64,000 nt of DNA, from the NCBI GenBank assembly GCA_947503715.1, contig CANNER010000001.1, forward strand, positions 186,001 through 250,000, given 5' to 3'. Positions 1 through 64,000 of the stretch are shown piece by piece (positions within the stretch are counted from its first letter, which is position 1; every line of letters begins with the position of its first letter). A program made the translations under genes and the position numbers. The notes beneath the pieces are model-generated. The model did not search any database and was not told the origin of the DNA. It worked only from the letters and a program-made list of their open reading frames with translations. The DNA is from an uncultured Caulobacterales bacterium. Lineage in GTDB: Bacteria > Pseudomonadota > Alphaproteobacteria > Caulobacterales > Maricaulaceae.

Positions 1-2
1 AA

Positions 3-569
3 CCCCGGCGCTCGCCCATCGCGGAGGCGGCGACTGATATTGTCGCCCGTCTTGATGCCCTGATCGAAGATGCGGGCGAAGATGATGAAAAAGATACAGC
101 GGATTGGCCGGAAAGCCTGATTAAGGCCGAGGTTTCTGAATCTGACGAGTTGACGGATATTGAGACGTCCGCGTTCGATGCGTCGAAACCGCGGGCAAAA
201 ATTGCTGAGCAAACCGATAAAAAGCCCGTTCTTGTGATTGATGAACTCGCACAGGATGATGCATTTCGCATGCGGAGTGAAGGTCAGCGCGTGCGCACAG
301 ACTCCGCCGCGCGCTACATCCAAAACACGACGCCCGTTCGTCAAGCTGAGGCGATTGAGGAAAAAAATGGCGCAGCGGGTCTTTGGATTCCCGTTATTCT
401 TGGCTTCCTGCTCATTGGCGCGGGTGGGGCCGCATGGTTGCGCGGGGCGGAAAAGCTGTTGGGGGAATGGGGACCTGTCTTGGCTTTCTCTGGATTGGTT
501 ATTGGTATCTGCCTCGTCCTGATGGGCGTTTACGCGGCATTAAGGATGAATCTAGGCAATCGCGACTGA
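3..569 (+). CDS. C-terminal part of an unknown membrane protein (5' truncated by window)
   Basis: The reading frame is open from the first bases of the window to a TGA, so the 188 visible residues are a C-terminal part and the true start lies outside. The visible part begins with an acidic, low-complexity stretch (many Asp/Glu) and ends with two hydrophobic segments at about residues 125-145 and 155-178, followed by a short basic tail. This suggests a cytoplasmic or coiled N-terminal region anchored by two membrane helices. I do not recognise the family. It is 49 bp upstream of the JmjC-like gene on the same strand and could be cotranscribed with it. Confidence 0.6.
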   Translation, partial: PRRSPIAEAATDIVARLDALIEDAGEDDEKDTADWPESLIKAEVSESDELTDIETSAFDASKPRAKIAEQTDKKPVLVIDELAQDDAFRMRSEGQRVRTDSAARYIQNTTPVRQAEAIEEKNGAAGLWIPVILGFLLIGAGGAAWLRGAEKLLGEWGPVLAFSGLVIGICLVLMGVYAALRMNLGNRD

Positions 570-618
570 AGGCCGTTTGGAAAGATATTCGCAACAGTTT
601 GAGCGTAGGAGCCGGAAT

Positions 619-1623
619 ATGTTGACGGAAAACGAAAATTATAACGACGTTCAAAACACGGAAGAGGCTCATTTTGATGTGCCCCCATCTCCGATGCTGA
701 CGGATTGGACGGAAGAGAACTCGCAGAAATTTCAAAAAGATATCATGAGCTTCGGGCACAATCTGGCAGGGACAGGCCTGTTTACGGATGAGGCGCTGAT
801 TGATTTGTTAGAACGTCACCCTTCTGAATTACTTGATGTTTGCACGATGGGCGCAGCGGATCATCCCATTTACCCCAATCGTTTCAGAACGGGTGATTTC
901 CGGGGTGTCTCCGGCGAAACACTTTTGGCAGCGGCGAAAGCCGGGCGTGTTTGGATCAATGTCCGCGAAGCCATGAACGTACACACCGATTATAAAGCGG
1001 CCCTTGATGCGATGTATGGTGAATTGGCTGAGAAAACTGGCAACCAAGCTTTTAACCCGCGGGGCGGGATTTTGATTTCCAGTCCTGTCGCCAAAGTACC
1101 TTATCATGTCGACAAAACAGAAACGATCCTCTGGCATGTACGCGGACGCAAACGCATGTATCTTTACCCGCGCACGCAAAAATTCATTCCCGACCGTGCC
1201 TATGAGGCAACTTTGACCAATTTCATCGATGATGATCTGCCCTATGACGCCTCTTTTGATGAGGCGGCAACAATTATTGATATTGATGAAAACACAGCCC
1301 TGTCATGGACATTAAATGCGCCGCACCGGGTTGATAATCAGAGCTTCTGTGTCTCTGTGACAACGGAGTACTCAACGGCGGAGTCGGGGATGAAAAACGC
1401 AGCTATGCTGACCAATGCGACGCTCCGTCATCGCCTCGGCATGAACCCCTCCTATGCAGAAGACGGCCCGGCGGCTCGGAAGGTGAAATCTTTCGTGGGG
1501 CGGGCTATTCGAAAAGTCGGTATGGTTCCGAATACAACGACGGCGGATATGGTGACTTTTAAGATCGATGCGCAAGCCGATGATTTTATCGTCGATACAG
1601 ATCCATATCAGCGCACCTTCTAG
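619..1623 (+). CDS. JmjC/cupin-like putative Fe(II)/2-oxoglutarate oxygenase
   Basis: A 334-residue soluble protein. Near the middle is a PYHVDKTE segment (H-x-D) and about 90 residues later NAPHRVDN, the H-x-D...H spacing used by JmjC-like cupins to hold iron; between them lies a basic-aromatic strand (RGRKRMYLYP) typical of these folds. That supports a cupin-like hydroxylase, but the substrate cannot be read from the sequence. The ATG at 619 is preferred because a GTAGGAG ribosome site lies just upstream; a TTG at 577 in the same frame is the alternative. It sits between a membrane protein and a DUF1489 gene. Confidence 0.6.
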   Translation: MLTENENYNDVQNTEEAHFDVPPSPMLTDWTEENSQKFQKDIMSFGHNLAGTGLFTDEALIDLLERHPSELLDVCTMGAADHPIYPNRFRTGDFRGVSGETLLAAAKAGRVWINVREAMNVHTDYKAALDAMYGELAEKTGNQAFNPRGGILISSPVAKVPYHVDKTETILWHVRGRKRMYLYPRTQKFIPDRAYEATLTNFIDDDLPYDASFDEAATIIDIDENTALSWTLNAPHRVDNQSFCVSVTTEYSTAESGMKNAAMLTNATLRHRLGMNPSYAEDGPAARKVKSFVGRAIRKVGMVPNTTTADMVTFKIDAQADDFIVDTDPYQRTF

Positions 1624-1655
1624 ATTTGATGTCATCTCCGTCCTAAGTGGGCGGC

Positions 1656-2087
1656 GTGACTGTTCATCTTCAAAAACTTTCCGTTGGGTCCGAGTCGATC
1701 CAGACACTGGCCGACTGGCAGGACCATGTTGTTGCAAGACGGCAGCAGCAGGGCCTGTCCGCGCATCATGTCCATGTCACGCGCATGTTCCCGAAACGAA
1801 AAGAAGACCTGCTGGAGGGCGGGTCAATTTATTGGGTCATCAAGGGCAATATCCTGTGCCGGAACCGGATTGTGGCGCTGGACGAAACGACAAAGAACGG
1901 GCACCGGGCCTGCGCCATTCTGATGGACCCTGAACTCATTCCCGTCCTTCCCGTGCCGCGCCGCGCTTTTCAGGGATGGCGCTATTTGCAGGTTGGTGAC
2001 GCGCCTGCGGACCTGACGGGGGCGGAAAACGGGGCGGATCTGCCGGCGGCTTTTCGCGCGAAACTTATTCAACTCGGCGCTTGGTAA
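1656..2087 (+). CDS. DUF1489 family protein
   Basis: A 143-residue soluble protein matching the DUF1489 family (COG5458), a short conserved protein found mostly in Alphaproteobacteria and of unknown function. Recognisable features are the central block around FPKRKEDLLEGGSIYWVIKG and the RRAFQGWRYL segment towards the C-terminus. A GTG at 1656 gives the usual length; an in-frame GTG lies 9 bp upstream. It follows the JmjC-like gene by 32 bp on the same strand and ends just before a strong hairpin terminator shared with the convergent receptor gene. Confidence 0.7.
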   Translation: MTVHLQKLSVGSESIQTLADWQDHVVARRQQQGLSAHHVHVTRMFPKRKEDLLEGGSIYWVIKGNILCRNRIVALDETTKNGHRACAILMDPELIPVLPVPRRAFQGWRYLQVGDAPADLTGAENGADLPAAFRAKLIQLGAW

Positions 2088-2099
2088 ACCCGCATAAAA

Positions 2100-2126
2100 A
2101 AAGCCCCGAACATTGTCCGGGGCTTT
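2100..2126. terminator. Bidirectional rho-independent terminator
   Basis: A 9-bp stem AAAGCCCCG/CGGGGCTTT with a 9-nt loop lies between two convergent genes. On the minus strand the stem is followed by seven T residues, so it is strongest for the TonB-dependent receptor transcript; on the plus strand the T run is interrupted. Confidence 0.8.
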
Positions 2127-2148
2127 CGCATTTTTATGTCGGAGAGAC

Positions 2149-4935
2149 TTAGAAGTTCACACGGACCTTGGCGTACCACTGACCGCCATTAAAGCCGGTT
2201 GGCGCAGCTTCAGGGTAAAGTTGACCTGTGCCGCCCTGGCCCGGGTTTTCATCCGGATAGTTATCGAAGATGTTGTTTGCGCCGATAGCAAGCTCAACAC
2301 CTTCGCGCACTTCAGCCGCGACTTCTGCGTCAATCAGGATTTCGGAACCGATATCGTCGACGCCGTTCCCTGTATCATCCCAACCGCCAAAATAGTTGGC
2401 GCGCAACACGCCACGGAAAATACCCTGACTGTGTGTGAAGGTCGCACTGCCTTTGACGTTTGGCAGAAGGTCTTCGAGGGCTTGGACACGGCCATCGCTG
2501 ATCGGGTTCAAGTCACCACGATCTGTGACTTCTGTATCGGTGTAGTTTGCCGCGACGATAATGTTAGAATTACCACCGCCCAAGCTGAATGGATACCGTG
2601 CGACAAGGTCGATACCACGCGTGCGTGTATCGAAACTGTTGGAGAAGAAACGGAATTGCGACAGATCATCCAAGCTCAGGAAGTCCTGACGATTGATAAC
2701 GCCTGCACCGCTGAGCGTGTCCAGGGCCTCACTGACCGAGTCGTATCCGGCAACAGCAATATCCGTGTCGATATTGACATTTCCAGCGGACCGCAGGGCG
2801 GCGAGGAAGTCAACATTGGCACCCAAGGCAATCCGGTTGTCGACTTCGATTTGGAAGGCGTCGAGCGTGACACTCAGGCCGGCATAATCAAACGCGATAC
2901 CGGCGGAGAAGTTGGTTGCATCTTCCGGTCCCAATTCAGGGCGTCCGCCTTGCGTTGTCTCGATGAAGTCAGCGGCCAATTGTCCGGCGGCTGTGTTCAA
3001 TGGAAGCGTACCTTGGTCGATCAAAACACCGCCGACATTCTGCGTCGTCACGTTTGTAATATTGGCCTGACCCGCTGTCGGGGCATGGAAGCCTGTCGAA
3101 TGCGTTGCACGAAGTGAGATATTATCCGTCGCTTTAAACAAGGCAGCGATTTTATAATCAACCGTGTTACCAAATTCAGAGAAATCCTCATACCGCACCG
3201 CACCTTGTAAGGTCAGCTTGTCGGAAACATCGGCTTCAAGGTCGAGATAGGTGCCGAATGAGTCCTGCGAGTTGGAAGAACTGTTCGGGAAACCACCAAA
3301 ACCGTTAGAGCTGGAGGAGAAACCCTGGCTGGCCAAGGGACCGAGCGCGAAAGAGGCCGGGTCGCCCGCGAAGAGATCGAATGTTTCCTCGCGATATTCC
3401 GCACCAAATGCGATGGAGAGTTCAGAGGCAAGGCCAACATCTACGAGATAGCCGAAATCGGCATTGATCGTTGTTTCAATCTGCTCTTGACCACCGGGAA
3501 TAAAATCACGGGGTGTGTCCGGCCCGAGGGACGCATTGACTGTATTATTGATAAAGAAGTCAACGCGGGATGCCCCGTGCGTGATGGAGTAATCATAGCT
3601 AAGACCTGTACCAATATCAAAGATACCGCGAAGACCTGCTGTAATGCCGAAATCACGCAAATCGCCACCAAAACGTGGCACGAAACCGCCGGGGATTGTT
3701 TCCGTAAAGGCAAAACAATTTGAGTCGGCTGCGATATTTGCGAAGATAGCAGCATCTTGAATGAGGCCATCTGTGCCTGACAATGGGATGCCATCTATAC
3801 AGCTTGACCCACCGTCAAGATCGCCAACGCGCACAGAGTCAAAGATATCTGCAAAGGCGATTTCATCGCCATTCACGTCTTCAAACACATCATCCGAGCT
3901 GTCGTCAGTTGTCCCGCCTGCAACTTGTGTGACTGCAAAACCATCGCCGTCAACACGTGGACCGGCGTAAACGCCGCCGCGATTGGTCGGGTTCCGGTAG
4001 AAAAATCCGCCTGTCGTTTGACGCTCGGCATATGTACCCGTGGCGTAGACTTCTTTGTCTGTACCAATTTCAAACGCCGTGTTGAAGAGGAGTTTCAGGT
4101 CGCCTTCGACATCCGGCTGACCCCAATATTGTGGGACTTCGTCGGTGAATGTATTGATCGTCTCGAAATCTGCGACAGCTGTGTTGCCGGCCGCAATCAG
4201 TGCTTGAACATCGTCACGCACGACAGAGCGGACCGTGCCGTCTGTTTCGCCATATTCTGCTGTCACATTGAAGAAGCCAACATCACCGAGGGGAAGGCCG
4301 AGATTACCGCCAATGCGGTAATTGTCGCCGTCGCCGTCATATGTGGATCCGTATTTGGCTTCAATCACGCCGCCCGTGGAGTCGTCTTTGAGGACGAAGT
4401 TAATCACGCCTGCAATCGCGTCAGACCCGTATTGCGAGGACGCACCATCGCGCAGGACTTCGACCTGTTTCAGAGCCATGGACGGGATGGACGAGACGTC
4501 AACACCTTGTGAACCATCGGCAATACCACCGCCGAGGAAAGAGATAACCGCGCCGCGATGACGGCGCTTGCCGTTAATCAGAACGAGTGTGTTATCAGGC
4601 GACAGACCACGCAGGTTGGCGGGACGCACGATAGAGGCCGCATCGGAAATGGGCTGTGTATTTACGTTATAGGACGGAACCGCTGTGCGAAGAAGGTCTT
4701 GGACATCATCGGCTGCGTTGGTTGTGAATTCGACATTTGAAATTACGTCAACGGGTGCCGGTGTATCCGCAGCGGACCGCAGGGCACGCCGTGTACCCGT
4801 CGTAATCACGACATCTTCGCGTTCAACGACCGTGTCGTCAACATCCTGCGCGAAAGCAGGGGAGGCCACGAGACCTGTGAGAAGAAGAGAGGAGGCGGAC
4901 AGTGTCAGCCATGATTTCAAGTTTTTATGTTGCAT
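2149..4935 (-). CDS. TonB-dependent receptor (outer membrane)
   Basis: A 928-residue outer-membrane receptor. The ATG at 4935 gives a clean signal peptide (MQHKNLKSW followed by a hydrophobic core ending SPAFAQ) and has an AGG ribosome site nine bases upstream; in-frame ATGs at 4944 and 5031 are less good. After cleavage there is a plug domain (VVITTGTRRALRS..., then LRTAVPSYNV and LRGLSPDNTLVLINGKRRH) and a long beta-barrel ending in an aromatic residue (...WYAKVRVNF), as expected for BAM targeting. The plug type is that of receptors for siderophores, vitamins or oligosaccharides; no neighbouring enzyme reveals the ligand. It is followed by a hairpin terminator and is divergent from an acetyltransferase gene. 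Confidence 0.9.
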   Translation of the reverse strand: MQHKNLKSWLTLSASSLLLTGLVASPAFAQDVDDTVVEREDVVITTGTRRALRSAADTPAPVDVISNVEFTTNAADDVQDLLRTAVPSYNVNTQPISDAASIVRPANLRGLSPDNTLVLINGKRRHRGAVISFLGGGIADGSQGVDVSSIPSMALKQVEVLRDGASSQYGSDAIAGVINFVLKDDSTGGVIEAKYGSTYDGDGDNYRIGGNLGLPLGDVGFFNVTAEYGETDGTVRSVVRDDVQALIAAGNTAVADFETINTFTDEVPQYWGQPDVEGDLKLLFNTAFEIGTDKEVYATGTYAERQTTGGFFYRNPTNRGGVYAGPRVDGDGFAVTQVAGGTTDDSSDDVFEDVNGDEIAFADIFDSVRVGDLDGGSSCIDGIPLSGTDGLIQDAAIFANIAADSNCFAFTETIPGGFVPRFGGDLRDFGITAGLRGIFDIGTGLSYDYSITHGASRVDFFINNTVNASLGPDTPRDFIPGGQEQIETTINADFGYLVDVGLASELSIAFGAEYREETFDLFAGDPASFALGPLASQGFSSSSNGFGGFPNSSSNSQDSFGTYLDLEADVSDKLTLQGAVRYEDFSEFGNTVDYKIAALFKATDNISLRATHSTGFHAPTAGQANITNVTTQNVGGVLIDQGTLPLNTAAGQLAADFIETTQGGRPELGPEDATNFSAGIAFDYAGLSVTLDAFQIEVDNRIALGANVDFLAALRSAGNVNIDTDIAVAGYDSVSEALDTLSGAGVINRQDFLSLDDLSQFRFFSNSFDTRTRGIDLVARYPFSLGGGNSNIIVAANYTDTEVTDRGDLNPISDGRVQALEDLLPNVKGSATFTHSQGIFRGVLRANYFGGWDDTGNGVDDIGSEILIDAEVAAEVREGVELAIGANNIFDNYPDENPGQGGTGQLYPEAAPTGFNGGQWYAKVRVNF

Positions 4936-5154
4936 TATTTGCATCCTGTTATTGTGTGACCGGGTATTATGGCCTCTCTCGAGGGGCGTCGAGACTATGA
5001 ACAAACGTAAAGGTGGATATGTTTCTGACAACAGGATTGTGCCTTAACTGGCACTTTTCATGCTTTCTGTTGCAAATTTGACACAAATCAGCTGATTGCT
5101 AAGGTAAAATTTACCTTTATTGAACGTGTTTGCACATAATGAGGTCGAAATATT

Positions 5155-5697
5155 TTGGGTCAACCTTCTGAAATCGTATTACGACTTGCCGTTGAAGCGG
5201 ATATTCCCGCCATAAAGGCGCTCATGCAGGCTTCAATTGAAACACTCCAATCCGATTACCTCACGCCGCAACAGGTTCAGGCCTCACGGGCCGCCATGGG
5301 CTTAGACACCCAACTCATCACGGATGGAACCTATTTCTGTGTCTGGGACGCAGATACGCTCGTGGGCTGTGGGGGATGGTCTTTCCGCGCGACGCTCTAT
5401 GGCGGCAATCATACGAAGGGACGGAGTGCGCGCCACCTGGACCCCCCGACCGAAAGAGCAAGAATTCGCGCCATGTACACCCACCCCGATCATACGCGCC
5501 GCGGCATTGCAAAGCTTATTCTATCGGCGTCTGAACAGGCCGCTTTCAACGCGGGCTACCTCACGCTGGAAATGGCGGCGACATTAGCAGGAGAGCCCTT
5601 TTACGCTCGGTGTGGGTATCGTGTTGAGTCGCGCTGGCTGGATGAAAATGGATCTGTGCCCGTGCCGTTGCTGACGATGGTGAAATTCTTCACGTGA
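5155..5697 (+). CDS. GNAT family N-acetyltransferase
   Basis: A 180-residue GNAT-fold acetyltransferase. The acetyl-CoA binding motif A is visible as RAMYTHPDHTRRGIAKLIL (the R/Q-x-x-G-x-G/A type), followed by motif B with GEPFYARCGYRVESRW, typical for the family. The substrate is unknown. No ATG exists near the N-terminus; the TTG at 5155 has a GAGG ribosome site ten bases upstream and gives the normal family length. It is transcribed away from the TonB-dependent receptor and 97 bp ahead of the hybrid histidine kinase start. Confidence 0.8.
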   Translation: MGQPSEIVLRLAVEADIPAIKALMQASIETLQSDYLTPQQVQASRAAMGLDTQLITDGTYFCVWDADTLVGCGGWSFRATLYGGNHTKGRSARHLDPPTERARIRAMYTHPDHTRRGIAKLILSASEQAAFNAGYLTLEMAATLAGEPFYARCGYRVESRWLDENGSVPVPLLTMVKFFT

Positions 5698-5794
5698 ACG
5701 ACTTGAGGTCGCAAATCATTTTAAGCCTCAATTTATGATTTCTTAAATACGTCCCTGCATTTTGACGTCTCGGGGAGACTCAAAGGTTGGGATC

Positions 5795-7861
5795 ATGACA
5801 GCTCTATTCACAGCGAGAGACAGCGAACGCCACCAGGGTGCCCTCAATGTCATCCCGCATATCTTGAATGCCGCCAATATGGCCTATGCGCGGGTGGACG
5901 GTCACCAGGTTATTCAACAGGCTGATGGTGATGTCGCCGGTATTTTGGGACTAGATCGGAATGCGGAACTGGAGGGGTTTAGCCTTTCTGATGTGCTTCA
6001 CCGTTTTAAAATAGAAGACCCCGTAACGCGTCAGCCGCTGAGTCCCAAGGCGGTTTCCAAGATGATCGCGGCATCTTTGCAGTCACCCGAGCCTCACCGC
6101 ACAACCGTTATTCTCACGACATTGGATGGGCGGCGGGTCCGCGCGAATTCTTGGTATGATGGTCAAGGCGAATCCACGCTCGTCGTGCGCGACATATCCG
6201 TGGACTCGCAATATCGCGACCTATTTGAAATTGCGATGGGGGCGGCCAATGCCGGTTTCTGGTCCATGGACTTTAAGACGGGACAATTTACCTATTCCGC
6301 CAGTGTCATGAGCCGTCTGACAGACCGCGAGCAGGCACTTCTGCAGAAAAACGGATTATTCGCAATTATCCACCCTCAGGATTTGCAGCACATCACGAGC
6401 GAATGGGCGGAAATCGCCCGGCAGAAGACCGGTTTTGACTTTAAATATCGCGTCCGCACGGAGGAAAACCCCTGTATGTGGCAGCGATCCATCGGCCAAA
6501 TTACCTGCGCCCCCGACGGGACGGCACTGGGTGCAACAGCTTTTGTGATGGATATCACCGAAGATGTCGACAAAACCCAAGCGCTGAAACAAGAACGGTC
6601 TGCCTCGAAAGCAAAATCAGAATTCCTCGCCCGGATGAGCCACGAAATACGAACGCCGCTCAATGCGATTATCGGCATGAGCGATAGTCTGCGTGATGAG
6701 CCGCTTTCCGATGATGTGCGTGAGGTCATCACAGATATTGAACAAGCCGCCGAAGGTCTGCACCATCTGTTGTCGCGTACATTGGATCATGCAAAATTGA
6801 TGAGCAATTCCGTCGAAATTATCCGGGACGCAACGGATATCCGGGAGCTGTTAGAGACGGTCTCGCGACTCTGGAAGCCGCAAATCTCCGTCAAGGGCTT
6901 GTCCTTCCGTATGATCGTTGATCCCAACCTGCCGGAAATATTGGAATTGGACGGTTTCAGACTGCAGCAATGTCTGAATAATTTTCTGTCAAATGCGACG
7001 AAATTTACCAAGACGGGCACGATTTCACTTATCGCGAAACACGCTCATCTGAAAGGCGTACCACAATTGGTGCTCGCTGTTCAGGACACGGGGATCGGCA
7101 TGACACCCGAAGAGGCGAAGCGTATTTTTGAACCTTTTGCCCAAGCTGATGGCACGATCCAACGCGAATATGGTGGCACGGGGCTGGGCATGGCGATTTC
7201 CCATGATCTTTGCGAGCTTATGGGCGGTCAGATAAAAGTGAAATCCGCGCTGGAGGCGGGCTCAACATTTGCAATGATCCTGCCCATTGACCCGGCTGAG
7301 GCGAAAGATGTGGCCGCGCCGGAGACTGCGCCCGTCCTCGAAGACCCGCCCCTCCAGAAAAAGCCTAAGGTCGCCGAATTTGAGGCGCTGATTGTACCTG
7401 AACCCATTAAAGTTGCGAGCGTGTCAAAGCATGATGAGATCCGACCTTTTGAAGGTTTGAATGTTCTCTGTGTCGAAGATAATCCGATCAATCAGAAAGT
7501 CGTCAAGCGACTCATCGGGAAACGCGTTGCACAGCTTTATTTTGCAGAAAATGGGCGCGAGGCCCTGAATGTCTTAAACACCGTTTCGGTCGATGTCGTA
7601 TTGATGGATATTCATATGCCCGTCATGGATGGGATAGAGGCGACACTTGAAATTCGGAAATCGGATGCCGCCTATGCGAATGTCATTATTATCGCTCTAA
7701 CAGCGGATCCCGATTATCAGCAGCGCCGAATTTGCCGCAATATCGGGATGGATGACACGATCGCGAAACCCGTCCGGCGCGAAGATATCCTGGAGGCGTT
7801 TGACCGCACGCTGGGTAAATTGTCCCATCGCTACGGCAGCCATGTCGCCCTTAGCGCTTAG
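5795..7861 (+). CDS. PAS-containing hybrid sensor histidine kinase
   Basis: A 688-residue cytoplasmic hybrid kinase with no membrane segment. Order of domains: PAS-like region at about 20-135, a second PAS/PAC at about 145-265, HisKA with FLARMSHEIRTPLN (phospho-acceptor His283), HATPase_c with N-box NFLSNATKFT and G boxes DTGIGMTP and GGTGLGMAI, a proline/glutamate-rich linker, and a C-terminal receiver with NVLCVEDN and phospho-acceptor Asp605 in VLMDIHMPVMDG. The signal is probably intracellular. The ATG at 5795 is preferred over a TTG at 5762. No partner regulator or Hpt protein lies next to it, so phosphate transfer must go elsewhere. It converges on panC. Confidence 0.9.
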   Translation: MTALFTARDSERHQGALNVIPHILNAANMAYARVDGHQVIQQADGDVAGILGLDRNAELEGFSLSDVLHRFKIEDPVTRQPLSPKAVSKMIAASLQSPEPHRTTVILTTLDGRRVRANSWYDGQGESTLVVRDISVDSQYRDLFEIAMGAANAGFWSMDFKTGQFTYSASVMSRLTDREQALLQKNGLFAIIHPQDLQHITSEWAEIARQKTGFDFKYRVRTEENPCMWQRSIGQITCAPDGTALGATAFVMDITEDVDKTQALKQERSASKAKSEFLARMSHEIRTPLNAIIGMSDSLRDEPLSDDVREVITDIEQAAEGLHHLLSRTLDHAKLMSNSVEIIRDATDIRELLETVSRLWKPQISVKGLSFRMIVDPNLPEILELDGFRLQQCLNNFLSNATKFTKTGTISLIAKHAHLKGVPQLVLAVQDTGIGMTPEEAKRIFEPFAQADGTIQREYGGTGLGMAISHDLCELMGGQIKVKSALEAGSTFAMILPIDPAEAKDVAAPETAPVLEDPPLQKKPKVAEFEALIVPEPIKVASVSKHDEIRPFEGLNVLCVEDNPINQKVVKRLIGKRVAQLYFAENGREALNVLNTVSVDVVLMDIHMPVMDGIEATLEIRKSDAAYANVIIIALTADPDYQQRRICRNIGMDDTIAKPVRREDILEAFDRTLGKLSHRYGSHVALSA

Positions 7862-7878
7862 GCCTGACCGGCCTCTCG

Positions 7879-8733
7879 CTAAACCGCGAAATTATCGATC
7901 AGGCGGACGCTGCTCTCGCCATTCGGGCAATGCGCCGCGACGAGGACGCGCGCTGGACCGTTAAGATAGCCGCCTTCGAGGACGGTCAGCGAGTTGGGGC
8001 TGCGGACTTCGACATAATCAATTGAAGAAAAGCCTGCCACCAGCAGGGACCGCTTCGCGGCATCCGTCGCCTCATCAACATGTCGACCGTCGCGCATATC
8101 TTCTGCACATTTCATCATGATAACGTTGAGCTTGCGGGCCAGCGCAAGACCGTCCGCATCGAAATAGGCATTGCGGGAGGAGAGGGCGAGGCCGTGTTCA
8201 TCCCGCGCAATCGGAGCGCCAATGATTTTGATCGGCATGTCGAGGTCTTCGACGAGGCGTCGGATGGTCGCGAGTTGCTGATAATCCTTCTCGCCAAAAA
8301 TCGCCGTATCGGGCTGTACGCGGTTGAACAGCTTGGTGACGACGAGCGCGACCCCGTCAAAGAATGTCGGGCGGTGATCCGTTTCCAACCCTTTAGCGAC
8401 GCCGCCGACTTTGACTTCTGTGGCATGGTGGACATCATACATAGTTTGCGGATCGGGGACATAGATCAGGTCAACGCCTTCGGCTTTGAGAAGGCGGGCA
8501 TCTTCCTTTTCCGTGCGCGGATAGGCATCAAGGTCTTCACCCGGCGCGAATTGGGTGGGGTTGACGAAGATGGAGACGACAACGCGGTCGCCGTATTGTT
8601 TGGCCAAGCGGACGAGCGTCAGGTGGCCTTCATGCAAAGCCCCCATCGTCGGGACAAAGACAATCCGGTCCCCCGATCCCCGATAGGACCAGATTTGATT
8701 GCGGAGATCGCGTTCTGTGCGGACGATTTTCAT
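7879..8733 (-). CDS. panC: Pantoate--beta-alanine ligase
   Basis: Pantothenate synthetase, which condenses pantoate and beta-alanine with ATP in the coenzyme A pathway (cytoplasm). At 284 residues it has the family's usual length. Diagnostic blocks are VPTMGALHEGHLTL (HIGH-type ATP site), FVNPTQFAPGEDLDAYPR, FGEKDYQQL and the KMSKS-equivalent LALSSRNAY. It starts at an ATG and its stop lies 17 bp from the convergent kinase stop. The usual partner panB is not in the window. Its promoter side carries a paired palindromic repeat. Confidence 0.95.
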   Translation of the reverse strand: MKIVRTERDLRNQIWSYRGSGDRIVFVPTMGALHEGHLTLVRLAKQYGDRVVVSIFVNPTQFAPGEDLDAYPRTEKEDARLLKAEGVDLIYVPDPQTMYDVHHATEVKVGGVAKGLETDHRPTFFDGVALVVTKLFNRVQPDTAIFGEKDYQQLATIRRLVEDLDMPIKIIGAPIARDEHGLALSSRNAYFDADGLALARKLNVIMMKCAEDMRDGRHVDEATDAAKRSLLVAGFSSIDYVEVRSPNSLTVLEGGYLNGPARVLVAAHCPNGESSVRLIDNFAV

Positions 8734-8786
8734 GGCGTGTGCTTAGCCGTGTGTGAGCATGGAGGGTAGTGGTAAATTAAACGACT

Positions 8787-8923
8787 TGTTCCCGGCGAAT
8801 GCCGGGATCTCCAACGTCTTTAAGAGGGTGCAGATGTTCATGAGGGACTCCAGATACACTATTATTCGCAAATGCATGAATTCTGTCGTGAACATAAGGA
8901 TGTCCCGGCCTTCGCCGGGAACA
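8787..8923. repeat. Paired extragenic palindrome (R1)
   Basis: Two G+C-rich hairpins (CCCGGC-GAAT-GCCGGG at 8791-8806 and TCCCGGC-CTTC-GCCGGGA at 8903-8920) are arranged as inverted copies: a 13-bp TGTTCCCGGCGAA at 8787 is repeated in reverse complement at 8911-8923. The interior also holds an imperfect dyad around ATGTTCATGA. It occupies the gap between panC and the carboxypeptidase gene. Confidence 0.75.
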
Positions 8924-8936
8924 GGTGGTGGCCGGT

Positions 8937-10016
8937 TTAAGGCGCAATCAACCAACACGGTCCTTGTGCCGTTTTACAAATCCCCTTTGCTTCCGCTGCT
9001 GTTAATCCCGACAGTTTCGCATGGAAAACCGGTTGCCCCTGCGAGAAGCCACTGGAGAGCTCCATCGGCGCTTTTGGCGCGAGGGTCTTGGACATTTGCA
9101 CCGCAAAACCTTCGCTCGGCATATTCCGCAATGCGACGGACCAAGGTTTAACCTGAACCGGCGCATCGACTCCGCGCAGGATAGCTGTGGGTGGCGTGTC
9201 AGACAGCACGAGTTGTGTTCTGGCTTCGGGGACGACACCCATAACGTCAAAGCCTCGTTCGACAAGGTCTCGGACATGTTGATTTCGACTCTTTCCGCTG
9301 GCCCCGCCCAGCACAATCGTGATCTGGCGACGGCCATTGCGCGTCGCACTGACCATCAGATTATAGCCCGACGCGCGGGTATAGCCCGTTTTGAACCCGT
9401 CCACCTCGACCATATCGTGAAGCAGCGCGTTTGTATTTTTCTGCCCGCGAAACCGCTTCTGCCCAAAATATCGATAGCGCGCGCGGTGGGTCGTCAGGAC
9501 GCTATGCGCGAGTTTCGCCATATCCCGCGCGGTCGTGACTTGGTCAGGATGGGGCAGCCCGTTCGCGGTTTTGAATGTTGTACGCTGCATGCCCAGCTCC
9601 CGCGCTTTGGCCGTCATCATCTCGGCAAAGCGGGCTTCTGTGCCGCCCAACCGTTCGGCGAGTACGACGGCAGAATCATTATGACTACGGACGGCGACGG
9701 ATTGGATGAGTTGGTCGACGGTGATCTTCGCGCCCGCTTTCAGGCCTAGTTCCACAGGCGGGGTACGGGCGGCTTTCCGTGAGACGGTAAGTTCCTCGTC
9801 CAAGCGAAGTGTTCCGACATCCAGTGCGTCAAAGACCAGATGCAAGGTCATGACTTTCGTCAGGCTGGCGGGGAATCGCGGCTCATCAATCTGTCGCGCA
9901 TGCAACACATCCAGCGTATCCGCATCGACAATGATCGACGCATACCGGTTCTGCGCCTGCGCCGGAACCGACATCAGGACAAACGCTATTGCAATGAGGA
10001 GGAGTCGCAACCACAT
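8937..10016 (-). CDS. D-alanyl-D-alanine carboxypeptidase (PBP5/6-type, S11 family)
   Basis: A 359-residue periplasmic peptidoglycan carboxypeptidase that removes the terminal D-Ala from the stem peptide. A signal peptide (residues 1-20, ending AQA) precedes the penicilloyl-serine transferase motifs S51-L-T-K54, S111-H-N113 and K209-T-G211 in the expected order. The C-terminal 60 residues (GFAVQMSK... AEAKGICK...GPCWLI) resemble a divergent SPOR-like peptidoglycan-binding fold rather than the PBP5 C-terminal beta domain and membrane anchor; this is inference from pattern only. It is divergent from clpS. Confidence 0.9.
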   Translation of the reverse strand: MWLRLLLIAIAFVLMSVPAQAQNRYASIIVDADTLDVLHARQIDEPRFPASLTKVMTLHLVFDALDVGTLRLDEELTVSRKAARTPPVELGLKAGAKITVDQLIQSVAVRSHNDSAVVLAERLGGTEARFAEMMTAKARELGMQRTTFKTANGLPHPDQVTTARDMAKLAHSVLTTHRARYRYFGQKRFRGQKNTNALLHDMVEVDGFKTGYTRASGYNLMVSATRNGRRQITIVLGGASGKSRNQHVRDLVERGFDVMGVVPEARTQLVLSDTPPTAILRGVDAPVQVKPWSVALRNMPSEGFAVQMSKTLAPKAPMELSSGFSQGQPVFHAKLSGLTAAEAKGICKTAQGPCWLIAP

Positions 10017-10163
10017 CCGTCCTAGCTACCGTTTGTCGGTTAGGACATGGTTAACGTGTCTTAACTTTATTCAGTTCAATTGGAATATATTGAACAGCTT
10101 ACACACATTATCCAACGTCCACAGGGTTTGCAGGCCCGTAATGAATTCATAACAAGAGATAAG

Positions 10164-10523
10164 ATGACCGTGAATTTAAACGATAACCATATCAAACTTG
10201 CCGGATCCGATGATGAGAGCGAGAGCGGCGAAGAGCGCGGCGTCGCGACCAAGGTCCGGCCAAAGACCAAGAAGCCATCCATGTGGCGCGTCATTTTGAT
10301 GAATGATGATTACACGCCGATGGAGTTTGTGGTTTCTATCCTTATGGGCATCTTCAAGAAAACCTCGGAAGAGGCGACGCAGATTATGTTGAATGTTCAC
10401 CAAACGGGCATTGGTACCTGTGGTGTCTACACATTCGAAATTGCGGAGACAAAAGTCTCGCAGGTCATGGACGCAGCGAAGCGTGCACAACATCCGTTGC
10501 AATGCACGTTGGAGAAGGTTTGA
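10164..10523 (+). CDS. clpS: ATP-dependent Clp protease adaptor ClpS
   Basis: A 119-residue N-degron adaptor that delivers substrates with bulky hydrophobic N-termini to ClpAP. After a disordered, acidic N-terminal tail come the family blocks [34 protein letters not shown] and the C-terminal QHPLQCTLE. The ATG at 10164 is chosen since upstream in-frame codons would add an atypical tail. It lies upstream of clpA on the same strand, the usual arrangement, but the 186-bp gap holds a long inverted repeat that could uncouple expression of the two genes. A short dyad GTTCAAT/ATTGAAC (10074-10095) lies in its promoter region. Confidence 0.93.
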
Positions 10524-10541
10524 GTCGTTCAAATCATATCC

Positions 10542-10618
10542 GTCATTACCGGGCTTGTCCCGATAATCTAAAACCAAGTCGCGCCATCGTATGCACTACC
10601 GACAAGCCCGGTAATGAC
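10542..10618. repeat. Extragenic inverted repeat between clpS and clpA (R2)
   Basis: Perfect 18-bp arms, GTCATTACCGGGCTTGTC at 10542-10559 and its reverse complement at 10601-10618, separated by 41 bp. It resembles the other paired palindromes in this window in size and in its CCGG-rich arms. There is no T run, so it is not a classical terminator, but transcripts from clpS would form a stable hairpin here. Confidence 0.8.
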
Positions 10619-10709
10619 TTGTTCACACATGTCCTCACGCCCCTGTGACAGTTCGCGGCTTGAAAGCAGAAATGAATTCCCCACATCTGGACACTGAAAG
10701 GAAATTCTA

Positions 10710-13022
10710 ATGGCATCATTTTCCCCCGTTTTGGAAGAAACAATCCATCGGACTCTCAAGCTTGCAACAGACCGCAAACATGAGTTGGCCACATTGGAAC
10801 ATCTCGTACTGGCTCTCTTGGATGACAAAGACGCTGTCGCCGTCATTACCGCCTGCGACGTCGATATCGAACCCTTACGAAGTGATCTAGAAAATTATAT
10901 TGATGAGGATTTGGCGTCTTTGAAAGTCGAAGACTCAGAGCAGGCTCGTCCGACGGCGGGTTTTAACCGCGTTGTCCAAAGGGCCGTTATTCATGTTCAA
11001 TCTTCGGGTCGATCAGAGGTCACAGGTGCGAACGTTCTCGTTGCGCTGTTTGCGGAACGCGAAAGCCCGGCTGTCTATTTTCTGCAGGAACGTGACATGA
11101 CGCGTTACGATGCGGTGAATTACATCAGCCACGGGATTAGCAAATCCGGCGAGAATGTCGCGAAATCCCCGACGGGCGCGGATATGCCTGAAGGTGAGGA
11201 CGCGAAGAAGAAAGACCCGCTGGAAGAATATACGGTTAACCTGAACCAGAAAGCCCAAGAGGGCGATATTGATCCGCTCATCGGGCGCGATGAAGAGGTC
11301 GAACGTTGTATCATGGTGCTGTCGCGTCGTCGCAAGAATAACCCGCTTCTCGTGGGCGATCCGGGCGTGGGTAAGACCGCGATTGCCGAAGGTATTGCGC
11401 GTCGTATCGTGAATGAGAAAGTCCCTGAAGTGTTGAAAGACGCGACGATCTATTCCCTTGATATGGGCGCCCTGCTGGCCGGAACCCGTTACCGCGGTGA
11501 TTTCGAGGAACGGTTGAAAGCCGTCGTCACGCAATTGCAGGAAACCGATGGCGCCGTGCTGTTCATCGACGAAATCCACACTATCATTGGTGCGGGTGCA
11601 ACGTCGGGTGGGGCGATGGATGCGTCTAATCTGCTTAAGCCGGCCCTGCAATCGGGTAAACTCCGCTGCATGGGTTCCACGACCTATAAGGAATATCGTC
11701 AGCATTTCGAGAAGGACCGCGCCCTGTCGCGTCGTTTCCTGAAAATCGACGTGTCTGAGCCGACAGCGGAAGATGCCGTGAAAATCCTTCAGGGCCTCAA
11801 GTCCTATTTCGAGGAATTTCATGATGTGACTTACACATCTGCGGCCATCCAAGGTGCGGTGGATCTCTCTGTGCGTCACATCACGGACCGCAAGCTGCCG
11901 GATAAGGCCATCGACATTATCGATGAGGCAGGCGCGCGCACGAAACTCGTGACCGAGGATAAGCGCAAGAAAAAGATCGGCATCAAGGAAATCGAATCCG
12001 TGATCGCGAAGATCGCCCGCATCCCGCCGAAATCTATTTCGCGCGATGATGAGAAGGCGCTGAGATCACTTCCGATGGACCTCAAACGCATGGTGTTTGG
12101 TCAGGACGACGCGATCGAAAAAGTCGCCTCCGCCGTCAAACTCGCCCGTGCAGGTCTGCGCGAACCGAATAAGCCGATTGGCTCCTATCTGTTCGCAGGG
12201 CCGACAGGTGTTGGTAAAACCGAAGTCGCCAAGCAACTTGCCATGACCCAGGGTCTGGAATTGCTCCGCTTCGACATGTCCGAATATATGGAGCGTCACA
12301 CCGTGTCGCGCCTGATCGGCGCCCCTCCGGGTTATGTCGGATATGACCAAGGCGGCCTGTTGACTGATGCTGTCAATCAGAACCCGCACAGCATCCTTTT
12401 GCTGGACGAGATCGAGAAGGCCCATCCGGATATCTACAACATCCTGTTGCAGGTGATGGATAATGGGTTCCTGACCGACGCCAATGGTCGCAAGGTCGAC
12501 TTCCGTAATGTCATCCTGATTATGACGACAAATGCAGGCGCGGCGGATGCGGCGAAGGCCGAAATCGGATTTGGTCGCGGCATGCGCGATGATGAGCAGG
12601 AAAGCGCCATCCAGCGTCGCTTTACGCCGGAATTCCGTAACCGTCTGGATGCTGTCGTGTCCTTCGCGGCCCTGACGCCGGAAGACATTGCCAAGGTCGT
12701 CGACAAATTCGTCATTCAGTTGGAAGCGCAGTTGTCCGAGCGGAAAATCGAATTTGAACTGTCCAAGGGTGCCAATCTCTGGCTCGCCAATAAGGGCTAT
12801 GACAAACGCTACGGCGCGCGACCGCTCGGCCGGGCCATTCAGGAATATATCAAGAAGCCGCTCGCGGATGAGATATTGTTTGGCAAGTTGAAGACAGGCG
12901 GCCTCGTGAAAGTCGGCGTCGACCGCAAGAAGGAAAACCTGACCTTCAAGATCGTCCCGCCTGCTAAGGGCAAGGCCTCCGGGAAAGGGTCCAATGCGCC
13001 CAAGCCTAAGGAGGACGCGTAG
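10710..13022 (+). CDS. clpA: ATP-dependent Clp protease ATP-binding subunit ClpA
   Basis: A 770-residue AAA+ unfoldase that feeds ClpP. Order: double Clp N-domain (1-145), D1 AAA module with Walker A GDPGVGKT at 216-223 and Walker B VLFIDEIHT, D2 module with Walker A GPTGVGKT at about 497-504 and Walker B ILLLDEIEKAHPD, and a D2-small domain. The ClpP-docking IGF loop is present in AEIGFGRG. A strong GAAAGGA site precedes the ATG. Clear hairpins and a TTCG-loop terminator lie downstream. It works with ClpS encoded upstream; clpP is not in the window. Confidence 0.97.
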   Translation: MASFSPVLEETIHRTLKLATDRKHELATLEHLVLALLDDKDAVAVITACDVDIEPLRSDLENYIDEDLASLKVEDSEQARPTAGFNRVVQRAVIHVQSSGRSEVTGANVLVALFAERESPAVYFLQERDMTRYDAVNYISHGISKSGENVAKSPTGADMPEGEDAKKKDPLEEYTVNLNQKAQEGDIDPLIGRDEEVERCIMVLSRRRKNNPLLVGDPGVGKTAIAEGIARRIVNEKVPEVLKDATIYSLDMGALLAGTRYRGDFEERLKAVVTQLQETDGAVLFIDEIHTIIGAGATSGGAMDASNLLKPALQSGKLRCMGSTTYKEYRQHFEKDRALSRRFLKIDVSEPTAEDAVKILQGLKSYFEEFHDVTYTSAAIQGAVDLSVRHITDRKLPDKAIDIIDEAGARTKLVTEDKRKKKIGIKEIESVIAKIARIPPKSISRDDEKALRSLPMDLKRMVFGQDDAIEKVASAVKLARAGLREPNKPIGSYLFAGPTGVGKTEVAKQLAMTQGLELLRFDMSEYMERHTVSRLIGAPPGYVGYDQGGLLTDAVNQNPHSILLLDEIEKAHPDIYNILLQVMDNGFLTDANGRKVDFRNVILIMTTNAGAADAAKAEIGFGRGMRDDEQESAIQRRFTPEFRNRLDAVVSFAALTPEDIAKVVDKFVIQLEAQLSERKIEFELSKGANLWLANKGYDKRYGARPLGRAIQEYIKKPLADEILFGKLKTGGLVKVGVDRKKENLTFKIVPPAKGKASGKGSNAPKPKEDA

Positions 13023-13080
13023 CGTCCGCAATTGACCCAGTGGGTCAATTGAGCGCTACGCCGACCCCCACCTGGGTCGG
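13020..13080. repeat. Two consecutive hairpins after clpA
   Basis: A near-perfect palindrome CAATTGACCCA-G-TGGGTCAATTG (13029-13051), flanked by outer TAGCG/CGCTA arms, is followed at once by CCGACCC/GGGTCGG (13061-13080). Neither has a T run. They precede the true terminator and may protect the mRNA 3' end. Confidence 0.7.
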
Positions 13081-13102
13081 ATTCGTCGAAACTAGATACG
13101 AT

Positions 13103-13130
13103 AACCGCGTCTTTCGAGACGCGGTTTTTT
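13103..13130 (+). terminator. Rho-independent terminator of clpA
   Basis: A 10-bp perfect stem AACCGCGTCT/AGACGCGGTT closed by a TTCG tetraloop and followed by a T run. Confidence 0.85.
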
Positions 13131-13140
13131 AATACTCATG

Positions 13141-13257
13141 TCATCCCGGCCTTTAGCCGGGATCTTAGGCTTAGCCTTTGGTGCGGAGTCCAAGTGCTAT
13201 TCTGACTCCACATTTAACTCAGTCTATAAAGGTCCGGCTCAAGGCCGGGGGGACATT
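13141..13257. repeat. Paired extragenic palindrome (R3)
   Basis: Hairpins CCCGGC-CTTTA-GCCGGG (13145-13161) and CCGGC-TCAA-GGCCGG (about 13234-13248) are inverted copies of one another (CCCGGCCTT versus AAGGCCGGG), with a nested GGAGTC/GACTCC dyad between them. Same architecture as R1. Confidence 0.7.
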
Positions 13258-13263
13258 TATTGT

Positions 13264-14484
13264 TCAGTCGAGCGTGATTTGTAAACGCTCCAACCCCCGT
13301 ACCGACAACCCCCGCTTAAATCTGACGTCACCCGCCAACACTACCTTCTCAAACCGCACCAATAACTCTCCAAACAACACCTGCATATTCAATCGCGCCA
13401 ATTGATTGCCGAGGCACAGATGTGCACCACGTCCAAAGGCTAAATGCCGATTGGGTTGGCGGTGAATGTCGAAGGTTTCGGCATCTTCAATCACAGTCTC
13501 ATCACGGTTCGCCGAAGCATAGAGCAGTCCAAATGTCGTCCCCGCCGGATATTTATTCCCCCTAATTTCCACATCCACCGTCGTATGGCGGTGAAAAAAA
13601 GGCAGGGGCGGTTCGTATCGAAACATCTCTTCTATCGCACTTGGCAATAAGTCAGGATCACGCCGCAAACCCGCGAGTGCCTCTGGGTGTTTCAAGAGCG
13701 TGAGCAGCCCTGTCCCAATCACATCAATCGTCGACCCATGCCCCGCCATGAGGATCAACATGCAGGTCGCAATGAGTTCGTCGCCCTTGAATGCCCCCGC
13801 CATCTCCTGCGCGATCATTTTTGAGAGCAAGTCGTCTTTCGGCGCCAACTGACGTGCCTTTTTCAATGCGACGAGATAGTCGTGAAAATCCCGAACGGCA
13901 GTCTCGGCTCTCGCTTTCTTCTCCGGCGTTTTGTCGACGTCATAATAGGATACTATATCTTCCGACCATTGCCGTAGGCGCGGGGCATCCCCCTCCGGCA
14001 CACCCAAGAATCGCCCAATAACGAGGCCGGGCAGGGGTGCGGCAATAGTTTCGATAAAATTAAATGGATCGCCGCGTGGAATGTCTGACAGAAGACGGTC
14101 CACATAGGTTCGAATATCGGCCTCTATTCGCGCAACGCCGCGTTTTGTAAACGCTCCCATCACGGTTCGGCGTAACCGCCCATGTTCCGGCCCGTCCGTG
14201 TCGAGCAGGTTGGTCTGCACAAACCGTTCGTGAAAGGGCATATCCGCGAAGCCGGAGGCCCGCTTCTCCGCCGCAATCTCTTTGGGTGACCGAAATCCGA
14301 CAAGGGACCGCACCATCGTGGGATTGGTCGCGATTTGCGACACATCGGAATGGCGCGACAGCATAACCATGTTGAGGTCAGGCCAGTGATAGGGCGCGTC
14401 TTGCGCCCGCATCTTGGTATAGGCCGCATAGGGGTTGGCGGCGAAATCGGTGGAGAGCGGGTTGAATTGAAACGGGCGGGTCAT
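13264..14484 (-). CDS. Cytochrome P450
   Basis: A 406-residue soluble bacterial P450 monooxygenase. Visible signatures: I-helix AGHGST (oxygen activation), K-helix E-x-x-R in EMFRYEPP, and the haem loop FGRGAHLCLG with the thiolate Cys357. Length is normal for class I bacterial P450s that need ferredoxin and ferredoxin reductase; neither is encoded nearby. The substrate cannot be predicted. It stands alone on the minus strand, bounded on both sides by paired palindromic repeats. Confidence 0.95.
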   Translation of the reverse strand: MTRPFQFNPLSTDFAANPYAAYTKMRAQDAPYHWPDLNMVMLSRHSDVSQIATNPTMVRSLVGFRSPKEIAAEKRASGFADMPFHERFVQTNLLDTDGPEHGRLRRTVMGAFTKRGVARIEADIRTYVDRLLSDIPRGDPFNFIETIAAPLPGLVIGRFLGVPEGDAPRLRQWSEDIVSYYDVDKTPEKKARAETAVRDFHDYLVALKKARQLAPKDDLLSKMIAQEMAGAFKGDELIATCMLILMAGHGSTIDVIGTGLLTLLKHPEALAGLRRDPDLLPSAIEEMFRYEPPLPFFHRHTTVDVEIRGNKYPAGTTFGLLYASANRDETVIEDAETFDIHRQPNRHLAFGRGAHLCLGNQLARLNMQVLFGELLVRFEKVVLAGDVRFKRGLSVRGLERLQITLD

Positions 14485-14620
14485 GCGTCCTTATTCAGGA
14501 TGGGCGGTGAAGGTTCAAATTTGAATCTGGGTCAATCCAACAGAATGGGGATGTTTATCCGCGTTAAAATTCACTTACTTAGACGCGAACTTTCCCAATC
14601 CCTCACCTCCATTTCCGTTC

Positions 14621-14718
14621 ACCCCAGCGAAAGCTGGGGTCCAGAGCTGAGTTCGTTTTCAGTGCGTAACGGGACGGAGGGCTCATTGACGCTCTGGACC
14701 CCAAATCAAGTTTGGGGT
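14621..14718. repeat. Paired extragenic palindrome (R4)
   Basis: Hairpin ACCCCAGC-GAAA-GCTGGGGT (14621-14640) and hairpin ACCCCAAA/TTTGGGGT (14698-14718) are joined by CCAGAGC (14641-14647) and its reverse complement GCTCTGG (14691-14697), so the whole 98 bp forms a three-way dyad. It lies in the roughly 700-bp stretch upstream of the P450 gene; I see no convincing gene between 14485 and 14900. Confidence 0.75.
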
Positions 14719-14904
14719 GGACGGGGTGTGGGGGAGGTTGCGTACCCAATCCCCGGTTAAGCACAATCGTATCCCCGTTTATCCGCCCCGCGATATGTTT
14801 CATCTGTTCCGATGAGATGGACAGGCAATCGATCGTGGTTTGTTGCTCATCGGACGGCGGGACTGAGCAATTGACTATCGAGGTCGATCTGTGCCGGGTC
14901 TTTC

Positions 14905-15054
14905 ATGGCGAGCGTTGACCGCCGGGCCTCGAACGGGGCTTGCAGGATTAAAGCCCTGCAGAGCTGTCTGAAGGCGCGACTGCGGGACCCGGTGCATTTC
15001 GCGAACGCGAATTGCACGGACCGTTATGTCTACAACCGTCGCCGCGTGGCCTAG
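14905..15054 (+). CDS. Possible 49-residue small ORF in G+C-rich gap
   Basis: An ATG-to-TAG frame of 50 codons lies in an unusually G+C-rich stretch (about 14880-15190) that differs from its surroundings. The predicted peptide is basic, with three Cys, and ends VYNRRRVA. Third codon positions are mostly G or C. There is no clear ribosome site and I do not recognise a family, so it may be chance. An overlapping antisense frame also exists over the same bases. The rest of the gap up to the next gene shows nothing I can assign. Confidence 0.2.
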   Translation: MASVDRRASNGACRIKALQSCLKARLRDPVHFANANCTDRYVYNRRRVA

Positions 15055-15193
15055 CCTCTGCAAAATAAAATAAAACTCTCGGTACTCCGGCAGGGGTGCC
15101 GGCCACGCGGGCGGTCCATCCTCCCCAAACTGAACACTCCGGCAGACCCCGCGACGGGCTGCGAGCGTTCCCTCCTGCGTGAAAGGCAACCCC

Positions 15194-15481
15194 ATGAAAC
15201 ATTCCAAATCCAGACGGTCCAAACACTCTCGCTGCAAGTGCGGGGCATATCTCCCGCTCTCGCCTGCCGATGAACTCGCACAGGTCAAACTTGAGATCGA
15301 GAAAGCAAGGCTCGCGAAGTTACGCGAAGATCTGCCAGATCCCGACGCACCAAAATATACGGCCTATGAAGATTTGCCACCGCCTTCACCGGAAGATGAA
15401 GCGAGGTTCTATGAGGAATTTAAACGGCTCTACAATAATATTGTCGATAGGCGCGAAGACCTATTCGAACGCTCCAATTGA
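15194..15481 (+). CDS. Small hypothetical protein, basic N-terminus
   Basis: A 95-residue protein of unknown family. The N-terminus is very basic (MKHSKSRRSKHSR) and is followed by CKCGAYLPLSPADELAQ, a helical charged middle and an acidic-aromatic C-terminus (EDEARFYEEFKRLYNNIVDRREDLFE). The ATG at 15194 has AAGG eight bases upstream; a GTG at 15179 is the alternative. The basic head with a Cys-x-Cys could suggest nucleic-acid or metal binding, but that is a guess. It lies 51 bp upstream of pyrB on the same strand. Confidence 0.45.
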   Translation: MKHSKSRRSKHSRCKCGAYLPLSPADELAQVKLEIEKARLAKLREDLPDPDAPKYTAYEDLPPPSPEDEARFYEEFKRLYNNIVDRREDLFERSN

Positions 15482-15532
15482 CGCCCCCATCTCCACCCGT
15501 TACTGCGTCGCGAGTTGAAGGACCTTTTGCCG

Positions 15533-16507
15533 ATGACGCATGATATGACCGATTTCGACGCTTATCCGTTTACGCGCGAACATTGCCTGTCCATTTCCGA
15601 TTTTCACCGTGTTGATATTGAACGCCTGCTGGACCTCGGCGCGCATTATCTGGATCTGGATGTACAGAAATCCCGCACGCGCGATGTGTTGCGTGGCAAG
15701 ACGCTGATCAATCTATTTTTTGAAAATTCGACACGTACGGAAAAGTCGTTCGAGGTCGCGGGCAAACGGCTCGGCGCGGATGTGATTTCGATGCAGGTGG
15801 CGTCGAGTTCCGTGAAGAAGGGCGAGACGCTGCTAGACACGGCGGCGACATTGAATGCTATGAATCCAGACCTCCTCGTCGTGCGGCATGGCTCATCCGG
15901 GGCTCCGGCTCTGCTGGCGCAGAAAGTGTCCTGTTCGGTGATTAATGCGGGGGACGGGATGCATGAACATCCGACGCAGGCGCTGCTGGATGCGCTAACG
16001 CTTCGCGAAGCTTTTGACGGTGATATTGGCGGTCTGCAAATCGCGATTTGTGGCGATATTCTGCATAGCCGCGTGGCGCGGTCCAATGTGCAATTGCTGA
16101 ATCTGTTGGGCGCGAATGTGCGTCTTGTCGGGCCGCCGACCCTTATCCCGACGGACGCAGATCGTTGGGGGGCGGAGGTCTTTCACGATATGAAATCAGG
16201 CTTGAAAGGCTGCGATGTCGTGATGATGCTGCGCCTGCAATTGGAACGGATGCAGGGGGCCTTTGTGCCGTCCAAACGCGAATATTTTCACTTCCACGGG
16301 TTGGACCGTGCCAAGCTCGCTTTCGCCAAACCGGGCGCATTGGTCATGCATCCTGGGCCGATGAATCGCGGGGTGGAGATCAGTTCCGATGTCGCCGATG
16401 ATCCCGATATTTCGCTGATTACAAATCAGGTCGGGGCGGGTGTCGCGATGCGAATGGCGATCCTGCATGCGCTGTCAGATGCGCAAGACCGGAGGGCTGC
16501 GACATGA
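15533..16507 (+). CDS. pyrB: Aspartate carbamoyltransferase catalytic subunit
   Basis: ATCase, which joins carbamoyl phosphate and aspartate, the first committed step of pyrimidine synthesis. At 324 residues it has the family's length. Key motifs: [13 protein letters not shown] (carbamoyl-phosphate loop), [24 protein letters not shown] and [11 protein letters not shown] (aspartate side). The ATG at 15533 has GAAGGA ten bases upstream. No regulatory pyrI is present; the gene overlaps pyrC by 4 bp (ATGA), so the two are translationally coupled, as for ATCases that assemble with a dihydroorotase-like partner. Confidence 0.96.
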
Positions 16508-17775
16508 GCACGCTAACGCTCACGGATATTCGTATTCTCGATCCTGAAACGGGGATGGATGCGCTTGGTCACTTGCGGATTGAAAATGGCGTCATCGCCG
16601 AATTCGGTCCCGATTGCGGAATCTATGGCACGGTTATTGAGGGGCAGGGGCTCTGCGTTGCGCCGGGCCTGATTGATATGCGTGTGACGACGGGTGAGCC
16701 CGGTCGGGAAAACCGCGAGACATTGGCGACGGCGGCGCAGGCCGCGATTGCGGGCGGGGTGACCTCCATGGTCGTGATGCCCGGCACGGACCCTGTGCTC
16801 GATGATATGGCCTTGATCGATTATGTGCAGCGACGCGGCGAAGGCCTGCCGGTCGATATCATGGTCGCGGGCGCGCTGACCAAGGACATGGACGGGTCGA
16901 CCATGACGGAAATCGGCCTGATGCAACAGGCGGGTGCTGTCCTGTTTGCCAGTGGCAAAATGCCGATCACGGATGCGCAGACCATGCGGCGTTTGATGGC
17001 CTATGCGTCCAGCTTTAACGCGCTGATTTCCAATCACTGTATCACGCCGGATATGTCCAAGGGCACCGTCGCGCATGAGAGCGATTTTTCCGCGCGGCTC
17101 GGCCTGTCCAGTGCGCCCGCCGTGTCGGAACGGATTATGGCGGAACGGGATGTGGCCTTGGCAGAATTGACGGGCGGGCGGGTCTTATTGGACCTGATCT
17201 CCTCGGCCGATGTGCTGCCCGTATTGCGTCGGGCGAAAGCCAAGGAATTGGAGGTCGCGGCGTCTGTTTCGATCAACCATCTCGCGCTGAACGAGATCGA
17301 CATCGGTGATTACAGAACTTTTGCGAAACTGGAGCCGCCCCTGCGCGAAGAACGCGATCGTCAGGCGTTGCTCGCCGCTGTGAATGACGGGACGATTGAT
17401 GTGATTGTGTCTGATCATGACCCGCGTCCCGCGGGGGAGAAGCGTCTGCCCTATGCGGAGGCGTCACCCGGCGCGGTCGGGTTGGAATTACTACTGGCGG
17501 CGGGCCTGAGCCAGGTCGCGGATGGCGGGCTGGACCTGCTGGCGTTTCTGCGGGCGCTGACCTGTGCACCGGCGGATTTGTTGGGGATAGAGGCCGGGCG
17601 GATTGCAGAGGGCGGGGTTGCCGATCTTGTCGTGTTTGATCCGGATGAGCCTTGGGTTTGCGACGCGTCAAAGCTGCGCAGCCGCTCAAAGAACACGCCA
17701 TTTGACGGACGACGCCTGACGGGGCGGGTGCGTCATACGATGAAGGGCGGGGAGGTTGTTTATTCGGCGGACTGA
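16504..17775 (+). CDS. pyrC: Dihydroorotase-like protein (PyrC', metal ligands degenerate)
   Basis: A 423-residue amidohydrolase of the dihydroorotase family, coupled to pyrB by an ATGA overlap. The strand that normally carries D-x-H-x-H reads [14 protein letters not shown], so both metal-binding histidines are missing, and the usual Asp after AGAVAF is also absent ([10 protein letters not shown]). Later ligands partly remain ([20 protein letters not shown]). This pattern fits the non-catalytic PyrC' type that supports ATCase assembly; a separate active PyrC would be needed elsewhere in the genome. Whether it retains any activity cannot be judged from sequence. Confidence 0.85.
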
Positions 17776-18095
17776 AGTCCGGCCTTCTCCAACTCACGCC
17801 CCATCGTGCCGGTCAGGAAATGGAACAGCATTTTGAAATCTGAACCAAGTGACCAAAGCGGATAGGTGAATGTCGCGGGTTTATTCTTCTCGATCAGGCC
17901 GTGACTGACCCAGGCGAAGAAATAGCCGCAGATGAGGACGAGGGGAATCAAAAGCCAATTCTGCGTGATGAGCAGAAAGATGAGGAGCGAAATCGCCAGC
18001 CCCGTCCCGACATAATGCCAGCCGCGCGTCGCAGGCTGCGCATGTTCCCGCAGGTAATAGGGCCAGAACTCGGCATAGGTTGTGATCGTTTTCAT
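17760..18095 (-). CDS. DUF962 (Mpo1-like) membrane protein
   Basis: A 111-residue protein with the DUF962/YGL010w signature: FWPYYLREHAQPATRGWHYVGT at the N-terminus, two adjacent membrane helices (about 34-70) and HGLIEKNKPATFTYPLWSLGSDFKM after them. The His residues around the membrane segments are conserved in the yeast member Mpo1, an iron-dependent dioxygenase acting on 2-hydroxy fatty acids; the bacterial activity is not established. The start at 18095 gives the typical N-terminus; another ATG lies at 18131. Its 3' end overlaps the convergent pyrC end by 16 bp. Confidence 0.8.
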   Translation of the reverse strand: MKTITTYAEFWPYYLREHAQPATRGWHYVGTGLAISLLIFLLITQNWLLIPLVLICGYFFAWVSHGLIEKNKPATFTYPLWSLGSDFKMLFHFLTGTMGRELEKAGLQSAE

Positions 18096-18362
18096 GAAGT
18101 AAGTCTGCCCGAAGCCGCCAAAAATGTCCAATCTATGAAGATTGTCGAAAGAAATAGGTAAGGTTAACCGGATGTTTACCCTATTCCTTCACATATTCAT
18201 TGTCTCTTCTAGGGACACCACCATTCACCTAATACCTTCCGGGCGCCCGTTTGAAAAAACAGCGTCCTTTTTTTTGTGCTGAATTCCGCACATTTTGTGA
18301 AAACTGGGCTTGCCGAAACGGATTTTCGCTTGTATCAGGCGCGCCTACCTCGAATGGTCTAT

Positions 18363-18438
18363 TCCGCAATAGCTCAGTTGGTAGAGCAGCTGACTGTTAA
18401 TCAGCTTGTCGCAGGTTCGAGTCCTGCTTGCGGAGCCA
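18363..18438 (+). tRNA. tRNA-Asn (GUU)
   Basis: A 76-nt cloverleaf: acceptor TCCGCAA/TTGCGGA with encoded CCA, D arm GCTC-AGTTGGTA-GAGC, anticodon arm GCTGA-CTGTTAA-TCAGC with anticodon GTT, and T arm GCAGG-TTCGAGT-CCTGC. The roughly 300 bp downstream (18439-18738) contain no gene I can support; a 38-codon antisense remnant is discussed under findings. Confidence 0.97.
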
Positions 18439-18738
18439 TTCTCTTGTCTACCCAATAAAGTATTTGAACAGACGCAGACAGTGCGCCTCCATATTTCTGT
18501 AGCGTTAGGTTTCGTTCAACATATTGGATTTTCTCGATTGAATCAGTATCTCCACGTTAAGCGCAGACGAAACTGCTGTTACGCCTGCCTTGTCTTTGAC
18601 GCTTTGATATTTGGCCTTTTATGATACAGAGCTCTCGCGCCTTATCGACTTGGCCTTTGACACGGTAACCTTAACCTGTCTGCTGCCCTTGACCGGATAG
18701 ATTTAGAGCCTGAAGACCTTCTGCCGTCATTCCAGTCT

Positions 18739-19959
18739 TTAATAATTCCACATCGTCCCATCCTCTAGGCGCACGATGGGGTGATAGCGGCGGTCAAAAG
18801 AATAGCGCTTTGCCTCAGTCTCATCAAAATCTACGCCGAGACCCGGGGCGTCGCTGACATAGAATAATCCGTTATCGAGATAATGGTCTGAAGGAAATAG
18901 AGCGTCACATTCCTCTGTCCCTAGAACTAAATACTCTTGGATGCCAAAGTTAGGAGCCCAGGCATTTAAGTGAGCCTGCGCGGCCATTGAAATCGGGGAA
19001 TGGCTCGGCGCGCCGTGGAAACCCGTTCGGATACTATGCAGGCCCGCCAATTCCACAATTCGCCTGACATGGGTGATGCCGCCTGCATAGGTTACCGATA
19101 CGCGTATGAAGTCGAGCAATTCTTCCTCAATCATGGTTTTGCAATCCCATATCGAGTTAAAGACCTCCCCAATTGCAATCGGCACTGTTGTATGCTGACG
19201 GATAAGTCTGAGCGCGTGTTGGTCATCTGCAGCTGTTGGGTCTTCCATCCAGAACAAGTTATATTTCTCAATCTCCTTCCCAAAGGCAGCCGCTTCGCGC
19301 GGACGCAGACGGTGATGAACGTCGTGGAGGAGTTTCAGGTCGGGTCCAAATATCTCTCGAACTTTTTCAAAAACGTTTGGCATATATCTGAGATATTTTT
19401 CTGAATCCCAGATTTCTTGATCAGGCAGCGCTCCGTATTCGGTAATAAAATGCTTTGTATCACCGCCTTTCCCTGTTGCGTATCCGCCCTCCGGCATATC
19501 TGGAATGCCGCATTGCAAGCGAACGGCTTTATAGCCCTGCTCGACATAATGGGCGACAGAGTCGATAAGTTCATCCAGCGTATTCCCAACAGCATGGGCG
19601 TAAACGAGCGCGCCGTCGCGACTCTTACCGCCAAAGAGCTGATAAAGCGGCAGTCCCGCAATTTTCCCTTTTATATCCCACAGCGCCATATCAATCGCAC
19701 CATAAGCGGCCATCGCGATTGGACCACGACGGAAATATGCACCGCGATAAAAATATTGCCAAATGTCTTCGCTATTGCGCGGATCCATGCCGATGAGACA
19801 AGGGATGAGATATTCTTTTAAGTATTCCGCCGGGAGCGTTTCGCGCGTGTTGAGTGTGCCGTCGCCGATACCGTATATCCCTGCATCCGTCATGATTTTT
19901 AGAGTGACGTAATTTTTGCCCGGACCACCTATAAAAACTTCTGCGTTTGTAATTTTCAT
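18739..19959 (-). CDS. manD: D-mannonate dehydratase ManD (enolase superfamily)
   Basis: A 406-residue enolase-superfamily enzyme that dehydrates D-mannonate to 2-keto-3-deoxygluconate. It closely follows the ManD/RspA pattern: GPGKNYVTLKI at the N-terminus, CLIGMDPRNSEDIWQY, RRGPIAMAAYGAIDMALWDIKGK, YKAVRLQCG, LHDVHHRLRPREA, FWMEDP, PIAIGEVFN and the C-terminal LEDGTMWNY. The barrel Asp, Glu, Glu metal ligands and the HDxHHR motif are all in place. It is divergent from the oxidoreductase gene and shares a control region with ATTGGTAT operators. RspA-like relatives can have low activity, so the substrate is likely but not proven. Confidence 0.9.
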   Translation of the reverse strand: MKITNAEVFIGGPGKNYVTLKIMTDAGIYGIGDGTLNTRETLPAEYLKEYLIPCLIGMDPRNSEDIWQYFYRGAYFRRGPIAMAAYGAIDMALWDIKGKIAGLPLYQLFGGKSRDGALVYAHAVGNTLDELIDSVAHYVEQGYKAVRLQCGIPDMPEGGYATGKGGDTKHFITEYGALPDQEIWDSEKYLRYMPNVFEKVREIFGPDLKLLHDVHHRLRPREAAAFGKEIEKYNLFWMEDPTAADDQHALRLIRQHTTVPIAIGEVFNSIWDCKTMIEEELLDFIRVSVTYAGGITHVRRIVELAGLHSIRTGFHGAPSHSPISMAAQAHLNAWAPNFGIQEYLVLGTEECDALFPSDHYLDNGLFYVSDAPGLGVDFDETEAKRYSFDRRYHPIVRLEDGTMWNY

Positions 19960-19980
19960 CTTTCATCTCCAGCAGAATTT

Positions 19981-20021
19981 ATATTGGTATTAACAAGGCT
20001 TAGATATTGGTATAAGCTTTT
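19981..20021. promoter_or_regulatory. Two UxuR/ExuR-like operator sites between manD and the oxidoreductase gene
   Basis: ATTGGTAT occurs twice in 24 bp: ATTGGTATTAACAAG at 19983-19997, with TTG...CAA dyad symmetry, and ATTGGTATAAGCTTT at 20006-20020. The known UxuR/ExuR operator is AAATTGGTATACCAATTT, so these match its left half well and its right half partly. They lie in the divergent promoter region of manD and the Gfo/Idh gene. Confidence 0.5.
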
Positions 20022-20045
20022 GGTTAAGTACGATTGAGGGGGAAA

Positions 20046-21194
20046 ATGAGCAAGACAATAAAAGTGTTAGTTCACGGAACTGGCTTTGCGGGGCAAGGTC
20101 ATACAGAGGCCTTTCGGTATGCAGGGACTGAAGTCGTTGGTATTGTAGGGCGGACACGAAGTGTTGTTGCGCAAGTCGCCAAAGATATGAATATCCCTTA
20201 TGCCGGTACGGATTGGTCACAAGCGCTTATTGACTGCCAGCCTGATATCGTTTCAATCGCGACACCTGGTGGCGCACATTTTGAACCTATAAAACAGGCC
20301 ATAGCTAAAGGCTGTCATGTCTTCTGCGATAAACCTTTAACGGCAGATGGCGAGACGGCAAAGGAACTCTATAAACTTGCGACTGATAGAGGGATTAAAA
20401 CCGCTTTTGCCGCAAGTTTCAGATATATGCCTCACGTGATCCACGCCAAAAGATTAGTGGCCGAAGGCGCGATAGGTGAACCTTTGGAGGTTGAGTGTAT
20501 GTCCCACTTTAACCTCGAACGTGATATCCCCTTTGGGTGGTCCCACCGCAGAGAGGATGGCGGAGGGAGACTCAATAATAACTTCACCCATAAAATGTCT
20601 ATTGTCACGTCAGTTGTGGGAGAAAAAATACTTTCAGTCATGGGCGAAGTCAGAGACGATATGGGTAAAGCCCCCGTCGTGAGAGGCGTGCATAATTTTA
20701 AGACAAGACGCGAACATATCCCTGATGACTTGAATGATCCATCACTAGAATGGGGTGTGTCCAATGTTGAATGGTCTTATAATGTCACGGCTAAGATTGA
20801 GAGCCCGTTCGCTAAAAAGCCCGTTTCAGTTTTGTTTAAACATGGCGGCCTTCATCCTCGTTTTCACGAGGACTATATCGCGTTTTATGGCAGTACTGGC
20901 GCGATATATATTCAAGGTCACTATGGTAGCGGACCGCTTTATCTATACGGGGCAGATAGAACATGGAACGAGGTTGAACTTCCCGCCGACATTGCGGCTG
21001 ATGTTCCCGATGTGGATGGCGATACAGAACGCAATTGGGGCTACTTAATTCGCGAATTTGTGAAAGATATAAAGGGCCAATCTGTTCTACCTTATCAAAC
21101 TTTTAAAGACGGCGCGCAGTATCAACAGCTTATCGATATCATTCGCAAAAATAATAATTGGGTAGATGTGAGCCATCTATCTGAGGGTCCATAG
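20046..21194 (+). CDS. Gfo/Idh/MocA family NAD(P)-dependent oxidoreductase
   Basis: A 382-residue sugar oxidoreductase. The N-terminal Rossmann fold shows HGTGFAGQGHTEAF and the second domain has the family's DKPL motif (HVFCDKPLTADG), in which the Lys is catalytic. The C-terminal domain is the usual alpha/beta sheet. Substrates in this family include hexoses, inositols and uronates; placement with mannonate dehydratases suggests a sugar, sugar acid or lactone of the manno series. The ATG at 20046 has a GAGGGGG site directly upstream; TTG at 20034 is less likely. Only 3 bp separate it from the transporter gene, so they form one operon. Confidence 0.9.
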   Translation: MSKTIKVLVHGTGFAGQGHTEAFRYAGTEVVGIVGRTRSVVAQVAKDMNIPYAGTDWSQALIDCQPDIVSIATPGGAHFEPIKQAIAKGCHVFCDKPLTADGETAKELYKLATDRGIKTAFAASFRYMPHVIHAKRLVAEGAIGEPLEVECMSHFNLERDIPFGWSHRREDGGGRLNNNFTHKMSIVTSVVGEKILSVMGEVRDDMGKAPVVRGVHNFKTRREHIPDDLNDPSLEWGVSNVEWSYNVTAKIESPFAKKPVSVLFKHGGLHPRFHEDYIAFYGSTGAIYIQGHYGSGPLYLYGADRTWNEVELPADIAADVPDVDGDTERNWGYLIREFVKDIKGQSVLPYQTFKDGAQYQQLIDIIRKNNNWVDVSHLSEGP

Positions 21195-21197
21195 ACG

Positions 21198-22961
21198 ATG
21201 TCGCAATTAGATATTTCGAATATCGAATACTTGGTCATTATCGGATATCTGGTTCTAATTACGTTTGTCGGTATTGTTTTCAAGACCTTCTCTTCTGACA
21301 CAGACGACTATTTCAAAAGTGGCTCCAAAGGGAGTTGGTGGCTCGTTGGTAGTAGTGCATTTATGAGTGCATTCAGTGCGTGGACGTTTACAGGCGCGGC
21401 GGGCGTAGCATATGAGTCTGGCTTTTCCGTGATGATCATCTTTTTAGGGAATGCTTTTGGATTCTTTTTGAATTTTTTATTCCTTGGGCCGTGGCTTCGC
21501 CAAATGCGGGTAACAACATTCCCCGAAGCGATTTCCAAACGTTTTGGAGAGCCAACGCGGATGTTCTACGCCCTCTACGAAGTTCCGGTTCGGATATTAT
21601 ACTCCGCCATGGCGCTCTATGGGTTAGGTATATTTTGCTCTGCCGTATTTGGATATAATATTTTCTACGTGATAATTTTATGCGGTATTATCGTGTTGTT
21701 CTATTCCGCCACGGGCGGACGCTGGGCCGTGATGGCCACAGACTTCCTGCAAGGTCTTATTCTCGTACCGCTTACGATTATCATTGCCTGGCTATGCATT
21801 AGCAAACTGGGTGGTATTGGAAGCTTGTTTGAACAGATCGAGGTGCAAGGGCTATCAGAAGAATTTAACATGATAAATTCGGGCATGCTATTTGGCGGCG
21901 CTTACACATGGGGTTGGGCCAGCGCCATGGTCACCAAGGGTTTTTTAGTTTTCAATTCCATGTATGCGGGGCCAAGATATTTTTCGGTCAAAGACGGGCG
22001 TGAAGCGCGCAAGGCGGCTTTATTAGCGTCAGCCCTTTTTCTGATCGGCGGCTTGATTTGGTTCCTTCCGCCGATCACAGCGCGGCTGTTATACGCTGAA
22101 GATGTCATGGCGCTGGATATCGCAAAGCCCGCAGAGGCGGCCTATGCCATCGCTAGCATTAAACTATTGCCTGTCGGTTTAATCGGATTGATTGTCGTCG
22201 CCATCTTGACGGCCACGATGAGCACGATGGATACAGGCTTGAATACCAATGTCGCCATATTAATAAAAGATATTTACCCCAAGCTTAAAAGTAAATTTAA
22301 GTGGAAGGAAAAGTCTGAGCCTGAGCTCTTAAAATATGGGCGGCTATATACATTTTTTATGGGTGTTTTTATCCTTTTACTCGCGCTTTATATGGCGCAG
22401 GCGAAAGGCAGAGGCATATTTGAAATTATGCTGGATGTCGGTGCACTTTTGATGAGCCCGATTCAAATACCTCTCATGTGGGGGCTGTTTATTCGGCGAA
22501 CGCCGTCATGGGCGGCTCTTTTATCCATTGGTTGTGCATTCACGGTTTCTTTAATGGCCTTCTTGAATGTGCCCCTCAATGTCTTTGGGTTTGCGCCTGA
22601 TGCGTCATGGACATTTCAAATGAAGTTTTTCGGTGTTTTGACGGCGGGCTCTTTGGGCTTTTTGATTTCCATTCCTTTTGCCCCACAAAAAGGGTCAGCG
22701 CACCGCACAATGGTTGATCAATTTATTACTACCATGAAGATGCCTATCAATTTCAAGGTAGAGGTCGGACAAGGTAATGACTCAGCCCAATTGAAAGTGA
22801 TCGGTTGGTTTGGTGCGGCCATTGCGGTGTTCATTGGGCTCATGCTTATCATTCCCAACCCCTTGAGTGGTAAACTAGCGATAGCGGCGCTCGCGCTCAT
22901 CATTGGGAGCGTAAGCGCCTTTATGATAAGAGCCGGTTCAAGCTCAGAGTTCAAAACATGA
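21198..22961 (+). CDS. Sodium:solute symporter (SSS family)
   Basis: A 587-residue inner-membrane transporter with about 13-14 helices. The start (YLVIIGYLVLITFVGIVF then DDYFKSGSKGSWWLVGSSAFMSAFSAWTFTGAAG) is typical of SSS proteins, whose TM1-TM2 region carries the sodium site, and ILTATMSTMDTGLNTN in the middle is the matching TM8 sodium-site stretch. It probably imports the sugar or sugar acid used by this cluster. It is 3 bp downstream of the Gfo/Idh gene. The 3' spacer (22962-23145) contains an operator for the next transcription unit. Confidence 0.92.
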   Translation: MSQLDISNIEYLVIIGYLVLITFVGIVFKTFSSDTDDYFKSGSKGSWWLVGSSAFMSAFSAWTFTGAAGVAYESGFSVMIIFLGNAFGFFLNFLFLGPWLRQMRVTTFPEAISKRFGEPTRMFYALYEVPVRILYSAMALYGLGIFCSAVFGYNIFYVIILCGIIVLFYSATGGRWAVMATDFLQGLILVPLTIIIAWLCISKLGGIGSLFEQIEVQGLSEEFNMINSGMLFGGAYTWGWASAMVTKGFLVFNSMYAGPRYFSVKDGREARKAALLASALFLIGGLIWFLPPITARLLYAEDVMALDIAKPAEAAYAIASIKLLPVGLIGLIVVAILTATMSTMDTGLNTNVAILIKDIYPKLKSKFKWKEKSEPELLKYGRLYTFFMGVFILLLALYMAQAKGRGIFEIMLDVGALLMSPIQIPLMWGLFIRRTPSWAALLSIGCAFTVSLMAFLNVPLNVFGFAPDASWTFQMKFFGVLTAGSLGFLISIPFAPQKGSAHRTMVDQFITTMKMPINFKVEVGQGNDSAQLKVIGWFGAAIAVFIGLMLIIPNPLSGKLAIAALALIIGSVSAFMIRAGSSSEFKT

Positions 22962-23050
22962 GGCTTGGTCACGTCAATTACGACAAAACCGGAAACGCCT
23001 TGCAAAGTCATAGACCCAAGATTACGAAAAATAGCCTCCAATTATCCTAA

Positions 23051-23078
23051 CCAATTTTTACTATTGGTATAGACAATT
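23051..23078 (+). promoter_or_regulatory. UxuR/ExuR-like operator upstream of uxuA
   Basis: ATTGGTATAGACAAT (ATTG-N7-CAAT) at 23063-23077, preceded by an inverted CCAAT at 23051-23055. It shares the ATTGGTAT core with the two sites at 19981-20021, suggesting one regulator for both units. Confidence 0.5.
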
Positions 23079-23145
23079 AAGCGTCTAATCGCTTTGTATT
23101 TTAGATATGGCAGGCTTTTTGATTGCTGAAGGAAAAAGGATAGTT

Positions 23146-24345
23146 ATGCGAGAATCCTGGAGATGGTTTGGACCGAGCGACCCTGTCACGATTAATGACA
23201 TCCGGCAGACTGGTGTTACGGATATTGTGAGCGCCTTACACACGATACCCTCAGGCCAGATATGGCCAATTGAGGCCATTCGTCAGCATAAGGCCTTGAT
23301 AGAGGACTGCGAAGACGGACTGGCCCCCCTGAAATGGACAGTTGTTGAAAGCATTCCTGTACATGAAGATATTAAACTCGCCCGTCCCGGTCATGAGAAA
23401 TTTATCGAAGCTTGGGCCGTCTCCATGGAAAATCTTGCAACATGCGGCATTAAGACAATCTGCTATAATTTCATGCCGGTCATTGATTGGACACGCACGG
23501 ATTTGAAATACAAGCTCCCGAGCGGGGCTTATGCCTTACGCTTTGATCAAAAGAAATTCGCCGCCTTTGATTTGTATATTCTCAAACGTGACGGTGCTGA
23601 AGCTGATTATAACGCAGATGAAATCGCTGAGGCAAAAGAGATGTTTGACGGCATGGATGAAGCCGAGCGCGCCCAACTTACAGACAATATCATCGCTGGC
23701 TTGCCCGGCAAAATGACGGAGAGTTATGGCCTCGAGGATTTCCGCGCCATGCTCGCCAATTATAACGATGTCGATGCCGCGATCTTGCGTGCGAACCTGT
23801 TCGCATTTTTAGAGCAGGTTTTGCCGCGCGCGGAGGCCGCTGGCGTAAATCTCGCCATTCATCCGGATGATCCGCCACGAGATATGTTGGGCCTCCCGCG
23901 TATTATTTGCACGGCGGATGATTTGGATACTTTATTCGCGGCGCAGCCAAGTCCGTCCAACGGAATTACACTTTGCGTCGGGACTTATAGCAGCCGTCCC
24001 GATAATGATTTGCCCGTAATGGCAAAGCAATTCGGACCGCGCATTCATTTCTCTCACTTGCGCGGCGTGAGCCGCGATACTGATGAGCAGCGCTCCTTTT
24101 ATGAGGCCAGTCATCTGGATAGCGATATTGATATGATTGCGGTTATCCAAGAACTTTTAAATGAGGAATCCCGCCGCAAGCGCGAAGCGCCTGACCAAGA
24201 GGGTATTTTTATTCGCCCTGATCATGGCCTCCAAATGATGGATGATATCGATAAGGCGGGTAATCCCGGCTATTCTGGCATTGGTCGACTTAAAGGCGTG
24301 GCAGAAATTCGCGGCGTTATCCGGGCGTTATCTGCACAAAACTAG
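23146..24345 (+). CDS. uxuA: Mannonate dehydratase UxuA
   Basis: A 399-residue TIM-barrel (xylose-isomerase-like) mannonate dehydratase that makes 2-keto-3-deoxygluconate from D-mannonate. Diagnostic stretches: MRESWRWFGPSDPVT, VTDIVSALHTIPSGQIWP, CYNFMPVIDWTRTDL, LAIHPDDPP, HFSHLRGV and IRPDHGLQM, containing the metal-binding His and Cys/Asp residues of UxuA. The ATG at 23146 has AAGGA five bases upstream and gives the family's N-terminus; an ATG at 23107 would add 13 residues. It heads an operon running to 28260. It is not homologous to ManD, which is encoded in the same locus. Confidence 0.96.
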   Translation: MRESWRWFGPSDPVTINDIRQTGVTDIVSALHTIPSGQIWPIEAIRQHKALIEDCEDGLAPLKWTVVESIPVHEDIKLARPGHEKFIEAWAVSMENLATCGIKTICYNFMPVIDWTRTDLKYKLPSGAYALRFDQKKFAAFDLYILKRDGAEADYNADEIAEAKEMFDGMDEAERAQLTDNIIAGLPGKMTESYGLEDFRAMLANYNDVDAAILRANLFAFLEQVLPRAEAAGVNLAIHPDDPPRDMLGLPRIICTADDLDTLFAAQPSPSNGITLCVGTYSSRPDNDLPVMAKQFGPRIHFSHLRGVSRDTDEQRSFYEASHLDSDIDMIAVIQELLNEESRRKREAPDQEGIFIRPDHGLQMMDDIDKAGNPGYSGIGRLKGVAEIRGVIRALSAQN

Positions 24346-24369
24346 ACCGGTAAAACAGGCTATGGGGAA

Positions 24370-25632
24370 ATGATGGATACAACATTTAGACAAAAATTTG
24401 CCAAAGGTTTAGCGCTGTTCTTGCCCGGCATATTCTTGCTCGGCTTTAACATCGGTACAGGCAGTATCACCACCATGGCAAAGGCCGGGGCGGATTACGG
24501 TATGACATTGCTTTGGACGATTGTGGCGTCCTGTCTCTGCACATTTTTCATGATCAACATTTACAGCCGCTACACTTTGGTAACGGGCGAGACCGCGCTG
24601 CAAGCTTTTAAAAAGCACATTCATCCGGCGATCGGGATTTATTTCATTATCGCACTCACTCTTGGCGTCGCGGGTAGCGTCATGGGTGTGATGGGGATTG
24701 TCGCAGAGATTAGTTCTGAATGGTCAAAGACCGTTATCGAGGGCGGCATTGCACCAATTTGGTTTGCCGCGTTTTTCTCTGCGCTGGTTTTTTTTATTTT
24801 CTGGAATGGTAAAACGCAATTTTTCGAACGCAGCCTTGCTGTTATCGTCGCCGTCATGGCCGCTTGTTTTCTGCTCAATTTCTTTCTGATGATGCCGCCC
24901 CCGGGTGATATCATTAAAGGCCTTCTCCCAAGTGTACCTGACGTTGCGCCCGGTGCCACCAAAGGCCCTTGGCTCGTAATCGCAGGCATGGTGGGTACAA
25001 CGGTTTTCTCTGGCCTTTTCATCATTCGCACAACCCTCGTCAAAGAAGCGGGCTGGTCCCTCAAAGATGCGCGAACTCAGCGTAATGACGCCATCGTGGC
25101 TGTCGTCATGATGTTTGTGATTAGCGCCGCCGTCATGGCCGCAGCGGCAGGTACACTCCACGTCGAAGGGCTGGGCTTGTCCAAAGCTTCGCAGATGATT
25201 ACACTGCTCGAGCCCTTAGCCGGGCCATTCGCTACCGCTATTTTCGCCGTCGGTATTGTCGCGGCAGGCGTGTCATCTCAATTCCCGAACGTGCTGATGC
25301 TGCCTTGGCTAATTTGTGATTACACAGAAACAGAGCGCGAGATGACGCTTCCAAAATATCGGATTATGGTGTTTCTAATTTCTTTGCTGGGCTTAGTTGT
25401 CCCGCTTTTCAACGCGCGGCCCGTCGCGATTATGGTGATGTCCCAAGCCTTTGGCGCAGTGATATTACCGATAACGGTGGGCTGTATTTTCTATCTCGCT
25501 AACCGCAAGGATTTGATGGGCGAACATAAGAACTCAATCTTTTCCAACATCATACTCGCCGCCATTTTGCTCTTCGCACTTTTCATGTCATTTTTAGCCG
25601 TCAAAGGCTTAGTGCTTGAGTTGACAGGCTAA
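24370..25632 (+). CDS. Nramp-fold transporter lacking metal-binding motifs
   Basis: A 420-residue inner-membrane protein with about 11 helices that aligns with Nramp transporters (LPGIFLLG..., AKAGADYG, LLW at the start). In true Nramp proteins TM1 has DPGN and TM6 has MPH. Here the aligned positions read GTGS (NIGTGSITTMAKAGA) and FSG (GTTVFSGLFIIRTTLV), so all known metal ligands are lost. Transport of Mn or Fe is therefore unlikely; the position between uxuA and a sugar isomerase suggests an organic substrate. It starts 24 bp after uxuA and ends 3 bp before the next gene. Confidence 0.85.
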   Translation: MMDTTFRQKFAKGLALFLPGIFLLGFNIGTGSITTMAKAGADYGMTLLWTIVASCLCTFFMINIYSRYTLVTGETALQAFKKHIHPAIGIYFIIALTLGVAGSVMGVMGIVAEISSEWSKTVIEGGIAPIWFAAFFSALVFFIFWNGKTQFFERSLAVIVAVMAACFLLNFFLMMPPPGDIIKGLLPSVPDVAPGATKGPWLVIAGMVGTTVFSGLFIIRTTLVKEAGWSLKDARTQRNDAIVAVVMMFVISAAVMAAAAGTLHVEGLGLSKASQMITLLEPLAGPFATAIFAVGIVAAGVSSQFPNVLMLPWLICDYTETEREMTLPKYRIMVFLISLLGLVVPLFNARPVAIMVMSQAFGAVILPITVGCIFYLANRKDLMGEHKNSIFSNIILAAILLFALFMSFLAVKGLVLELTG

Positions 25633-25635
25633 GCC

Positions 25636-26817
25636 GTGAGCTATCCGAATTTCGAAAGCCCCGCCTTTCTCGAAAGTCACATCCGCGACACGCTCGCCTT
25701 TTATGCCCCCCGCATCTATGCGCCGGAGGGTGGGTTTTACGGCTGCTTTCTGGATGATGGCACCTGCTATGATCCGCAGAGCCGCCACCTCGTCGCCTCT
25801 GCTCGATATGTCCTGAACTATGCAACAGCTTACAGGCTTTACGGTAAGCCGAAGCATTTGAAGTGGGCTGAATGGGGTTTGGATTATCTACAAATCGCCC
25901 ATCGGCAGGACAATGGCCATTATGCGTGGCTGATTGAAGACCGCATTATCACGGATAAACGCGTTATGGCTTATGGTCATGCCTTTGTGCTTTTAGCTGC
26001 CGCAAGTTGCGTGAAAGCAGGCATTGAGCGCGCCACCCAGATTATGGCCGATCTCTACGATTTTGTGGAAACCTATTTCTGGGACGAAACGGCTGGGGCG
26101 TATTTTGATGAACGTGACAATACGCTCAGAACACTTTCCCCTTACCGTGGGCAGAATGCAAACATGCATATGTGCGAGGCTCTACTCGTCGCCCATCAAG
26201 CCAGCGGGGATGCCAAATATTTAGACCGTGCAGAACAGCTTGCCGAGAAATTCGCCTTTGATCTCGCAGCACAATCTGGCGGGCAAATCTGGGAACACTA
26301 TGATGCGAACTGGAATGTCGATATGAATTTCAATATCGACAAGCCCAATGACCGTTACAAGCCTTGGGGGTTTCAGCCCGGTCACCAAACCGAATGGGCG
26401 AAACTTCTTCTCATTTTAAATGAAGCGCGTCCCAAAAGGAAATGGGTGGAGCGCGCCAAATCGCTTTATGATAAAGCCATGGAAACAGGCTGGGATAAAG
26501 AGCATGGCGGCATTGCGTATGGAGTCGCGCCGGATGGCCGGTTCTGTGCCAGCGAGAAATATTTTTGGGTGCAGTCAGAGAGCTTTGCCACAGCTTGGCG
26601 ACTCTATCACATCACAGGCGATGAGACATATCGCATAGATTATAATCGCATTTGGAAGTGGAGTTGGGATCATATGATTGATCACGCGTTCGGCGCATGG
26701 TTTCGGGTAAGAGGCAGCGATGGCGCAGCGGTCGATAATAAAAAATCCCCCTTAGGGAAAACGGATTACCACACTATGGGCGCGTGCTGGGATGTGCTCT
26801 CAATCTGTAAAAATTAA
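25636..26817 (+). CDS. AGE family epimerase/isomerase (mannose isomerase-like)
   Basis: A 393-residue (alpha/alpha)6-barrel protein of the N-acylglucosamine 2-epimerase family. Visible markers: GGFYGCFLDDG near the N-terminus, YGHAFVLLAAASC (catalytic His region), GQNANMHMCEALL, QPGHQTEWAKLLL and KYFWVQSES. Members interconvert mannose and fructose or epimerise aldoses. No glucosamine kinase or NAG genes are near, so a neutral hexose isomerase is more likely than GlcNAc epimerase. A GTG start, 3 bp after the transporter stop, shows tight operon structure. Confidence 0.88.
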   Translation: MSYPNFESPAFLESHIRDTLAFYAPRIYAPEGGFYGCFLDDGTCYDPQSRHLVASARYVLNYATAYRLYGKPKHLKWAEWGLDYLQIAHRQDNGHYAWLIEDRIITDKRVMAYGHAFVLLAAASCVKAGIERATQIMADLYDFVETYFWDETAGAYFDERDNTLRTLSPYRGQNANMHMCEALLVAHQASGDAKYLDRAEQLAEKFAFDLAAQSGGQIWEHYDANWNVDMNFNIDKPNDRYKPWGFQPGHQTEWAKLLLILNEARPKRKWVERAKSLYDKAMETGWDKEHGGIAYGVAPDGRFCASEKYFWVQSESFATAWRLYHITGDETYRIDYNRIWKWSWDHMIDHAFGAWFRVRGSDGAAVDNKKSPLGKTDYHTMGACWDVLSICKN

Positions 26818-26826
26818 GAGTCATTT

Positions 26827-28260
26827 ATGATCCGATTATCCGCTTCAAACTTACCAGAAAATATCAGGCATTATCATTATGATCGTAATGCCATGACGAC
26901 GGGTATCGTCCATTTTGGCATCGGGAATTTTCATCGTGCCCACCAAGCTATTTATGTAGATGACTTACTTAACGACGGCGCGACGCAATGGGGCATTACG
27001 GGCGTATCTCTACGTTCCTCATCAATGAAAGACGCGCTCGCACCGCAAGATTATCTCTACACATTAGTTACACTTAGCGACGTAACCGAGTGCCGCATAA
27101 TGGGCCCGCTTAAAAATATAATCGTCGCGCCTGATCAGCCTCAAGCCGTGATTGATATTATAGCTGCGCCAACAACAAAATTAGTCAGTTCGACGATCAC
27201 GGAAAAAGGTTACGGCCTCGCCTCTGGTCGTGTTGACGTCACACACCCAGCTCTAAAATCTGAGTTCGCCTGTCTTCAGGCCCCAACGACAATCTATGGA
27301 TTTTTGGCCCGAGCGATCATTCAGCGATTTAAGACGTCAGCTGACTCGAAACTTACCATTATGTGTTGCGATAATATTTCCGCAGGCGGAGACCTGCTGA
27401 AAGTTGGCGTGGAACACTTGCTAAGGAAACACAATTCAGATGCGCTCCTGTGGTCACAAGATCATATTGGGTTTATTTCTTCTATGGTGGACCGTGTTAG
27501 CCCCGCGACGGACGAGACTTTAAGAAACCTCATTAAGATCAAAACAGGACGACTAGATGCTTCCCCCGTCTCAGCTGAGCCCTTTACGCAATGGATTATC
27601 GAAGATAATTTTGCAGGGGAGCGGCCTGCATTTGATAAGGTCGGCGCAGTCTTTGTTGATGACATTGAACCGTTCGAGCAAATGAAGCTCCGCTACTTAA
27701 ACGCCGGACATACGATAGCTTCGACTTTAGGTTATTTATGCGGCGATACTTATGTACATGAATCATTGAGGCGCCCTGAAATCCTAAATTTTACGCGGCA
27801 GGCTTTGTATGAAAATGTGTTGCCTCATGCTGCTGTTCCAGCTGGATATGTTGGCGCTGCCTATATTGAAGACGTCATCAAGCGTTTCCAAAATAGTCAT
27901 TTACCTTATGCAAATTTACAGGTTGGAACAGACAGCTCGCAAAAAATACAGCAACGGTGGTTCCCGACCATAGATCGTGCCTTGAGGTCAAAAGCAAGTT
28001 TACCCTATTTTGAATTTTGCCTCGGCGCTTGGGCGGTATTTATTCAAAGATCTATAATAAACAATGAGTTGAGCGATCCAAAGAAGGCTGCGTTCAAAGA
28101 AATAATTAACACTAATGATATTGCACCCTATTTAAAAATAGCAAATGCAGATAAGTTTATCTTCTATAATCAAACAGTTTTCATAAAAGCCGTAAATAGG
28201 TATGCTCAAAAAATTCGAGAGAACGGCATTAAGCAAACTATAATTGATTTTGAATGTTAG
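26827..28260 (+). CDS. Mannitol dehydrogenase family protein (mannitol 2-dehydrogenase or fructuronate reductase)
   Basis: A 477-residue polyol-specific long-chain dehydrogenase. The Rossmann region IVHFGIGNFHRAHQAIYVDDLL, TITEKGYGL and MCCDNISAGG are hallmarks, and the catalytic K-x4-N-x2-H is seen in KLRYLNAGH. The family includes mannitol 2-dehydrogenase (mannitol-fructose) and UxuB (fructuronate-mannonate). Next to uxuA, fructuronate reduction is attractive; next to an AGE isomerase that would handle fructose, mannitol oxidation is equally possible. It is the last gene of the operon, 9 bp after the AGE gene. Its codon use is markedly A+T-rich in the second half. Confidence 0.9.
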   Translation: MIRLSASNLPENIRHYHYDRNAMTTGIVHFGIGNFHRAHQAIYVDDLLNDGATQWGITGVSLRSSSMKDALAPQDYLYTLVTLSDVTECRIMGPLKNIIVAPDQPQAVIDIIAAPTTKLVSSTITEKGYGLASGRVDVTHPALKSEFACLQAPTTIYGFLARAIIQRFKTSADSKLTIMCCDNISAGGDLLKVGVEHLLRKHNSDALLWSQDHIGFISSMVDRVSPATDETLRNLIKIKTGRLDASPVSAEPFTQWIIEDNFAGERPAFDKVGAVFVDDIEPFEQMKLRYLNAGHTIASTLGYLCGDTYVHESLRRPEILNFTRQALYENVLPHAAVPAGYVGAAYIEDVIKRFQNSHLPYANLQVGTDSSQKIQQRWFPTIDRALRSKASLPYFEFCLGAWAVFIQRSIINNELSDPKKAAFKEIINTNDIAPYLKIANADKFIFYNQTVFIKAVNRYAQKIRENGIKQTIIDFEC

Positions 28261-28494
28261 GCAAAACGCCTGTCATTAACGGTAAAGCAGTTCAGCCATA
28301 AATCACCATAAACTCTTATTCGCGTATATTCAGCTGACATGGGGCGCCTCTTGACGAGGCCATCATCCTTTATTTTGATTTTAGCCTGTAAGTTTTAGCC
28401 TATAAATTCGCCTCATTTGCATGTGTCGAAATAATCGTTAACGTTCTGTCCTATGACGGTGGAAATCACCGCGATACATTATTGGGGAGAATTT

Positions 28495-30660
28495 ATGTCT
28501 AAGCTTTTGAAAGCGGGGCTGCTGGCAGCAAGTTGTGCCGTTCTTGTGGCGTGTTCGAATAGTGAGCCGTCGACCCGGCCTGATACCATTCAGTATAGCT
28601 CACGAATTACAGATGCAGCCATTTCCAATGCGACTGACACGCCGGAACGCTGGTTGACCTATGGCGGGGATTACAAGGAACAACGCCATTCTAAACTGTC
28701 CGGCATCACCAAAGACAATATCGCCGATCTCGGCGTCGCGTGGACCTTTGATCTGTCCACGGGACGGGGTGTCGAGAGCACGCCGATTATCCATGACGGC
28801 ATCATGTACGTCACGGGTGCATGGTCGATTGTGCATGCGCTGGACGCGAAGACGGGCGAGGAGATCTGGACCTATGACCCGGAAGTCTCAGGCGAAGACG
28901 CCATCAAGGGCTGTTGCGATGTCGTCAATCGCGGCGTCGCGATCTACGGCGACAAAGTCTATCTGGGCGTCTTCGACGGGCGGCTGGAAGCGTTGGACGC
29001 GAAAACCGGCGAGGTCGTCTGGTCCAAAGTTACCGTCGATCAATCCCAACCTTATACCATCACCATGGCCCCACGCATTGTGAAGGGCCGTGTTATCATC
29101 GGTAATTCCGGCGGCGAACTGGGTGTGCGCGGATATGTCAGTGCCTATGACGCGGAAGACGGGTCGATGGATTGGCGCTTCTACACGGTGCCAAATCCAA
29201 AAAAGCAACCCGATGGTGCAGCGTCTGACGACATTATGGCAGACCTCGTCAATGACACATGGGGCGATACGGGCGGATGGGTCACGGATGGCGGTGGCGG
29301 CACCGCGTGGGACTCCATCGTATTTGATGAAAAGAATGACCAAATCCTCGTCGGTGTCGGCAATGGCTCGCCGTGGAATGCCAAAATTCGTGATCCTGAA
29401 GGCAAAGGCGACAACCTCTTCCTCTCCTCTATCCTTGCGCTCGACGCGGATACCGGTGCGTATAACTGGCATTTCCAGACAACGCCCCGCGACCAGTGGG
29501 ATTTCACCGCGACGCAAACAATTATCCTCGCCGACCTCCCGTTCGGTGAAAATGGCGCGGATCGACAGGTCGTGATGCAGGCGCCGAAGAATGGGTTCTT
29601 CTATGTCCTCGACGCGAAGACAGGCGAGTTTATTTCCGGCAATAATTTCGTGCCGATGAACTGGGCGACGGGTCTGGATGAAAATGGCCGTCCGATTGAA
29701 ACGGATTTTGCACGGGTCACAGACGGTGCACCGCAGGCGATTTTCCCAGGACCTTTAGGTGCACATAACTGGCATCCGATGGCTTACTCACCGCAGGAAA
29801 AACTTGCTTACATTCCGGCGCAACTCATCCCGCAGCTTTATCAGGATCAGCAAGTTGAACCTGATCCCGATGCCTATTGGAATCTCGGCTATAATCTCTC
29901 CGCAGGCATCCCGCCGGAATTTCCGGCGGGCACGCTGGACGCGTTTCGCGGTGGCAACCAAGGCTGGCTCGTCGCCTGGGACCCAATTAAACAGGAAGCC
30001 CGCTGGACGGTTCAACATGACGGCCCGTGGAATGGCGGCATCCTCAGTCTTGATACGGGCATTGTCGTACAGGGCCAACGTGAGGGCGATGTTGTCGCCT
30101 ATGACGCGGCCAACGGTGATGTGCTCTGGAGCCAAGATGTCAAAGCCGGAGCCCTCTCAGGCTTGTCCACCTACGAAATTGACGGCGAGCAATATATGAC
30201 CATCACGACGGGTTGGGGCACCGCTTGGGCGCTCTCGGCAGGCTACGGTTATAACTCCCCCGTCGCGCCACAAGTCGGCCGCGTCGTGACGTTCAAACTC
30301 GGCGGGCAGGGCGAGATTCCCGATCCCATGGTCTCTGCCGTAGAACGCTCGCCAAAGGGTGAGAAGTTCGGTTCGGCTGAACAGATCATGTCCGGCCTCG
30401 GTCATTACTCTGAAAACTGCCTCGTGTGTCACGGCCCCCTTGCGGTCAGTTCCGGCGTCTTGCCGGACCTGCGATGGTCCTATGCGACGGCTGATAAGAA
30501 TGAGTGGACAGACATCCTCCAAAACGGCGCGTTAAAGGAAAACGGGATGGTATCGTTCAAAGACCAGCTTACTCCCGAAGCGATGGAGGACATCCGCGCC
30601 TATGTTATGAAACAAGCCCATCTGGCCGTGGCGAATGGTGAGGCCGATGCCTTGGAATAA
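28495..30660 (+). CDS. PQQ-dependent alcohol dehydrogenase, quinohaemoprotein lipoprotein
   Basis: A 721-residue periplasmic enzyme oxidising alcohols with pyrroloquinoline quinone. A lipoprotein signal (lipobox LVAC) anchors it to a membrane. An eight-bladed propeller of W-motif repeats follows (ALDAKTGEEIW, ALDAKTGEVVW, AYDAANGDVLW) with the vicinal cysteine pair in GCCDVV and the catalytic Asp in DQWDFT. The residue two after it is Thr, not Asp, which favours calcium over lanthanide use. A C-terminal cytochrome c domain has C642-LV-C645-H646 and a possible Met ligand in NGMVSF. The ATG at 28495 has GGGGAGA upstream. Electron acceptor genes and pqq genes are not in the window. Confidence 0.93.
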   Translation: MSKLLKAGLLAASCAVLVACSNSEPSTRPDTIQYSSRITDAAISNATDTPERWLTYGGDYKEQRHSKLSGITKDNIADLGVAWTFDLSTGRGVESTPIIHDGIMYVTGAWSIVHALDAKTGEEIWTYDPEVSGEDAIKGCCDVVNRGVAIYGDKVYLGVFDGRLEALDAKTGEVVWSKVTVDQSQPYTITMAPRIVKGRVIIGNSGGELGVRGYVSAYDAEDGSMDWRFYTVPNPKKQPDGAASDDIMADLVNDTWGDTGGWVTDGGGGTAWDSIVFDEKNDQILVGVGNGSPWNAKIRDPEGKGDNLFLSSILALDADTGAYNWHFQTTPRDQWDFTATQTIILADLPFGENGADRQVVMQAPKNGFFYVLDAKTGEFISGNNFVPMNWATGLDENGRPIETDFARVTDGAPQAIFPGPLGAHNWHPMAYSPQEKLAYIPAQLIPQLYQDQQVEPDPDAYWNLGYNLSAGIPPEFPAGTLDAFRGGNQGWLVAWDPIKQEARWTVQHDGPWNGGILSLDTGIVVQGQREGDVVAYDAANGDVLWSQDVKAGALSGLSTYEIDGEQYMTITTGWGTAWALSAGYGYNSPVAPQVGRVVTFKLGGQGEIPDPMVSAVERSPKGEKFGSAEQIMSGLGHYSENCLVCHGPLAVSSGVLPDLRWSYATADKNEWTDILQNGALKENGMVSFKDQLTPEAMEDIRAYVMKQAHLAVANGEADALE

Positions 30661-30665
30661 GGGCT

Positions 30666-31628
30666 TCAGCCTGAGCGTATAATCTCGGTCACGGCGTCCA
30701 AATACTCACTTGGCGCGTCATTAGGTCTGACATCTGAAATTACCTGGCGGGTTAAATCTGTCAGACGCTTGATGTCTGACTGACTGAAATCTGTTTCTGC
30801 ACACTGGAACAGGAATTTTTCTCGCTCCATCAGCCACATGTCCAGATTGGTATTTGCATCTAGGTGATGGAGTAGGGGGTTGATGACGGAAATGGTGCTG
30901 GCGTGTTTGAACTGCTTCTTCACATCCTTCTCCGCTTTGCGAATTTGATTCGCAATGTCGATATTGGTCGCGGTTTCACTCGCAAATTTAAGTCCGTATT
31001 TTGACAGGATGAGACCCACGGAGGGGAGGAGGGCTTTCATCGCAACCGCTGCCCCTGCCAGTGGATTGACGAAGGCGACCAAGCCGCCAAGTAAAAGAAC
31101 GCCATTGAAGACCTTACCATCGACGTTATCGATCTCGTCGATCAGAGACGTGAGGTTATTGGAAATGAAATTGCTGGGACATGACTCATTTTTTGCGGTT
31201 TCCCGTGCGTCCTTGATGACAATTTCTTGCAACATCGGTAGGGCATGTTCGCTTGGCATATGCAGAAGTCGTCGTTTCGGTAGGTCATTGATGGGCGGCA
31301 CGCCGACAGGTAAGCACCGCAAGACATAGAGCGAAAACCCTTGTTCGCTTTCGAGGTCCGGCACGAGAAAATAGTGTTTTTCATCGAGTTTGGTGTGGTC
31401 ATAAGCCTCGGATGTGGCAGTCGCGCCAAAGAACGGAATACCGCCCAATGTTGCGCGCAACAGTCCGACGCTGGTGTCAAACGTCCCCGTCACTTTTTCT
31501 ATGGCTCCGCCAACGCCTGAGATTAGCGCATCACCCAAACCCAAGGCGGGAGACAGGTCAGGTATTTTTACTTTCGATAGTATCTTTTTCACACGTCCCT
31601 CGACATCAATTGTATATGTCTGACACAT
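30666..31628 (-). CDS. Hypothetical protein with a central hydrophobic hairpin
   Basis: I do not recognise this 320-residue protein. The N-terminal half is soluble with alternating Gly-rich and beta-like segments; the middle (about 190-235) has a hydrophobic stretch (VLLLGGLVAFVNPLAGAAVAMKALL) that could be a membrane hairpin or amphipathic insert; the C-terminal third is helical and charged. The ATG at 31628 has GAGGAA upstream; a TTG at 31679 extends the frame by 17 residues. It is convergent with the PQQ dehydrogenase (5 bp gap) and divergent from tesB. Confidence 0.55.
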   Translation of the reverse strand: MCQTYTIDVEGRVKKILSKVKIPDLSPALGLGDALISGVGGAIEKVTGTFDTSVGLLRATLGGIPFFGATATSEAYDHTKLDEKHYFLVPDLESEQGFSLYVLRCLPVGVPPINDLPKRRLLHMPSEHALPMLQEIVIKDARETAKNESCPSNFISNNLTSLIDEIDNVDGKVFNGVLLLGGLVAFVNPLAGAAVAMKALLPSVGLILSKYGLKFASETATNIDIANQIRKAEKDVKKQFKHASTISVINPLLHHLDANTNLDMWLMEREKFLFQCAETDFSQSDIKRLTDLTRQVISDVRPNDAPSEYLDAVTEIIRSG

Positions 31629-31731
31629 TTCCTCGCCTAAACGAAATCCAAAACCTGTATATTTGTTTTCAAATGTCAATCACCGCAGAATTCGGGTTTA
31701 TTCCTGTAGCGTCTAACGCTACCCAGCGCTC

Positions 31732-32619
31732 ATGTTTAAGCTTGATGAATTCCTAACCAAAATGCATGTCGAGGAGCTGGATACGCTTCTCTTTCGGGGG
31801 GAGGCCCTGCAAATGGGCCTGCCGCGCGTGTTTGGCGGGCAGGTTCTGGGGCAGGCTTTGAATGCCGCTGTGCGCACGGTTGAACCCGACCGGAAGCCGC
31901 ATTCCCTGCACGGCTACTTCCTGCGTCCCGGTGATCTATCTCGTCCTATTCTATACGAAGTTGATCCCATCCGGAATGGCCGCAGTTTTTCAACGCGGCG
32001 CGTTGTTGGAAAGCAAAAGGGTGAAGCGATTTTCAATGCCTCAATCAGTTTTCAAGTCGTTGAAGAGGGTTACGAGCACCAATTCGAATTTCCCAAAAAT
32101 ATCCCGCATTATAGCGAGCTCCCGAATGATTATGACCGCGCGGGTGAGGTCGGCGCCCTGATGGGCATTCCTGAAGAGCAGTTCCGCAGTTACTATCTCA
32201 TCTTTGGCACAGATATTTTGGAGATGCGGACGCCGGGCCTTGAGACAGTTGTTCTGCCCGGAGAATATGAGCCGAAATTCGGTTTTTGGTTCAAGTTCAA
32301 TGATGCCATTGGCGATGACCCGATCACGCACCGGACCTTGTTGGCCTTTATCTCTGACAAAGCCTTGATGAGCACAGGACTGCGACCGCAACCCGTCAAT
32401 TTCCGCACACATAAAATCATCGGGGCGAGCCTCGATCACGCCATGTGGTTCCATGATGAAATCCGCGTCGATCAGTGGATTTACTACCACCTCGACAGTC
32501 CACGCTCCGCCCGCTCTCGCGGGTTTAACCGCGGCAGTTTTTACACCGAAGATGGCCGTCTGATCTGCTCCACGGCGCAGGAAGGGCTTATTCGCGTTGT
32601 GGGTGAACGAGATGACTGA
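31732..32619 (+). CDS. tesB: Acyl-CoA thioesterase II
   Basis: A 295-residue double-hotdog thioesterase that hydrolyses medium- and long-chain acyl-CoA. Family blocks are visible: FGGQVLGQAL, SLHGYFLRPGD, GRSFSTRRV, ASLDHAMWFH (active-site Asp), W-x-x-Y and FTEDG/STAQEGL with the catalytic Gln near the end. Length is normal. The ATG at 31732 is used. The following membrane protein gene overlaps it by 8 bp. Confidence 0.95.
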   Translation: MFKLDEFLTKMHVEELDTLLFRGEALQMGLPRVFGGQVLGQALNAAVRTVEPDRKPHSLHGYFLRPGDLSRPILYEVDPIRNGRSFSTRRVVGKQKGEAIFNASISFQVVEEGYEHQFEFPKNIPHYSELPNDYDRAGEVGALMGIPEEQFRSYYLIFGTDILEMRTPGLETVVLPGEYEPKFGFWFKFNDAIGDDPITHRTLLAFISDKALMSTGLRPQPVNFRTHKIIGASLDHAMWFHDEIRVDQWIYYHLDSPRSARSRGFNRGSFYTEDGRLICSTAQEGLIRVVGERDD

Positions 32620-33166
32620 ACAAGTTGAACGCACGGCAATTGAGGATTGGACCGCAATTGAGTCGCTGTTCACTCTTCGCCAGTCCTTCGCCCCGTTGAA
32701 ATTTGCGACGATGGGCATGAGCAGTCGCCTCGCGAAGGGACGCTTGGGCAAATTACTGGCACATAAATCCGCAGGGCGTTTAGCGGCGCATGTCGACCAA
32801 ATGGAGGATGACCGCGTGAAAGCCATGCGGACATTTGCGGCGATCAATCTGGAACAAGCGGCCGCCGCTTTCAAAATCACACTCGTGGCAAATGTGACCG
32901 CACCGTTACTCGTCGTGACGTTCTTTAATCAGATCACACCAGGCGGCGTTGGCGACCAGCTTTATGACATTTTCGGCGGAGAGGGGAACGGGATTTACGG
33001 GCTCTTTGCCGGAATCGCGTTTGGTATCGCGCTCTTATTCGGTCTCGGTTTCTATGCCCTCGCCAATCTGAACCAAGCGCGGGATATCCGGAACCTGATC
33101 GACCTCTTCGCGGCGGAGCGGGGGATTTATTTTGGGTTGGAGGATATTGACGATATGAGTGCGTAA
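32612..33166 (+). CDS. Hypothetical two-helix membrane protein
   Basis: A 184-residue protein with two predicted transmembrane helices (about 90-110 and 135-160) separated by a Gly-rich loop (GGVGDQLYDIFGGEGNGIYG). The N-terminal half is soluble, helical and rich in Lys/Arg/Ala. No family recognised. It starts inside the end of tesB, which suggests coupled translation and perhaps a lipid-related role, but that is inference. The 167 bp up to ileS contain only short dyads. Confidence 0.6.
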   Translation: MTEQVERTAIEDWTAIESLFTLRQSFAPLKFATMGMSSRLAKGRLGKLLAHKSAGRLAAHVDQMEDDRVKAMRTFAAINLEQAAAAFKITLVANVTAPLLVVTFFNQITPGGVGDQLYDIFGGEGNGIYGLFAGIAFGIALLFGLGFYALANLNQARDIRNLIDLFAAERGIYFGLEDIDDMSA

Positions 33167-33333
33167 ACCTCTTCCATTGAGAGGTAAGTCATTATGGACC
33201 TGTTCAACTTCTCCTGCTAACGCGCTCACATGCATATGAAGGCCATTATAATACGAATTACTGGCCCGGTCGGTTAGCCGCCCGGGAAACGTTCCGCCTC
33301 GCCTTCAAAACTTCTTCTCTATAAGAGACACCC

Positions 33334-36300
33334 ATGACAGATTCTACGACAACAGCCCGCGATTACCGCGAGACGCTGTTCCTGCCCAAAACCGATTTTC
33401 CGATGCGCGCGGGCTTGCCCAAGGCCGAGCCGAAATGGCTGGAACGCTGGAACCGGATTGACCTCTACCGGAAACAGCGCGAGGCCGAAAACGCGCTCGG
33501 CCAATGGACGCTGCATGATGGCCCGCCCTATGCGAATGGTCATATCCATATGGGGACCGCGCTGAATAAAATTCACAAAGACATCGTCAATCGCAGCCAC
33601 CAAATGCTCGGCCATGATGCGAATTACGTGCCGGGCTGGGATTGCCACGGCCTCCCCATCGAGTGGAAAGTCGAAGAGGAATTCCGCTCCAAAGGGCGCA
33701 GTAAAGACGATGTCCCTGCGTCTGAGTTCCGCGCCCGTTGCCGTGAATATGCGGCCGGCTGGGTCGATATCCAACGCGAAGAATTTAAACGGCTCGGCGT
33801 CATCGGCGATTGGGATGATCCATATCTGACCATGAAACCACAAAGCGAGGCGGATATCTGCGCGGAACTCTTAAAAATCGCGCGTACAGTGCAACTCTAT
33901 CGCGGGTCAAAACCGATCATGTGGAGCCCCGTGGAACAGACGGCCTTGGCCGAAGCCGAGGTGGAATATGCGGACCGGAGAGCAACCGCGATTTATGTGA
34001 AGTTTCCTGTGAAGGCTTATACTAATGAAACTCTTCAGCTTACCATTGAGGCAGCCGAAAAGGTCCGAAGTGAAAATCCAGACGGCGCAGATATAATTGC
34101 TGAAGGACTAAACTACGTTAAACGAAAACATGGAGAATTTAATGGTGCTTATGTTGTAATCTGGACGACGACCCCTTGGACTATTCCTGCAAACCGCGCC
34201 GTCAGCTTTTCGAGTAAAATCCAATACGGTCTCTATGAAGTCACCGAGATGGAAGAGAGTGATTTTGAACCATGGTCCAAGCCGGGTGACAAACTTATAG
34301 TGGCTGATGATCTTTGGGAAACTGTTTCGAAATCAGGATTAATTAAATCCGCAAATCGTCTAACAGATGTTGATCCAAAGGGTCTAGTCCTCGACCACCC
34401 CCTCAAAGACATGGCCGACGCCAACGGCAAATACGATTTCCCCGTCCCCCTTCTGGAAGGCGATCATGTCACCGCCGATGCGGGTACGGGTTTTGTCCAT
34501 ACCGCACCGTCCCACGGTGAGGATGATTATATCGTTTGGATGTCCAATCAGAAAAAACTCGAAGCCCTTGGCATTGATCCCGTCGTCCCGATGACCCTCG
34601 ACGACAAGGGCTGCTATACCGATGTCATGCCGGAGCGATTCCAAGGGCTGGATGTGATCCGCACCTCTGGCAAGAAACGCGGGCAGGACGGCAAGGCTAA
34701 TCCCGAAGTTCTGAAAGCGCTGGTCGAATGCGGCAACCTGCTGGCCCGAGGCGTATTGACCCTGCGCGATGCGCATAGTTGGCGGTCCAAAGCGCCCGTT
34801 ATTCGTCGCGCCACGCCGCAATGGTTTATTTCCATGTCCAAAGCGGGTCTGCGCGATAAAGCCATGGCGGCGATTGAGCAGACGCAATTCTGGCCGCCAC
34901 GCGGGAAAAACCGCCTCTCCACCATGGTCGCGGACCGTCCCGACTGGCTCATCTCTCGCCAGCGCAATTGGGGCGTGCCGATTACCGTGATTGTGCACGA
35001 GGATGGTCGCCTTCACACGGAACGGGATGATGCCGACGCGATTGATGCGCGTATACTCGCCGCTGTTGAAAAAGACGGCGTCGACGGTTGGTTTGATACG
35101 CCTGTCGAGGATTTCCTCGGCGGCGACGCAGATGGCTGGACGAAAGTCACGGACATCCTCGATGTCTGGTTCGATTCCGGCTGTACCCATGCCTTCTGTC
35201 TCAAGCGCCGCGACGACCTGCCGGACCGCGCGGACCTCTATCTTGAAGGGTCTGATCAACATCGCGGTTGGTTCCAATCTAGCTTATTAGAAAGCTGCGC
35301 CGTTTACGGCGAAGCGCCCTATAAGGGCGTTATGACGGACGGGTTTGTGGTCGATAATAAGGGCCTGAAAATGTCAAAATCGCTCGGCAATACAATTAGC
35401 CCCGAAGACATTTCCAAACAATTCGGCGCGGAAATCATGCGCATCTGGGTGTCCAGTTCTGACACCTATAATGACCTGCGCATCGGCAAGGAAATCATCC
35501 AGACCAATGCGGATGCCTACCGGAAACTCCGTAATACGCTGCGCTATATGATCGGGGCATTGGACGGCTATTCCGATGCGGAAGCGGTCGATTATGCCGA
35601 CATGCCGGCGTTAGAGAAATGGGTACTACACCGCCTGTCCGAGATTTCAGCCCAGCATGAAGGCTGGGTTCGCGATCACGATCACAAGCGGATTTTCAGC
35701 ACTTTATTTAATTTCTGCACGGTCGACCTCTCAGCCTTCTATTTCGATATCCGCAAGGACGCGCTCTATTGCGATCCGCTGAACTCGACCCGCCGGAGGG
35801 CCTGCCGCACCGTCATGCATGAGATTTTCCTGCGCCTGACAACCTGGCTCGCGCCCGTCATGTGTTTTACGATGGAAGAGGTCTGGCAAGCGCGTTTCCC
35901 GAGCGAGGACGGCTCCGTGCATTTGGAAACCTTCCATACGTGTCCGGAAGCTTGGCGAAATGCCGAAATCGCAGAAGCCGTCGAAGGTGTCCGCGCCTTC
36001 CGGATGGAAGCCTATGAAGCGATGGAAGCCATGCGGAAAGAAGGCAGTCTCAAATCCTCGCTGGAAGCCAGCGTCCGCGCGCCGAAATCGCGTCTCGCGA
36101 AAGAGCGTGCGGTTCTGGGTCTGACAGATGAGAGTTCGTATGAGGACCCGTCTAATCCGTCAGATGTTCTCGCGGATTACCTCATCGTGTCGAAATGTCT
36201 GTTGAATATCGACAGTGACGACATGTTGGTCACAGACCTGAAATGTGCTGAGGATTGGAAGAAATGCGAACGCAGCTGGAAATATTTCCAAGGCGAGGGA

Positions 36301-36351
36301 GAGATTACGCCAAGGGATGCGGCTGCGGTCGCGGCGTTTGATCAGGGGTAG
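33334..36351 (+). CDS. ileS: Isoleucyl-tRNA synthetase
   Basis: A 1005-residue class Ia synthetase charging tRNA-Ile. The HIGH motif is GHIHMG at about 69-74 and KMSKS begins at residue 679; the CP1 editing domain (WTTTPWTIPANRA) lies between them, and the tRNA-binding helical domain follows. No zinc cysteine cluster is obvious at the C-terminus, as in many alphaproteobacterial enzymes. A stretch inside CP1 (about 34015-34385) is clearly more A+T-rich in synonymous positions than the rest of the gene, suggesting a replaced segment. Reading frame is intact throughout. Confidence 0.97.
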   Translation: MTDSTTTARDYRETLFLPKTDFPMRAGLPKAEPKWLERWNRIDLYRKQREAENALGQWTLHDGPPYANGHIHMGTALNKIHKDIVNRSHQMLGHDANYVPGWDCHGLPIEWKVEEEFRSKGRSKDDVPASEFRARCREYAAGWVDIQREEFKRLGVIGDWDDPYLTMKPQSEADICAELLKIARTVQLYRGSKPIMWSPVEQTALAEAEVEYADRRATAIYVKFPVKAYTNETLQLTIEAAEKVRSENPDGADIIAEGLNYVKRKHGEFNGAYVVIWTTTPWTIPANRAVSFSSKIQYGLYEVTEMEESDFEPWSKPGDKLIVADDLWETVSKSGLIKSANRLTDVDPKGLVLDHPLKDMADANGKYDFPVPLLEGDHVTADAGTGFVHTAPSHGEDDYIVWMSNQKKLEALGIDPVVPMTLDDKGCYTDVMPERFQGLDVIRTSGKKRGQDGKANPEVLKALVECGNLLARGVLTLRDAHSWRSKAPVIRRATPQWFISMSKAGLRDKAMAAIEQTQFWPPRGKNRLSTMVADRPDWLISRQRNWGVPITVIVHEDGRLHTERDDADAIDARILAAVEKDGVDGWFDTPVEDFLGGDADGWTKVTDILDVWFDSGCTHAFCLKRRDDLPDRADLYLEGSDQHRGWFQSSLLESCAVYGEAPYKGVMTDGFVVDNKGLKMSKSLGNTISPEDISKQFGAEIMRIWVSSSDTYNDLRIGKEIIQTNADAYRKLRNTLRYMIGALDGYSDAEAVDYADMPALEKWVLHRLSEISAQHEGWVRDHDHKRIFSTLFNFCTVDLSAFYFDIRKDALYCDPLNSTRRRACRTVMHEIFLRLTTWLAPVMCFTMEEVWQARFPSEDGSVHLETFHTCPEAWRNAEIAEAVEGVRAFRMEAYEAMEAMRKEGSLKSSLEASVRAPKSRLAKERAVLGLTDESSYEDPSNPSDVLADYLIVSKCLLNIDSDDMLVTDLKCAEDWKKCERSWKYFQGEGEITPRDAAAVAAFDQG

Positions 36352-36405
36352 TGCGGTAAATTCGCGATAGCTCTCAAAATGTCATCTCACATACAACGCA
36401 GTGGA

Positions 36406-36482
36406 GATGCGGGGCCTATCGGCTGCTCTCTCAAAGCTGCATTCTATAGGCGTCAGGCCCCGCATCAAGTGCGGGGTGACAT
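36406..36482. repeat. Extragenic palindrome (R5)
   Basis: 12-bp arms GATGCGGGGCCT (36406-36417) and AGGCCCCGCATC (36455-36466), overlapping a second hairpin CCCCGCA-TCAAG-TGCGGGG and ending GTGACAT. It lies in the ileS-GIN domain gene spacer and resembles R1-R4. Confidence 0.7.
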
Positions 36483-36521
36483 GAGCGTATGTTTCATGGA
36501 GACTATTTCCCCGATATAATA

Positions 36522-36576
36522 ATTATCGTTTTTCGATAATAATCTCTTGACGACACTTGTCGTTATAGTCTATCTC
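36522..36576 (+). promoter_or_regulatory. Putative promoter with two palindromes upstream of the GIN-domain gene
   Basis: A hairpin ATTATCG-TTTTT-CGATAAT (36522-36540) is followed by a -35 like TTGACG (36547-36552) and, 18 bp on, TATCTC. The -35 end overlaps the dyad ACGACA-CT-TGTCGT (36550-36563), which could be an operator. A strong AAAGGAGAG ribosome site precedes the ATG. Confidence 0.4.
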
Positions 36577-36598
36577 TTCCTCATTAAAGGAGAGTATT

Positions 36599-37276
36599 AT
36601 GAAATTTACAAAGAAATTGATGACAGCCGGTGCCACGGCCTGTCTTCTTATTGCCCCCCTCGCAAACGCCCATGAAACGGATGAGGATAAGGGCCCGAAG
36701 GTCGAAAAATCCTATGACTTTACCGATTTTACCGGGATTGTTGTCACCGGCGTTTATGATGTCGAGATCAAAGTCGGACCCGCCTATTCCATTGAATTAG
36801 AGGGCAAAGAAAAGCGGATGAAATATGTCGAGGTCGAAAAATCCGGCGATACGCTGTTCCTCGGCATGGATGAGGACGGGCAGGGCAAGCGCTGGAACGG
36901 CCATAATAACGGTATTCGCGCCGTGATTACTCTGCCGGATCTGGATGAAGTCTCGCTGACGGGTGTCGGCGCGATTGAGGCCAGCGGCATTAAAGCAGGA
37001 AAATTCGTCAGTGAGTTGGAAGGCGTCGGGAGTATAGAGCTTTCCGGGTCGTGCGAAACGCTGGAGGCGTCGGTTGCGGGTATTGGCTCACTCGATGCGT
37101 CTGATCTCGAATGCGAAAATGTTGAGGTCGATGTCGAGGGTATGGGGTCTGCCGAAGTCTATGCGTCCAAATCTGTCGATGCCGATATTGACGGCATGGG
37201 CAGTATTGATGTCGATGGCAGCCCGGAGGATGTGAAGAAATCCAAGAGCATGATGTCCTCCATCGATATTCGCTAA
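36599..37276 (+). CDS. GIN domain (DUF2807) exported protein
   Basis: A 225-residue exported protein. A signal peptide (residues 1-24, ending ANA) is followed by DFTDFTGIVVTGVYDVEIKVG, the typical DUF2807 opening, and then by repeats of the form G-V/I/M-G-S/A-I/L-x-A/V (GVGAIEAS, GVGSIELS, GIGSLDAS, GMGSAEVY, GMGSIDVD) that build a right-handed beta-helix. The family is often called a putative autotransporter-adhesin head; its role is unknown and it has no beta-barrel here, so it is probably periplasmic or surface-attached. It has a strong ribosome site and its own promoter. Confidence 0.85.
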   Translation: MKFTKKLMTAGATACLLIAPLANAHETDEDKGPKVEKSYDFTDFTGIVVTGVYDVEIKVGPAYSIELEGKEKRMKYVEVEKSGDTLFLGMDEDGQGKRWNGHNNGIRAVITLPDLDEVSLTGVGAIEASGIKAGKFVSELEGVGSIELSGSCETLEASVAGIGSLDASDLECENVEVDVEGMGSAEVYASKSVDADIDGMGSIDVDGSPEDVKKSKSMMSSIDIR

Positions 37277-37287
37277 AGTCTTAAGCG

Positions 37288-37674
37288 CTAATATTTGCGC
37301 GTCCATTTCGGACGCCGCCGCCGCGCAGGTTCCCGCCCGCGCGGTTTTTTGTTCCGCATCTTGAGGCTCGCATCATTGAGGTCCCAGATATCGGCCGTGT
37401 CTGACAGAACCGCTTCGCCGAGATCAATCGCGGTCTGCAGGACGGGCAGGGGCGTGTTCTTCCAAGCGGGCGGCTCAATCGCGTTCCGCCAGAATTGTCC
37501 GACTGCATTATCGAGCAAGATACGGGCAAAGCAGTGGTCGAGATAGACGGGCCAATCGGGGCGGTCCTCTGCCATGGCGGGCAAGCGGGTCCGGTAAAGC
37601 TCCCGCCAGGCCAGCCGGATATCGGCTTCGTCTTCATCTTCGAAACCGAAGGGGAGAATGGGGTCATGAGTCAT
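37288..37674 (-). CDS. Conserved hypothetical protein
   Basis: A 128-residue soluble protein without a recognised domain. The centre (VYLDHCFARILLDNAVGQFWRNAIEPPAW) is well patterned as amphipathic helix and looks conserved; the C-terminus is very basic with Arg/Lys/Pro (PRGREPARRRRPKWTRKY), suggesting nucleic-acid or ribosome contact. The ATG at 37674 gives a start at MTHDPILPFGF. It is convergent with the GIN-domain gene and divergent from the small secreted protein gene. An overlapping frame on the same strand encodes nothing plausible. Confidence 0.55.
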   Translation of the reverse strand: MTHDPILPFGFEDEDEADIRLAWRELYRTRLPAMAEDRPDWPVYLDHCFARILLDNAVGQFWRNAIEPPAWKNTPLPVLQTAIDLGEAVLSDTADIWDLNDASLKMRNKKPRGREPARRRRPKWTRKY

Positions 37675-37826
37675 CAGCAGTTCTTACGCACGGGATCTGC
37701 AAAAGCGGTGATTTATACATCGCGGGTACATGTTGATTTGCTAGAGAGGGACCCAGATAAAATAGAACGAGTCCATTTTCGGCCTCATTCTTGCTACACA
37801 CCCGATATCTCTTGTGGGAGGATTTT

Positions 37827-38279
37827 ATGAAAACCATCGTCAAAACATGTCTAGGCGCTGCTATGGCGCTCGGGTTCGCCGCCTCTGCTTCAGCGCAGTC
37901 AGCTGATTTTAGCCCCGTTCTCCTGATTGAATCAGGGCCGAGCGATAATCCCGAATATCGCCGCATGGTGTTTGTGAAATATCTCGCCGGCAATTCTGTG
38001 TCGGTGAATTACCGCGCCTATAACCGGACGGAATTTACGCAGGTTCCGAATACGACGCCATCCGACGTCATCCGTGCTTGCGCCAATGGTGCGGCATCGA
38101 ACCTCTCCGATATTCGGGCTTTCGAGCGCGCCGAGGCCAGCCGCGAACGAAATCGCCAAGCCCCCGAAGTTACGCGGTTCTGCATCAAAAACGTCCCGAA
38201 TTGGGAAGGCGGCGGTCGCACAACCTGGCTCGATCCGATTTTCAACGGTCTGCCCTATGCGGCGAGTTTGAATAATTAG
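37827..38279 (+). CDS. Small exported hypothetical protein
   Basis: A 150-residue protein with a clear signal peptide (MKTIVKTCLGAAMALGFAASASA, cleavage before QS). The mature part has two Cys (IRACANG and RFCIKN) that could form a disulfide, and no known domain. The ATG at 37827 has GGGAGGA five bases upstream; an upstream in-frame ATG at 37791 would destroy the signal peptide. Function unknown. Confidence 0.6.
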   Translation: MKTIVKTCLGAAMALGFAASASAQSADFSPVLLIESGPSDNPEYRRMVFVKYLAGNSVSVNYRAYNRTEFTQVPNTTPSDVIRACANGAASNLSDIRAFERAEASRERNRQAPEVTRFCIKNVPNWEGGGRTTWLDPIFNGLPYAASLNN

Positions 38280-38285
38280 GGCGCT

Positions 38286-38867
38286 GTGACGCATCAGCCT
38301 GATCGGTCGCATGGCTGGGACGCTATTGCCGAAGACTTTATGCGTCTTCGGTCTGACGCAGGTGTTTCTACTGTCCGGAATTGGGCCCATGGATTAGGTG
38401 AGGGCGCGACAGTGCTGGACATAGGTTGTGGGCATGGCTTGCCACTCACGCCTGTCCTCGTCTCCGCAGTATTGTCCGTCTCCGCGATTGATGCTTCGCC
38501 AAAAATGGTTGCGGCCTATCGCCAAGCCTTTCCTGCTATTCCCATCGCTTGCGAGCCTGTTGAGGATAGTCGCTTTTTTGATAAAAAATTTGACGCTATT
38601 CTCGCGATCGGACTCATATTTTTACTGCCGGAACACGCGCAGAGACAATTCATTGACCAGGTTGCAAAGCATCTTAATCCGAAAGGGTGGTTCCTGTTTT
38701 CTGCACCGCGACAGATCTGCGAATGGAAGGATTTGCAGACCGGCCGCGCGTCCAGCTCGCTCGGTATAGAAGCTTATCGCACCTGTCTTGCGGAAAGCGG
38801 TTTGGCCGTCATCGCGACCGATGAAGATGAGGGTGGAAGCTTTTATGTGTCTGCCCGTAAGATCTAA
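38286..38867 (+). CDS. Class I SAM-dependent methyltransferase
   Basis: A 193-residue Rossmann-like methyltransferase. Motif I is VLDIGCGHGLPL, motif II is SAIDASPKMV, and the motif IV region is FDAILAIGLIFLL; a short N-terminal helix (WDAIAEDFMRLR) precedes them. The small size and absence of extra domains suggest a small-molecule substrate, not identified. The gene starts with GTG 6 bp after the exported protein stop, so they are likely cotranscribed. Confidence 0.8.
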   Translation: MTHQPDRSHGWDAIAEDFMRLRSDAGVSTVRNWAHGLGEGATVLDIGCGHGLPLTPVLVSAVLSVSAIDASPKMVAAYRQAFPAIPIACEPVEDSRFFDKKFDAILAIGLIFLLPEHAQRQFIDQVAKHLNPKGWFLFSAPRQICEWKDLQTGRASSSLGIEAYRTCLAESGLAVIATDEDEGGSFYVSARKI

Positions 38868-38916
38868 AAACCACTTCTTTTAAAATTACGGAAGAGTCAC
38901 AAAATAATTATTGACC

Positions 38917-38948
38917 ACATCTGTAGTCAATCATATGACTACAGATGT
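38917..38948. promoter_or_regulatory. Perfect palindromic operator upstream of the BlaI-type repressor
   Basis: 13-bp perfect arms ACATCTGTAGTCA (38917-38929) and TGACTACAGATGT (38936-38948) separated by 6 bp. Known BlaI/MecI operators are TACTACA/TGTAGTA-type dyads; the inner GACTACA/TGTAGTC core fits. It lies just before the ribosome site of the repressor gene, as expected for autoregulation. Confidence 0.7.
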
Positions 38949-38964
38949 AATCGAAGGGAAAATT

Positions 38965-39333
38965 GTGAAAACCAAGATCAGCCAATCCGAACTGGACGTG
39001 ATGGACGTGCTCTGGCGCGAACCGACTTTGGGTGCCACCGAAGTCGCCAATCGTCTGGCAGAGAAAAAGGACTGGTCCGATCGGACGGTCAAGACGCTCC
39101 TCGCAAGGTTGGTGGAGAAGGGGGCGCTGTCGACCGAAAAAGACGGTCGACGGTTTCTCTACACGCCGACAGTCAGTCGCGAGGATTACGCCGGACCTGC
39201 CACGCGCAGTTTTGCCAAGCGGTTATTTGGCGGTCGCGCCGCACCGCTGGTCGCGCATCTGGCGGAAGGTGAGGGGCTTTCCGATGAGGACATTGCTGAA
39301 CTAGAAGCGCTGATCGAGAGTTTGAAATCATGA
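38965..39333 (+). CDS. BlaI/MecI/CopY family transcriptional repressor
   Basis: A 122-residue winged-helix repressor. The N-terminus SQSELDVMDVLWREPTLGATEVANRL and DRTVKTLLARLVEKGALSTEKDGRRFLYTPTVSRED form the family's DNA-binding wing; the C-terminal helices dimerise and hold the proteolysis site in BlaI. A GTG at 38965 with GAAGGG six bases upstream fits the family's start; upstream frames would run through the operator. It overlaps the M56 sensor gene by 4 bp (ATGA). The target beyond its own operon is probably the genes downstream. Confidence 0.88.
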   Translation: MKTKISQSELDVMDVLWREPTLGATEVANRLAEKKDWSDRTVKTLLARLVEKGALSTEKDGRRFLYTPTVSREDYAGPATRSFAKRLFGGRAAPLVAHLAEGEGLSDEDIAELEALIESLKS

Positions 39334-40280
39334 CTCCCGAAGCTGTCATGGATTGGGCGGTCCAGACGGGGTTCGTGGTCAGCCTTCTGATCGTCGGAAT
39401 TCTGATTATCCGACGCCCCTTCGCGCGGGCTTTCGGTGCGGGCGCGACTTATGCGCTTTGGTTGCTTCCACTTATCCGACTGGTCCTGCCGGTCATTGCT
39501 ATACCACAAAGCTGGCTGCCCGGACGATTTAGACCTCAACCCGAAGCGACGGGCCCAATGGCGGATGTCACGGCAAGATACCAAACGCCTTCACCGGATA
39601 CGTTCCCTGTTGCGGACCCCAGTTTACCATTAGATGAATTTATAGCGCCTACCCAACAGGGCTTTGATTGGACACCAATGATTATTGGGATTTGGTCGGG
39701 GGTAGCGGTGTCATGGTTTGCGTTCCAACTTTTTCGCCAGCGCGCTTTTTTGTTGCAAATGCGTCGGACGAGTGATTTTGCGAATGAAACTTTGTTGGCT
39801 GAAGGCCGCGTTGCTGGGGATATTACAGGTTTAAAAGCTGTTCCGATATTGCGTGTCTCACATCAAAATATCGGTCCATTTGTGACGGGTGTTGTGAGTC
39901 CAACGGTAATCTTACCCTCAGACTTTATGCAGGATTATACGCCGGCACAGCGCCACTATGCGCTTGTCCATGAGTTCGCCCACATCAAACGCAAAGACCT
40001 CTGGGCCGCTTTTGCTGCCTTAGTTTTCCGCGCAATTAATTGGTTCAATCCGCTGGTTCACTACGCCGTGCATAAGATGCGTGTTGATCAGGAAGCGGCA
40101 TGTGATGCCTTTGTCATTGCGAAAACAGGCCAGTCCGGCACGAACAAATTGGACTACGCAAAAACTCTGCTGCAGGCGGCTAAAACAACAGGATCGTCAG
40201 CAGCCGGCGCACATCTCGCACTCTCTCTCGTAGAGACAGATGAGGCTGAAATTGAAGAAAAGGAGACTTCAAATGATTAA
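39330..40280 (+). CDS. M56 family (BlaR1-type) membrane metallopeptidase
   Basis: A 316-residue inner-membrane zinc peptidase that in the BlaR1 system cleaves the partner repressor. N-terminal helices (10-30, 38-58), a periplasmic loop, another helix (about 112-132), then the zinc motif H214-E-F-A-H218 and a second acidic site DQEAACDAFVIA. It stops right after YAKTLLQAAKTT...HLALSLVETDE, where BlaR1 relatives continue into a further membrane helix and a periplasmic sensor domain. That missing part is encoded in the next gene, which overlaps it by 8 bp. No beta-lactam binding domain is present, so the signal is not a beta-lactam. Confidence 0.88.
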   Translation: MTPEAVMDWAVQTGFVVSLLIVGILIIRRPFARAFGAGATYALWLLPLIRLVLPVIAIPQSWLPGRFRPQPEATGPMADVTARYQTPSPDTFPVADPSLPLDEFIAPTQQGFDWTPMIIGIWSGVAVSWFAFQLFRQRAFLLQMRRTSDFANETLLAEGRVAGDITGLKAVPILRVSHQNIGPFVTGVVSPTVILPSDFMQDYTPAQRHYALVHEFAHIKRKDLWAAFAALVFRAINWFNPLVHYAVHKMRVDQEAACDAFVIAKTGQSGTNKLDYAKTLLQAAKTTGSSAAGAHLALSLVETDEAEIEEKETSND

Positions 40281-41325
40281 ACTACTCGATCTAGGGGTGT
40301 CTGATCCCCTGACGCTTGGTATGGCCAGTCCTTTGGCCGACCGGATAGAAATTCTCGCGCGGAAACGTCCCGTGACCAAACTCTCACGCACGCTTGCCGG
40401 TTCGGTTCTATTGTGTGTTGCCGCGTTGAGTGCGCCTCTGACCATCGCAGGTGATCATCCGCATGATGATGACAAAACGAAATCTGTTATCATGTTCTCG
40501 GACGGTGCCATCTGGTCCAATGATGGCGAGACGAAACTCCGCAGTGGGGGCGCTTATGAAATCGTCACGGAAGACGGCGAGTTGAAAGCCTATCAGATAA
40601 GCGATGGCGGTGATACGCGTGAGGAGATCAATGTGTATCTCACGGATGATGGCGTCTATGAACTGACTCTCCAAAACGGCGAAGTCGTGACCTTTGATAA
40701 ACCTGATTTATCAGGGCTGGAAGGTCTGAAGGGACTCGAAGGGCTAAAGGGTCTAGAAGGCCTCAAGGGACTTGAGGGTCTCAAAGGCCTGCGCGGACTT
40801 GAGGGCTTAAGCGGCTTATCCAAACTTGAAGGCTTGAGCGCCCTAAGTGAGCTGAGCGAGTTGGGCGAAATGGATTTTCCGCAAATGCTGGAAGACGGTG
40901 ATATAAAGGTCATCGTAAATGGTGAAACCCACGCCTGGTTTGACAGAGATGAAGCGAGCCAAGAGAGCTTGAGAGCTAAAATTCAATCCATTTTTAAAGG
41001 TGAGGGCGAGGGAGCAAGTGTCCGCATCTTGACGAATAGAGATGATAAATCTGCCAAGCGTTTCACCTTCAGCACAGAATCTGAGTTTACGGACTCGGAC
41101 GGTCAGCGTCTGCCGGATACGGTTATTCGTTTCGGAGATGGAGGCATCAAAGTCGAACGATCACTTGATCTGGCAGAACGTCAACTCAAGCTCACCGAAC
41201 AGCAATTAGAGCGCATGGCTGAAAATAGTGAAGCCTCACGTGAACTCAAACAGGCGTTACGTGAGTTGGAAAAAGCTAAAAAGTCACTCGAGAAAGCCCG
41301 CCTCAAGATTGAAGGGGAAGACTGA
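40273..41325 (+). CDS. Membrane-anchored periplasmic protein with LEGLKG repeats (split BlaR1-like C-terminal part)
   Basis: A 350-residue protein. Its start (MASPLADRIEILARKRPVTKLSR, then helix LAGSVLLCVAALSAPLTIA) matches the part that follows the zinc site in BlaR1-type proteins, so it appears to be the detached C-terminal portion of the upstream gene. The outside part has DDDKTKS and beta-like segments, four LEGLKG hexapeptides plus degenerate copies at about 148-195, and a long C-terminal coiled coil (AERQLKLTEQQLERM... LRELEKAKKSLEKARLK). The repeats use varied codons, so they are not a recent DNA expansion. AGGAG lies seven bases before the ATG at 40273. It overlaps the M56 gene by 8 bp. 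Confidence 0.75.
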   Translation: MIKLLDLGVSDPLTLGMASPLADRIEILARKRPVTKLSRTLAGSVLLCVAALSAPLTIAGDHPHDDDKTKSVIMFSDGAIWSNDGETKLRSGGAYEIVTEDGELKAYQISDGGDTREEINVYLTDDGVYELTLQNGEVVTFDKPDLSGLEGLKGLEGLKGLEGLKGLEGLKGLRGLEGLSGLSKLEGLSALSELSELGEMDFPQMLEDGDIKVIVNGETHAWFDRDEASQESLRAKIQSIFKGEGEGASVRILTNRDDKSAKRFTFSTESEFTDSDGQRLPDTVIRFGDGGIKVERSLDLAERQLKLTEQQLERMAENSEASRELKQALRELEKAKKSLEKARLKIEGED

Positions 41326-41383
41326 TCTCACCGAATTATTTTGCCATGTTCCGTCCTTTGGGATGAAAACCCGGCAAGATTCT

Positions 41384-41418
41384 GCGCCCGAGCCTTTGAA
41401 CCCTGGCTCGGGTGCGCC
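41384..41418 (+). other. Hairpin ahead of the DegP-type gene
   Basis: GCGCCCGAGCC and GGCTCGGGTGCGC pair around a short loop, ending just before the ribosome site of the protease gene at 41431. It lacks a T run. It may affect readthrough from the upstream operon or translation start. Confidence 0.4.
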
Positions 41419-41430
41419 TATGTGAGGGCT

Positions 41431-42834
41431 ATGAAAAAATTACTCCCCTCCATTCTCGCAGCGACCGCCATGTTCGCAATACCTGCCACCGCGCAGGATG
41501 TTCAGCGTATGGTGCCGACATCTCAGGCGCAGGTACAACTGTCCTATTCTCCCGTAGTGAAACAAACGTCGCCTGCTGTGGTGAATATCTTTACATCACG
41601 GACTGTGCGGACGCGGACGCGGTCCTCCTTTTTTGATCAGATGTTCGGCATGCAACGCGCGCCGCGGGAACGGGTGGAAAGCTCGCTCGGCTCCGGTGTG
41701 ATCGTGCGCTCCAACGGAATCATCGTGACCAATGCGCATGTCGTCAAAGGCGCGGATGAGCTTAAGGTCGTGTTGAATGACCGCCGCGAATTCGAAGCTA
41801 AAGTTGTGGCACAAGATGAAGAAACCGATCTTGCCATCCTCCGCATTGATACACAGGGCGAAGTCATGCCCGTCTTACAAGTCGGAGCGGATATGGAGCC
41901 AGAGATCGGGGATATCGTTCTCGCGATTGGGAATCCGTTTGGGGTGGGCCAGACTGTGACATCCGGAATTATTTCTGCGCTGGGCCGGACCAATGTCTCG
42001 GATATTTCCAGTGCCATTCAAACCGATGCCGCCGTTAATCCGGGCAATTCGGGAGGGGCCTTGGTAAATTTACAGGGTGAATTGATTGGCGTGAATACGG
42101 CAATTTTCTCGCGCTCCGGAGGGTCAAACGGGATTGGCTTTGCTATCCCGGCGGAGCTTGTCGAGCGCGCAATTGACTCGGCCCTGTCCGAGGGGCGGAT
42201 CGTCAGGCCTTGGATCGGGGCGCGAACCAATGGAATTGATGCGACCATGGCGTCCGCTTTGGGGCTGGATCGGGCACGCGGGGCTGTCATAAACGAAATT
42301 CTGCCGCGTGGTCCTGCGGACAAAGCTGGGCTCGAAAAGGGCGATGTCATCCTTTCCGTCGGCGATACGGAAATTAATGATGATAGCGGTTTACGGTTTA
42401 AACTCGCGACGCTCCGACGTGATGAAACTGTTTCCGTCGAGTATGTTCGTGACGGGCGCATGCGTAGCACAAAAGTCAAAGTCGACACACCGCAGGAAAA
42501 CCCGGAGCGCGACGAACGCGCGCTAGACGGTATTCATCCGTTTGATGGGGCAGTTGTTGTGAATATGAGCCCCGCACTCGGCGAGGAACTGGGCTTCGAC
42601 CCTTACCTCACAGGCGTCATGGTTTTGAAAGTGCGTAGTCGCTCGGCGGCGAATTATAACCGTCTGCGTCCAGGCGATCTGATTCTGGAGGTTAATGGCG
42701 TAGAGATTAGTTCCACGCGCCAGATTGATGATCTTCTGCTCTCTGAGCCAGTTGATGTGGTGTGGGATGTACAGGTTGATCGTAATGGTCGTATTGGCGC
42801 CCTGCCTATTCGTTATCTTCCTCCGCAAAATTAA
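41431..42834 (+). CDS. Do/DegP-family periplasmic serine endoprotease
   Basis: A 467-residue HtrA-type protease and chaperone for envelope proteins. A signal peptide (residues 1-21, ending ATA) is followed by the trypsin-like domain with His103 (TNAHVV), Asp133 (ETDLAIL) and Ser207 (NPGNSGGALV), then two PDZ domains (about 258-345 and 370-465). The ATG at 41431 follows GAGGGCT; an upstream ATG at 41341 would hide the signal peptide. Being downstream of the BlaI/M56 genes, it may belong to the same envelope-related regulon, although a hairpin separates them. Confidence 0.93.
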   Translation: MKKLLPSILAATAMFAIPATAQDVQRMVPTSQAQVQLSYSPVVKQTSPAVVNIFTSRTVRTRTRSSFFDQMFGMQRAPRERVESSLGSGVIVRSNGIIVTNAHVVKGADELKVVLNDRREFEAKVVAQDEETDLAILRIDTQGEVMPVLQVGADMEPEIGDIVLAIGNPFGVGQTVTSGIISALGRTNVSDISSAIQTDAAVNPGNSGGALVNLQGELIGVNTAIFSRSGGSNGIGFAIPAELVERAIDSALSEGRIVRPWIGARTNGIDATMASALGLDRARGAVINEILPRGPADKAGLEKGDVILSVGDTEINDDSGLRFKLATLRRDETVSVEYVRDGRMRSTKVKVDTPQENPERDERALDGIHPFDGAVVVNMSPALGEELGFDPYLTGVMVLKVRSRSAANYNRLRPGDLILEVNGVEISSTRQIDDLLLSEPVDVVWDVQVDRNGRIGALPIRYLPPQN

Positions 42835-42945
42835 GCCTCAATATTAATCGCAGCTGAATGAACTTTCGCCTAAGGCGAGAGGGCGTTTACATTCGGGTAA
42901 TCTTTGCCCTATCACCATTTCATGGGGTTTTAGGGGAGATTACGC

Positions 42946-45291
42946 ATGACCGATAAAATATTGGACGAATACAAGCCGCTCGCATTTTATAAAAAGCACG
43001 GAACCGAGAAACAGACGGGTTTTTCAAAATTTGAAGTAGAGGGCGAATATTACTTCTGTCGCTATTCCGACGGAAATATTTGCATGCTCAGTCAGGCTTA
43101 TAAGAGTATTGCGGGACGAGATAACGGCATTGTTTCCATACGGACGAATGAGAAAATTAAGGGGCGTTACAAGTTTACAGACCGTGACGGCGGAAAGCAC
43201 GGGTTCTCACTTCGAGCCGGAAATCATCAAGAAATTGCGATTAGTCCGGAATATAAAACACTGGCCGCTGCAGAACATGTCGTCGGTCGACTAACAGGAA
43301 AAGTGAAAGCTAAGAAAACGGCTGCGAAAAAAGCGACGGCTAAACCAGCGGCGAAAACAGCGACGCCCAAGAAAACCGCACCTAAAAAACCTGTTCCCAA
43401 AGTCAAACCTGCAAAAGCAGCCGCTACAGCAGCTTTCACATCTACAGACGGCCGTATTGAGAATTACAAACCTCTCGCGTTTTACGAAAAACATGGCGGG
43501 ATGGGCGACGGCTTTAATCAATTCGACGAAGACGGTGCCTATTATTTCAACTATGCGCAGGACGGCGACGTTGTTCTGATTTCAGAGAGTTACACGTCTG
43601 CGCGTGGCCGTGATAATGGCGTCGAGTCGGTAAAGAAAAACATGCCTCTGGCTGAACGCTACAAGCATCACACGCATAAGAACGGCAAATATTATTTCGA
43701 TATCAATGCCGCTAATCATCAGGAAATTGCGACGTCACGCTGGTATGATAGCGAAGGTGCGGCGCAGAATGGTGCGAAACGGTTGCGCGGTGAAATGCCG
43801 TTAAAGTCAGCGCTGACGGCGGGTGCTGTGGGCGCGGCAGGTTTGGCCGCTGGGGCTGCAGTGGCTGCAAGAGCCGCGAATGTTGAGCAGGATTACAAAC
43901 CGCTCGCATTCTACCAAAGACAAACCGAAGGCCGCGAGCATGGTATTGAGACATTTACCGGTGACGATGGTAAACATTATTTCGCCTATTTCGAGAATGA
44001 TAAAATTGCCCTGATCTCCGAAGGCTATCCAACGAAAGCCGCGCGTGATACGGGTGTGGCGTCCGTTGAAAAAAATATCGGCATTGAGAAACGCTATGAG
44101 TATCGGGGTCCACTGAAAAACGGTAAATATGATTATCGTCTCAAGGCCGGCAATCACAAGGAAATCGCGCGGTCAGTTTGGTATGGCTCTGCCGCTGCTG
44201 CGGCAGCTGGCGCGGCTTATCTCATGGGCACACGCAAACGGGCTGCGGCTGTTCCGGTTGTTGCGCCGAAACCCTCTGCGCCAATTGCGAAAGTCGCTGC
44301 GGCCCCCTTGGCGGCGGCGGCCGTCGCCGCGTCAGCGGCTGCGAGACCGGAACCCGTTGCGGCTCCGGTTGCCGCGAAGCCAGAACCTGTTGCAGTGGCC
44401 GCAGCGGCTGAACCCGCAGCGGCGGCCTATGATGGTGGTGGCGGTATTTGGGGTTGGTTGAAGTGGTTGCTTCTGGCGCTCATCGCGCTGCTCGCCATGT
44501 TCTTCCTGTTCAAAAATTGTGTGGGCGGTGAGACAACAGCCAAAGTCGCACCTGTAGCCACCGAAAGCGGCGCAGCGGCAGTTACTCCCATGGTCAGCTG
44601 TTGGAACGGGACGGAAGCCGCAACGCTCTCGGCCTGTCCGGCCAAGATCACGTGTTGGAACGGGGATGAAGTGACCGCGCAATCGGCTTGTCCAGTGGAA
44701 CCGGCCCCAGCGGCGGTTGAACCTGAACCCGTGCCGACTTTCACCTGTTGGGATGATAGTGAAGTCGAAGACCTCGCTAATTGTCCGCCAGTGCCAGAGG
44801 TCGAGTCTGCTGTGGTTGAAACACCGAGCGCGACGCCAACACGCAATAATTCTGTGACGTCATCTGCAGGTTTCCTCTCCGGTGCAGGTGCGACGGCGGG
44901 TATCTTCCTTGCGGGCGATACACCCGTGACGGTCCGTCGTCTGGGGACATTCCCGGAATTTGGTGACAGTCGCGGCCTGAGTGGTTCGGCCTTCTATGAC
45001 AAGTTAAATGCGCGCTACGCGACGAACAGCTTTGATCGGAACTATCTCGACTATCTCGCAAAAGAACTGGGTTATACGGGTTGGTCAGAGGTGACAGCGG
45101 CAGACTTTACAGAGACGTCCATTGCCAATGGCACATCAGGCGTCCTCGGCTTTGGCGAATATCACGGCTATCAATATGTGACCTATGATATGGAGGATCT
45201 GTCCCATCTCGAGGCGTTTCAATTCGCGTCCCGCAATGGAAAGCAGGTTTATTTCATGAAACGTTGCGGGAATTATTTCTTCCCGACTTAG
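42946..45291 (+). CDS. Membrane protein with three YegP (DUF1508) modules and a Cys-repeat C-terminal region
   Basis: A 781-residue protein of unusual build. Three modules of about 100 residues (about 8-115, 170-285, 317-430) each contain a pair of DUF1508/YegP-like motifs such as YKPLAFYKKHG, DNGI/VxSIRTN and AGNHQEIA.S. Between them are a Lys/Ala/Pro-rich linker (118-165) and Ala-rich segments. A single membrane helix (about 503-523, LKWLLLALIALLAMFFLF) is followed by three C-W-N/D-G/D-x-E/D...CP repeats (about 550-612) and a C-terminal domain (658-781). DUF1508 has no known function. It is flanked by DegP and a terminator; orientation suggests the YegP part is cytoplasmic. Confidence 0.8.
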   Translation: MTDKILDEYKPLAFYKKHGTEKQTGFSKFEVEGEYYFCRYSDGNICMLSQAYKSIAGRDNGIVSIRTNEKIKGRYKFTDRDGGKHGFSLRAGNHQEIAISPEYKTLAAAEHVVGRLTGKVKAKKTAAKKATAKPAAKTATPKKTAPKKPVPKVKPAKAAATAAFTSTDGRIENYKPLAFYEKHGGMGDGFNQFDEDGAYYFNYAQDGDVVLISESYTSARGRDNGVESVKKNMPLAERYKHHTHKNGKYYFDINAANHQEIATSRWYDSEGAAQNGAKRLRGEMPLKSALTAGAVGAAGLAAGAAVAARAANVEQDYKPLAFYQRQTEGREHGIETFTGDDGKHYFAYFENDKIALISEGYPTKAARDTGVASVEKNIGIEKRYEYRGPLKNGKYDYRLKAGNHKEIARSVWYGSAAAAAAGAAYLMGTRKRAAAVPVVAPKPSAPIAKVAAAPLAAAAVAASAAARPEPVAAPVAAKPEPVAVAAAAEPAAAAYDGGGGIWGWLKWLLLALIALLAMFFLFKNCVGGETTAKVAPVATESGAAAVTPMVSCWNGTEAATLSACPAKITCWNGDEVTAQSACPVEPAPAAVEPEPVPTFTCWDDSEVEDLANCPPVPEVESAVVETPSATPTRNNSVTSSAGFLSGAGATAGIFLAGDTPVTVRRLGTFPEFGDSRGLSGSAFYDKLNARYATNSFDRNYLDYLAKELGYTGWSEVTAADFTETSIANGTSGVLGFGEYHGYQYVTYDMEDLSHLEAFQFASRNGKQVYFMKRCGNYFFPT

Positions 45292-45314
45292 GTCCGCACT
45301 GTATTGCGTTTGAG

Positions 45315-45340
45315 AACGGGGCCTTATGGCCCCGTTTTTT
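45315..45340 (+). terminator. Rho-independent terminator
   Basis: Stem AACGGGGCC-TTAT-GGCCCCGTT followed by TTTT, after the YegP-module gene. Confidence 0.88.
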
Positions 45341-45356
45341 ATTGGCCAAGCGGGGA

Positions 45357-45377
45357 GGGCGGGTCTAAGTCCCGCCC
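45357..45377 (+). promoter_or_regulatory. Hairpin abutting the crcB start codon
   Basis: A 7-bp stem GGGCGGG-TCTAAGT-CCCGCCC ends directly before the ATG at 45378. It overlaps the ribosome-binding GGGGAGGG, so folding would hide it. No fluoride-riboswitch pattern is seen. Confidence 0.5.
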
Positions 45378-45773
45378 ATGATGTCTTTTCTTTATGTCGC
45401 CCTTGGCGGGGCCATCGGTGCGAGTGCGCGCCACGGCCTCGGACTTGTATCTTTACGGGCCTTTGGGCCGGGTTTCCCGGTAGGAACGCTGTTGGCGAAT
45501 GTGATTGGTGGCCTGCTCATGGGCTTGCTGATTGGCTGGTTAGCGATGAAGACGCCTGAAGCGCAAAACGATATTCGCCTTTTTGCAGGTGTCGGCGTGT
45601 TGGGCGGATTTACGACTTTCTCCGCGTTTTCGTTGGAAGCATTTCGGATGTTTGAAACGAAAGCCTATGGGCAATTGTTCGGATATGTCAGCGCGTCAGT
45701 TTTATTATCAATTATGGCCGTCGGATTGGGATTAGTCCTGATGCGGACATTGGCCGGAGGAGTCGCGACATGA
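45378..45773 (+). CDS. crcB: Fluoride efflux channel CrcB/FluC
   Basis: A 131-residue four-helix membrane protein exporting fluoride. The family signature GGFTTFSAFSLE is present in helix 3, with GGAIGASARHG and NVIGGLLMG in helices 1-2. Two in-frame ATGs (45378 and 45381) lie after a hairpin. The 4-bp ATGA overlap with the pseudouridine synthase makes this the head of a tightly packed operon of five genes. FluC works as a dual-topology dimer, and one copy here is consistent with a homodimer. Confidence 0.95.
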   Translation: MMSFLYVALGGAIGASARHGLGLVSLRAFGPGFPVGTLLANVIGGLLMGLLIGWLAMKTPEAQNDIRLFAGVGVLGGFTTFSAFSLEAFRMFETKAYGQLFGYVSASVLLSIMAVGLGLVLMRTLAGGVAT

Positions 45774-46759
45774 GTGGCGTTCAAAAGATCACGGTCCCAG
45801 ACCACGACTCCGGCTCCCGCTTGGACCGCTGGTTCAAAAAGCAATTCCCGCATATCCCGCATGGCAAAGTCGAAAAACTTCTCCGCAAGGGTGAAATTCG
45901 CCTCGACGGGAAACGCGCCAAGGGCAATGTCCGTGTTGAGGGCGGGCAGGAAGTCCGCGTGCCGCCCTTGCCGGACCCGTCCGATATGTCCGGTCCCAAA
46001 CCCGTCAATCCGGAAGATGCGAAGCTCATTAAATCTCTTGTGATTTATGAGGATGATGAACTCATTGCGATTAATAAACCTGCGGGTCTGGCCGTGCAGG
46101 GCGGTACGAAAACAACCCGTCATGTGGACGGTATGTTGCCTGCGCTGGGAGAAGGTTGCCGTCTGGTCCACCGTCTTGACCGTGATACCTCCGGCGTGCT
46201 GCTCATCGCGAAAAACGTCGCCGCCGCGAAATGGGCGGGTCGGGCGTTCCAGAGCCGCCGTGCGGAGAAGATCTATTGGGGCGTAACCAATGGTGTGCCC
46301 AAACCACCGGCAGGCGAAATTAAGGGCTACATGGCCAAGGGTCGCCTCGATAATCGCTTTGGCAATATCAATGAGGGCAAGGAAGTCATGGTCGCCGTGC
46401 GTCACGGGTCGGACGGTGCGAAACATGCTCGGACCCTCTATCAGGTGCAGACCAATGCCGGACAGAAAGCCGCCTGGGTCATCATGATGCCGCTCACCGG
46501 ACGAACGCATCAACTGCGTCTCCACATGCAATTGCTCGGCGCACCCATTGCAGGCGACCCGCGTTACCTCACGGACCGTCCTATGCCGGGCGGCCTTATC
46601 TGGCAGCTCCACCTCCATGCGCGCTCACTGGAAATTCCGCGCGAGGGCCGCGAGCCGCTCAAGCTTGTCGCAGACCTCCCGCCGCATATGTTCAGTGCCT
46701 TTCAAACGCTCGGTTTTAATCCGAAAAATGACGAGGTCGATTGGGAGGGCTTGCTATGA
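45770..46759 (+). CDS. rluC: RluA-family 23S rRNA pseudouridine synthase (RluC-type)
   Basis: A 329-residue enzyme converting uridines of 23S rRNA into pseudouridine. An S4 RNA-binding domain (RLDRWFKKQFPHIPHGKVEKLLRKGEIRLDGKRA) is followed by the catalytic Asp motif HRLDRDTSGVLL and the GRTHQLRLHM and GAPIAGDPRY blocks. The VRVPP segment before the catalytic domain favours RluC over RluD. It overlaps crcB and the TPR/oxygenase gene by 4 bp each. The exact target sites need testing. Confidence 0.93.
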   Translation: MSGVQKITVPDHDSGSRLDRWFKKQFPHIPHGKVEKLLRKGEIRLDGKRAKGNVRVEGGQEVRVPPLPDPSDMSGPKPVNPEDAKLIKSLVIYEDDELIAINKPAGLAVQGGTKTTRHVDGMLPALGEGCRLVHRLDRDTSGVLLIAKNVAAAKWAGRAFQSRRAEKIYWGVTNGVPKPPAGEIKGYMAKGRLDNRFGNINEGKEVMVAVRHGSDGAKHARTLYQVQTNAGQKAAWVIMMPLTGRTHQLRLHMQLLGAPIAGDPRYLTDRPMPGGLIWQLHLHARSLEIPREGREPLKLVADLPPHMFSAFQTLGFNPKNDEVDWEGLL

Positions 46760-48441
46760 GCGAACTCGCGCAAACCCTTCAAAACCTCTACGGCGCCTAT
46801 CAAGCGGGTGAGGTCATACAGGCTGAAATCGGGATACGTAGCCTGCTGCAACTCTACCCGGAACAGCCGGATGTGTTGCGCCTCGGTGCGCTTACGGCAC
46901 TTGCCGTCAATCAAGTCGTGACGGCAGACCAACGCCTGTCAAAGGCTGCGTCACTGACACCCCTGACGGCGGAAATGGCAAATACGCGGGGAAATATTCT
47001 CAAAAAGGCGGCGGATTGGCCGGCCTCCAGAGAAGCTTATCAAGCGGCTATCAAGCTCGATTCGAATTATCAGCCTGCTTATGATAATTTACTGGATATG
47101 TATGTTCAGTCTGAACAGCCTGGTCAGGCTTTAACATTATTGGAAAGCGGTAGAGACTTCGGCGAAATGGGGGAATATGCCCGGTCTCAAGCGCTCACCA
47201 ATCTGGGCAAATATGAGGACGCGCTTGAAACACTCAACGCCGTTAATGCGACACGCTATGCAGATCGCATGACCCTTCAGCGGGTCGTTATTCTCTCGGC
47301 AATGAGTCGGTTAGACGAGATGAAAGAGACGATTGGGAAATTACCGATTGGGTCTGAGCTGTTTCCAAAAGCGCTGGGTATAGGAGTGAACGCCTTGGAA
47401 ATGCGGGGACTGCGATCCGAGGCCCTGAACATGATCGCAGAATATACGGTGCCATCTGACACGACACCGCTGACTTATATAAAAGGTGTCCAGCTCTTGC
47501 GACGGGCAGAGCAGAATGCGGCGTCACGGGCCTTGATGGATGTCGCGGCTGATAAATTTGACTCGAACCCGGAGATATTGGGGGAGATGGCAAATTTTGC
47601 ACTGTCCAATGGAAATGCGCCGGGCAGTTGCGAGATCTATCAGAGAGCGCTGAGCGTCAAACCGGGCGACCTGTCCTTGATGACCGGCTATGCGCAGGCT
47701 GCGATTGTGGCGGGGAATTATACGACAGCTCAAAAGCTGATTCAGTCTGCCCTGGGGCAAGCGCCGAATAATCAATTCCTCTTCGCTCTCGCCGCGACGC
47801 TGCAACGGGCCAGTGGTGCGGACCATACCGCGCTTTATGATTATGACCGTTTCGTTCGACCTTATGATCTGGACCCGCCAAAAGGCTATGCCGATATTGG
47901 ATCTTTCAATGCGGCCTTGAAAGACGCTTTGGGTCGTTTGCACATCTACACTGGAACGCCTGTCAATCAGTCACTCCGGAAGGGGACGCAGACAGATATT
48001 AATCTCGCGCTTGTCGAGGATCCGGTCATTCAATCCTTCTTCGACATGGTCGATGGGCCTCTTCGGGATTACATGTACCGCCTACCACAGGATGTGCAGC
48101 ACCCGCTATGTCGTCGAAAGCGGGAGTCTTATCGCATTGCGGGGGCATGGTCTGTCCGTCTCTCCGAGTCGGGGCATCATGTTAATCATGTCCATCCTAT
48201 GGGCTGGATCAGCTCATCTTATTATGTCGATATTCCACCTTCCGTGAATGAGACTTCAAAAGAGGGGTGGATTAAGTTTGGCGAGTCCTCTCTTCCTTTG
48301 CCGAGCGTAGGACCTGAAAAATTTATCCAGCCCAAACCCGGCCGCCTCGTCCTCTTCCCCTCCTATATGTGGCACGGGACTGTCCCGTTTCAGGGGCAGG
48401 AAACGCGCTTGACCCTCCCCTTTGATGTGGTGCCGGATTAA
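46756..48441 (+). CDS. TPR protein with C-terminal putative 2OG-Fe(II) oxygenase domain
   Basis: A 561-residue cytoplasmic protein. The first 370 residues are TPR-like helical repeats (AYQAGEVIQAEIGIRSLLQLYPEQPDVL, ANTRGNILKKAADWPASREAYQAAIKLDSNYQPAYDNL). The C-terminal 190 residues fit the 2OG-FeII_Oxy_5 family: HHVNHVHPMGWISSSYYVDIP (iron His and Asp/His), then PGRLVLFPSYMWHGTVPF with the distal His and ETRLTLPFD with the 2-oxoglutarate Arg. TPR-linked hydroxylases act on protein or peptide side chains, but the target is unknown. It starts in an ATGA overlap with rluC and shares one base with the ATP12 gene. Confidence 0.85.
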   Translation: MSELAQTLQNLYGAYQAGEVIQAEIGIRSLLQLYPEQPDVLRLGALTALAVNQVVTADQRLSKAASLTPLTAEMANTRGNILKKAADWPASREAYQAAIKLDSNYQPAYDNLLDMYVQSEQPGQALTLLESGRDFGEMGEYARSQALTNLGKYEDALETLNAVNATRYADRMTLQRVVILSAMSRLDEMKETIGKLPIGSELFPKALGIGVNALEMRGLRSEALNMIAEYTVPSDTTPLTYIKGVQLLRRAEQNAASRALMDVAADKFDSNPEILGEMANFALSNGNAPGSCEIYQRALSVKPGDLSLMTGYAQAAIVAGNYTTAQKLIQSALGQAPNNQFLFALAATLQRASGADHTALYDYDRFVRPYDLDPPKGYADIGSFNAALKDALGRLHIYTGTPVNQSLRKGTQTDINLALVEDPVIQSFFDMVDGPLRDYMYRLPQDVQHPLCRRKRESYRIAGAWSVRLSESGHHVNHVHPMGWISSSYYVDIPPSVNETSKEGWIKFGESSLPLPSVGPEKFIQPKPGRLVLFPSYMWHGTVPFQGQETRLTLPFDVVPD

Positions 48442-49142
48442 TGGCCAAGTCTCTTGCTAAGCGGTTTTATCAGGACGTCACCGTTGAGCCGTCTGATGAC
48501 GGATGGTGTGTGCTGCTCGATGGGCGACAGGTCCGAACACCCGGTAAGATGAAATTGACCTTGCCGAATGAAGCGCTGGCCAAGGTGGTCGCGGCAGAAT
48601 GGGATGCGCAGACTGATAAAATTGATCCATCCACAATGCCCGTCACACGGCTCGTCAATGTCGCGAGTGAGCAGACGCCAACCCGTCGCGATGATCTGAT
48701 AGAGGAAGCTGTCCGTTATGCCGGGACAGACCTCATTTGCTACCGCGCCACTCAACCCCGTATTTTGCAGGAGAGACAAGCCGCAGCTTGGGATGAATGG
48801 CGCGATTGGGGCGCAGAGCAGGGCGTTGACCTGAAAATAACGGAGAGCCTCACAGCGATTGAACAGCCTGAGGCCAGTTTGAGAGCCGTCGCGTCCTATG
48901 CGGATGAATTAGATGATTTGAAACTGACGCTCTTCGTGCATCTCATCGCCGTTTATGGGTCTGTCGTTTTGGCTATGGCGGTGATACAGCGGGCGCTGGA
49001 TCCCCGTACCGCCTTTGATGTGTCCCGCGTCGATAATGCCTATCAAATTGAACATTGGGGCGAAGATGAAGCGCAAGCGGAAATTGATGCCGCTCTGCGG
49101 ACGGAAACCATCACCCTCGCAAACCTCGTGGAGATTTTATAA
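48441..49142 (+). CDS. ATP12 family F1-ATPase assembly chaperone
   Basis: A 233-residue member of the ATP12 family, which in mitochondria assists the F1 alpha subunit and in Alphaproteobacteria is found widely. Typical blocks: FYQDVTVEPSDDGWCVLLDGRQVRTPGK, LPNEALAKVVAAEWDAQ, MPVTRLVNVA, YAGTDLICYRA and the C-terminal YQIEHWGEDEEA-like segment (YQIEHWGEDEAQ). The start ATG overlaps the preceding stop (TAATG), and the stop overlaps the OsmC start, so it lies mid-operon. Confidence 0.93.
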   Translation: MAKSLAKRFYQDVTVEPSDDGWCVLLDGRQVRTPGKMKLTLPNEALAKVVAAEWDAQTDKIDPSTMPVTRLVNVASEQTPTRRDDLIEEAVRYAGTDLICYRATQPRILQERQAAAWDEWRDWGAEQGVDLKITESLTAIEQPEASLRAVASYADELDDLKLTLFVHLIAVYGSVVLAMAVIQRALDPRTAFDVSRVDNAYQIEHWGEDEAQAEIDAALRTETITLANLVEIL

Positions 49143-49549
49143 TGGCGCAACCCGTCACCGTTAAAGAACGTCTTGGTGGAATATATACCTTGGATGTCAC
49201 GAATGGCCGCCATCATCTTTATGCGGATGAACCCGTTGAATATGGCAGTTCCGATCTCGGGCCGTCGCCATTCGAATATCTCTGCGCCTCGCTGGGGTCT
49301 TGTACGGCGATTACGCTGCGTATGTATGTGGGACGGAAGAAATGGGAGATTGAGAATATCGCTGTCACGGTCACACATACTTATCGCAAGACAGCCGACG
49401 GCGAGACTAAGAGCGTCTTCTCACGGGTGTTGAATATTGAGTCTGACCTCTCAGAGGAAGAGCTCGGCCGCCTCGTAGAGATTGCAAATAAATGCCCGGT
49501 CCATAAAATGCTGGAACATGGGAATATTGTCGAAACAACATTGGGATAA
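49142..49549 (+). CDS. OsmC family protein
   Basis: A 135-residue OsmC/Ohr-fold protein. The two redox cysteines are present in GSCTAITLRMY and NKCPVHKML, the pattern of thiol-dependent peroxidase activity against organic hydroperoxides; the GPSPFEYLCASLGSCT stretch is typical. Last of the five-gene crcB operon, starting in a one-base overlap with ATP12. Confidence 0.93.
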   Translation: MAQPVTVKERLGGIYTLDVTNGRHHLYADEPVEYGSSDLGPSPFEYLCASLGSCTAITLRMYVGRKKWEIENIAVTVTHTYRKTADGETKSVFSRVLNIESDLSEEELGRLVEIANKCPVHKMLEHGNIVETTLG

Positions 49550-49624
49550 TCCTGCGCGCTTAATTTACCTGTCATTCCAGACTGAGGCGTCTAAAGTCTC
49601 AATAAATTACTCTTAGGTGTTCCC

Positions 49625-51490
49625 ATGAGTGCAGACCTCCTCTTCTCCGTTTTTGTTTTTCTGGCGGCGGCCTGCGTGCTGGTCCCGATATCCAAATTAT
49701 CCGGATTGGGGTCTGTCATTGGTTACCTGATTGCGGGTGTTCTGATTGGGCCCTATGTTCTGGGCCTCATTACAGAGCCGGAAACGATTTTACATTTTGC
49801 GGAATTCGGCGTTGTCATGATGCTGTTCCTCATCGGCCTGGAATTACAGCCCAAAGCCTTGTGGGACATGCGGTCCAAACTTCTGGGTTTAGGTGGGCTG
49901 CAGGTCCTTATTACGACGGTATTGATAACGGTAATTGCCCACGCGCTTGGCCTGGCCTGGGCGGAAGCCTTTGTTGTCGGCATGGCATTGGCGCTCTCTT
50001 CCACGGCTATTGCGCTTCAGATGATGCAAGACCGGTCCATCATGGGTCACCCTGAGGGGCGTTCAGGTTTCGCAGTTCTCTTGTTCCAAGATGTGATTGT
50101 CATTGCGATGATCGCCTCACTCCCGTTTTTGGGTGGACTGAGCGGAGACGTGCTCGATCCAAATATTCTCGGGGCTGAGGCCGCGCATGGCGCAGATCAT
50201 GGCGTCAGTCATGAGTACAGTCATGGTCCGGCAATGGCGCGTCCCGAAGGCTTTATGTTTGTCCTCGCAATATTCGGTGTATTGGGCGGCATGGTACTGG
50301 CGGGGCGTCTGCTCCTACGTCCTGTTTTTCGTATGATTGCGCGCTCCAATGTCCGCGAAACTTTTACAGCCATTGCTCTGCTTCTTGTGATCGGTGCGGC
50401 TTTACTGATGAATTGGTTGGGTCTTTCTGCGGCGCTAGGCGCATTTATTGCCGGGGTCGTGTTGGCGGATAGCGAATATCGGCACCAACTCGAATCCGAT
50501 ATTGAGCCATTCAAAGCGTTGCTATTAGGCCTCTTCTTTATCAGTGTCGGGATGAGCCTCGACTTCGGTATGTTGGCACAATTCCCCGTTCAGATTTTCG
50601 CGGTGGTCTTTGGGTTGCTCGCGCTGAAATTCGCTGTGTTGTTTGGTATTGGCACGCTGTTTAAATTGGAAATTTCCAGTCGAATACTCTTCGCAACATT
50701 GCTCTGTCAGGCAGGCGAATTCGGTTTTGTCCTGTTCCAATTCGCCCTGACAGAAAATGCGATCAAGCCTGAAACGGCGAGCTTCCTAAATGCCGTCATT
50801 GCGCTGTCCATGGCGCTGACGCCGCTCCTCGTCCTGTTTTATGACAAGCTTGTCGCGCCGCAATTGCAAGCGGCCGCCAAGACGGGTGAGAGCCCGCAAA
50901 ATGAGCATAATCCCGTTCTCATCCTTGGCTTTGGCCGGGTGGGGCAGGTGGTTGGACGATTGCTGCAAACACAGAATGTCGGCACGACGATCATCGACAT
51001 TGACGGCGACCATATCGAATTTTTGAAACAATTTGGACATCGCGTCTACTATGGCGACGCCACAGATATGGATCTCCTTCGCATTGCGGGCGCGGACGAA
51101 GCCAAGCTGATTATTGTGGCGATGGATGATCGTGTTGCCGTCACGACAGCGGTGAAAGCGATCAAACAGGCTTTTCCAAATGCAAAAATTCTGGCGCGGG
51201 CACGGGGCCGCACGCATCTCTTCGATCTTTTGGCGGAAGGGGTGGATTATGCGGAACGGGAAACCATTCGCGGTGCGCTGGCAATCGGCGAGACAGCGCT
51301 AACGATGCTCGACTTCGACGATATCCGCGCGGCGCGCCTTGCCAAAGATTTTCTCGCATTTGATTATAAGCTCGTCGAGGAGACTTATGAGATGCGCGAC
51401 GATATAGCGGCACTGGCCGAGCGGGCGGATAAACACCGGGCTTTATTGAAAGAGACGTTAAACGCGACGCAGCAGGATACGGGTGGATAA
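49625..51490 (+). CDS. CPA2 family cation:proton antiporter (KefB/KefC-type)
   Basis: A 621-residue inner-membrane antiporter with about 12-13 helices (1-410), including VLSSTAIALQMM-like TM segments of the Na+/H+ exchanger fold (FVVGMALALSSTAIALQMM, LSAALGAFIAGVVLADS), followed by a cytoplasmic RCK/TrkA-N domain (GFGRVGQVVGRLL, with DIDGDHIEFL and GDATDMDLLRIAGADEA). This is the layout of glutathione-gated potassium efflux proteins. A His-rich loop (HGADHGVSHEYSHGP) at about 185-200 is unusual and might bind metal. Not coupled to its neighbours. Confidence 0.92.
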   Translation: MSADLLFSVFVFLAAACVLVPISKLSGLGSVIGYLIAGVLIGPYVLGLITEPETILHFAEFGVVMMLFLIGLELQPKALWDMRSKLLGLGGLQVLITTVLITVIAHALGLAWAEAFVVGMALALSSTAIALQMMQDRSIMGHPEGRSGFAVLLFQDVIVIAMIASLPFLGGLSGDVLDPNILGAEAAHGADHGVSHEYSHGPAMARPEGFMFVLAIFGVLGGMVLAGRLLLRPVFRMIARSNVRETFTAIALLLVIGAALLMNWLGLSAALGAFIAGVVLADSEYRHQLESDIEPFKALLLGLFFISVGMSLDFGMLAQFPVQIFAVVFGLLALKFAVLFGIGTLFKLEISSRILFATLLCQAGEFGFVLFQFALTENAIKPETASFLNAVIALSMALTPLLVLFYDKLVAPQLQAAAKTGESPQNEHNPVLILGFGRVGQVVGRLLQTQNVGTTIIDIDGDHIEFLKQFGHRVYYGDATDMDLLRIAGADEAKLIIVAMDDRVAVTTAVKAIKQAFPNAKILARARGRTHLFDLLAEGVDYAERETIRGALAIGETALTMLDFDDIRAARLAKDFLAFDYKLVEETYEMRDDIAALAERADKHRALLKETLNATQQDTGG

Positions 51491-51552
51491 AGCGGCGCGA
51501 CATTTCGGTCACACCGCTTGTACCTTGCGGGGCAGGGCGCTAAGTGCACGCT

Positions 51553-52062
51553 ATGCCAAATATGTTGAAAATCCTGCTCTCTCCCCGTGGTCGAATGGGC
51601 CGCCGCGACTACCTGATTGGGTTGGTCGCAATCGTTGTTCTGTCAACGATTTTCAATTTTGTTTTAGGTCGATTGGGTAATTCTGTTTGGGCTTTTCTTA
51701 TCTCATTGCCCTTTCCATTCCTCGTTTTGCACATGATGTATTGTGTTTACGGAAAACGCCTGCACGATATTGGGCGGTCATTTTGGCCACTGACGGGTAT
51801 GATTGTCGCGCTGATCGCCGTCATGATTGGTGTCATGATGACGTTTGGCGGCAGTGAATATTTCACCGCCTTTTCGCAATATACGCCGGATAATCCCGCC
51901 CCCGAGGATGTACGCGCTGCGCTACAAGCTGAATATGAAACTAGATTGGCAGAAGGAACGGGTTGGCTTTACGGCCTCATGTGTGCCGTCATTGGCGGGT
52001 TTTCCCTCTGGCTGGCCCTCGCAAAACCTGACTCTAAAGAAAATCGCTACGGTCCCGCATAA
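51553..52062 (+). CDS. DUF805 family membrane protein
   Basis: A 169-residue inner-membrane protein with four helices. SPRGRMGRRDYLIG followed by a hydrophobic helix and later RLHDIGRSFW is the DUF805 signature (RxxRxxYW...KRlHDtgrs). Function unknown. The start is uncertain: ATGs at 51553 and 51562 and a GTG at 51544 are all possible and none has a clear ribosome site. A related DUF805 gene follows 82 bp later. Confidence 0.82.
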   Translation: MPNMLKILLSPRGRMGRRDYLIGLVAIVVLSTIFNFVLGRLGNSVWAFLISLPFPFLVLHMMYCVYGKRLHDIGRSFWPLTGMIVALIAVMIGVMMTFGGSEYFTAFSQYTPDNPAPEDVRAALQAEYETRLAEGTGWLYGLMCAVIGGFSLWLALAKPDSKENRYGPA

Positions 52063-52144
52063 ACTTATTCCCGTCGATTTTTCTTGATTTTTCGTTAGAA
52101 TCCGCCATTCTCTTATCGTTATTCAACAAATGAGAGAGTGTCAC

Positions 52145-52654
52145 ATGGGTAGTTTACTGTTTTCTCCGTCGGGACGGATTGGATCGTCAGCCTTTATGAA
52201 GGGGGCTGTGATCTTGATCGTGTTGACGGTCATATTAGGTCTTCCGGCTGTTTTAGGGCTGCCTGATGCAGTTGCGCTGATCGCGTCAGTGATCTCCTTC
52301 GCGACGATTTGGTGTTGGATCGTCTTGTGGGTCAAGCGTTATCATGATGGTGGTAAGTCAGGTTGGATGTGTCTGCTTCCAATCATCACCTATCTCATCG
52401 TCTTTATTATCGCATTTTCTGTCATTGCAGGTGGTTCGTTTATGGAAATGATGAATGCTACGTTGGACGGTGCAACACCGGAAGAGATTGAAGCGATGGA
52501 AGCTCAGATGACGGCCAGCACAGCAATTCCTTTGACTGTTGCGGGGGCCGTGATCAGCTTTGCGATTGCATTTTTATTCAATTCGATGATCAAACATGAA
52601 GATCACGATAATCGCTTTGGTCCGGAAACAACCACGGCTGATACATTTAGCTAG
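52145..52654 (+). CDS. DUF805 family membrane protein (tandem copy)
   Basis: A 169-residue protein with the same layout as the preceding gene: SPSGRIGSSAFMKG, then helices and VKRYHDGGKSGWM, the DUF805 signature. The two differ strongly in sequence, so the duplication is old or they were gathered separately. The ATG at 52145 follows a GAGAG site. It ends 21 bp before a terminator. Confidence 0.82.
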   Translation: MGSLLFSPSGRIGSSAFMKGAVILIVLTVILGLPAVLGLPDAVALIASVISFATIWCWIVLWVKRYHDGGKSGWMCLLPIITYLIVFIIAFSVIAGGSFMEMMNATLDGATPEEIEAMEAQMTASTAIPLTVAGAVISFAIAFLFNSMIKHEDHDNRFGPETTTADTFS

Positions 52655-52675
52655 GCTGGTTTGATTTTAATTTTG

Positions 52676-52707
52676 AAAAGCCCGTCGTTTTGGCGGGCTT
52701 TTTTTAT
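52676..52707. terminator. Terminator between DUF805 and lipB genes
   Basis: Stem AAAAGCCCG/CGGGCTTTT with a short internal loop and T run to about 52705; it serves the plus-strand gene, and its reverse complement also ends in T residues after lipB. Confidence 0.75.
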
Positions 52708-53288
52708 GCAATGATTTTCGTCGGCCCGAACAGATTTTCAAACGCCGATTTTAACGCCCTATCGAGGTCAGACAAGATTGCAGAATGGCCTAGCGATTCC
52801 AAACTCGCGACGCCATGTTCCCGAATACCGCAGGGGATGATACCGTCAAAATGGGTGAGGTCCGGGGAGACATTCACACTAATCCCGTGAAAGCTGACCC
52901 ATTTTTTCAGACGTACGCCAATCGCTGCGATCTTCTCCTCACGTCCATCATTCCGTGTGACCCAGACCCCGACCCGGCCGCAGCGGCGTTCTGCTGTCAC
53001 ATCGAATTGTGCCAGCGCATCAATAATCCATTGTTCCAGCCCCCGCACAAAGGCGGACACATCCCGCCCCCTATCGCGCAGGTCTAACATGACATAGCCG
53101 ACGCGTTGTCCGGGCCCGTGATAGGTATATTGCCCGCCACGTCCCGTCTCGTGCACCTCAAATCGATCCGGCGCGACGAGGTCTGCAGGGTTGGCAGAGG
53201 TCCCCGCCGTATAAAGCGGGGGATGTTCCACCAACCAGACGAGCTCTTCCGCTTCGCCCGCTGCGATGGCCGCCGCGCGCGTTTTCAT
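52704..53288 (-). CDS. lipB: Octanoyltransferase LipB (start codon abnormal)
   Basis: Transfers octanoyl groups from acyl carrier protein to lipoyl domains. Motifs: [57 protein letters not shown] and IIPCGI with the catalytic Cys. The first standard start at 53288 gives 194 residues and cuts off conserved sequence: the same frame continues upstream as [18 protein letters not shown], normal for LipB, back to a TAA at 53388-53390, but contains no ATG, GTG or TTG. An ATA at 53372, in a 4-bp overlap with the upstream stop, or an ATT at 53360, could serve. It is downstream of a lipoprotein gene. Confidence 0.9.
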
Positions 53289-53368
53289 GCGCTCATGCGC
53301 AAAGGCATAATCGGTGAGGCCCTCTGAAACCTCCCAGAGAACAGGTTTATCGCTGAAAATTTTGTCGG

Positions 53369-53818
53369 TTATTTGGGGAGTTCCAACTTATCTAATTCGG
53401 TTTCAATGACCGCGCGGGCTTCGGGGATTTCGCTAATCCGACCCATTTCAGAGACGAGGCCCGCCTGTGTCTGCATGACTTTCGGTAGTTTCCGCATCAG
53501 GCCAAAGCTGATCTCATTCTCATCAATATTTTCAAAGGCCTTAAACGCCGCCGCCAATTTCGGGCCGCGCGCACGCAGATCATCAATCGCCGCTTCAGCA
53601 CTCGCCTTATCCGTCACAGTTTTGAGGGCATCTGTCACGGCGAGCGCTTCTTCATTCAGATAGTCAATCATCTCCGCCGGCTTCATATCGGCCAGTTCAG
53701 CGGAGGCATTCGCCTCTATCTGTTGAATGTCTGCCGCCGTTTCGGGCGCGTCATTGCCGCCACAAGCCGCAAGGATGACGGCTGCGCCCGCCAAGAGGGA
53801 AAGTGTAAAATGGGTCAT
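53369..53818 (-). CDS. Small lipoprotein, hypothetical
   Basis: A 149-residue lipoprotein: signal [13 protein letters not shown] with lipobox LAAC (Cys at about 19), then a helical, Ala/Glu-rich mature part with no known domain. The ATG at 53818 has AGGAG eight bases upstream; the ATG at 53824 is too close to that site. It precedes lipB on the same strand with at most a few bases between them. Confidence 0.7.
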
Positions 53819-53964
53819 AATCATATCTCCTAGAAGCGCCCCGTTAGCATAGGTGGAAGCCTGACGTAAACGCTCCCCATGCTAAGCTGTATTCCATGAC
53901 ATTCGCGTACATTTTAGGCTTCACAAGTCGACCTGACGCCCCTATAGACCGCCAACCTTAATGT

Positions 53965-54051
53965 GCGGCCGTGGCGGAATTGGTAGACGCGCAGCGTTGA
54001 GGTCGCTGTGGGGTAAAACCCGTGGAAGTTCGAGTCTTCTCGGCCGCACCA
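53965..54051 (+). tRNA. tRNA-Leu (GAG)
   Basis: An 87-nt class II tRNA: acceptor GCGGCCG/CGGCCGC with encoded CCA, anticodon arm CAGCG-TTGAGGT-CGCTG with anticodon GAG, a long variable arm and T arm GGAAG-TTCGAGT-CTTCT. The integrase gene starts 143 bp downstream. Confidence 0.96.
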
Positions 54052-54194
54052 ATTATTTCTCCTTTAAAAATTATAAGTAACTGAAAAACAACGATTCTTT
54101 AGCGTTAAGAGCTGATAGCTCAACCCTATGCCTTGATTTGGTGTAACAAATAGTGTAACAAATGGTGTAACAAACACACTAAGATTGCCCTGTT

Positions 54195-55583
54195 ATGCGC
54201 GATAAAAACAGATATCTGCAGCTCCGAAATGACGGTCGTTGGCACTATGTGCGGCGCGTGCCCGGCAAGTACCGTGAGTTTGATCAACGCACTTTCATAC
54301 GCAAAGGCTTGGATACAAAATCAGTCGATGTTGCGCGAGCGCGACGTGACCTATTCGTAGAGGCCGATGATCTTTATTGGGCCAGCCTTTCAAGCGCGGC
54401 AGATGGAGCAGGGGCTGAAAGTTTGAACGCGCTACAAACTTCACAAGCTCATCGACGCTATGAGGCTGCAAAGCGCCGAGCCATGGCGAAGGGTTTCATC
54501 TACACGCCTAATGCAGATCTGCTAGAATACCCTGACATCACTGAGCTCGTTTCAAGGATTAAAACACTTCCAGAAAAGACTCTGCCGCAAAAGCGTGAGG
54601 CAGAAGCTGTATTGGGTATCGTGCCAAAGCCATCAGTAAACTTGTCAGCGGCGTTCGAGATCTACTGCAAGCAAATTGCAGTTAGTGAGCTGATCGGGAA
54701 GTCGGAGGCTCAGAAAAAATCATGGCGTAAAGTGAAATTGCGCGCCGTGAATAATTTCATAACCATTGTTGGTGATCTGCCGATGGACGGAATCACGCGA
54801 GAGCATGCCAGAGAGTTTTACAACTGGTGGGCAGGCCGCTTGATACCTCAAGACAATAAGAAAGCACTTACAACAAACAGCGCCAATCGAGACCTTGGTA
54901 ATATCAGAAAACTCTACCGACAATATTGGGAATTCGAAGGTGATGAAATGAGGGAAAACCCTTTTCGAAATTTGAGCTTCGCAAAACATAAATTGAAAGA
55001 CATTCCCCATTTTGAGGATGACTGGATTAGGTCAAGATTTCTGAGTCCAGCGATTTTCAAAGGGCTTAATGGCGAGGCTATTTTACTTGTCTATGCCATG
55101 ATTGAAACAGGATGCAGGCCAAGTGAACTTTCAAACCTTAAGGCAGAGAACATTGTGTTGGAAGGTGATGTCCCTCATTTGCGCATTCGTCCGCAGAATG
55201 ATCGTCAGCTTAAATCAAAGGCTTCAGTGCGAGACGTGCCGCTTGTAGGTGTATCGTTGGAGGCTATGAAGCGCGCGCCGAACGGTTTCCCAAATTACAT
55301 GGATAGAGGCAATCTGTTATCGGCTTCTCTCATGAAGGCCTTCAGAACCCGTGATTTGTTTCCGAGTGAGGATCATCGAATTTATTCCTTCAGGCATTCA
55401 TTTGAAAAGAGGATGCTGGAGGCCGGACTTGATTATGGTTTGAGATGTCTGTTGATGGGGCATCAAAACTCTCGTCCGAGTTATGGAGACGGAGGGTCTA
55501 TGGCCTATCGAAGGGAGGAACTTCTGAAAATCGTTCACCCCGTGCCAAAACAATTTGAAAACGATTTAGCTGCTGTGATCTGA
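54195..55583 (+). CDS. Tyrosine recombinase (island integrase)
   Basis: A 462-residue phage-type integrase. The N-terminal part (LQLRNDGRWHYVRRVPGKYREFDQ) is an arm-binding region of the DUF6538 kind, a SAM-like core-binding domain is in the middle, and the catalytic domain has Arg308 (ETGCRPSEL), Arg400 (IYSFRHSF, where the canonical His is replaced by Tyr), LLMGH and a candidate nucleophile Tyr in AYRREELLKIV. It starts 143 bp beyond tRNA-Leu, reading away from it, the usual setting of an integrated element. No second attachment site was seen in the window. Confidence 0.9.
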   Translation: MRDKNRYLQLRNDGRWHYVRRVPGKYREFDQRTFIRKGLDTKSVDVARARRDLFVEADDLYWASLSSAADGAGAESLNALQTSQAHRRYEAAKRRAMAKGFIYTPNADLLEYPDITELVSRIKTLPEKTLPQKREAEAVLGIVPKPSVNLSAAFEIYCKQIAVSELIGKSEAQKKSWRKVKLRAVNNFITIVGDLPMDGITREHAREFYNWWAGRLIPQDNKKALTTNSANRDLGNIRKLYRQYWEFEGDEMRENPFRNLSFAKHKLKDIPHFEDDWIRSRFLSPAIFKGLNGEAILLVYAMIETGCRPSELSNLKAENIVLEGDVPHLRIRPQNDRQLKSKASVRDVPLVGVSLEAMKRAPNGFPNYMDRGNLLSASLMKAFRTRDLFPSEDHRIYSFRHSFEKRMLEAGLDYGLRCLLMGHQNSRPSYGDGGSMAYRREELLKIVHPVPKQFENDLAAVI

Positions 55584-55763
55584 AGTATTATTGCTCCATA
55601 CTAAATCATTCCGGTTACTTCTCAAATGGGGGCTAAGCGGTCGTTAGGTCAGAGGATTACGTCGCCCAAAATAAGCCGCTCATTCATTCGGGCGAATTGA
55701 AAGTTTAGAACACGTTTCGTCGAAATATAGACGGGAGTTATTACTAGTGCCCCGATAAAAAAA

Positions 55764-55784
55764 CCTCCCAGTCAGACTGGGAGG
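55764..55784 (-). terminator. Terminator of the thioesterase/MarR operon
   Basis: Stem CCTCCCAGT/ACTGGGAGG with a 3-nt loop; on the minus strand it is followed by seven T residues. The remaining bases between the integrase and this hairpin contain nothing I can assign. Confidence 0.85.
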
Positions 55785-55815
55785 CAAGTTTTGCGCTCAT
55801 CGGGGTGAGCACGGA

Positions 55816-56199
55816 TTATAGTTTTAGGCTAAGCGTCGCTTTTGCGACGGGTATATCAATTGCATCTTGCCAAGCATAAACGTCGATTACCGCAAGCCGT
55901 CGGCCTAGTTTTATGATTTTCGCTGACCCAAATAATGGTTCTAATTTTGCTGAGCGAAGAAAATCTACATTGGTGCTAATCAGTTTAGTGTCTTTTGATG
56001 TTTTACTATGATTTGACAATTCGATTTCAGCCACCCGCTCCATAAAGGTGGTAACAACACCTCCGTGGATGGCCCTTATTGCCGGGTTTCCCAGGTGCTT
56101 ATCAGAAGGCGACATTTGATAAATATTGTCATCAGAACTTTTGATTTGGCTAATGTCTAACCATTGATCGATTGGCTTATGTTCCATGAATTGGGTCAT
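55816..56199 (-). CDS. PaaI-type hotdog thioesterase
   Basis: A 127-residue hotdog-fold protein. The catalytic helix region is IRAIHGGVVTTFMERVAEIEL, close to the HGG...D/E type of PaaI proteins, although the usual Asp is Glu here; STNVDFLRSAKLEPLFGSAKII forms the strand pair. Probably hydrolyses acyl-CoA thioesters. The ATG at 56199 lies just after the upstream gene's stop; an ATG at 56226 would overlap it. Part of a three-gene operon with a second thioesterase and a MarR regulator. Confidence 0.75.
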   Translation of the reverse strand: MTQFMEHKPIDQWLDISQIKSSDDNIYQMSPSDKHLGNPAIRAIHGGVVTTFMERVAEIELSNHSKTSKDTKLISTNVDFLRSAKLEPLFGSAKIIKLGRRLAVIDVYAWQDAIDIPVAKATLSLKL

Positions 56200-56203
56200 G
56201 CGG

Positions 56204-56689
56204 TTAGGTGCCTTTAGGCGATGCAAATGAAGGGCCCTTAGTGCCGATCATAAACGCAGCAGTTGCTTTGGCTAAGACTGTTCGAGATGCATAGCTGCGA
56301 ACTTCGCCCTGCATGCGCGCAACGTTACCATCTCTTGCAAAGCAAGACGCAGTGCAAATCAGCTTTGCCTCTGATTTCGCGGGCGACAAGTAATCTGTTT
56401 TAAGATTAATCGTCGCGATTGGGGTTAGTTCTCTTATGTGTGCGAATAATGCTATCCCGAATGCGGAGTCTAATAGAAGTGTGAGGGCCCCAGTGTGTAA
56501 AAAATGCTCACTGTGCTCGGCCCTTAAATCACGGCTTAGAGATGCTTCCATTTTCACCTCTTGATCGGAAACGTCTATGATTTTCACATTGAATTGCGAA
56601 AACATCGGGTGCGCCTCACCGAAATAGTGACCCGCAAATTCTCGCCAGTCTATCTTTCCATTTTCAGCATCTGTAAGATGATCAAGCAT
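56204..56689 (-). CDS. PaaI-type hotdog thioesterase (second copy)
   Basis: A 161-residue hotdog-fold protein: EHFLHTGALTLLLDSAFGIALFAH replaces the usual HGG helix (H-T-G), with the catalytic Asp kept in LLDSAFG, then ATINLKTDYLSPAKSEAKLICTA. The HTG change suggests altered substrate range. It overlaps the MarR gene by 8 bp and is followed by the first thioesterase, so the pair may form a heteromer; this is inference. Confidence 0.75.
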   Translation of the reverse strand: MLDHLTDAENGKIDWREFAGHYFGEAHPMFSQFNVKIIDVSDQEVKMEASLSRDLRAEHSEHFLHTGALTLLLDSAFGIALFAHIRELTPIATINLKTDYLSPAKSEAKLICTASCFARDGNVARMQGEVRSYASRTVLAKATAAFMIGTKGPSFASPKGT

Positions 56690-57149
56690 TCATATTCGCC
56701 TGTAATGTGAGCAAGACCTGACGCGCTTGTTCGAGGTTTTGCTTTGGAATTTCTGAAAACATTTCATCTGCTAAAGTTTCGGCGTAGCCAGCAATATCCT
56801 CAGCACGTTTTTGTGCAAGCTTTGTGGCGGTTATCCTCCAGACACGTCGGTCATTGGCATCAGCTATGCGTTTGATGAAACCAGATTTTTCTAATTGATC
56901 AATTAACCCGCCTGCTGAGGAGCGATTAATATCGAGAACATCGGCCAATTCAGTTTGAGTTGGTGCTTCCATTCGCAAGACGTGGACTAAGGTGTGCCAC
57001 TGCGCTCTGGTTAATCCCAGCAACATCATTTTTTGATCAAATGTTTTCCGCATTTGCCTCGAAACGTCACTAATCAAAAAGCTAAAATCGATTCTAGGGT
57101 CGTCACGAAGGGCATCATGAGTGACAGGTTTTGTTGCATTCAAAGCCAT
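56682..57149 (-). CDS. MarR family transcriptional regulator
   Basis: A 155-residue winged-helix dimer. The recognition region is APTQTELADVLDINRSSAGGLIDQLEKSGFIKRIADANDRRVWRI, a typical MarR wing, with dimer helices at both ends. It is divergent from the RND genes, with dyad operators in between, and heads a unit containing two thioesterases. A likely role is sensing a small acid or drug and controlling both units. Confidence 0.92.
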   Translation of the reverse strand: MALNATKPVTHDALRDDPRIDFSFLISDVSRQMRKTFDQKMMLLGLTRAQWHTLVHVLRMEAPTQTELADVLDINRSSAGGLIDQLEKSGFIKRIADANDRRVWRITATKLAQKRAEDIAGYAETLADEMFSEIPKQNLEQARQVLLTLQANMNA

Positions 57150-57173
57150 ATTCTGCGGGTCTTTTTAATATTG

Positions 57174-57204
57174 TATGGAGCCATATTATATTGTACATGA
57201 CAAT
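57174..57204. promoter_or_regulatory. Putative MarR operators between the regulator and the RND genes
   Basis: TATGG-AG-CCATA (57174-57185) and ATTGTACATGACAAT (57190-57204, ATTGT-N5-ACAAT) are two short palindromes in a 107-bp divergent control region. Confidence 0.45.
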
Positions 57205-57256
57205 TTACAAGCGGAAACTCGACGCTAAGCACATCGTCTTTCCAGAGGTATCAAGT

Positions 57257-58426
57257 ATGAAGTACAGATCATGGCATTCTGACTGCGGCGCGAGTTGGTC
57301 AAACGGTTTACTTATCCGGTTCACTGCGCTTTTGGTTCTAAGTTTAGGGGCCACATCATGCACGGAAAATAATTCTATCACTCAAGAGGAATCGTTGCTC
57401 ACCGCAGAGTTGCCCAAACTCACCAAAGAAAATTTGGTGACTGTGCGTGTAATTCATCCCGAAATGTCCGATGTCTCAAAGCCATTGGTTGTTTCGGGAA
57501 CCATCGCGGCTAAGCAGACCAGCAATATCGGCGCATTAGCCGAGGGGGTTGTAGAGCGGGTCTTCGTAAAAGTGGGTGACCGGGTCAAAAAAGGGCAACC
57601 TCTTTTTCGAACACGACAAGTCGATTTTCAACGCAAAGTCGATGAAGCGAAAGCAACACTAGCTATTGCATCTGCCCAATCAAACAATGCAGAAACTCTC
57701 TACCAACGTTATGCAAACCTCATCGATAAGGATGCTGTATCTCGTGTTGATTATGAGGACATTCGAACAAAGGCCGAGGTTGCTAAAGCGCAAGTCGCCT
57801 TACGCGAAGCCCAATTGCTAACAGCGCAACAAGTACTGACGGATACTGTCGTTCGAGCTCCATTTAACGGAGCTATCACGGCCCGCTATATTGATGAGGG
57901 TGTTTTTATGTCCAATTCATTTTCAGGACTGGGAAACTCATCTGTTGTTCAAATCCGAGAATGTGAAATTGCAGCCGGTATTTTATTTGCCCCGGAGTCC
58001 GAAATAGGAAATTTGGCATTAGGCTTAAAAGGCAATCTCTATGTAGATGGTAAATCCGAACCCATTTCCGCGACAATAGCTATACTGAATGATGGCGTTG
58101 ATCCTGCCGCGCGGACAGTCGAATTTAGAATGCCTTTTGAAAATAAAAACTGTGCCGTAAAAGCGGGGCAGTCGGTACGGGCAGAACTTATGACTCCAGC
58201 GCGCACGGCAATTGTTCTTTCGCGTCAGGCCGTCAAAGGGTCCCCAGATACCGCTTATGTCTTCACGGTGCAGGACAATGTTATTGTTCGAAAATCTGTT
58301 TCCGTGCGCGATATTGATATCAACCGTATCGAAATTCTTTCCGGTCTCGTCGTGAGCGATATCGTAGTTTTGTCATCTTCAACGTCGCTACAGAACGGCA
58401 TGAAAGTTACGATTGATAATTCATGA
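57257..58426 (+). CDS. RND efflux periplasmic adaptor (membrane fusion protein)
   Basis: A 389-residue periplasmic adaptor. An N-terminal hydrophobic segment ends with a possible lipobox (GATSC). The barrel-sandwich hybrid shows VSGTIAAKQTSNIGALAEGVVERVFVKVGDRVKKGQPLF, then a short coiled coil (VDEAKATLAIASAQSNNAETLYQRY...) and VRAPFNGAITARYIDEG. The ATG at 57257 with GAGG upstream is preferred; the frame is open to 57131. It overlaps the transporter gene by 4 bp. Confidence 0.92.
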   Translation: MKYRSWHSDCGASWSNGLLIRFTALLVLSLGATSCTENNSITQEESLLTAELPKLTKENLVTVRVIHPEMSDVSKPLVVSGTIAAKQTSNIGALAEGVVERVFVKVGDRVKKGQPLFRTRQVDFQRKVDEAKATLAIASAQSNNAETLYQRYANLIDKDAVSRVDYEDIRTKAEVAKAQVALREAQLLTAQQVLTDTVVRAPFNGAITARYIDEGVFMSNSFSGLGNSSVVQIRECEIAAGILFAPESEIGNLALGLKGNLYVDGKSEPISATIAILNDGVDPAARTVEFRMPFENKNCAVKAGQSVRAELMTPARTAIVLSRQAVKGSPDTAYVFTVQDNVIVRKSVSVRDIDINRIEILSGLVVSDIVVLSSSTSLQNGMKVTIDNS

Positions 58427-61400
58427 TGTGGCTCGTTGAAACTTCCGTAAAACGGGCGGTGTTTGCCGTAATGTTTATTGCGGCACTGGTAGGCTTAGGA
58501 TTGATGTCGATGGGCCGTATCGGCATCGACTTATTTCCAGAAATCGACCTCCCTTATGTCTCGGTCACAACCGTACTTGAAGGTGCGTCTCCCAACACCA
58601 TAGAAACAGAGGTTTCGATAATTATCGAAGATAGATTGAGTACTATTGACGGAATTGAGTCCATGCAGTCCTTTAGTTCTGAAGGTAAATCTCGCGTCAT
58701 TGTAGAATTCGCATTATCATCAAACATCGATGTCAAAACCCAAGATGTACGTGATAAAATACAGCAAGCACTGGCTGAATTGCCACAAGGTGTAGATCCG
58801 CCAGTTGTTGAAAAAGCCGACCCAGATGCGGCCCCGATATTATCAATCGTAATAGCGAGTGAAGCTCCCATTCGCGAGATTACGGCTTTCGCGGATGATG
58901 TTGCCAAAAAAGAGCTCCAAAGCGTGGCAGGTGTCGGTTCAGTCAATGTTGTTGGGGGACAAGAACGCGCCATTCGAATTTGGCTCGACAATGACAAAAT
59001 GCGAGCTCTTAGCGTCAGTGCCGACGATGTTAGGCGTGCCGTTCAAACAGAGCACGCCGAATTTCCTGGCGGCAGAATGGAGACAACAGGCCTCGCGCAG
59101 GAATTCGGTATAAAAACCATGGCACAGGTCAAAGACCCAACAGAGTTTGCGATGCTTCCCGTCGCTTACCGTCCCAGTGGCGTTAGCGTGAAGATAGGTG
59201 ATATTGCGAGAGTCGAAGACGGAGAGCAGGACGAGCGTTCGGTCGCATTTCTTAATGGCAAGCGCGGTGTTGCCTTAGAAGTTCGAAAACAATCGGGGCA
59301 AAACTCTGTCGCGGTCGCACGGGGCATAAAAGATCAACTTGCTAAGATCAGCGCCTTGGCACCTGCTGGCACAGACATAATCGTAACAAGAGACACAACT
59401 AAATTTATTGAAAGCTCAATACATGATGTTGGCGTGGATTTGCGTATTGCCATGGTTTTGGTGGTATTCGTTTGTTTCCTATTCCTCCTCGACATTCGCG
59501 CGACCTTAATTGTCGCGACAGTTATTCCCACGTCCTTAATCGCAACTTTCTTCGCTTTTTATATATTCAATGTGACTATCAATATTATCACATTGCTGGC
59601 GCTAACAGTAGCAATTGGGCTATTGGTCGATGACGCTATCGTTGTAGTCGAGGCGATCTCTCGTGAGCTTGAAGAGGGAAAGTCTCCGGTAAAGGCTGCT
59701 CTTGACGGGACGCGCAAAGTCGCTCTGGCTGTACTTGCGGGAACTGTCGCCACATTGGCTGTGTTCGTTCCAATTGTATTCATGGATGGATTGATTGGAC
59801 GGTTTTTCTTCCAATATGCTCTGGCAATCGTCTTTTCTGTTTCAATCTCTTGGATTGTTGCGATGACTTTGACGCCCATGTTGGCATCACGCCTCCTTAA
59901 GAAAGATGCGACACCAACCCTTTTTAGGCCCATCTTAAAGTTTTGGAATTGGCTAGACGAGGCATATGGGCGTGTCGTGCTTAAAGCCATTCGATTTCGC
60001 TATCCGATAATCGCCTTAGCCTTTGCATCATTATTTTTGGGCGGATGGTACGCAAGTCAAATCCCGTCTGGTTTCCTTTCAAAGGCAGATCGAAGTGAAT
60101 TCTTAGGAACTGTTGAACTTCCAATCGGAACGGGTCTTGGAACCTCCAAAGAAATTGGGGCTCAACTTGAAACCTCAGTAAACGCCATTGAAAATGTCGA
60201 AGACATATTTTGGACGATAGGCGGCGGTGTTCGCGGTGAGCCCCATAAAATTGATATGTATGTCGCTATCACGCCAAAAAAAGAACGGGATATTTCCCAA
60301 TTTTCGATCATGGATACAGTGCGAGAAACCTTGCGCGAAACAGTGCCTCAAGCCGAAGAAGTTTCAGTGAGTGAAATTGCTTGGGTAACGGGTACAATTT
60401 CCGGCGGCGCTGAAATCGATTTAATTCTTAACGGCCCAGACCTAGAAATTATCAATGAGTATGCAGATGCTCTTATTGCGAAAATGAACCAAACAGGTGC
60501 GTTTGAAAACTCAGCGACGAGCAGTAAAGATGGCCGACCAGAAGCGCAATTGGTCATTGATCGCAGAAAAGCCGCAGACCAAGCCGTATCAGCGCGTTCG
60601 ATTGCCAATATTTCTCGAATTACACTGGGTGGACTAGACGCCGGAAGCTATGAAGAGAATGGCGACCGATTTGATATTCGTTTGCGGCTCAAGGCCGATC
60701 AACGTCAAACGCTTGATAATGTCGGCCTCATTCAAGTTCGAAATCAGTCCGGAAAATTGGTGGACTTTGCATCCATATCCCAGACGCGGTTTGCATCGGG
60801 CCTCCTCGAAATACAACGTCAGAACCGTAGCCGTAAAGTCTCGGTCATCAGCGACACGGCCTCAGATACAGCCTTAGGCGATGCTACAGACATTCTAGAA
60901 GGTCTTTTGAAAGATATGCCTCCGCCGCAAGGGATGTCCTATCAGATTGGCGGATATGCGGACATTATGCGCGAAGCCGCCATCAATATTGGTATGGCTT
61001 TGCTACTAGCACTTGTTGTTCTCTATATGGTGCTTGCCAGTCAATTTAACTCATTCGTTCAGCCTCCCATTATTATGGTGACAGCTCCATTGAGTTTTTC
61101 TGGGGCGTTCGCAGCGATTTATTATTTCGGTTTTGAATCCTCTATTTTTGTACAAATCGGACTGATTGGTTTGATGGGTATTGTCATGAAGAACGGGATT
61201 TTGCTCGTTGATCGGGCCAACCAGTTGATGGACGAGGGACTAACGGGACGAGAGGCTATAGCCAGAGCCTGCCCGGAACGTTTACGACCCGTTTTAATGA
61301 CCGCTTTTTCAGCAATTTTTGGCATGGTACCCGTCGCTTTAGCTACATCTGACGGCTCTGAATTTCGCGCTCCTGTTGGCGCTTTGATAATTGGTGGATT

Positions 61401-61530
61401 AACGACCTCTACGTTTTTAACGCTAATTGTCGTCCCTGCCGCCTTCATGATTCCTCGAGATATTCGTAAATTTGCGCTGTGGGTTAAATCTTTCGCTCTA
61501 ACGACGTTTCGAAAAGCACCCAACAAATAG
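58423..61530 (+). CDS. RND efflux transporter (HAE1/AcrB-like)
   Basis: A 1035-residue inner-membrane proton antiporter with 12 helices and two large periplasmic loops. The TM4 proton relay is VDDAIVVVE with Asp403-Asp404. FPEIDLPYVSVTTVLEGASPNTIETEV at the N-terminus and GLIGLMGIVMKNGILLVDRANQLMDEG near the end are family hallmarks. DD and the absence of CzcA metal motifs point to small organic substrates. It works with the upstream adaptor; no outer-membrane TolC gene is in the window. Confidence 0.93.
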   Translation: MMWLVETSVKRAVFAVMFIAALVGLGLMSMGRIGIDLFPEIDLPYVSVTTVLEGASPNTIETEVSIIIEDRLSTIDGIESMQSFSSEGKSRVIVEFALSSNIDVKTQDVRDKIQQALAELPQGVDPPVVEKADPDAAPILSIVIASEAPIREITAFADDVAKKELQSVAGVGSVNVVGGQERAIRIWLDNDKMRALSVSADDVRRAVQTEHAEFPGGRMETTGLAQEFGIKTMAQVKDPTEFAMLPVAYRPSGVSVKIGDIARVEDGEQDERSVAFLNGKRGVALEVRKQSGQNSVAVARGIKDQLAKISALAPAGTDIIVTRDTTKFIESSIHDVGVDLRIAMVLVVFVCFLFLLDIRATLIVATVIPTSLIATFFAFYIFNVTINIITLLALTVAIGLLVDDAIVVVEAISRELEEGKSPVKAALDGTRKVALAVLAGTVATLAVFVPIVFMDGLIGRFFFQYALAIVFSVSISWIVAMTLTPMLASRLLKKDATPTLFRPILKFWNWLDEAYGRVVLKAIRFRYPIIALAFASLFLGGWYASQIPSGFLSKADRSEFLGTVELPIGTGLGTSKEIGAQLETSVNAIENVEDIFWTIGGGVRGEPHKIDMYVAITPKKERDISQFSIMDTVRETLRETVPQAEEVSVSEIAWVTGTISGGAEIDLILNGPDLEIINEYADALIAKMNQTGAFENSATSSKDGRPEAQLVIDRRKAADQAVSARSIANISRITLGGLDAGSYEENGDRFDIRLRLKADQRQTLDNVGLIQVRNQSGKLVDFASISQTRFASGLLEIQRQNRSRKVSVISDTASDTALGDATDILEGLLKDMPPPQGMSYQIGGYADIMREAAINIGMALLLALVVLYMVLASQFNSFVQPPIIMVTAPLSFSGAFAAIYYFGFESSIFVQIGLIGLMGIVMKNGILLVDRANQLMDEGLTGREAIARACPERLRPVLMTAFSAIFGMVPVALATSDGSEFRAPVGALIIGGLTTSTFLTLIVVPAAFMIPRDIRKFALWVKSFALTTFRKAPNK

Positions 61531-61866
61531 ACTTCTTGTTAAGGCAGGAGTTGAGCGGCTTAAAATCGCCCAAAGTAAGACACTGGCTGAGGTCCGCTAT
61601 GGGGATAAAACCACCATTTTTTACAATGGGTTTTTTAGTGCTTGGTTTGAGTCCTAAATACGGACTCGAACCTCTAATGCATGAAAGAAAGTGGAGTGGT
61701 TTCAAGAGGTTGAGAAAATGGGTATGGCTCCGCAAGCAGGACTCATAGAAACTACAATAAACTATTAATAACAGCCACTTAGACAGGTGTCAAACGGTCT
61801 TTGGGGCACAGTTTGACCCCCATTTTGGGGCACGATTTTACCTTACAAAACTATGGCATACTATGC
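61531..61866. other. Gene-free spacer after the RND transporter
   Basis: I see no convincing gene here. Small frames exist on both strands without ribosome sites or recognisable protein. At 61801-61833 the 9-bp TTGGGGCAC occurs twice around GTTTGACCCCC, which may be a remnant of an insertion element end. Confidence 0.4.
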
Positions 61867-62907
61867 TCACCTAGAGACGCGAGACTTCAATCTAAGCGCA
61901 GGTTTCTCAATGACGTGCCATGACAGGCCCGCGAAAAGAATAAACAGAGGCGTCGAAATTGCCATAACTTCAAAAGGTCCCAAGCCAGGAATGAGAAACA
62001 AAACGGCTTGGATGATCGGATAGTGCCAAATGTATATGCCGTAAGAGTAATCCGGAAGTTTTAGTAGCGGCTTAAATTGGCGGCGAGACAGGCCTAGCCT
62101 CAGCATAATTCCCGTGAGAAGCAGTGTTGCCAAGAGCTCACCGAGAAAGCCTGCACCGAAAATAGCGAATAAGACTGCGATAACAGTAATACTCCACCAA
62201 GGCGGCCGGCGGCCCGCTGGCCAATGCCAGAGTGTCATACCCAGTAAGAAACAGGTTGAGAGCCTGAATAGCGGCATAATCGAAGCCGGCAGGTCTGATA
62301 CATCGAATAGAAGTGGAGCTAAAAAGTAAATCCCGGCCACGCCAACAAGCATAAGGACAGTCGTCCAGAGCCGTTTCGCAAGTCCAACAAAAAATGCCAA
62401 AGCCGCAAGGACATATGCGGCCATCTCATATCTGATGGTCCAGAGAGGACCGTTGAAGTCTTCTTCAAGATTGCCTGCAAAAATGCCCCCGGGAGCCCAT
62501 TGAGGATCTCCCATGAGCAAAACCCGCAAGGCGTAAGACCATGTGTCAGGGGATATTAAATTTACGAGGCCGCCGGGTTTTGAAAAGAGAGTCGAAAAGA
62601 CCAGAACGAAAGCAACCATGATCGCTATCAGTGCGGGGTAAATTCTAAGAAGCCGAGAGGCGGCATATGATTTTAGATCGTTACGTGTTGCGAGGCTTTT
62701 CATAATAAGCAGACCGGAGAGTACGAAAAAACCGTTCACGGCCATATACCCACCTGTCCATTGGTGGATTCTGAAAGGCTCATAGCCCGTGGTGGTGAGC
62801 CAAAAATGCCCAAGGGCAACAAGGCCTGCGAGCACCCACCGAATAGGCGTGAAATGATTATGACCAAATAAGGGATCGTTTGGTGCCGATGGAAGTGTTG
62901 AGACCAT
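61867..62907 (-). CDS. Acyltransferase 3 family membrane protein (OafA-like)
   Basis: A 346-residue, roughly ten-helix inner-membrane O-acyltransferase. Signatures: HFTPIRWVLAGLVALGHFW (active-site His), FFVLSGLLIMKS, RLLRIYPAL, GPLWTIRYEMAAYVL and the C-terminal YSYGIYIWHYPIIQ and HVIEKPALRLK. Such enzymes add acetyl or other acyl groups to exopolysaccharide, O-antigen or lipids. The ATG at 62907 has CAGGAG upstream; the frame is open further to 63009 but that part overlaps the PepSY gene. Confidence 0.9.
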   Translation of the reverse strand: MVSTLPSAPNDPLFGHNHFTPIRWVLAGLVALGHFWLTTTGYEPFRIHQWTGGYMAVNGFFVLSGLLIMKSLATRNDLKSYAASRLLRIYPALIAIMVAFVLVFSTLFSKPGGLVNLISPDTWSYALRVLLMGDPQWAPGGIFAGNLEEDFNGPLWTIRYEMAAYVLAALAFFVGLAKRLWTTVLMLVGVAGIYFLAPLLFDVSDLPASIMPLFRLSTCFLLGMTLWHWPAGRRPPWWSITVIAVLFAIFGAGFLGELLATLLLTGIMLRLGLSRRQFKPLLKLPDYSYGIYIWHYPIIQAVLFLIPGLGPFEVMAISTPLFILFAGLSWHVIEKPALRLKSRVSR

Positions 62908-62909
62908 GA

Positions 62910-63641
62910 TTAGGCTCCTGACTTTGTTTCGCGGCGACGCCTGAAAGCGCTGCGAAGCATGAGCACGACGAGCGCAAAGCCCGTTAGAAAGAAAAATACT
63001 GCAAGGCATGCGACCGTTTTAATCCACCAAGAATTAAAGTTCTCGCGGTTGCTCCAATCCATAATGTGCAAGCCCCACATGAAATCAAATGTCCGCCATA
63101 ACCCCGTTCTGACAGCTTTCACTTCGGCCGTGGTGGCATCGACGTAAAAACTGGCAGCATCCGGTTTCTTGAAATCAACCCGCCAAACGGGTCCCTCGCG
63201 GCCATATTCGCGCGGGGCTTTGTCTTGAAAGAAAGTGGCTGTAGTTTGTGTACTTCGCCCAGCATAGTTGCTGACCGCAATTTGCGTGGCTAGCGCTTCA
63301 TTTAAGGTTTCCCAGATGGCACCCGTTTTTGCATCAAAGACTTGGGTTTGGTCTTCGCTCGTGACGATATAAACAGGCCGTTCATTGAACATTTTAAGCG
63401 TGAGGGATTGCGGACGAAGCGTGTGTCTTGAAACGATGTCTGATGGAACAAGAATATCTAAATCATGCGAGACAATTTGCGGAGACTGTTCAGCACGTAA
63501 ATGTGTGCCTCGGACTTGATCAATTGGAAAAAGCGTCATGAACAATCCGGAGATGAGCCACAGGCCTAATTGCAGACCTATGCCAATGCCGAACCATAAA
63601 TGAAGCTTGCGCAAATTTCGGTTTAATATTGCTTTATTCAT
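62910..63641 (-). CDS. PepSY domain membrane protein
   Basis: A 243-residue protein with an N-terminal helix (KLHLWFGIGIGLQLGLWLISGLFMTLFPID), a periplasmic part with PepSY-like segments (WRVDFKKPDAASFYVDATTAEVKAVRTG), then WGLHIMDWSN and a C-terminal helix (VACLAVFFFLTGFALVVLMLRS). This is the PepSY-associated TM type, often linked with iron or copper reduction and uptake. The next gene on this strand is the acyltransferase; the upstream one is a CusF-like protein. Confidence 0.85.
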   Translation of the reverse strand: MNKAILNRNLRKLHLWFGIGIGLQLGLWLISGLFMTLFPIDQVRGTHLRAEQSPQIVSHDLDILVPSDIVSRHTLRPQSLTLKMFNERPVYIVTSEDQTQVFDAKTGAIWETLNEALATQIAVSNYAGRSTQTTATFFQDKAPREYGREGPVWRVDFKKPDAASFYVDATTAEVKAVRTGLWRTFDFMWGLHIMDWSNRENFNSWWIKTVACLAVFFFLTGFALVVLMLRSAFRRRRETKSGA

Positions 63642-63694
63642 TAAGCCCTCCCCAGAGCGGATGCGCCTACGACAAAGATCGCAGGCGCACTTAA

Positions 63695-64000
63695 TCAGTG
63701 ACCGCTATGGTCCATCTTTGCATCGAGGCAGTCTTTGCCATCTGTGTCTGTGTTGCAAATCGCTGTAATACGGTAGCTTCCGTCACGACCCTTCTTGACC
63801 ATGAAGCTGACCTTGTCGTCTTTGGCAAAACCGGAGAGATCAACCGCCGATGTGATACCAAATCCCATCGTCATCGCGCCCATGCCAACGCCTTCAATTT
63901 CCTGGTGATCAATCGTCGCTTCTTTACCGTCTGGACTAATAGAGAATATGACGCCTGTTGTATGGCCAGTATCACCCATTGTCTTTGCGTCGGCCATTTT
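63695..64000 (-). CDS. CusF-like copper-binding protein (5' end beyond window)
   Basis: 101 residues are visible and the frame continues past the window edge, so the N-terminus, including any signal peptide, is missing. GVIFSISPDGKEATIDHQEIEGVGMGAMTMGFGI is the CusF fold with the Met-x-Met metal motif (MTM); the tail has a Cys-containing TAICNTDTDGKDCLDAKMDHSGH, rich in Cys/His/Met. A likely periplasmic copper or silver chaperone. It is 53 bp upstream of the PepSY gene. Confidence 0.82.
   Translation of the reverse strand, partial: KMADAKTMGDTGHTTGVIFSISPDGKEATIDHQEIEGVGMGAMTMGFGITSAVDLSGFAKDDKVSFMVKKGRDGSYRITAICNTDTDGKDCLDAKMDHSGH

Follow-up and report, generated by a model that had tools for sequence, protein, structure and literature searches.

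The OmpA_C domain (PF00691) serves as the C-terminal anchor of OmpA/OprF, MotB, Pal and PorE, where it follows a barrel with its spacer, a PD40 part with a CRD, or a membrane helix, the last being the arrangement in MotB. PorE of the type IX secretion system is described as having the order WD40-CRD-OmpA_C, with a structure solved together with a peptidoglycan fragment (PMC7192894). The YegP/DUF1508 family (UPF0339), exemplified by E. coli YegP (2k8e) and SO_3888 (2k49), is usually met as small standalone proteins. In 57 cases YegP homologs are reported to sit after a capK-capS pair that responds to DNA damage (PMC13373217). No functional study was seen in the titles and abstract openings of the papers listed for YegP/UPF0339. 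Here we analyze a protein from an uncultured Caulobacterales bacterium, encoded in a 64,000-nucleotide stretch of DNA (the window), in which an array of DUF1508 modules is joined through a membrane helix to an unnamed C-terminal domain (CTD) that takes the place OmpA_C holds elsewhere.

Architecture of the DUF1508-CTD protein

The features of the gene are collected in Table 1. The original prediction had read three double DUF1508/YegP modules, a membrane helix after them, three Cys-W repeats and a C-terminal domain in this one reading frame, and had proposed an HMM search and structure prediction; all four parts were borne out. PF07411 (DUF1508) matched in six stretches, equal to three double modules, with E=3.8e-46 and 155.2 bits against a cut-off of 22. 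The model of module 2, the one modelled, adopts the YegP fold (pLDDT 94.3), matching 2k49 (Foldseek E=5e-8, prob 1.00, TM 0.73) and 2k8e (E=2.6e-7). By sequence and model, the double modules share the family and fold of these proteins. The small standalone build usual for YegP is absent from the 781-residue window protein, which carries the modules, helix, spacer and CTD in one chain; among the matches listed, standalone DUF1508 reading frames of the same bacterial family mostly measure ~90-185 aa (one 255, one 55).

Table 1 Features of the DUF1508-CTD gene, in positions of the window.
Feature	Position	Strand	Description and basis
Whole gene	42946..45291	+	ATG start, 781 aa, 0 internal stops; DUF1508(x3 double)-TM-CW(x3)-CTD
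DUF1508 double module 1	42964..43278	+	aa 7-111, cytoplasmic (predicted); Pfam
Lys/Ala/Pro-rich, histone-H1-like linker	43279..43458	+	aa 112-171; sequence and composition
DUF1508 double module 2	43459..43770	+	aa 172-275; Pfam, model, Foldseek
Gly/Ala-rich linker	43771..43887	+	aa 276-314; no membrane crossing predicted by insertion-scale scan
DUF1508 double module 3	43888..44208	+	aa 315-421; Pfam
Ala/Pro-rich linker preceding the membrane helix	44209..44454	+	aa 422-503; sequence
Single membrane helix	44455..44511	+	aa ~504-522, WLKWLLLALIALLAMFFLF; hydrophobicity
CW repeat 1	44599..44640	+	CWNG...ACP, C-x11-C
CW repeat 2	44653..44694	+	C-x11-C-P
CW repeat 3	44746..44787	+	C-x11-C-P
C-terminal domain (CTD), unnamed family	44899..45288	+	conservation in relatives, model

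The linkers had been described as Lys/Ala/Pro-rich and histone H1-like throughout; by eye, this holds for the first linker only, the second being rich in Gly and Ala and the third in Ala and Pro. Pooled, the linkers of the window protein contain 12% K, 34% A, 10% P and 4% D+E. Both the Lys/Ala/Pro richness and the net basic charge of histone H1-like tails are thus present, a likeness that we take to be one of composition. Unlike in histone H1, the basic stretches sit between folded modules of a membrane protein, and a Pfam search of the window protein returned no H1 globular domain. When linkers before the helix were pooled per protein, the net charge was positive in 39 of 47 relatives, among them 17 of 18 from Alphaproteobacteria, with a maximum of +81 (L059). 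Six of the 29 Bacteroidota sets are net negative (L150 -19, L167 -15, L102 -6, L104 -4, L154 -2, L153 -1) and one is zero. The CW repeats, which begin at residues 552, 570 and 601, vary more than the rest of the protein: at least two CW-type motifs occur in 10 of 18 alphaproteobacterial DUF1508-CTD proteins, including that of the window, and none in the other eight.

The architecture recurs beyond the own genome. A search of 40 relatives returned long matches over both the DUF1508 and the C-terminal parts in genomes that include G002, G004, G007, G008, G010, G012, G016 and G018, and the architecture is therefore not a product of chance or assembly. Orthologs with the same order and common gene neighbors in congeners likewise rule out chance or artefact. 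The protein is a member of a family found in two phyla rather than a one-off chimera. A promoter and terminator scan gave nothing useful.

Membrane topology

The helix scores -2.42 on a membrane-insertion scale, on which no second crossing was predicted in the Gly/Ala linker (best 19-mer among those listed, +2.86). Between modules and CTD, the peak hydrophobic stretch reaches a Kyte-Doolittle mean of at least 1.6 in 46 of 47 relatives. At a strict threshold on the insertion scale, exactly one helix lies in the expected place in 28 of the 47; seven of the remaining 19 have a stretch just above the threshold, and in the other 12 no stretch scores +1.0 or lower. In the window protein the linkers before the helix sum to +23 and the stretch after it to -13. 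Twelve of the 18 alphaproteobacterial relatives have a post-helix stretch of net negative charge. In the full set of 47, negative stretches number 22 and positive ones 15, and the charge rule is therefore clear in Alphaproteobacteria alone. The modules begin at residue 7, near the extreme N-terminus, and are followed by one helix with the basic side predicted inside, a topology like that of MotB. A cytoplasmic N-terminus and a periplasmic CTD have good support, and this is very likely an inner-membrane-spanning protein, its modules inside and its CTD outside.

A C-terminal domain in the place of OmpA_C

The CTD has two helices and, after them, a portion made mostly of strands, with an invariant MK-x-CGN close to the end, and its model is confident (pLDDT 88). 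No significant match to it was found in Pfam, NCBIfam, PHROGs, PDB sequences or the viral fold library. A Foldseek search with the model gave no fold match (best E=0.13, TM 0.22, rmsd >12 Å). The search for related loci retained 80 of 97 matches. S41, H106, K138, C140 and N142 (A2 numbering) are invariant in the 80 rows of the CTD alignment, and C140 is retained even where the other two CTD cysteines are missing. The four rows of 80 that have lost the first cysteine have all lost the last as well, and this joint loss was counted for a periplasmic place of the domain. Two diverged relatives (L164, L165) each consist of two CTDs and, by eye, appear exported; their build, together with the position of the CTD behind outer-membrane barrels, was also counted for that place. 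A literature search on Saprospiraceae, OmpA and peptidoglycan binding returned no paper on the CTD among the matches listed.

Two classes of carrier end in the CTD, the DUF1508-array/membrane-helix proteins and outer-membrane proteins. The latter comprise barrel-CW, barrel-TSP3 and PorE-like PD40-CRD proteins; their tree labels barrel, giant and TSP3 follow protein length and the number of repeats, the PD40 label of L161 and L110 was given by eye, and Pfam checks covered representatives. The own genome encodes one barrel-CW protein that ends in the CTD and a paralog with a 57% identical barrel that ends in OmpA_C; at L037 the CTD barrel protein and its OmpA_C paralog are tandem neighbors. Saprospiraceae proteins of the barrel-TSP3 and PD40 types end in the CTD, and OmpA_C ends 11 of 11 paralogs extracted from the same genomes (24 loci matched, some being the CTD proteins themselves). 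Altogether, the CTD stands in the OmpA_C position of carriers with OmpA_C paralogs in the own genome, G070, G071, G135, G058, G061 and G064. The WD40 and CRD parts of PorE are matched by PD40 and CarboxypepD_reg-like parts in L105, L108 and L111, where CarboxypepD_reg passes the Pfam cut-off in L108 only. Unlike PorE, these three proteins end in the CTD instead of OmpA_C, and the TPR part was not found in them.

The CTD is a family different from OmpA_C. The PF00691 profile gave no match to the window CTD, and the 12 families that at least one of the 80 CTDs hit with E ≤10 do not include it; hhalign of CTD against OmpA_C returned a probability of 0.1% (E 0.61), and the residues TD..G....N..LS..R, invariant in 13 OmpA_C rows, are all missing from the CTD. 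A divergent OmpA_C is ruled out by the missing profile match and the hhalign probability. A type IX sorting signal is ruled out too, for Alphaproteobacteria have the CTD as well, and it stands behind barrels and in tandem. On sequence comparison, the CTD occupies the place of OmpA_C in three host proteins with no detectable homology to it.

Distribution and phylogeny

The CTD is found mainly in two groups, Robiginitomaculaceae-type Alphaproteobacteria and the Saprospiraceae of the Bacteroidota, loci from L150 on being assigned by hand to Bacteroidota after the searches that yielded their genomes. DUF1508-array/membrane-helix/CTD proteins are present in both phyla. Hellea balneolensis DSM 19091 has the DUF1508 kind and outer-membrane kinds, and Litorimonas cladophorae KCTC 23968 has outer-membrane kinds. 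Among 16 good CTD-bearing genomes of the source's family, nine hold outer-membrane and DUF1508 kinds and seven the outer-membrane kind alone, as judged mostly by open-frame length. Quick trees were built without bootstrap. In the CTD tree, from which five fragments <250 aa, L067 (too short) and the two-CTD relatives L164 and L165 were left out, the two phyla lie on opposite sides of one branch (97%). In the module tree, which has few columns for its rows, DUF1508 modules of the two phyla are interleaved, and seven standalone alphaproteobacterial DUF1508 proteins form a separate clade (96% SH-aLRT). The split of CTDs by phylum, while the modules interleave, suggests that the DUF1508-CTD gene probably crossed between phyla. 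A binning artefact of metagenome-assembled genomes is an unlikely cause of the two-phylum spread, given the 97% branch, the Hellea balneolensis genome and the near-complete genomes.

Discussion

We propose, with a probability of about one half, that the protein is an inner-membrane tether resembling MotB, which would connect a cytoplasmic DUF1508 array to the cell wall or some other shared partner in the envelope. In the manner of MotB and PorE, one end would grip the wall and the other would offer a partner in the cytoplasm the array, strung on flexible basic linkers, with the CW repeats as a disulfide-stiffened spacer. The CTD would do the job of OmpA_C through a different fold, a step with moderate support, and would hold its carrier to peptidoglycan or another envelope partner reachable from inner and outer membrane. 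Since the CTD shares neither homology nor invariant residues with OmpA_C, the swap is evidence on position, not on ligand; OmpA_C paralogs persist beside the CTD ones, and an equal job is therefore not required. Also counting against the tether are the relatives with no clear helix, the limits of the charge rule, and the two-CTD proteins, in which no membrane anchor is visible. No fixed partner accompanies the CTD in the 16 genomes, which makes a general component of the envelope its likely ligand. The original prediction of a link between a cytoplasmic ligand and the periplasm is supported in its membrane span, here very likely of the inner membrane, with modules predicted inside and CTD outside; its periplasmic end narrows to the wall or another partner common to both membranes, because the CTD is shared with outer-membrane proteins.

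Other readings of the CTD must be weighed against this tether. It could act in the periplasm as an enzyme or through a reactive thiol, with Cys140, His106, Ser41, Lys138 and Asn142 as the active site and different carriers taking it to different places in the envelope. The invariance of these residues and the survival of C140 fit that reading, which we nevertheless consider unlikely: several papain-like peptidases and toxins appear in the Foldseek list, but sliding clamps score equally weakly, none of these matches is significant and no catalytic family was matched by profile. For the same reason a papain- or NlpC-like pseudo-enzyme was rejected; the motif GDSHGL bears what we take to be a loose resemblance to the NlpC/P60 motif. 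Quite unlikely, in our estimate, is a homotypic bridge in which inner- and outer-membrane CTDs bind each other in the periplasm and join the membranes directly, as SUN-KASH bridges do in the nuclear envelope. The identical CTD family sits on proteins of both membranes, all nine genomes with the DUF1508 kind also have the outer-membrane kind, and the invariant Cys140 could form an intermolecular disulfide. Pairing nonetheless appears non-obligate, because in seven of the 16 genomes the outer-membrane kind stands by itself and some Saprospiraceae, e.g. G063 and G066 (completeness not given), show just one CTD gene, which is of the DUF1508 kind; the congener G013 (100% complete) has two outer-membrane CTD proteins and no DUF1508 match.

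A stress sensor, in which the CTD reads the envelope state and the array relays the signal to a cytoplasmic protein, likewise seems quite unlikely. It draws on the YegP homologs behind capK-capS and on the neighborhood, where nine of the 17 loci from Alphaproteobacteria contain a DegP-like HtrA; BlaI lies close by in four and BlaR in three. This neighborhood is kept only in close relatives: eight of the 17 loci have no HtrA, and none of 12 Bacteroidota loci, some of them short, has any of the 11 window neighbors tried. HtrA also adjoins CrcB without the DUF1508-CTD gene in four of seven congeners missing that gene, and it therefore looks like a separate cassette.

For the proposed tether, the cytoplasmic partner would most readily be nucleic acid, otherwise a protein, an assignment we offer tentatively. 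In L060, HHH_5 domains (E=8.7e-25) stand where the others have DUF1508 and are followed by the same TM-CTD part, and these, with the basic linkers of the alphaproteobacterial proteins, plausibly favor a nucleic-acid ligand. The acidic linker sets in Bacteroidota weaken this ligand and with it a general DNA-binding role. A wider and rather unlikely version is a nucleoid-to-cell-wall tether, in which chromosomal DNA would be held by the array, whether of DUF1508 or helix-hairpin-helix type, together with its histone-like linkers, and peptidoglycan by the CTD as a wall anchor of unrecognized fold. Gene transfer would have carried this CTD into two phyla, and it would independently have replaced OmpA_C on outer-membrane proteins and would form one interchangeable coupling for chromosome, wall and outer membrane. 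Literature searches returned no paper combining all the terms for such a tether and nothing useful on DUF4332/HHH_5, and we know of no bacterial protein that fastens DNA to the wall.

If the tether reading is true, OmpA_C would not be the sole exchanged wall-anchoring module, for an unnamed CTD replaces it in three host proteins, and a domain with no detected relative would have moved between Bacteroidota and Alphaproteobacteria. The YegP/DUF1508 fold would gain a physical setting, as arrays at the inner membrane, and a protein fastening DNA to the wall, if it proves to be one, would to our knowledge be new to bacterial cell biology.

Domain organization of the window protein

The high-scoring match to DUF1508 in Pfam (E=3.8e-46) covers six stretches of the window protein, and a home-made double-module profile resolved three double modules at residues 7-111, 172-275, and 315-421. 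The protein matched the YegP-fold chains 2k49 and 2k8e by phmmer. The structure of module 2, predicted with a pLDDT of 94 from an alignment in which the three window modules were joined by 84 of the 91 others that an identity filter had left, matched 2k49 (E=5e-8, TM 0.73) and likewise 2k8e by Foldseek. The profile search and structure prediction proposed with the original prediction agree with its assignment of the modules to DUF1508. Its description of the protein also holds overall, except that the histone-like character given to the linkers is true of the first linker only.

Features in and beside the window protein gene.
Feature	Position	Strand	Remark
ORF of window protein	42946-45291	+	encodes 781 aa
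Stretch around DUF1508 module 2 that matches 7b5h chain AD	43441-43794		
ORF with repeats	40240-41325		behind BlaI/BlaR-like genes

One membrane helix lies at residues ~504-522 and scores -2.42 on an insertion scale. On this scale, the best listed stretch of the Gly/Ala linker that separates modules 2 and 3 scores +2.86, so no second membrane crossing is predicted. The CW repeats start at residues 552, 570, and 601 and are all of the form C-x11-C-P; the CW region alone matched no Pfam family. Within its own genome, the window gene is the only DUF1508 gene found (five matches, all inside it).

DUF1508 modules are joined to the C-terminal domain (CTD) in 47 proteins, 18 alphaproteobacterial and 29 from Bacteroidota, within a real modular family that is uncharacterised as far as our searches show. 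The best stretch between the modules and the CTD has a Kyte-Doolittle mean of at least 1.6 in 46 of the 47. A single helix in the right place passes the strict threshold of the insertion scale in 28; seven of the remaining 19 fall just above this threshold, and 12 have no stretch at or below +1.0. Taken together, the linkers ahead of the helix carry a net positive charge in 39/47, comprising 17 of the 18 alphaproteobacterial proteins (up to +81; the exception is L047, -1) and 22 of the 29 Bacteroidota proteins, with L151 at 0 and six negative sets (L150 -19, L167 -15, L102 -6, L104 -4, L154 -2, and L153 -1). The stretch after the helix is net negative in 22 and positive in 15 of all 47 proteins (12 and 5 of the 18 alphaproteobacterial ones). 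CW-type motifs, at least two each, occur in 10 of these 18 and in none of the other eight.

Fold and conserved cysteines of the CTD

The CTD is the key to understanding the window protein. No Pfam, NCBIfam, or PHROG family matched the window CTD, the best match of any of 80 CTDs against Pfam had E=0.024, and the CTD profile gave only meaningless matches (E about 1) against PDB sequences. A model built from 80 sequences (mean pLDDT 88, with at least 90 in 118 of the 147 residues; pTM 0.83) begins with two long helices, after which come six strands and a short helix. Foldseek searches with this model returned no significant match in the PDB (best E=0.13) or BFVD (best E=0.26).

Three cysteine columns were identified, of which the middle one (MK-x-CGN) is occupied in 80/80 rows, the first in 76, and the last in 72. 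The four rows without the first cysteine (the window protein, L038, L042, and L060) are also without the last, and this joint loss suggests that the two form a disulphide, which in turn points to an oxidising compartment. Three of the four rows are sisters (98%), so the joint loss represents about two events, and the window protein itself has lost the pair. Four more rows lack the last cysteine and keep the first; three of them carry a cysteine two residues further on, and L111 does not.

Carriers and occurrence of the CTD

The 93 rows of the CTD tree comprise 47 DUF1508, 25 barrel-CW, 8 giant (>1400 aa), 7 barrel-TSP3, 5 PD40, and 1 helix-hairpin-helix proteins, the DUF1508 label being given by profile match and the others by length, repeat rules, or eye, with a Pfam check of representatives. 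Pfam found OMP_b-brl in L031 and L037, TSP_3 and DUF6089 in L083, PD40 in L105, L108, and L111 (CarboxypepD_reg above cut-off in L108 only), and HHH_5 in L060 (E=8.7e-25). In L060, a long Ala/Lys/Glu stretch and helix-hairpin-helix repeats replace the DUF1508 array ahead of the TM-CTD part. Giants such as L032, L034, L048, L049, L063, and L070 are up to ~2000 aa long with a terminal CTD; DUF11 and SdrD_B were seen in L034, the one scanned with Pfam, and an outer-membrane barrel part is suspected by eye. L164 and L165, from the Saprospiraceae-family search, consist of two diverged CTD copies and appear exported by eye. L149 (540 aa, Bacteroidota search) has a distant CTD-like domain near its N-terminus (E=3e-17, small search) and, by eye, a barrel-like end.

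The CTD occurs in 37 of 137 genomes and 8 of 19 genera of the window's family, the match in genome G1065 being a 16-residue end piece only. A draw of 385 genomes across the class gave a single one with it, the window's own. G063 is the genome of a Saprospiraceae locus; in its family, 23/199 genomes have the CTD, and the 395 drawn from its phylum gave two, G063 itself and one distant match. Named loci belong to Hellea, Litorimonas, Algimonas, Robiginitomaculum, and unnamed Caulobacterales on the alphaproteobacterial side, and to Saprospiraceae, Chitinophagales, Lewinella, and one unnamed Bacteroidetes MAG on the other. Algimonas porphyrae, which comes from a red alga, is described as prosthecate and as belonging to the Robiginitomaculaceae (PMC11556061).

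The CTD occupies the position of OmpA_C

The window's own genome encodes two CTD proteins, the window protein and a barrel-CW protein, and the latter has a paralogue ending in OmpA_C (PF00691), whose barrel is 57% identical and whose CW repeats are of the same type. At L037, the two kinds stand in tandem, the OmpA_C one first (PF00691 at E=4.7e-15). Furthermore, 11/11 paralogues of barrel-TSP3 and PD40 carriers, extracted in six Bacteroidota genomes from 24 returned loci (some being CTD proteins themselves), end in OmpA_C, as called by alignment (T-D-x-x-G, N, L-S, R, and N-R-R invariant in 13/13 rows). The search covered barrel-CW, barrel-TSP3, and PD40 carriers. Homology between the CTD and OmpA_C was not detectable by hhalign (probability 0.1%). 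Thus, in three different host proteins, the place of a wall-binding domain is taken by an unrelated one. For PorE (TPR-WD40-CRD-OmpA_C), a structure with a peptidoglycan stem-peptide fragment is reported (PMC7192894). The swap between CTD and OmpA_C is evidence for an envelope-anchoring role of the CTD, with peptidoglycan as a candidate ligand.

The kinds of CTD protein were compared in 16 CTD-bearing genomes of the family (at least 90% complete, at most 5% contaminated), as judged by open-frame length and DUF1508 search with some genes cut by contig ends. Nine have the outer-membrane and DUF1508 kinds, seven the outer-membrane kind alone, and none the DUF1508 kind alone; some Bacteroidota genomes of unstated completeness (e.g., G063 and G066) show just one CTD gene, which belongs to the DUF1508 kind. 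The CTD therefore seems able to do without a second CTD protein on the other membrane, and a common ligand fits the distribution better than such a partner.

History and gene neighbourhood

A quick tree of the CTDs separates all 51 alphaproteobacterial rows from the others by one branch (SH-aLRT 97). Under midpoint rooting, the Bacteroidota rows nearest to them are the DUF1508 proteins L076, L099, L103, and L115, and at least 11 changes are required to explain the architecture labels. When 94 DUF1508 modules are placed in a tree, the two phyla interleave, for example in a clade of 12 with six per phylum (100%), and well-supported branches force at least two changes; seven standalone alphaproteobacterial DUF1508 proteins form a separate clade (96%). 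The simplest reading is that the multi-module gene would have been transferred between the phyla, with separate fusions to outer-membrane proteins in each. The direction was likely from Bacteroidota; the root of the tree is arbitrary.

Within the genus, the window gene lies between HtrA and CrcB, and CrcB was found in 15/18 genomes. Of seven genomes that lack the window gene, four have HtrA directly beside CrcB, one has HtrA farther off, and two have no HtrA within the 1.5 kb seen; at L202, tblastn missed a window-type gene that another search shows in that genome. Of 17 further alphaproteobacterial loci that carry the window-type gene, nine have HtrA and eight CrcB, and the window neighbours were found at none of 12 Bacteroidota loci. 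The nearby repeat ORF, which contains a run of GLEGLKGLEGLKGL repeats, is kept beside HtrA in L044 and L072.

Possible ligands and role of the window protein

We infer the compartment of each end of the window protein, and nucleic acid is a candidate cytoplasmic ligand of the DUF1508 array. The H1-like linkers of the alphaproteobacterial proteins are consistent with this, as is L060, a Chitinophagales MAG protein with helix-hairpin-helix repeats in the DUF1508 slot (five by eye, and found by Pfam too); six Bacteroidota proteins with acidic linkers argue against it, as does the fact that L060 is the one helix-hairpin-helix relative among the rows seen. Two published observations also speak for nucleic acid: YegP homologues follow capK-capS in 57 cases (PMC13373217), and HVO_2922 is listed among up-regulated genes alongside repair and recombination genes (PMC12175516). 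The literature searched, which scarcely mentions DUF1508, yielded no direct test of its nucleic-acid binding. A protein ligand would be favoured if the likeness of the module 2 model to part of 7b5h chain AD (Foldseek probability 1.00, TM 0.60, rmsd 2.5, E=0.007) is real, since it would give the YegP fold a protein-contact role. This 1109-aa chain belongs to the base plate of the Anabaena thylakoid-anchored contractile injection system, and a sequence search with the module did not list it even at E up to 10. The paper on this base plate reports additional domains in Cis11 and Cis12 there, and its main text does not use the word YegP (PMC8894136).

Collectively, the window protein is best read as an inner-membrane tether with a CTD analogous but not homologous to OmpA_C, whose CTD end would bind the wall or envelope and whose DUF1508 end may bind nucleic acid.
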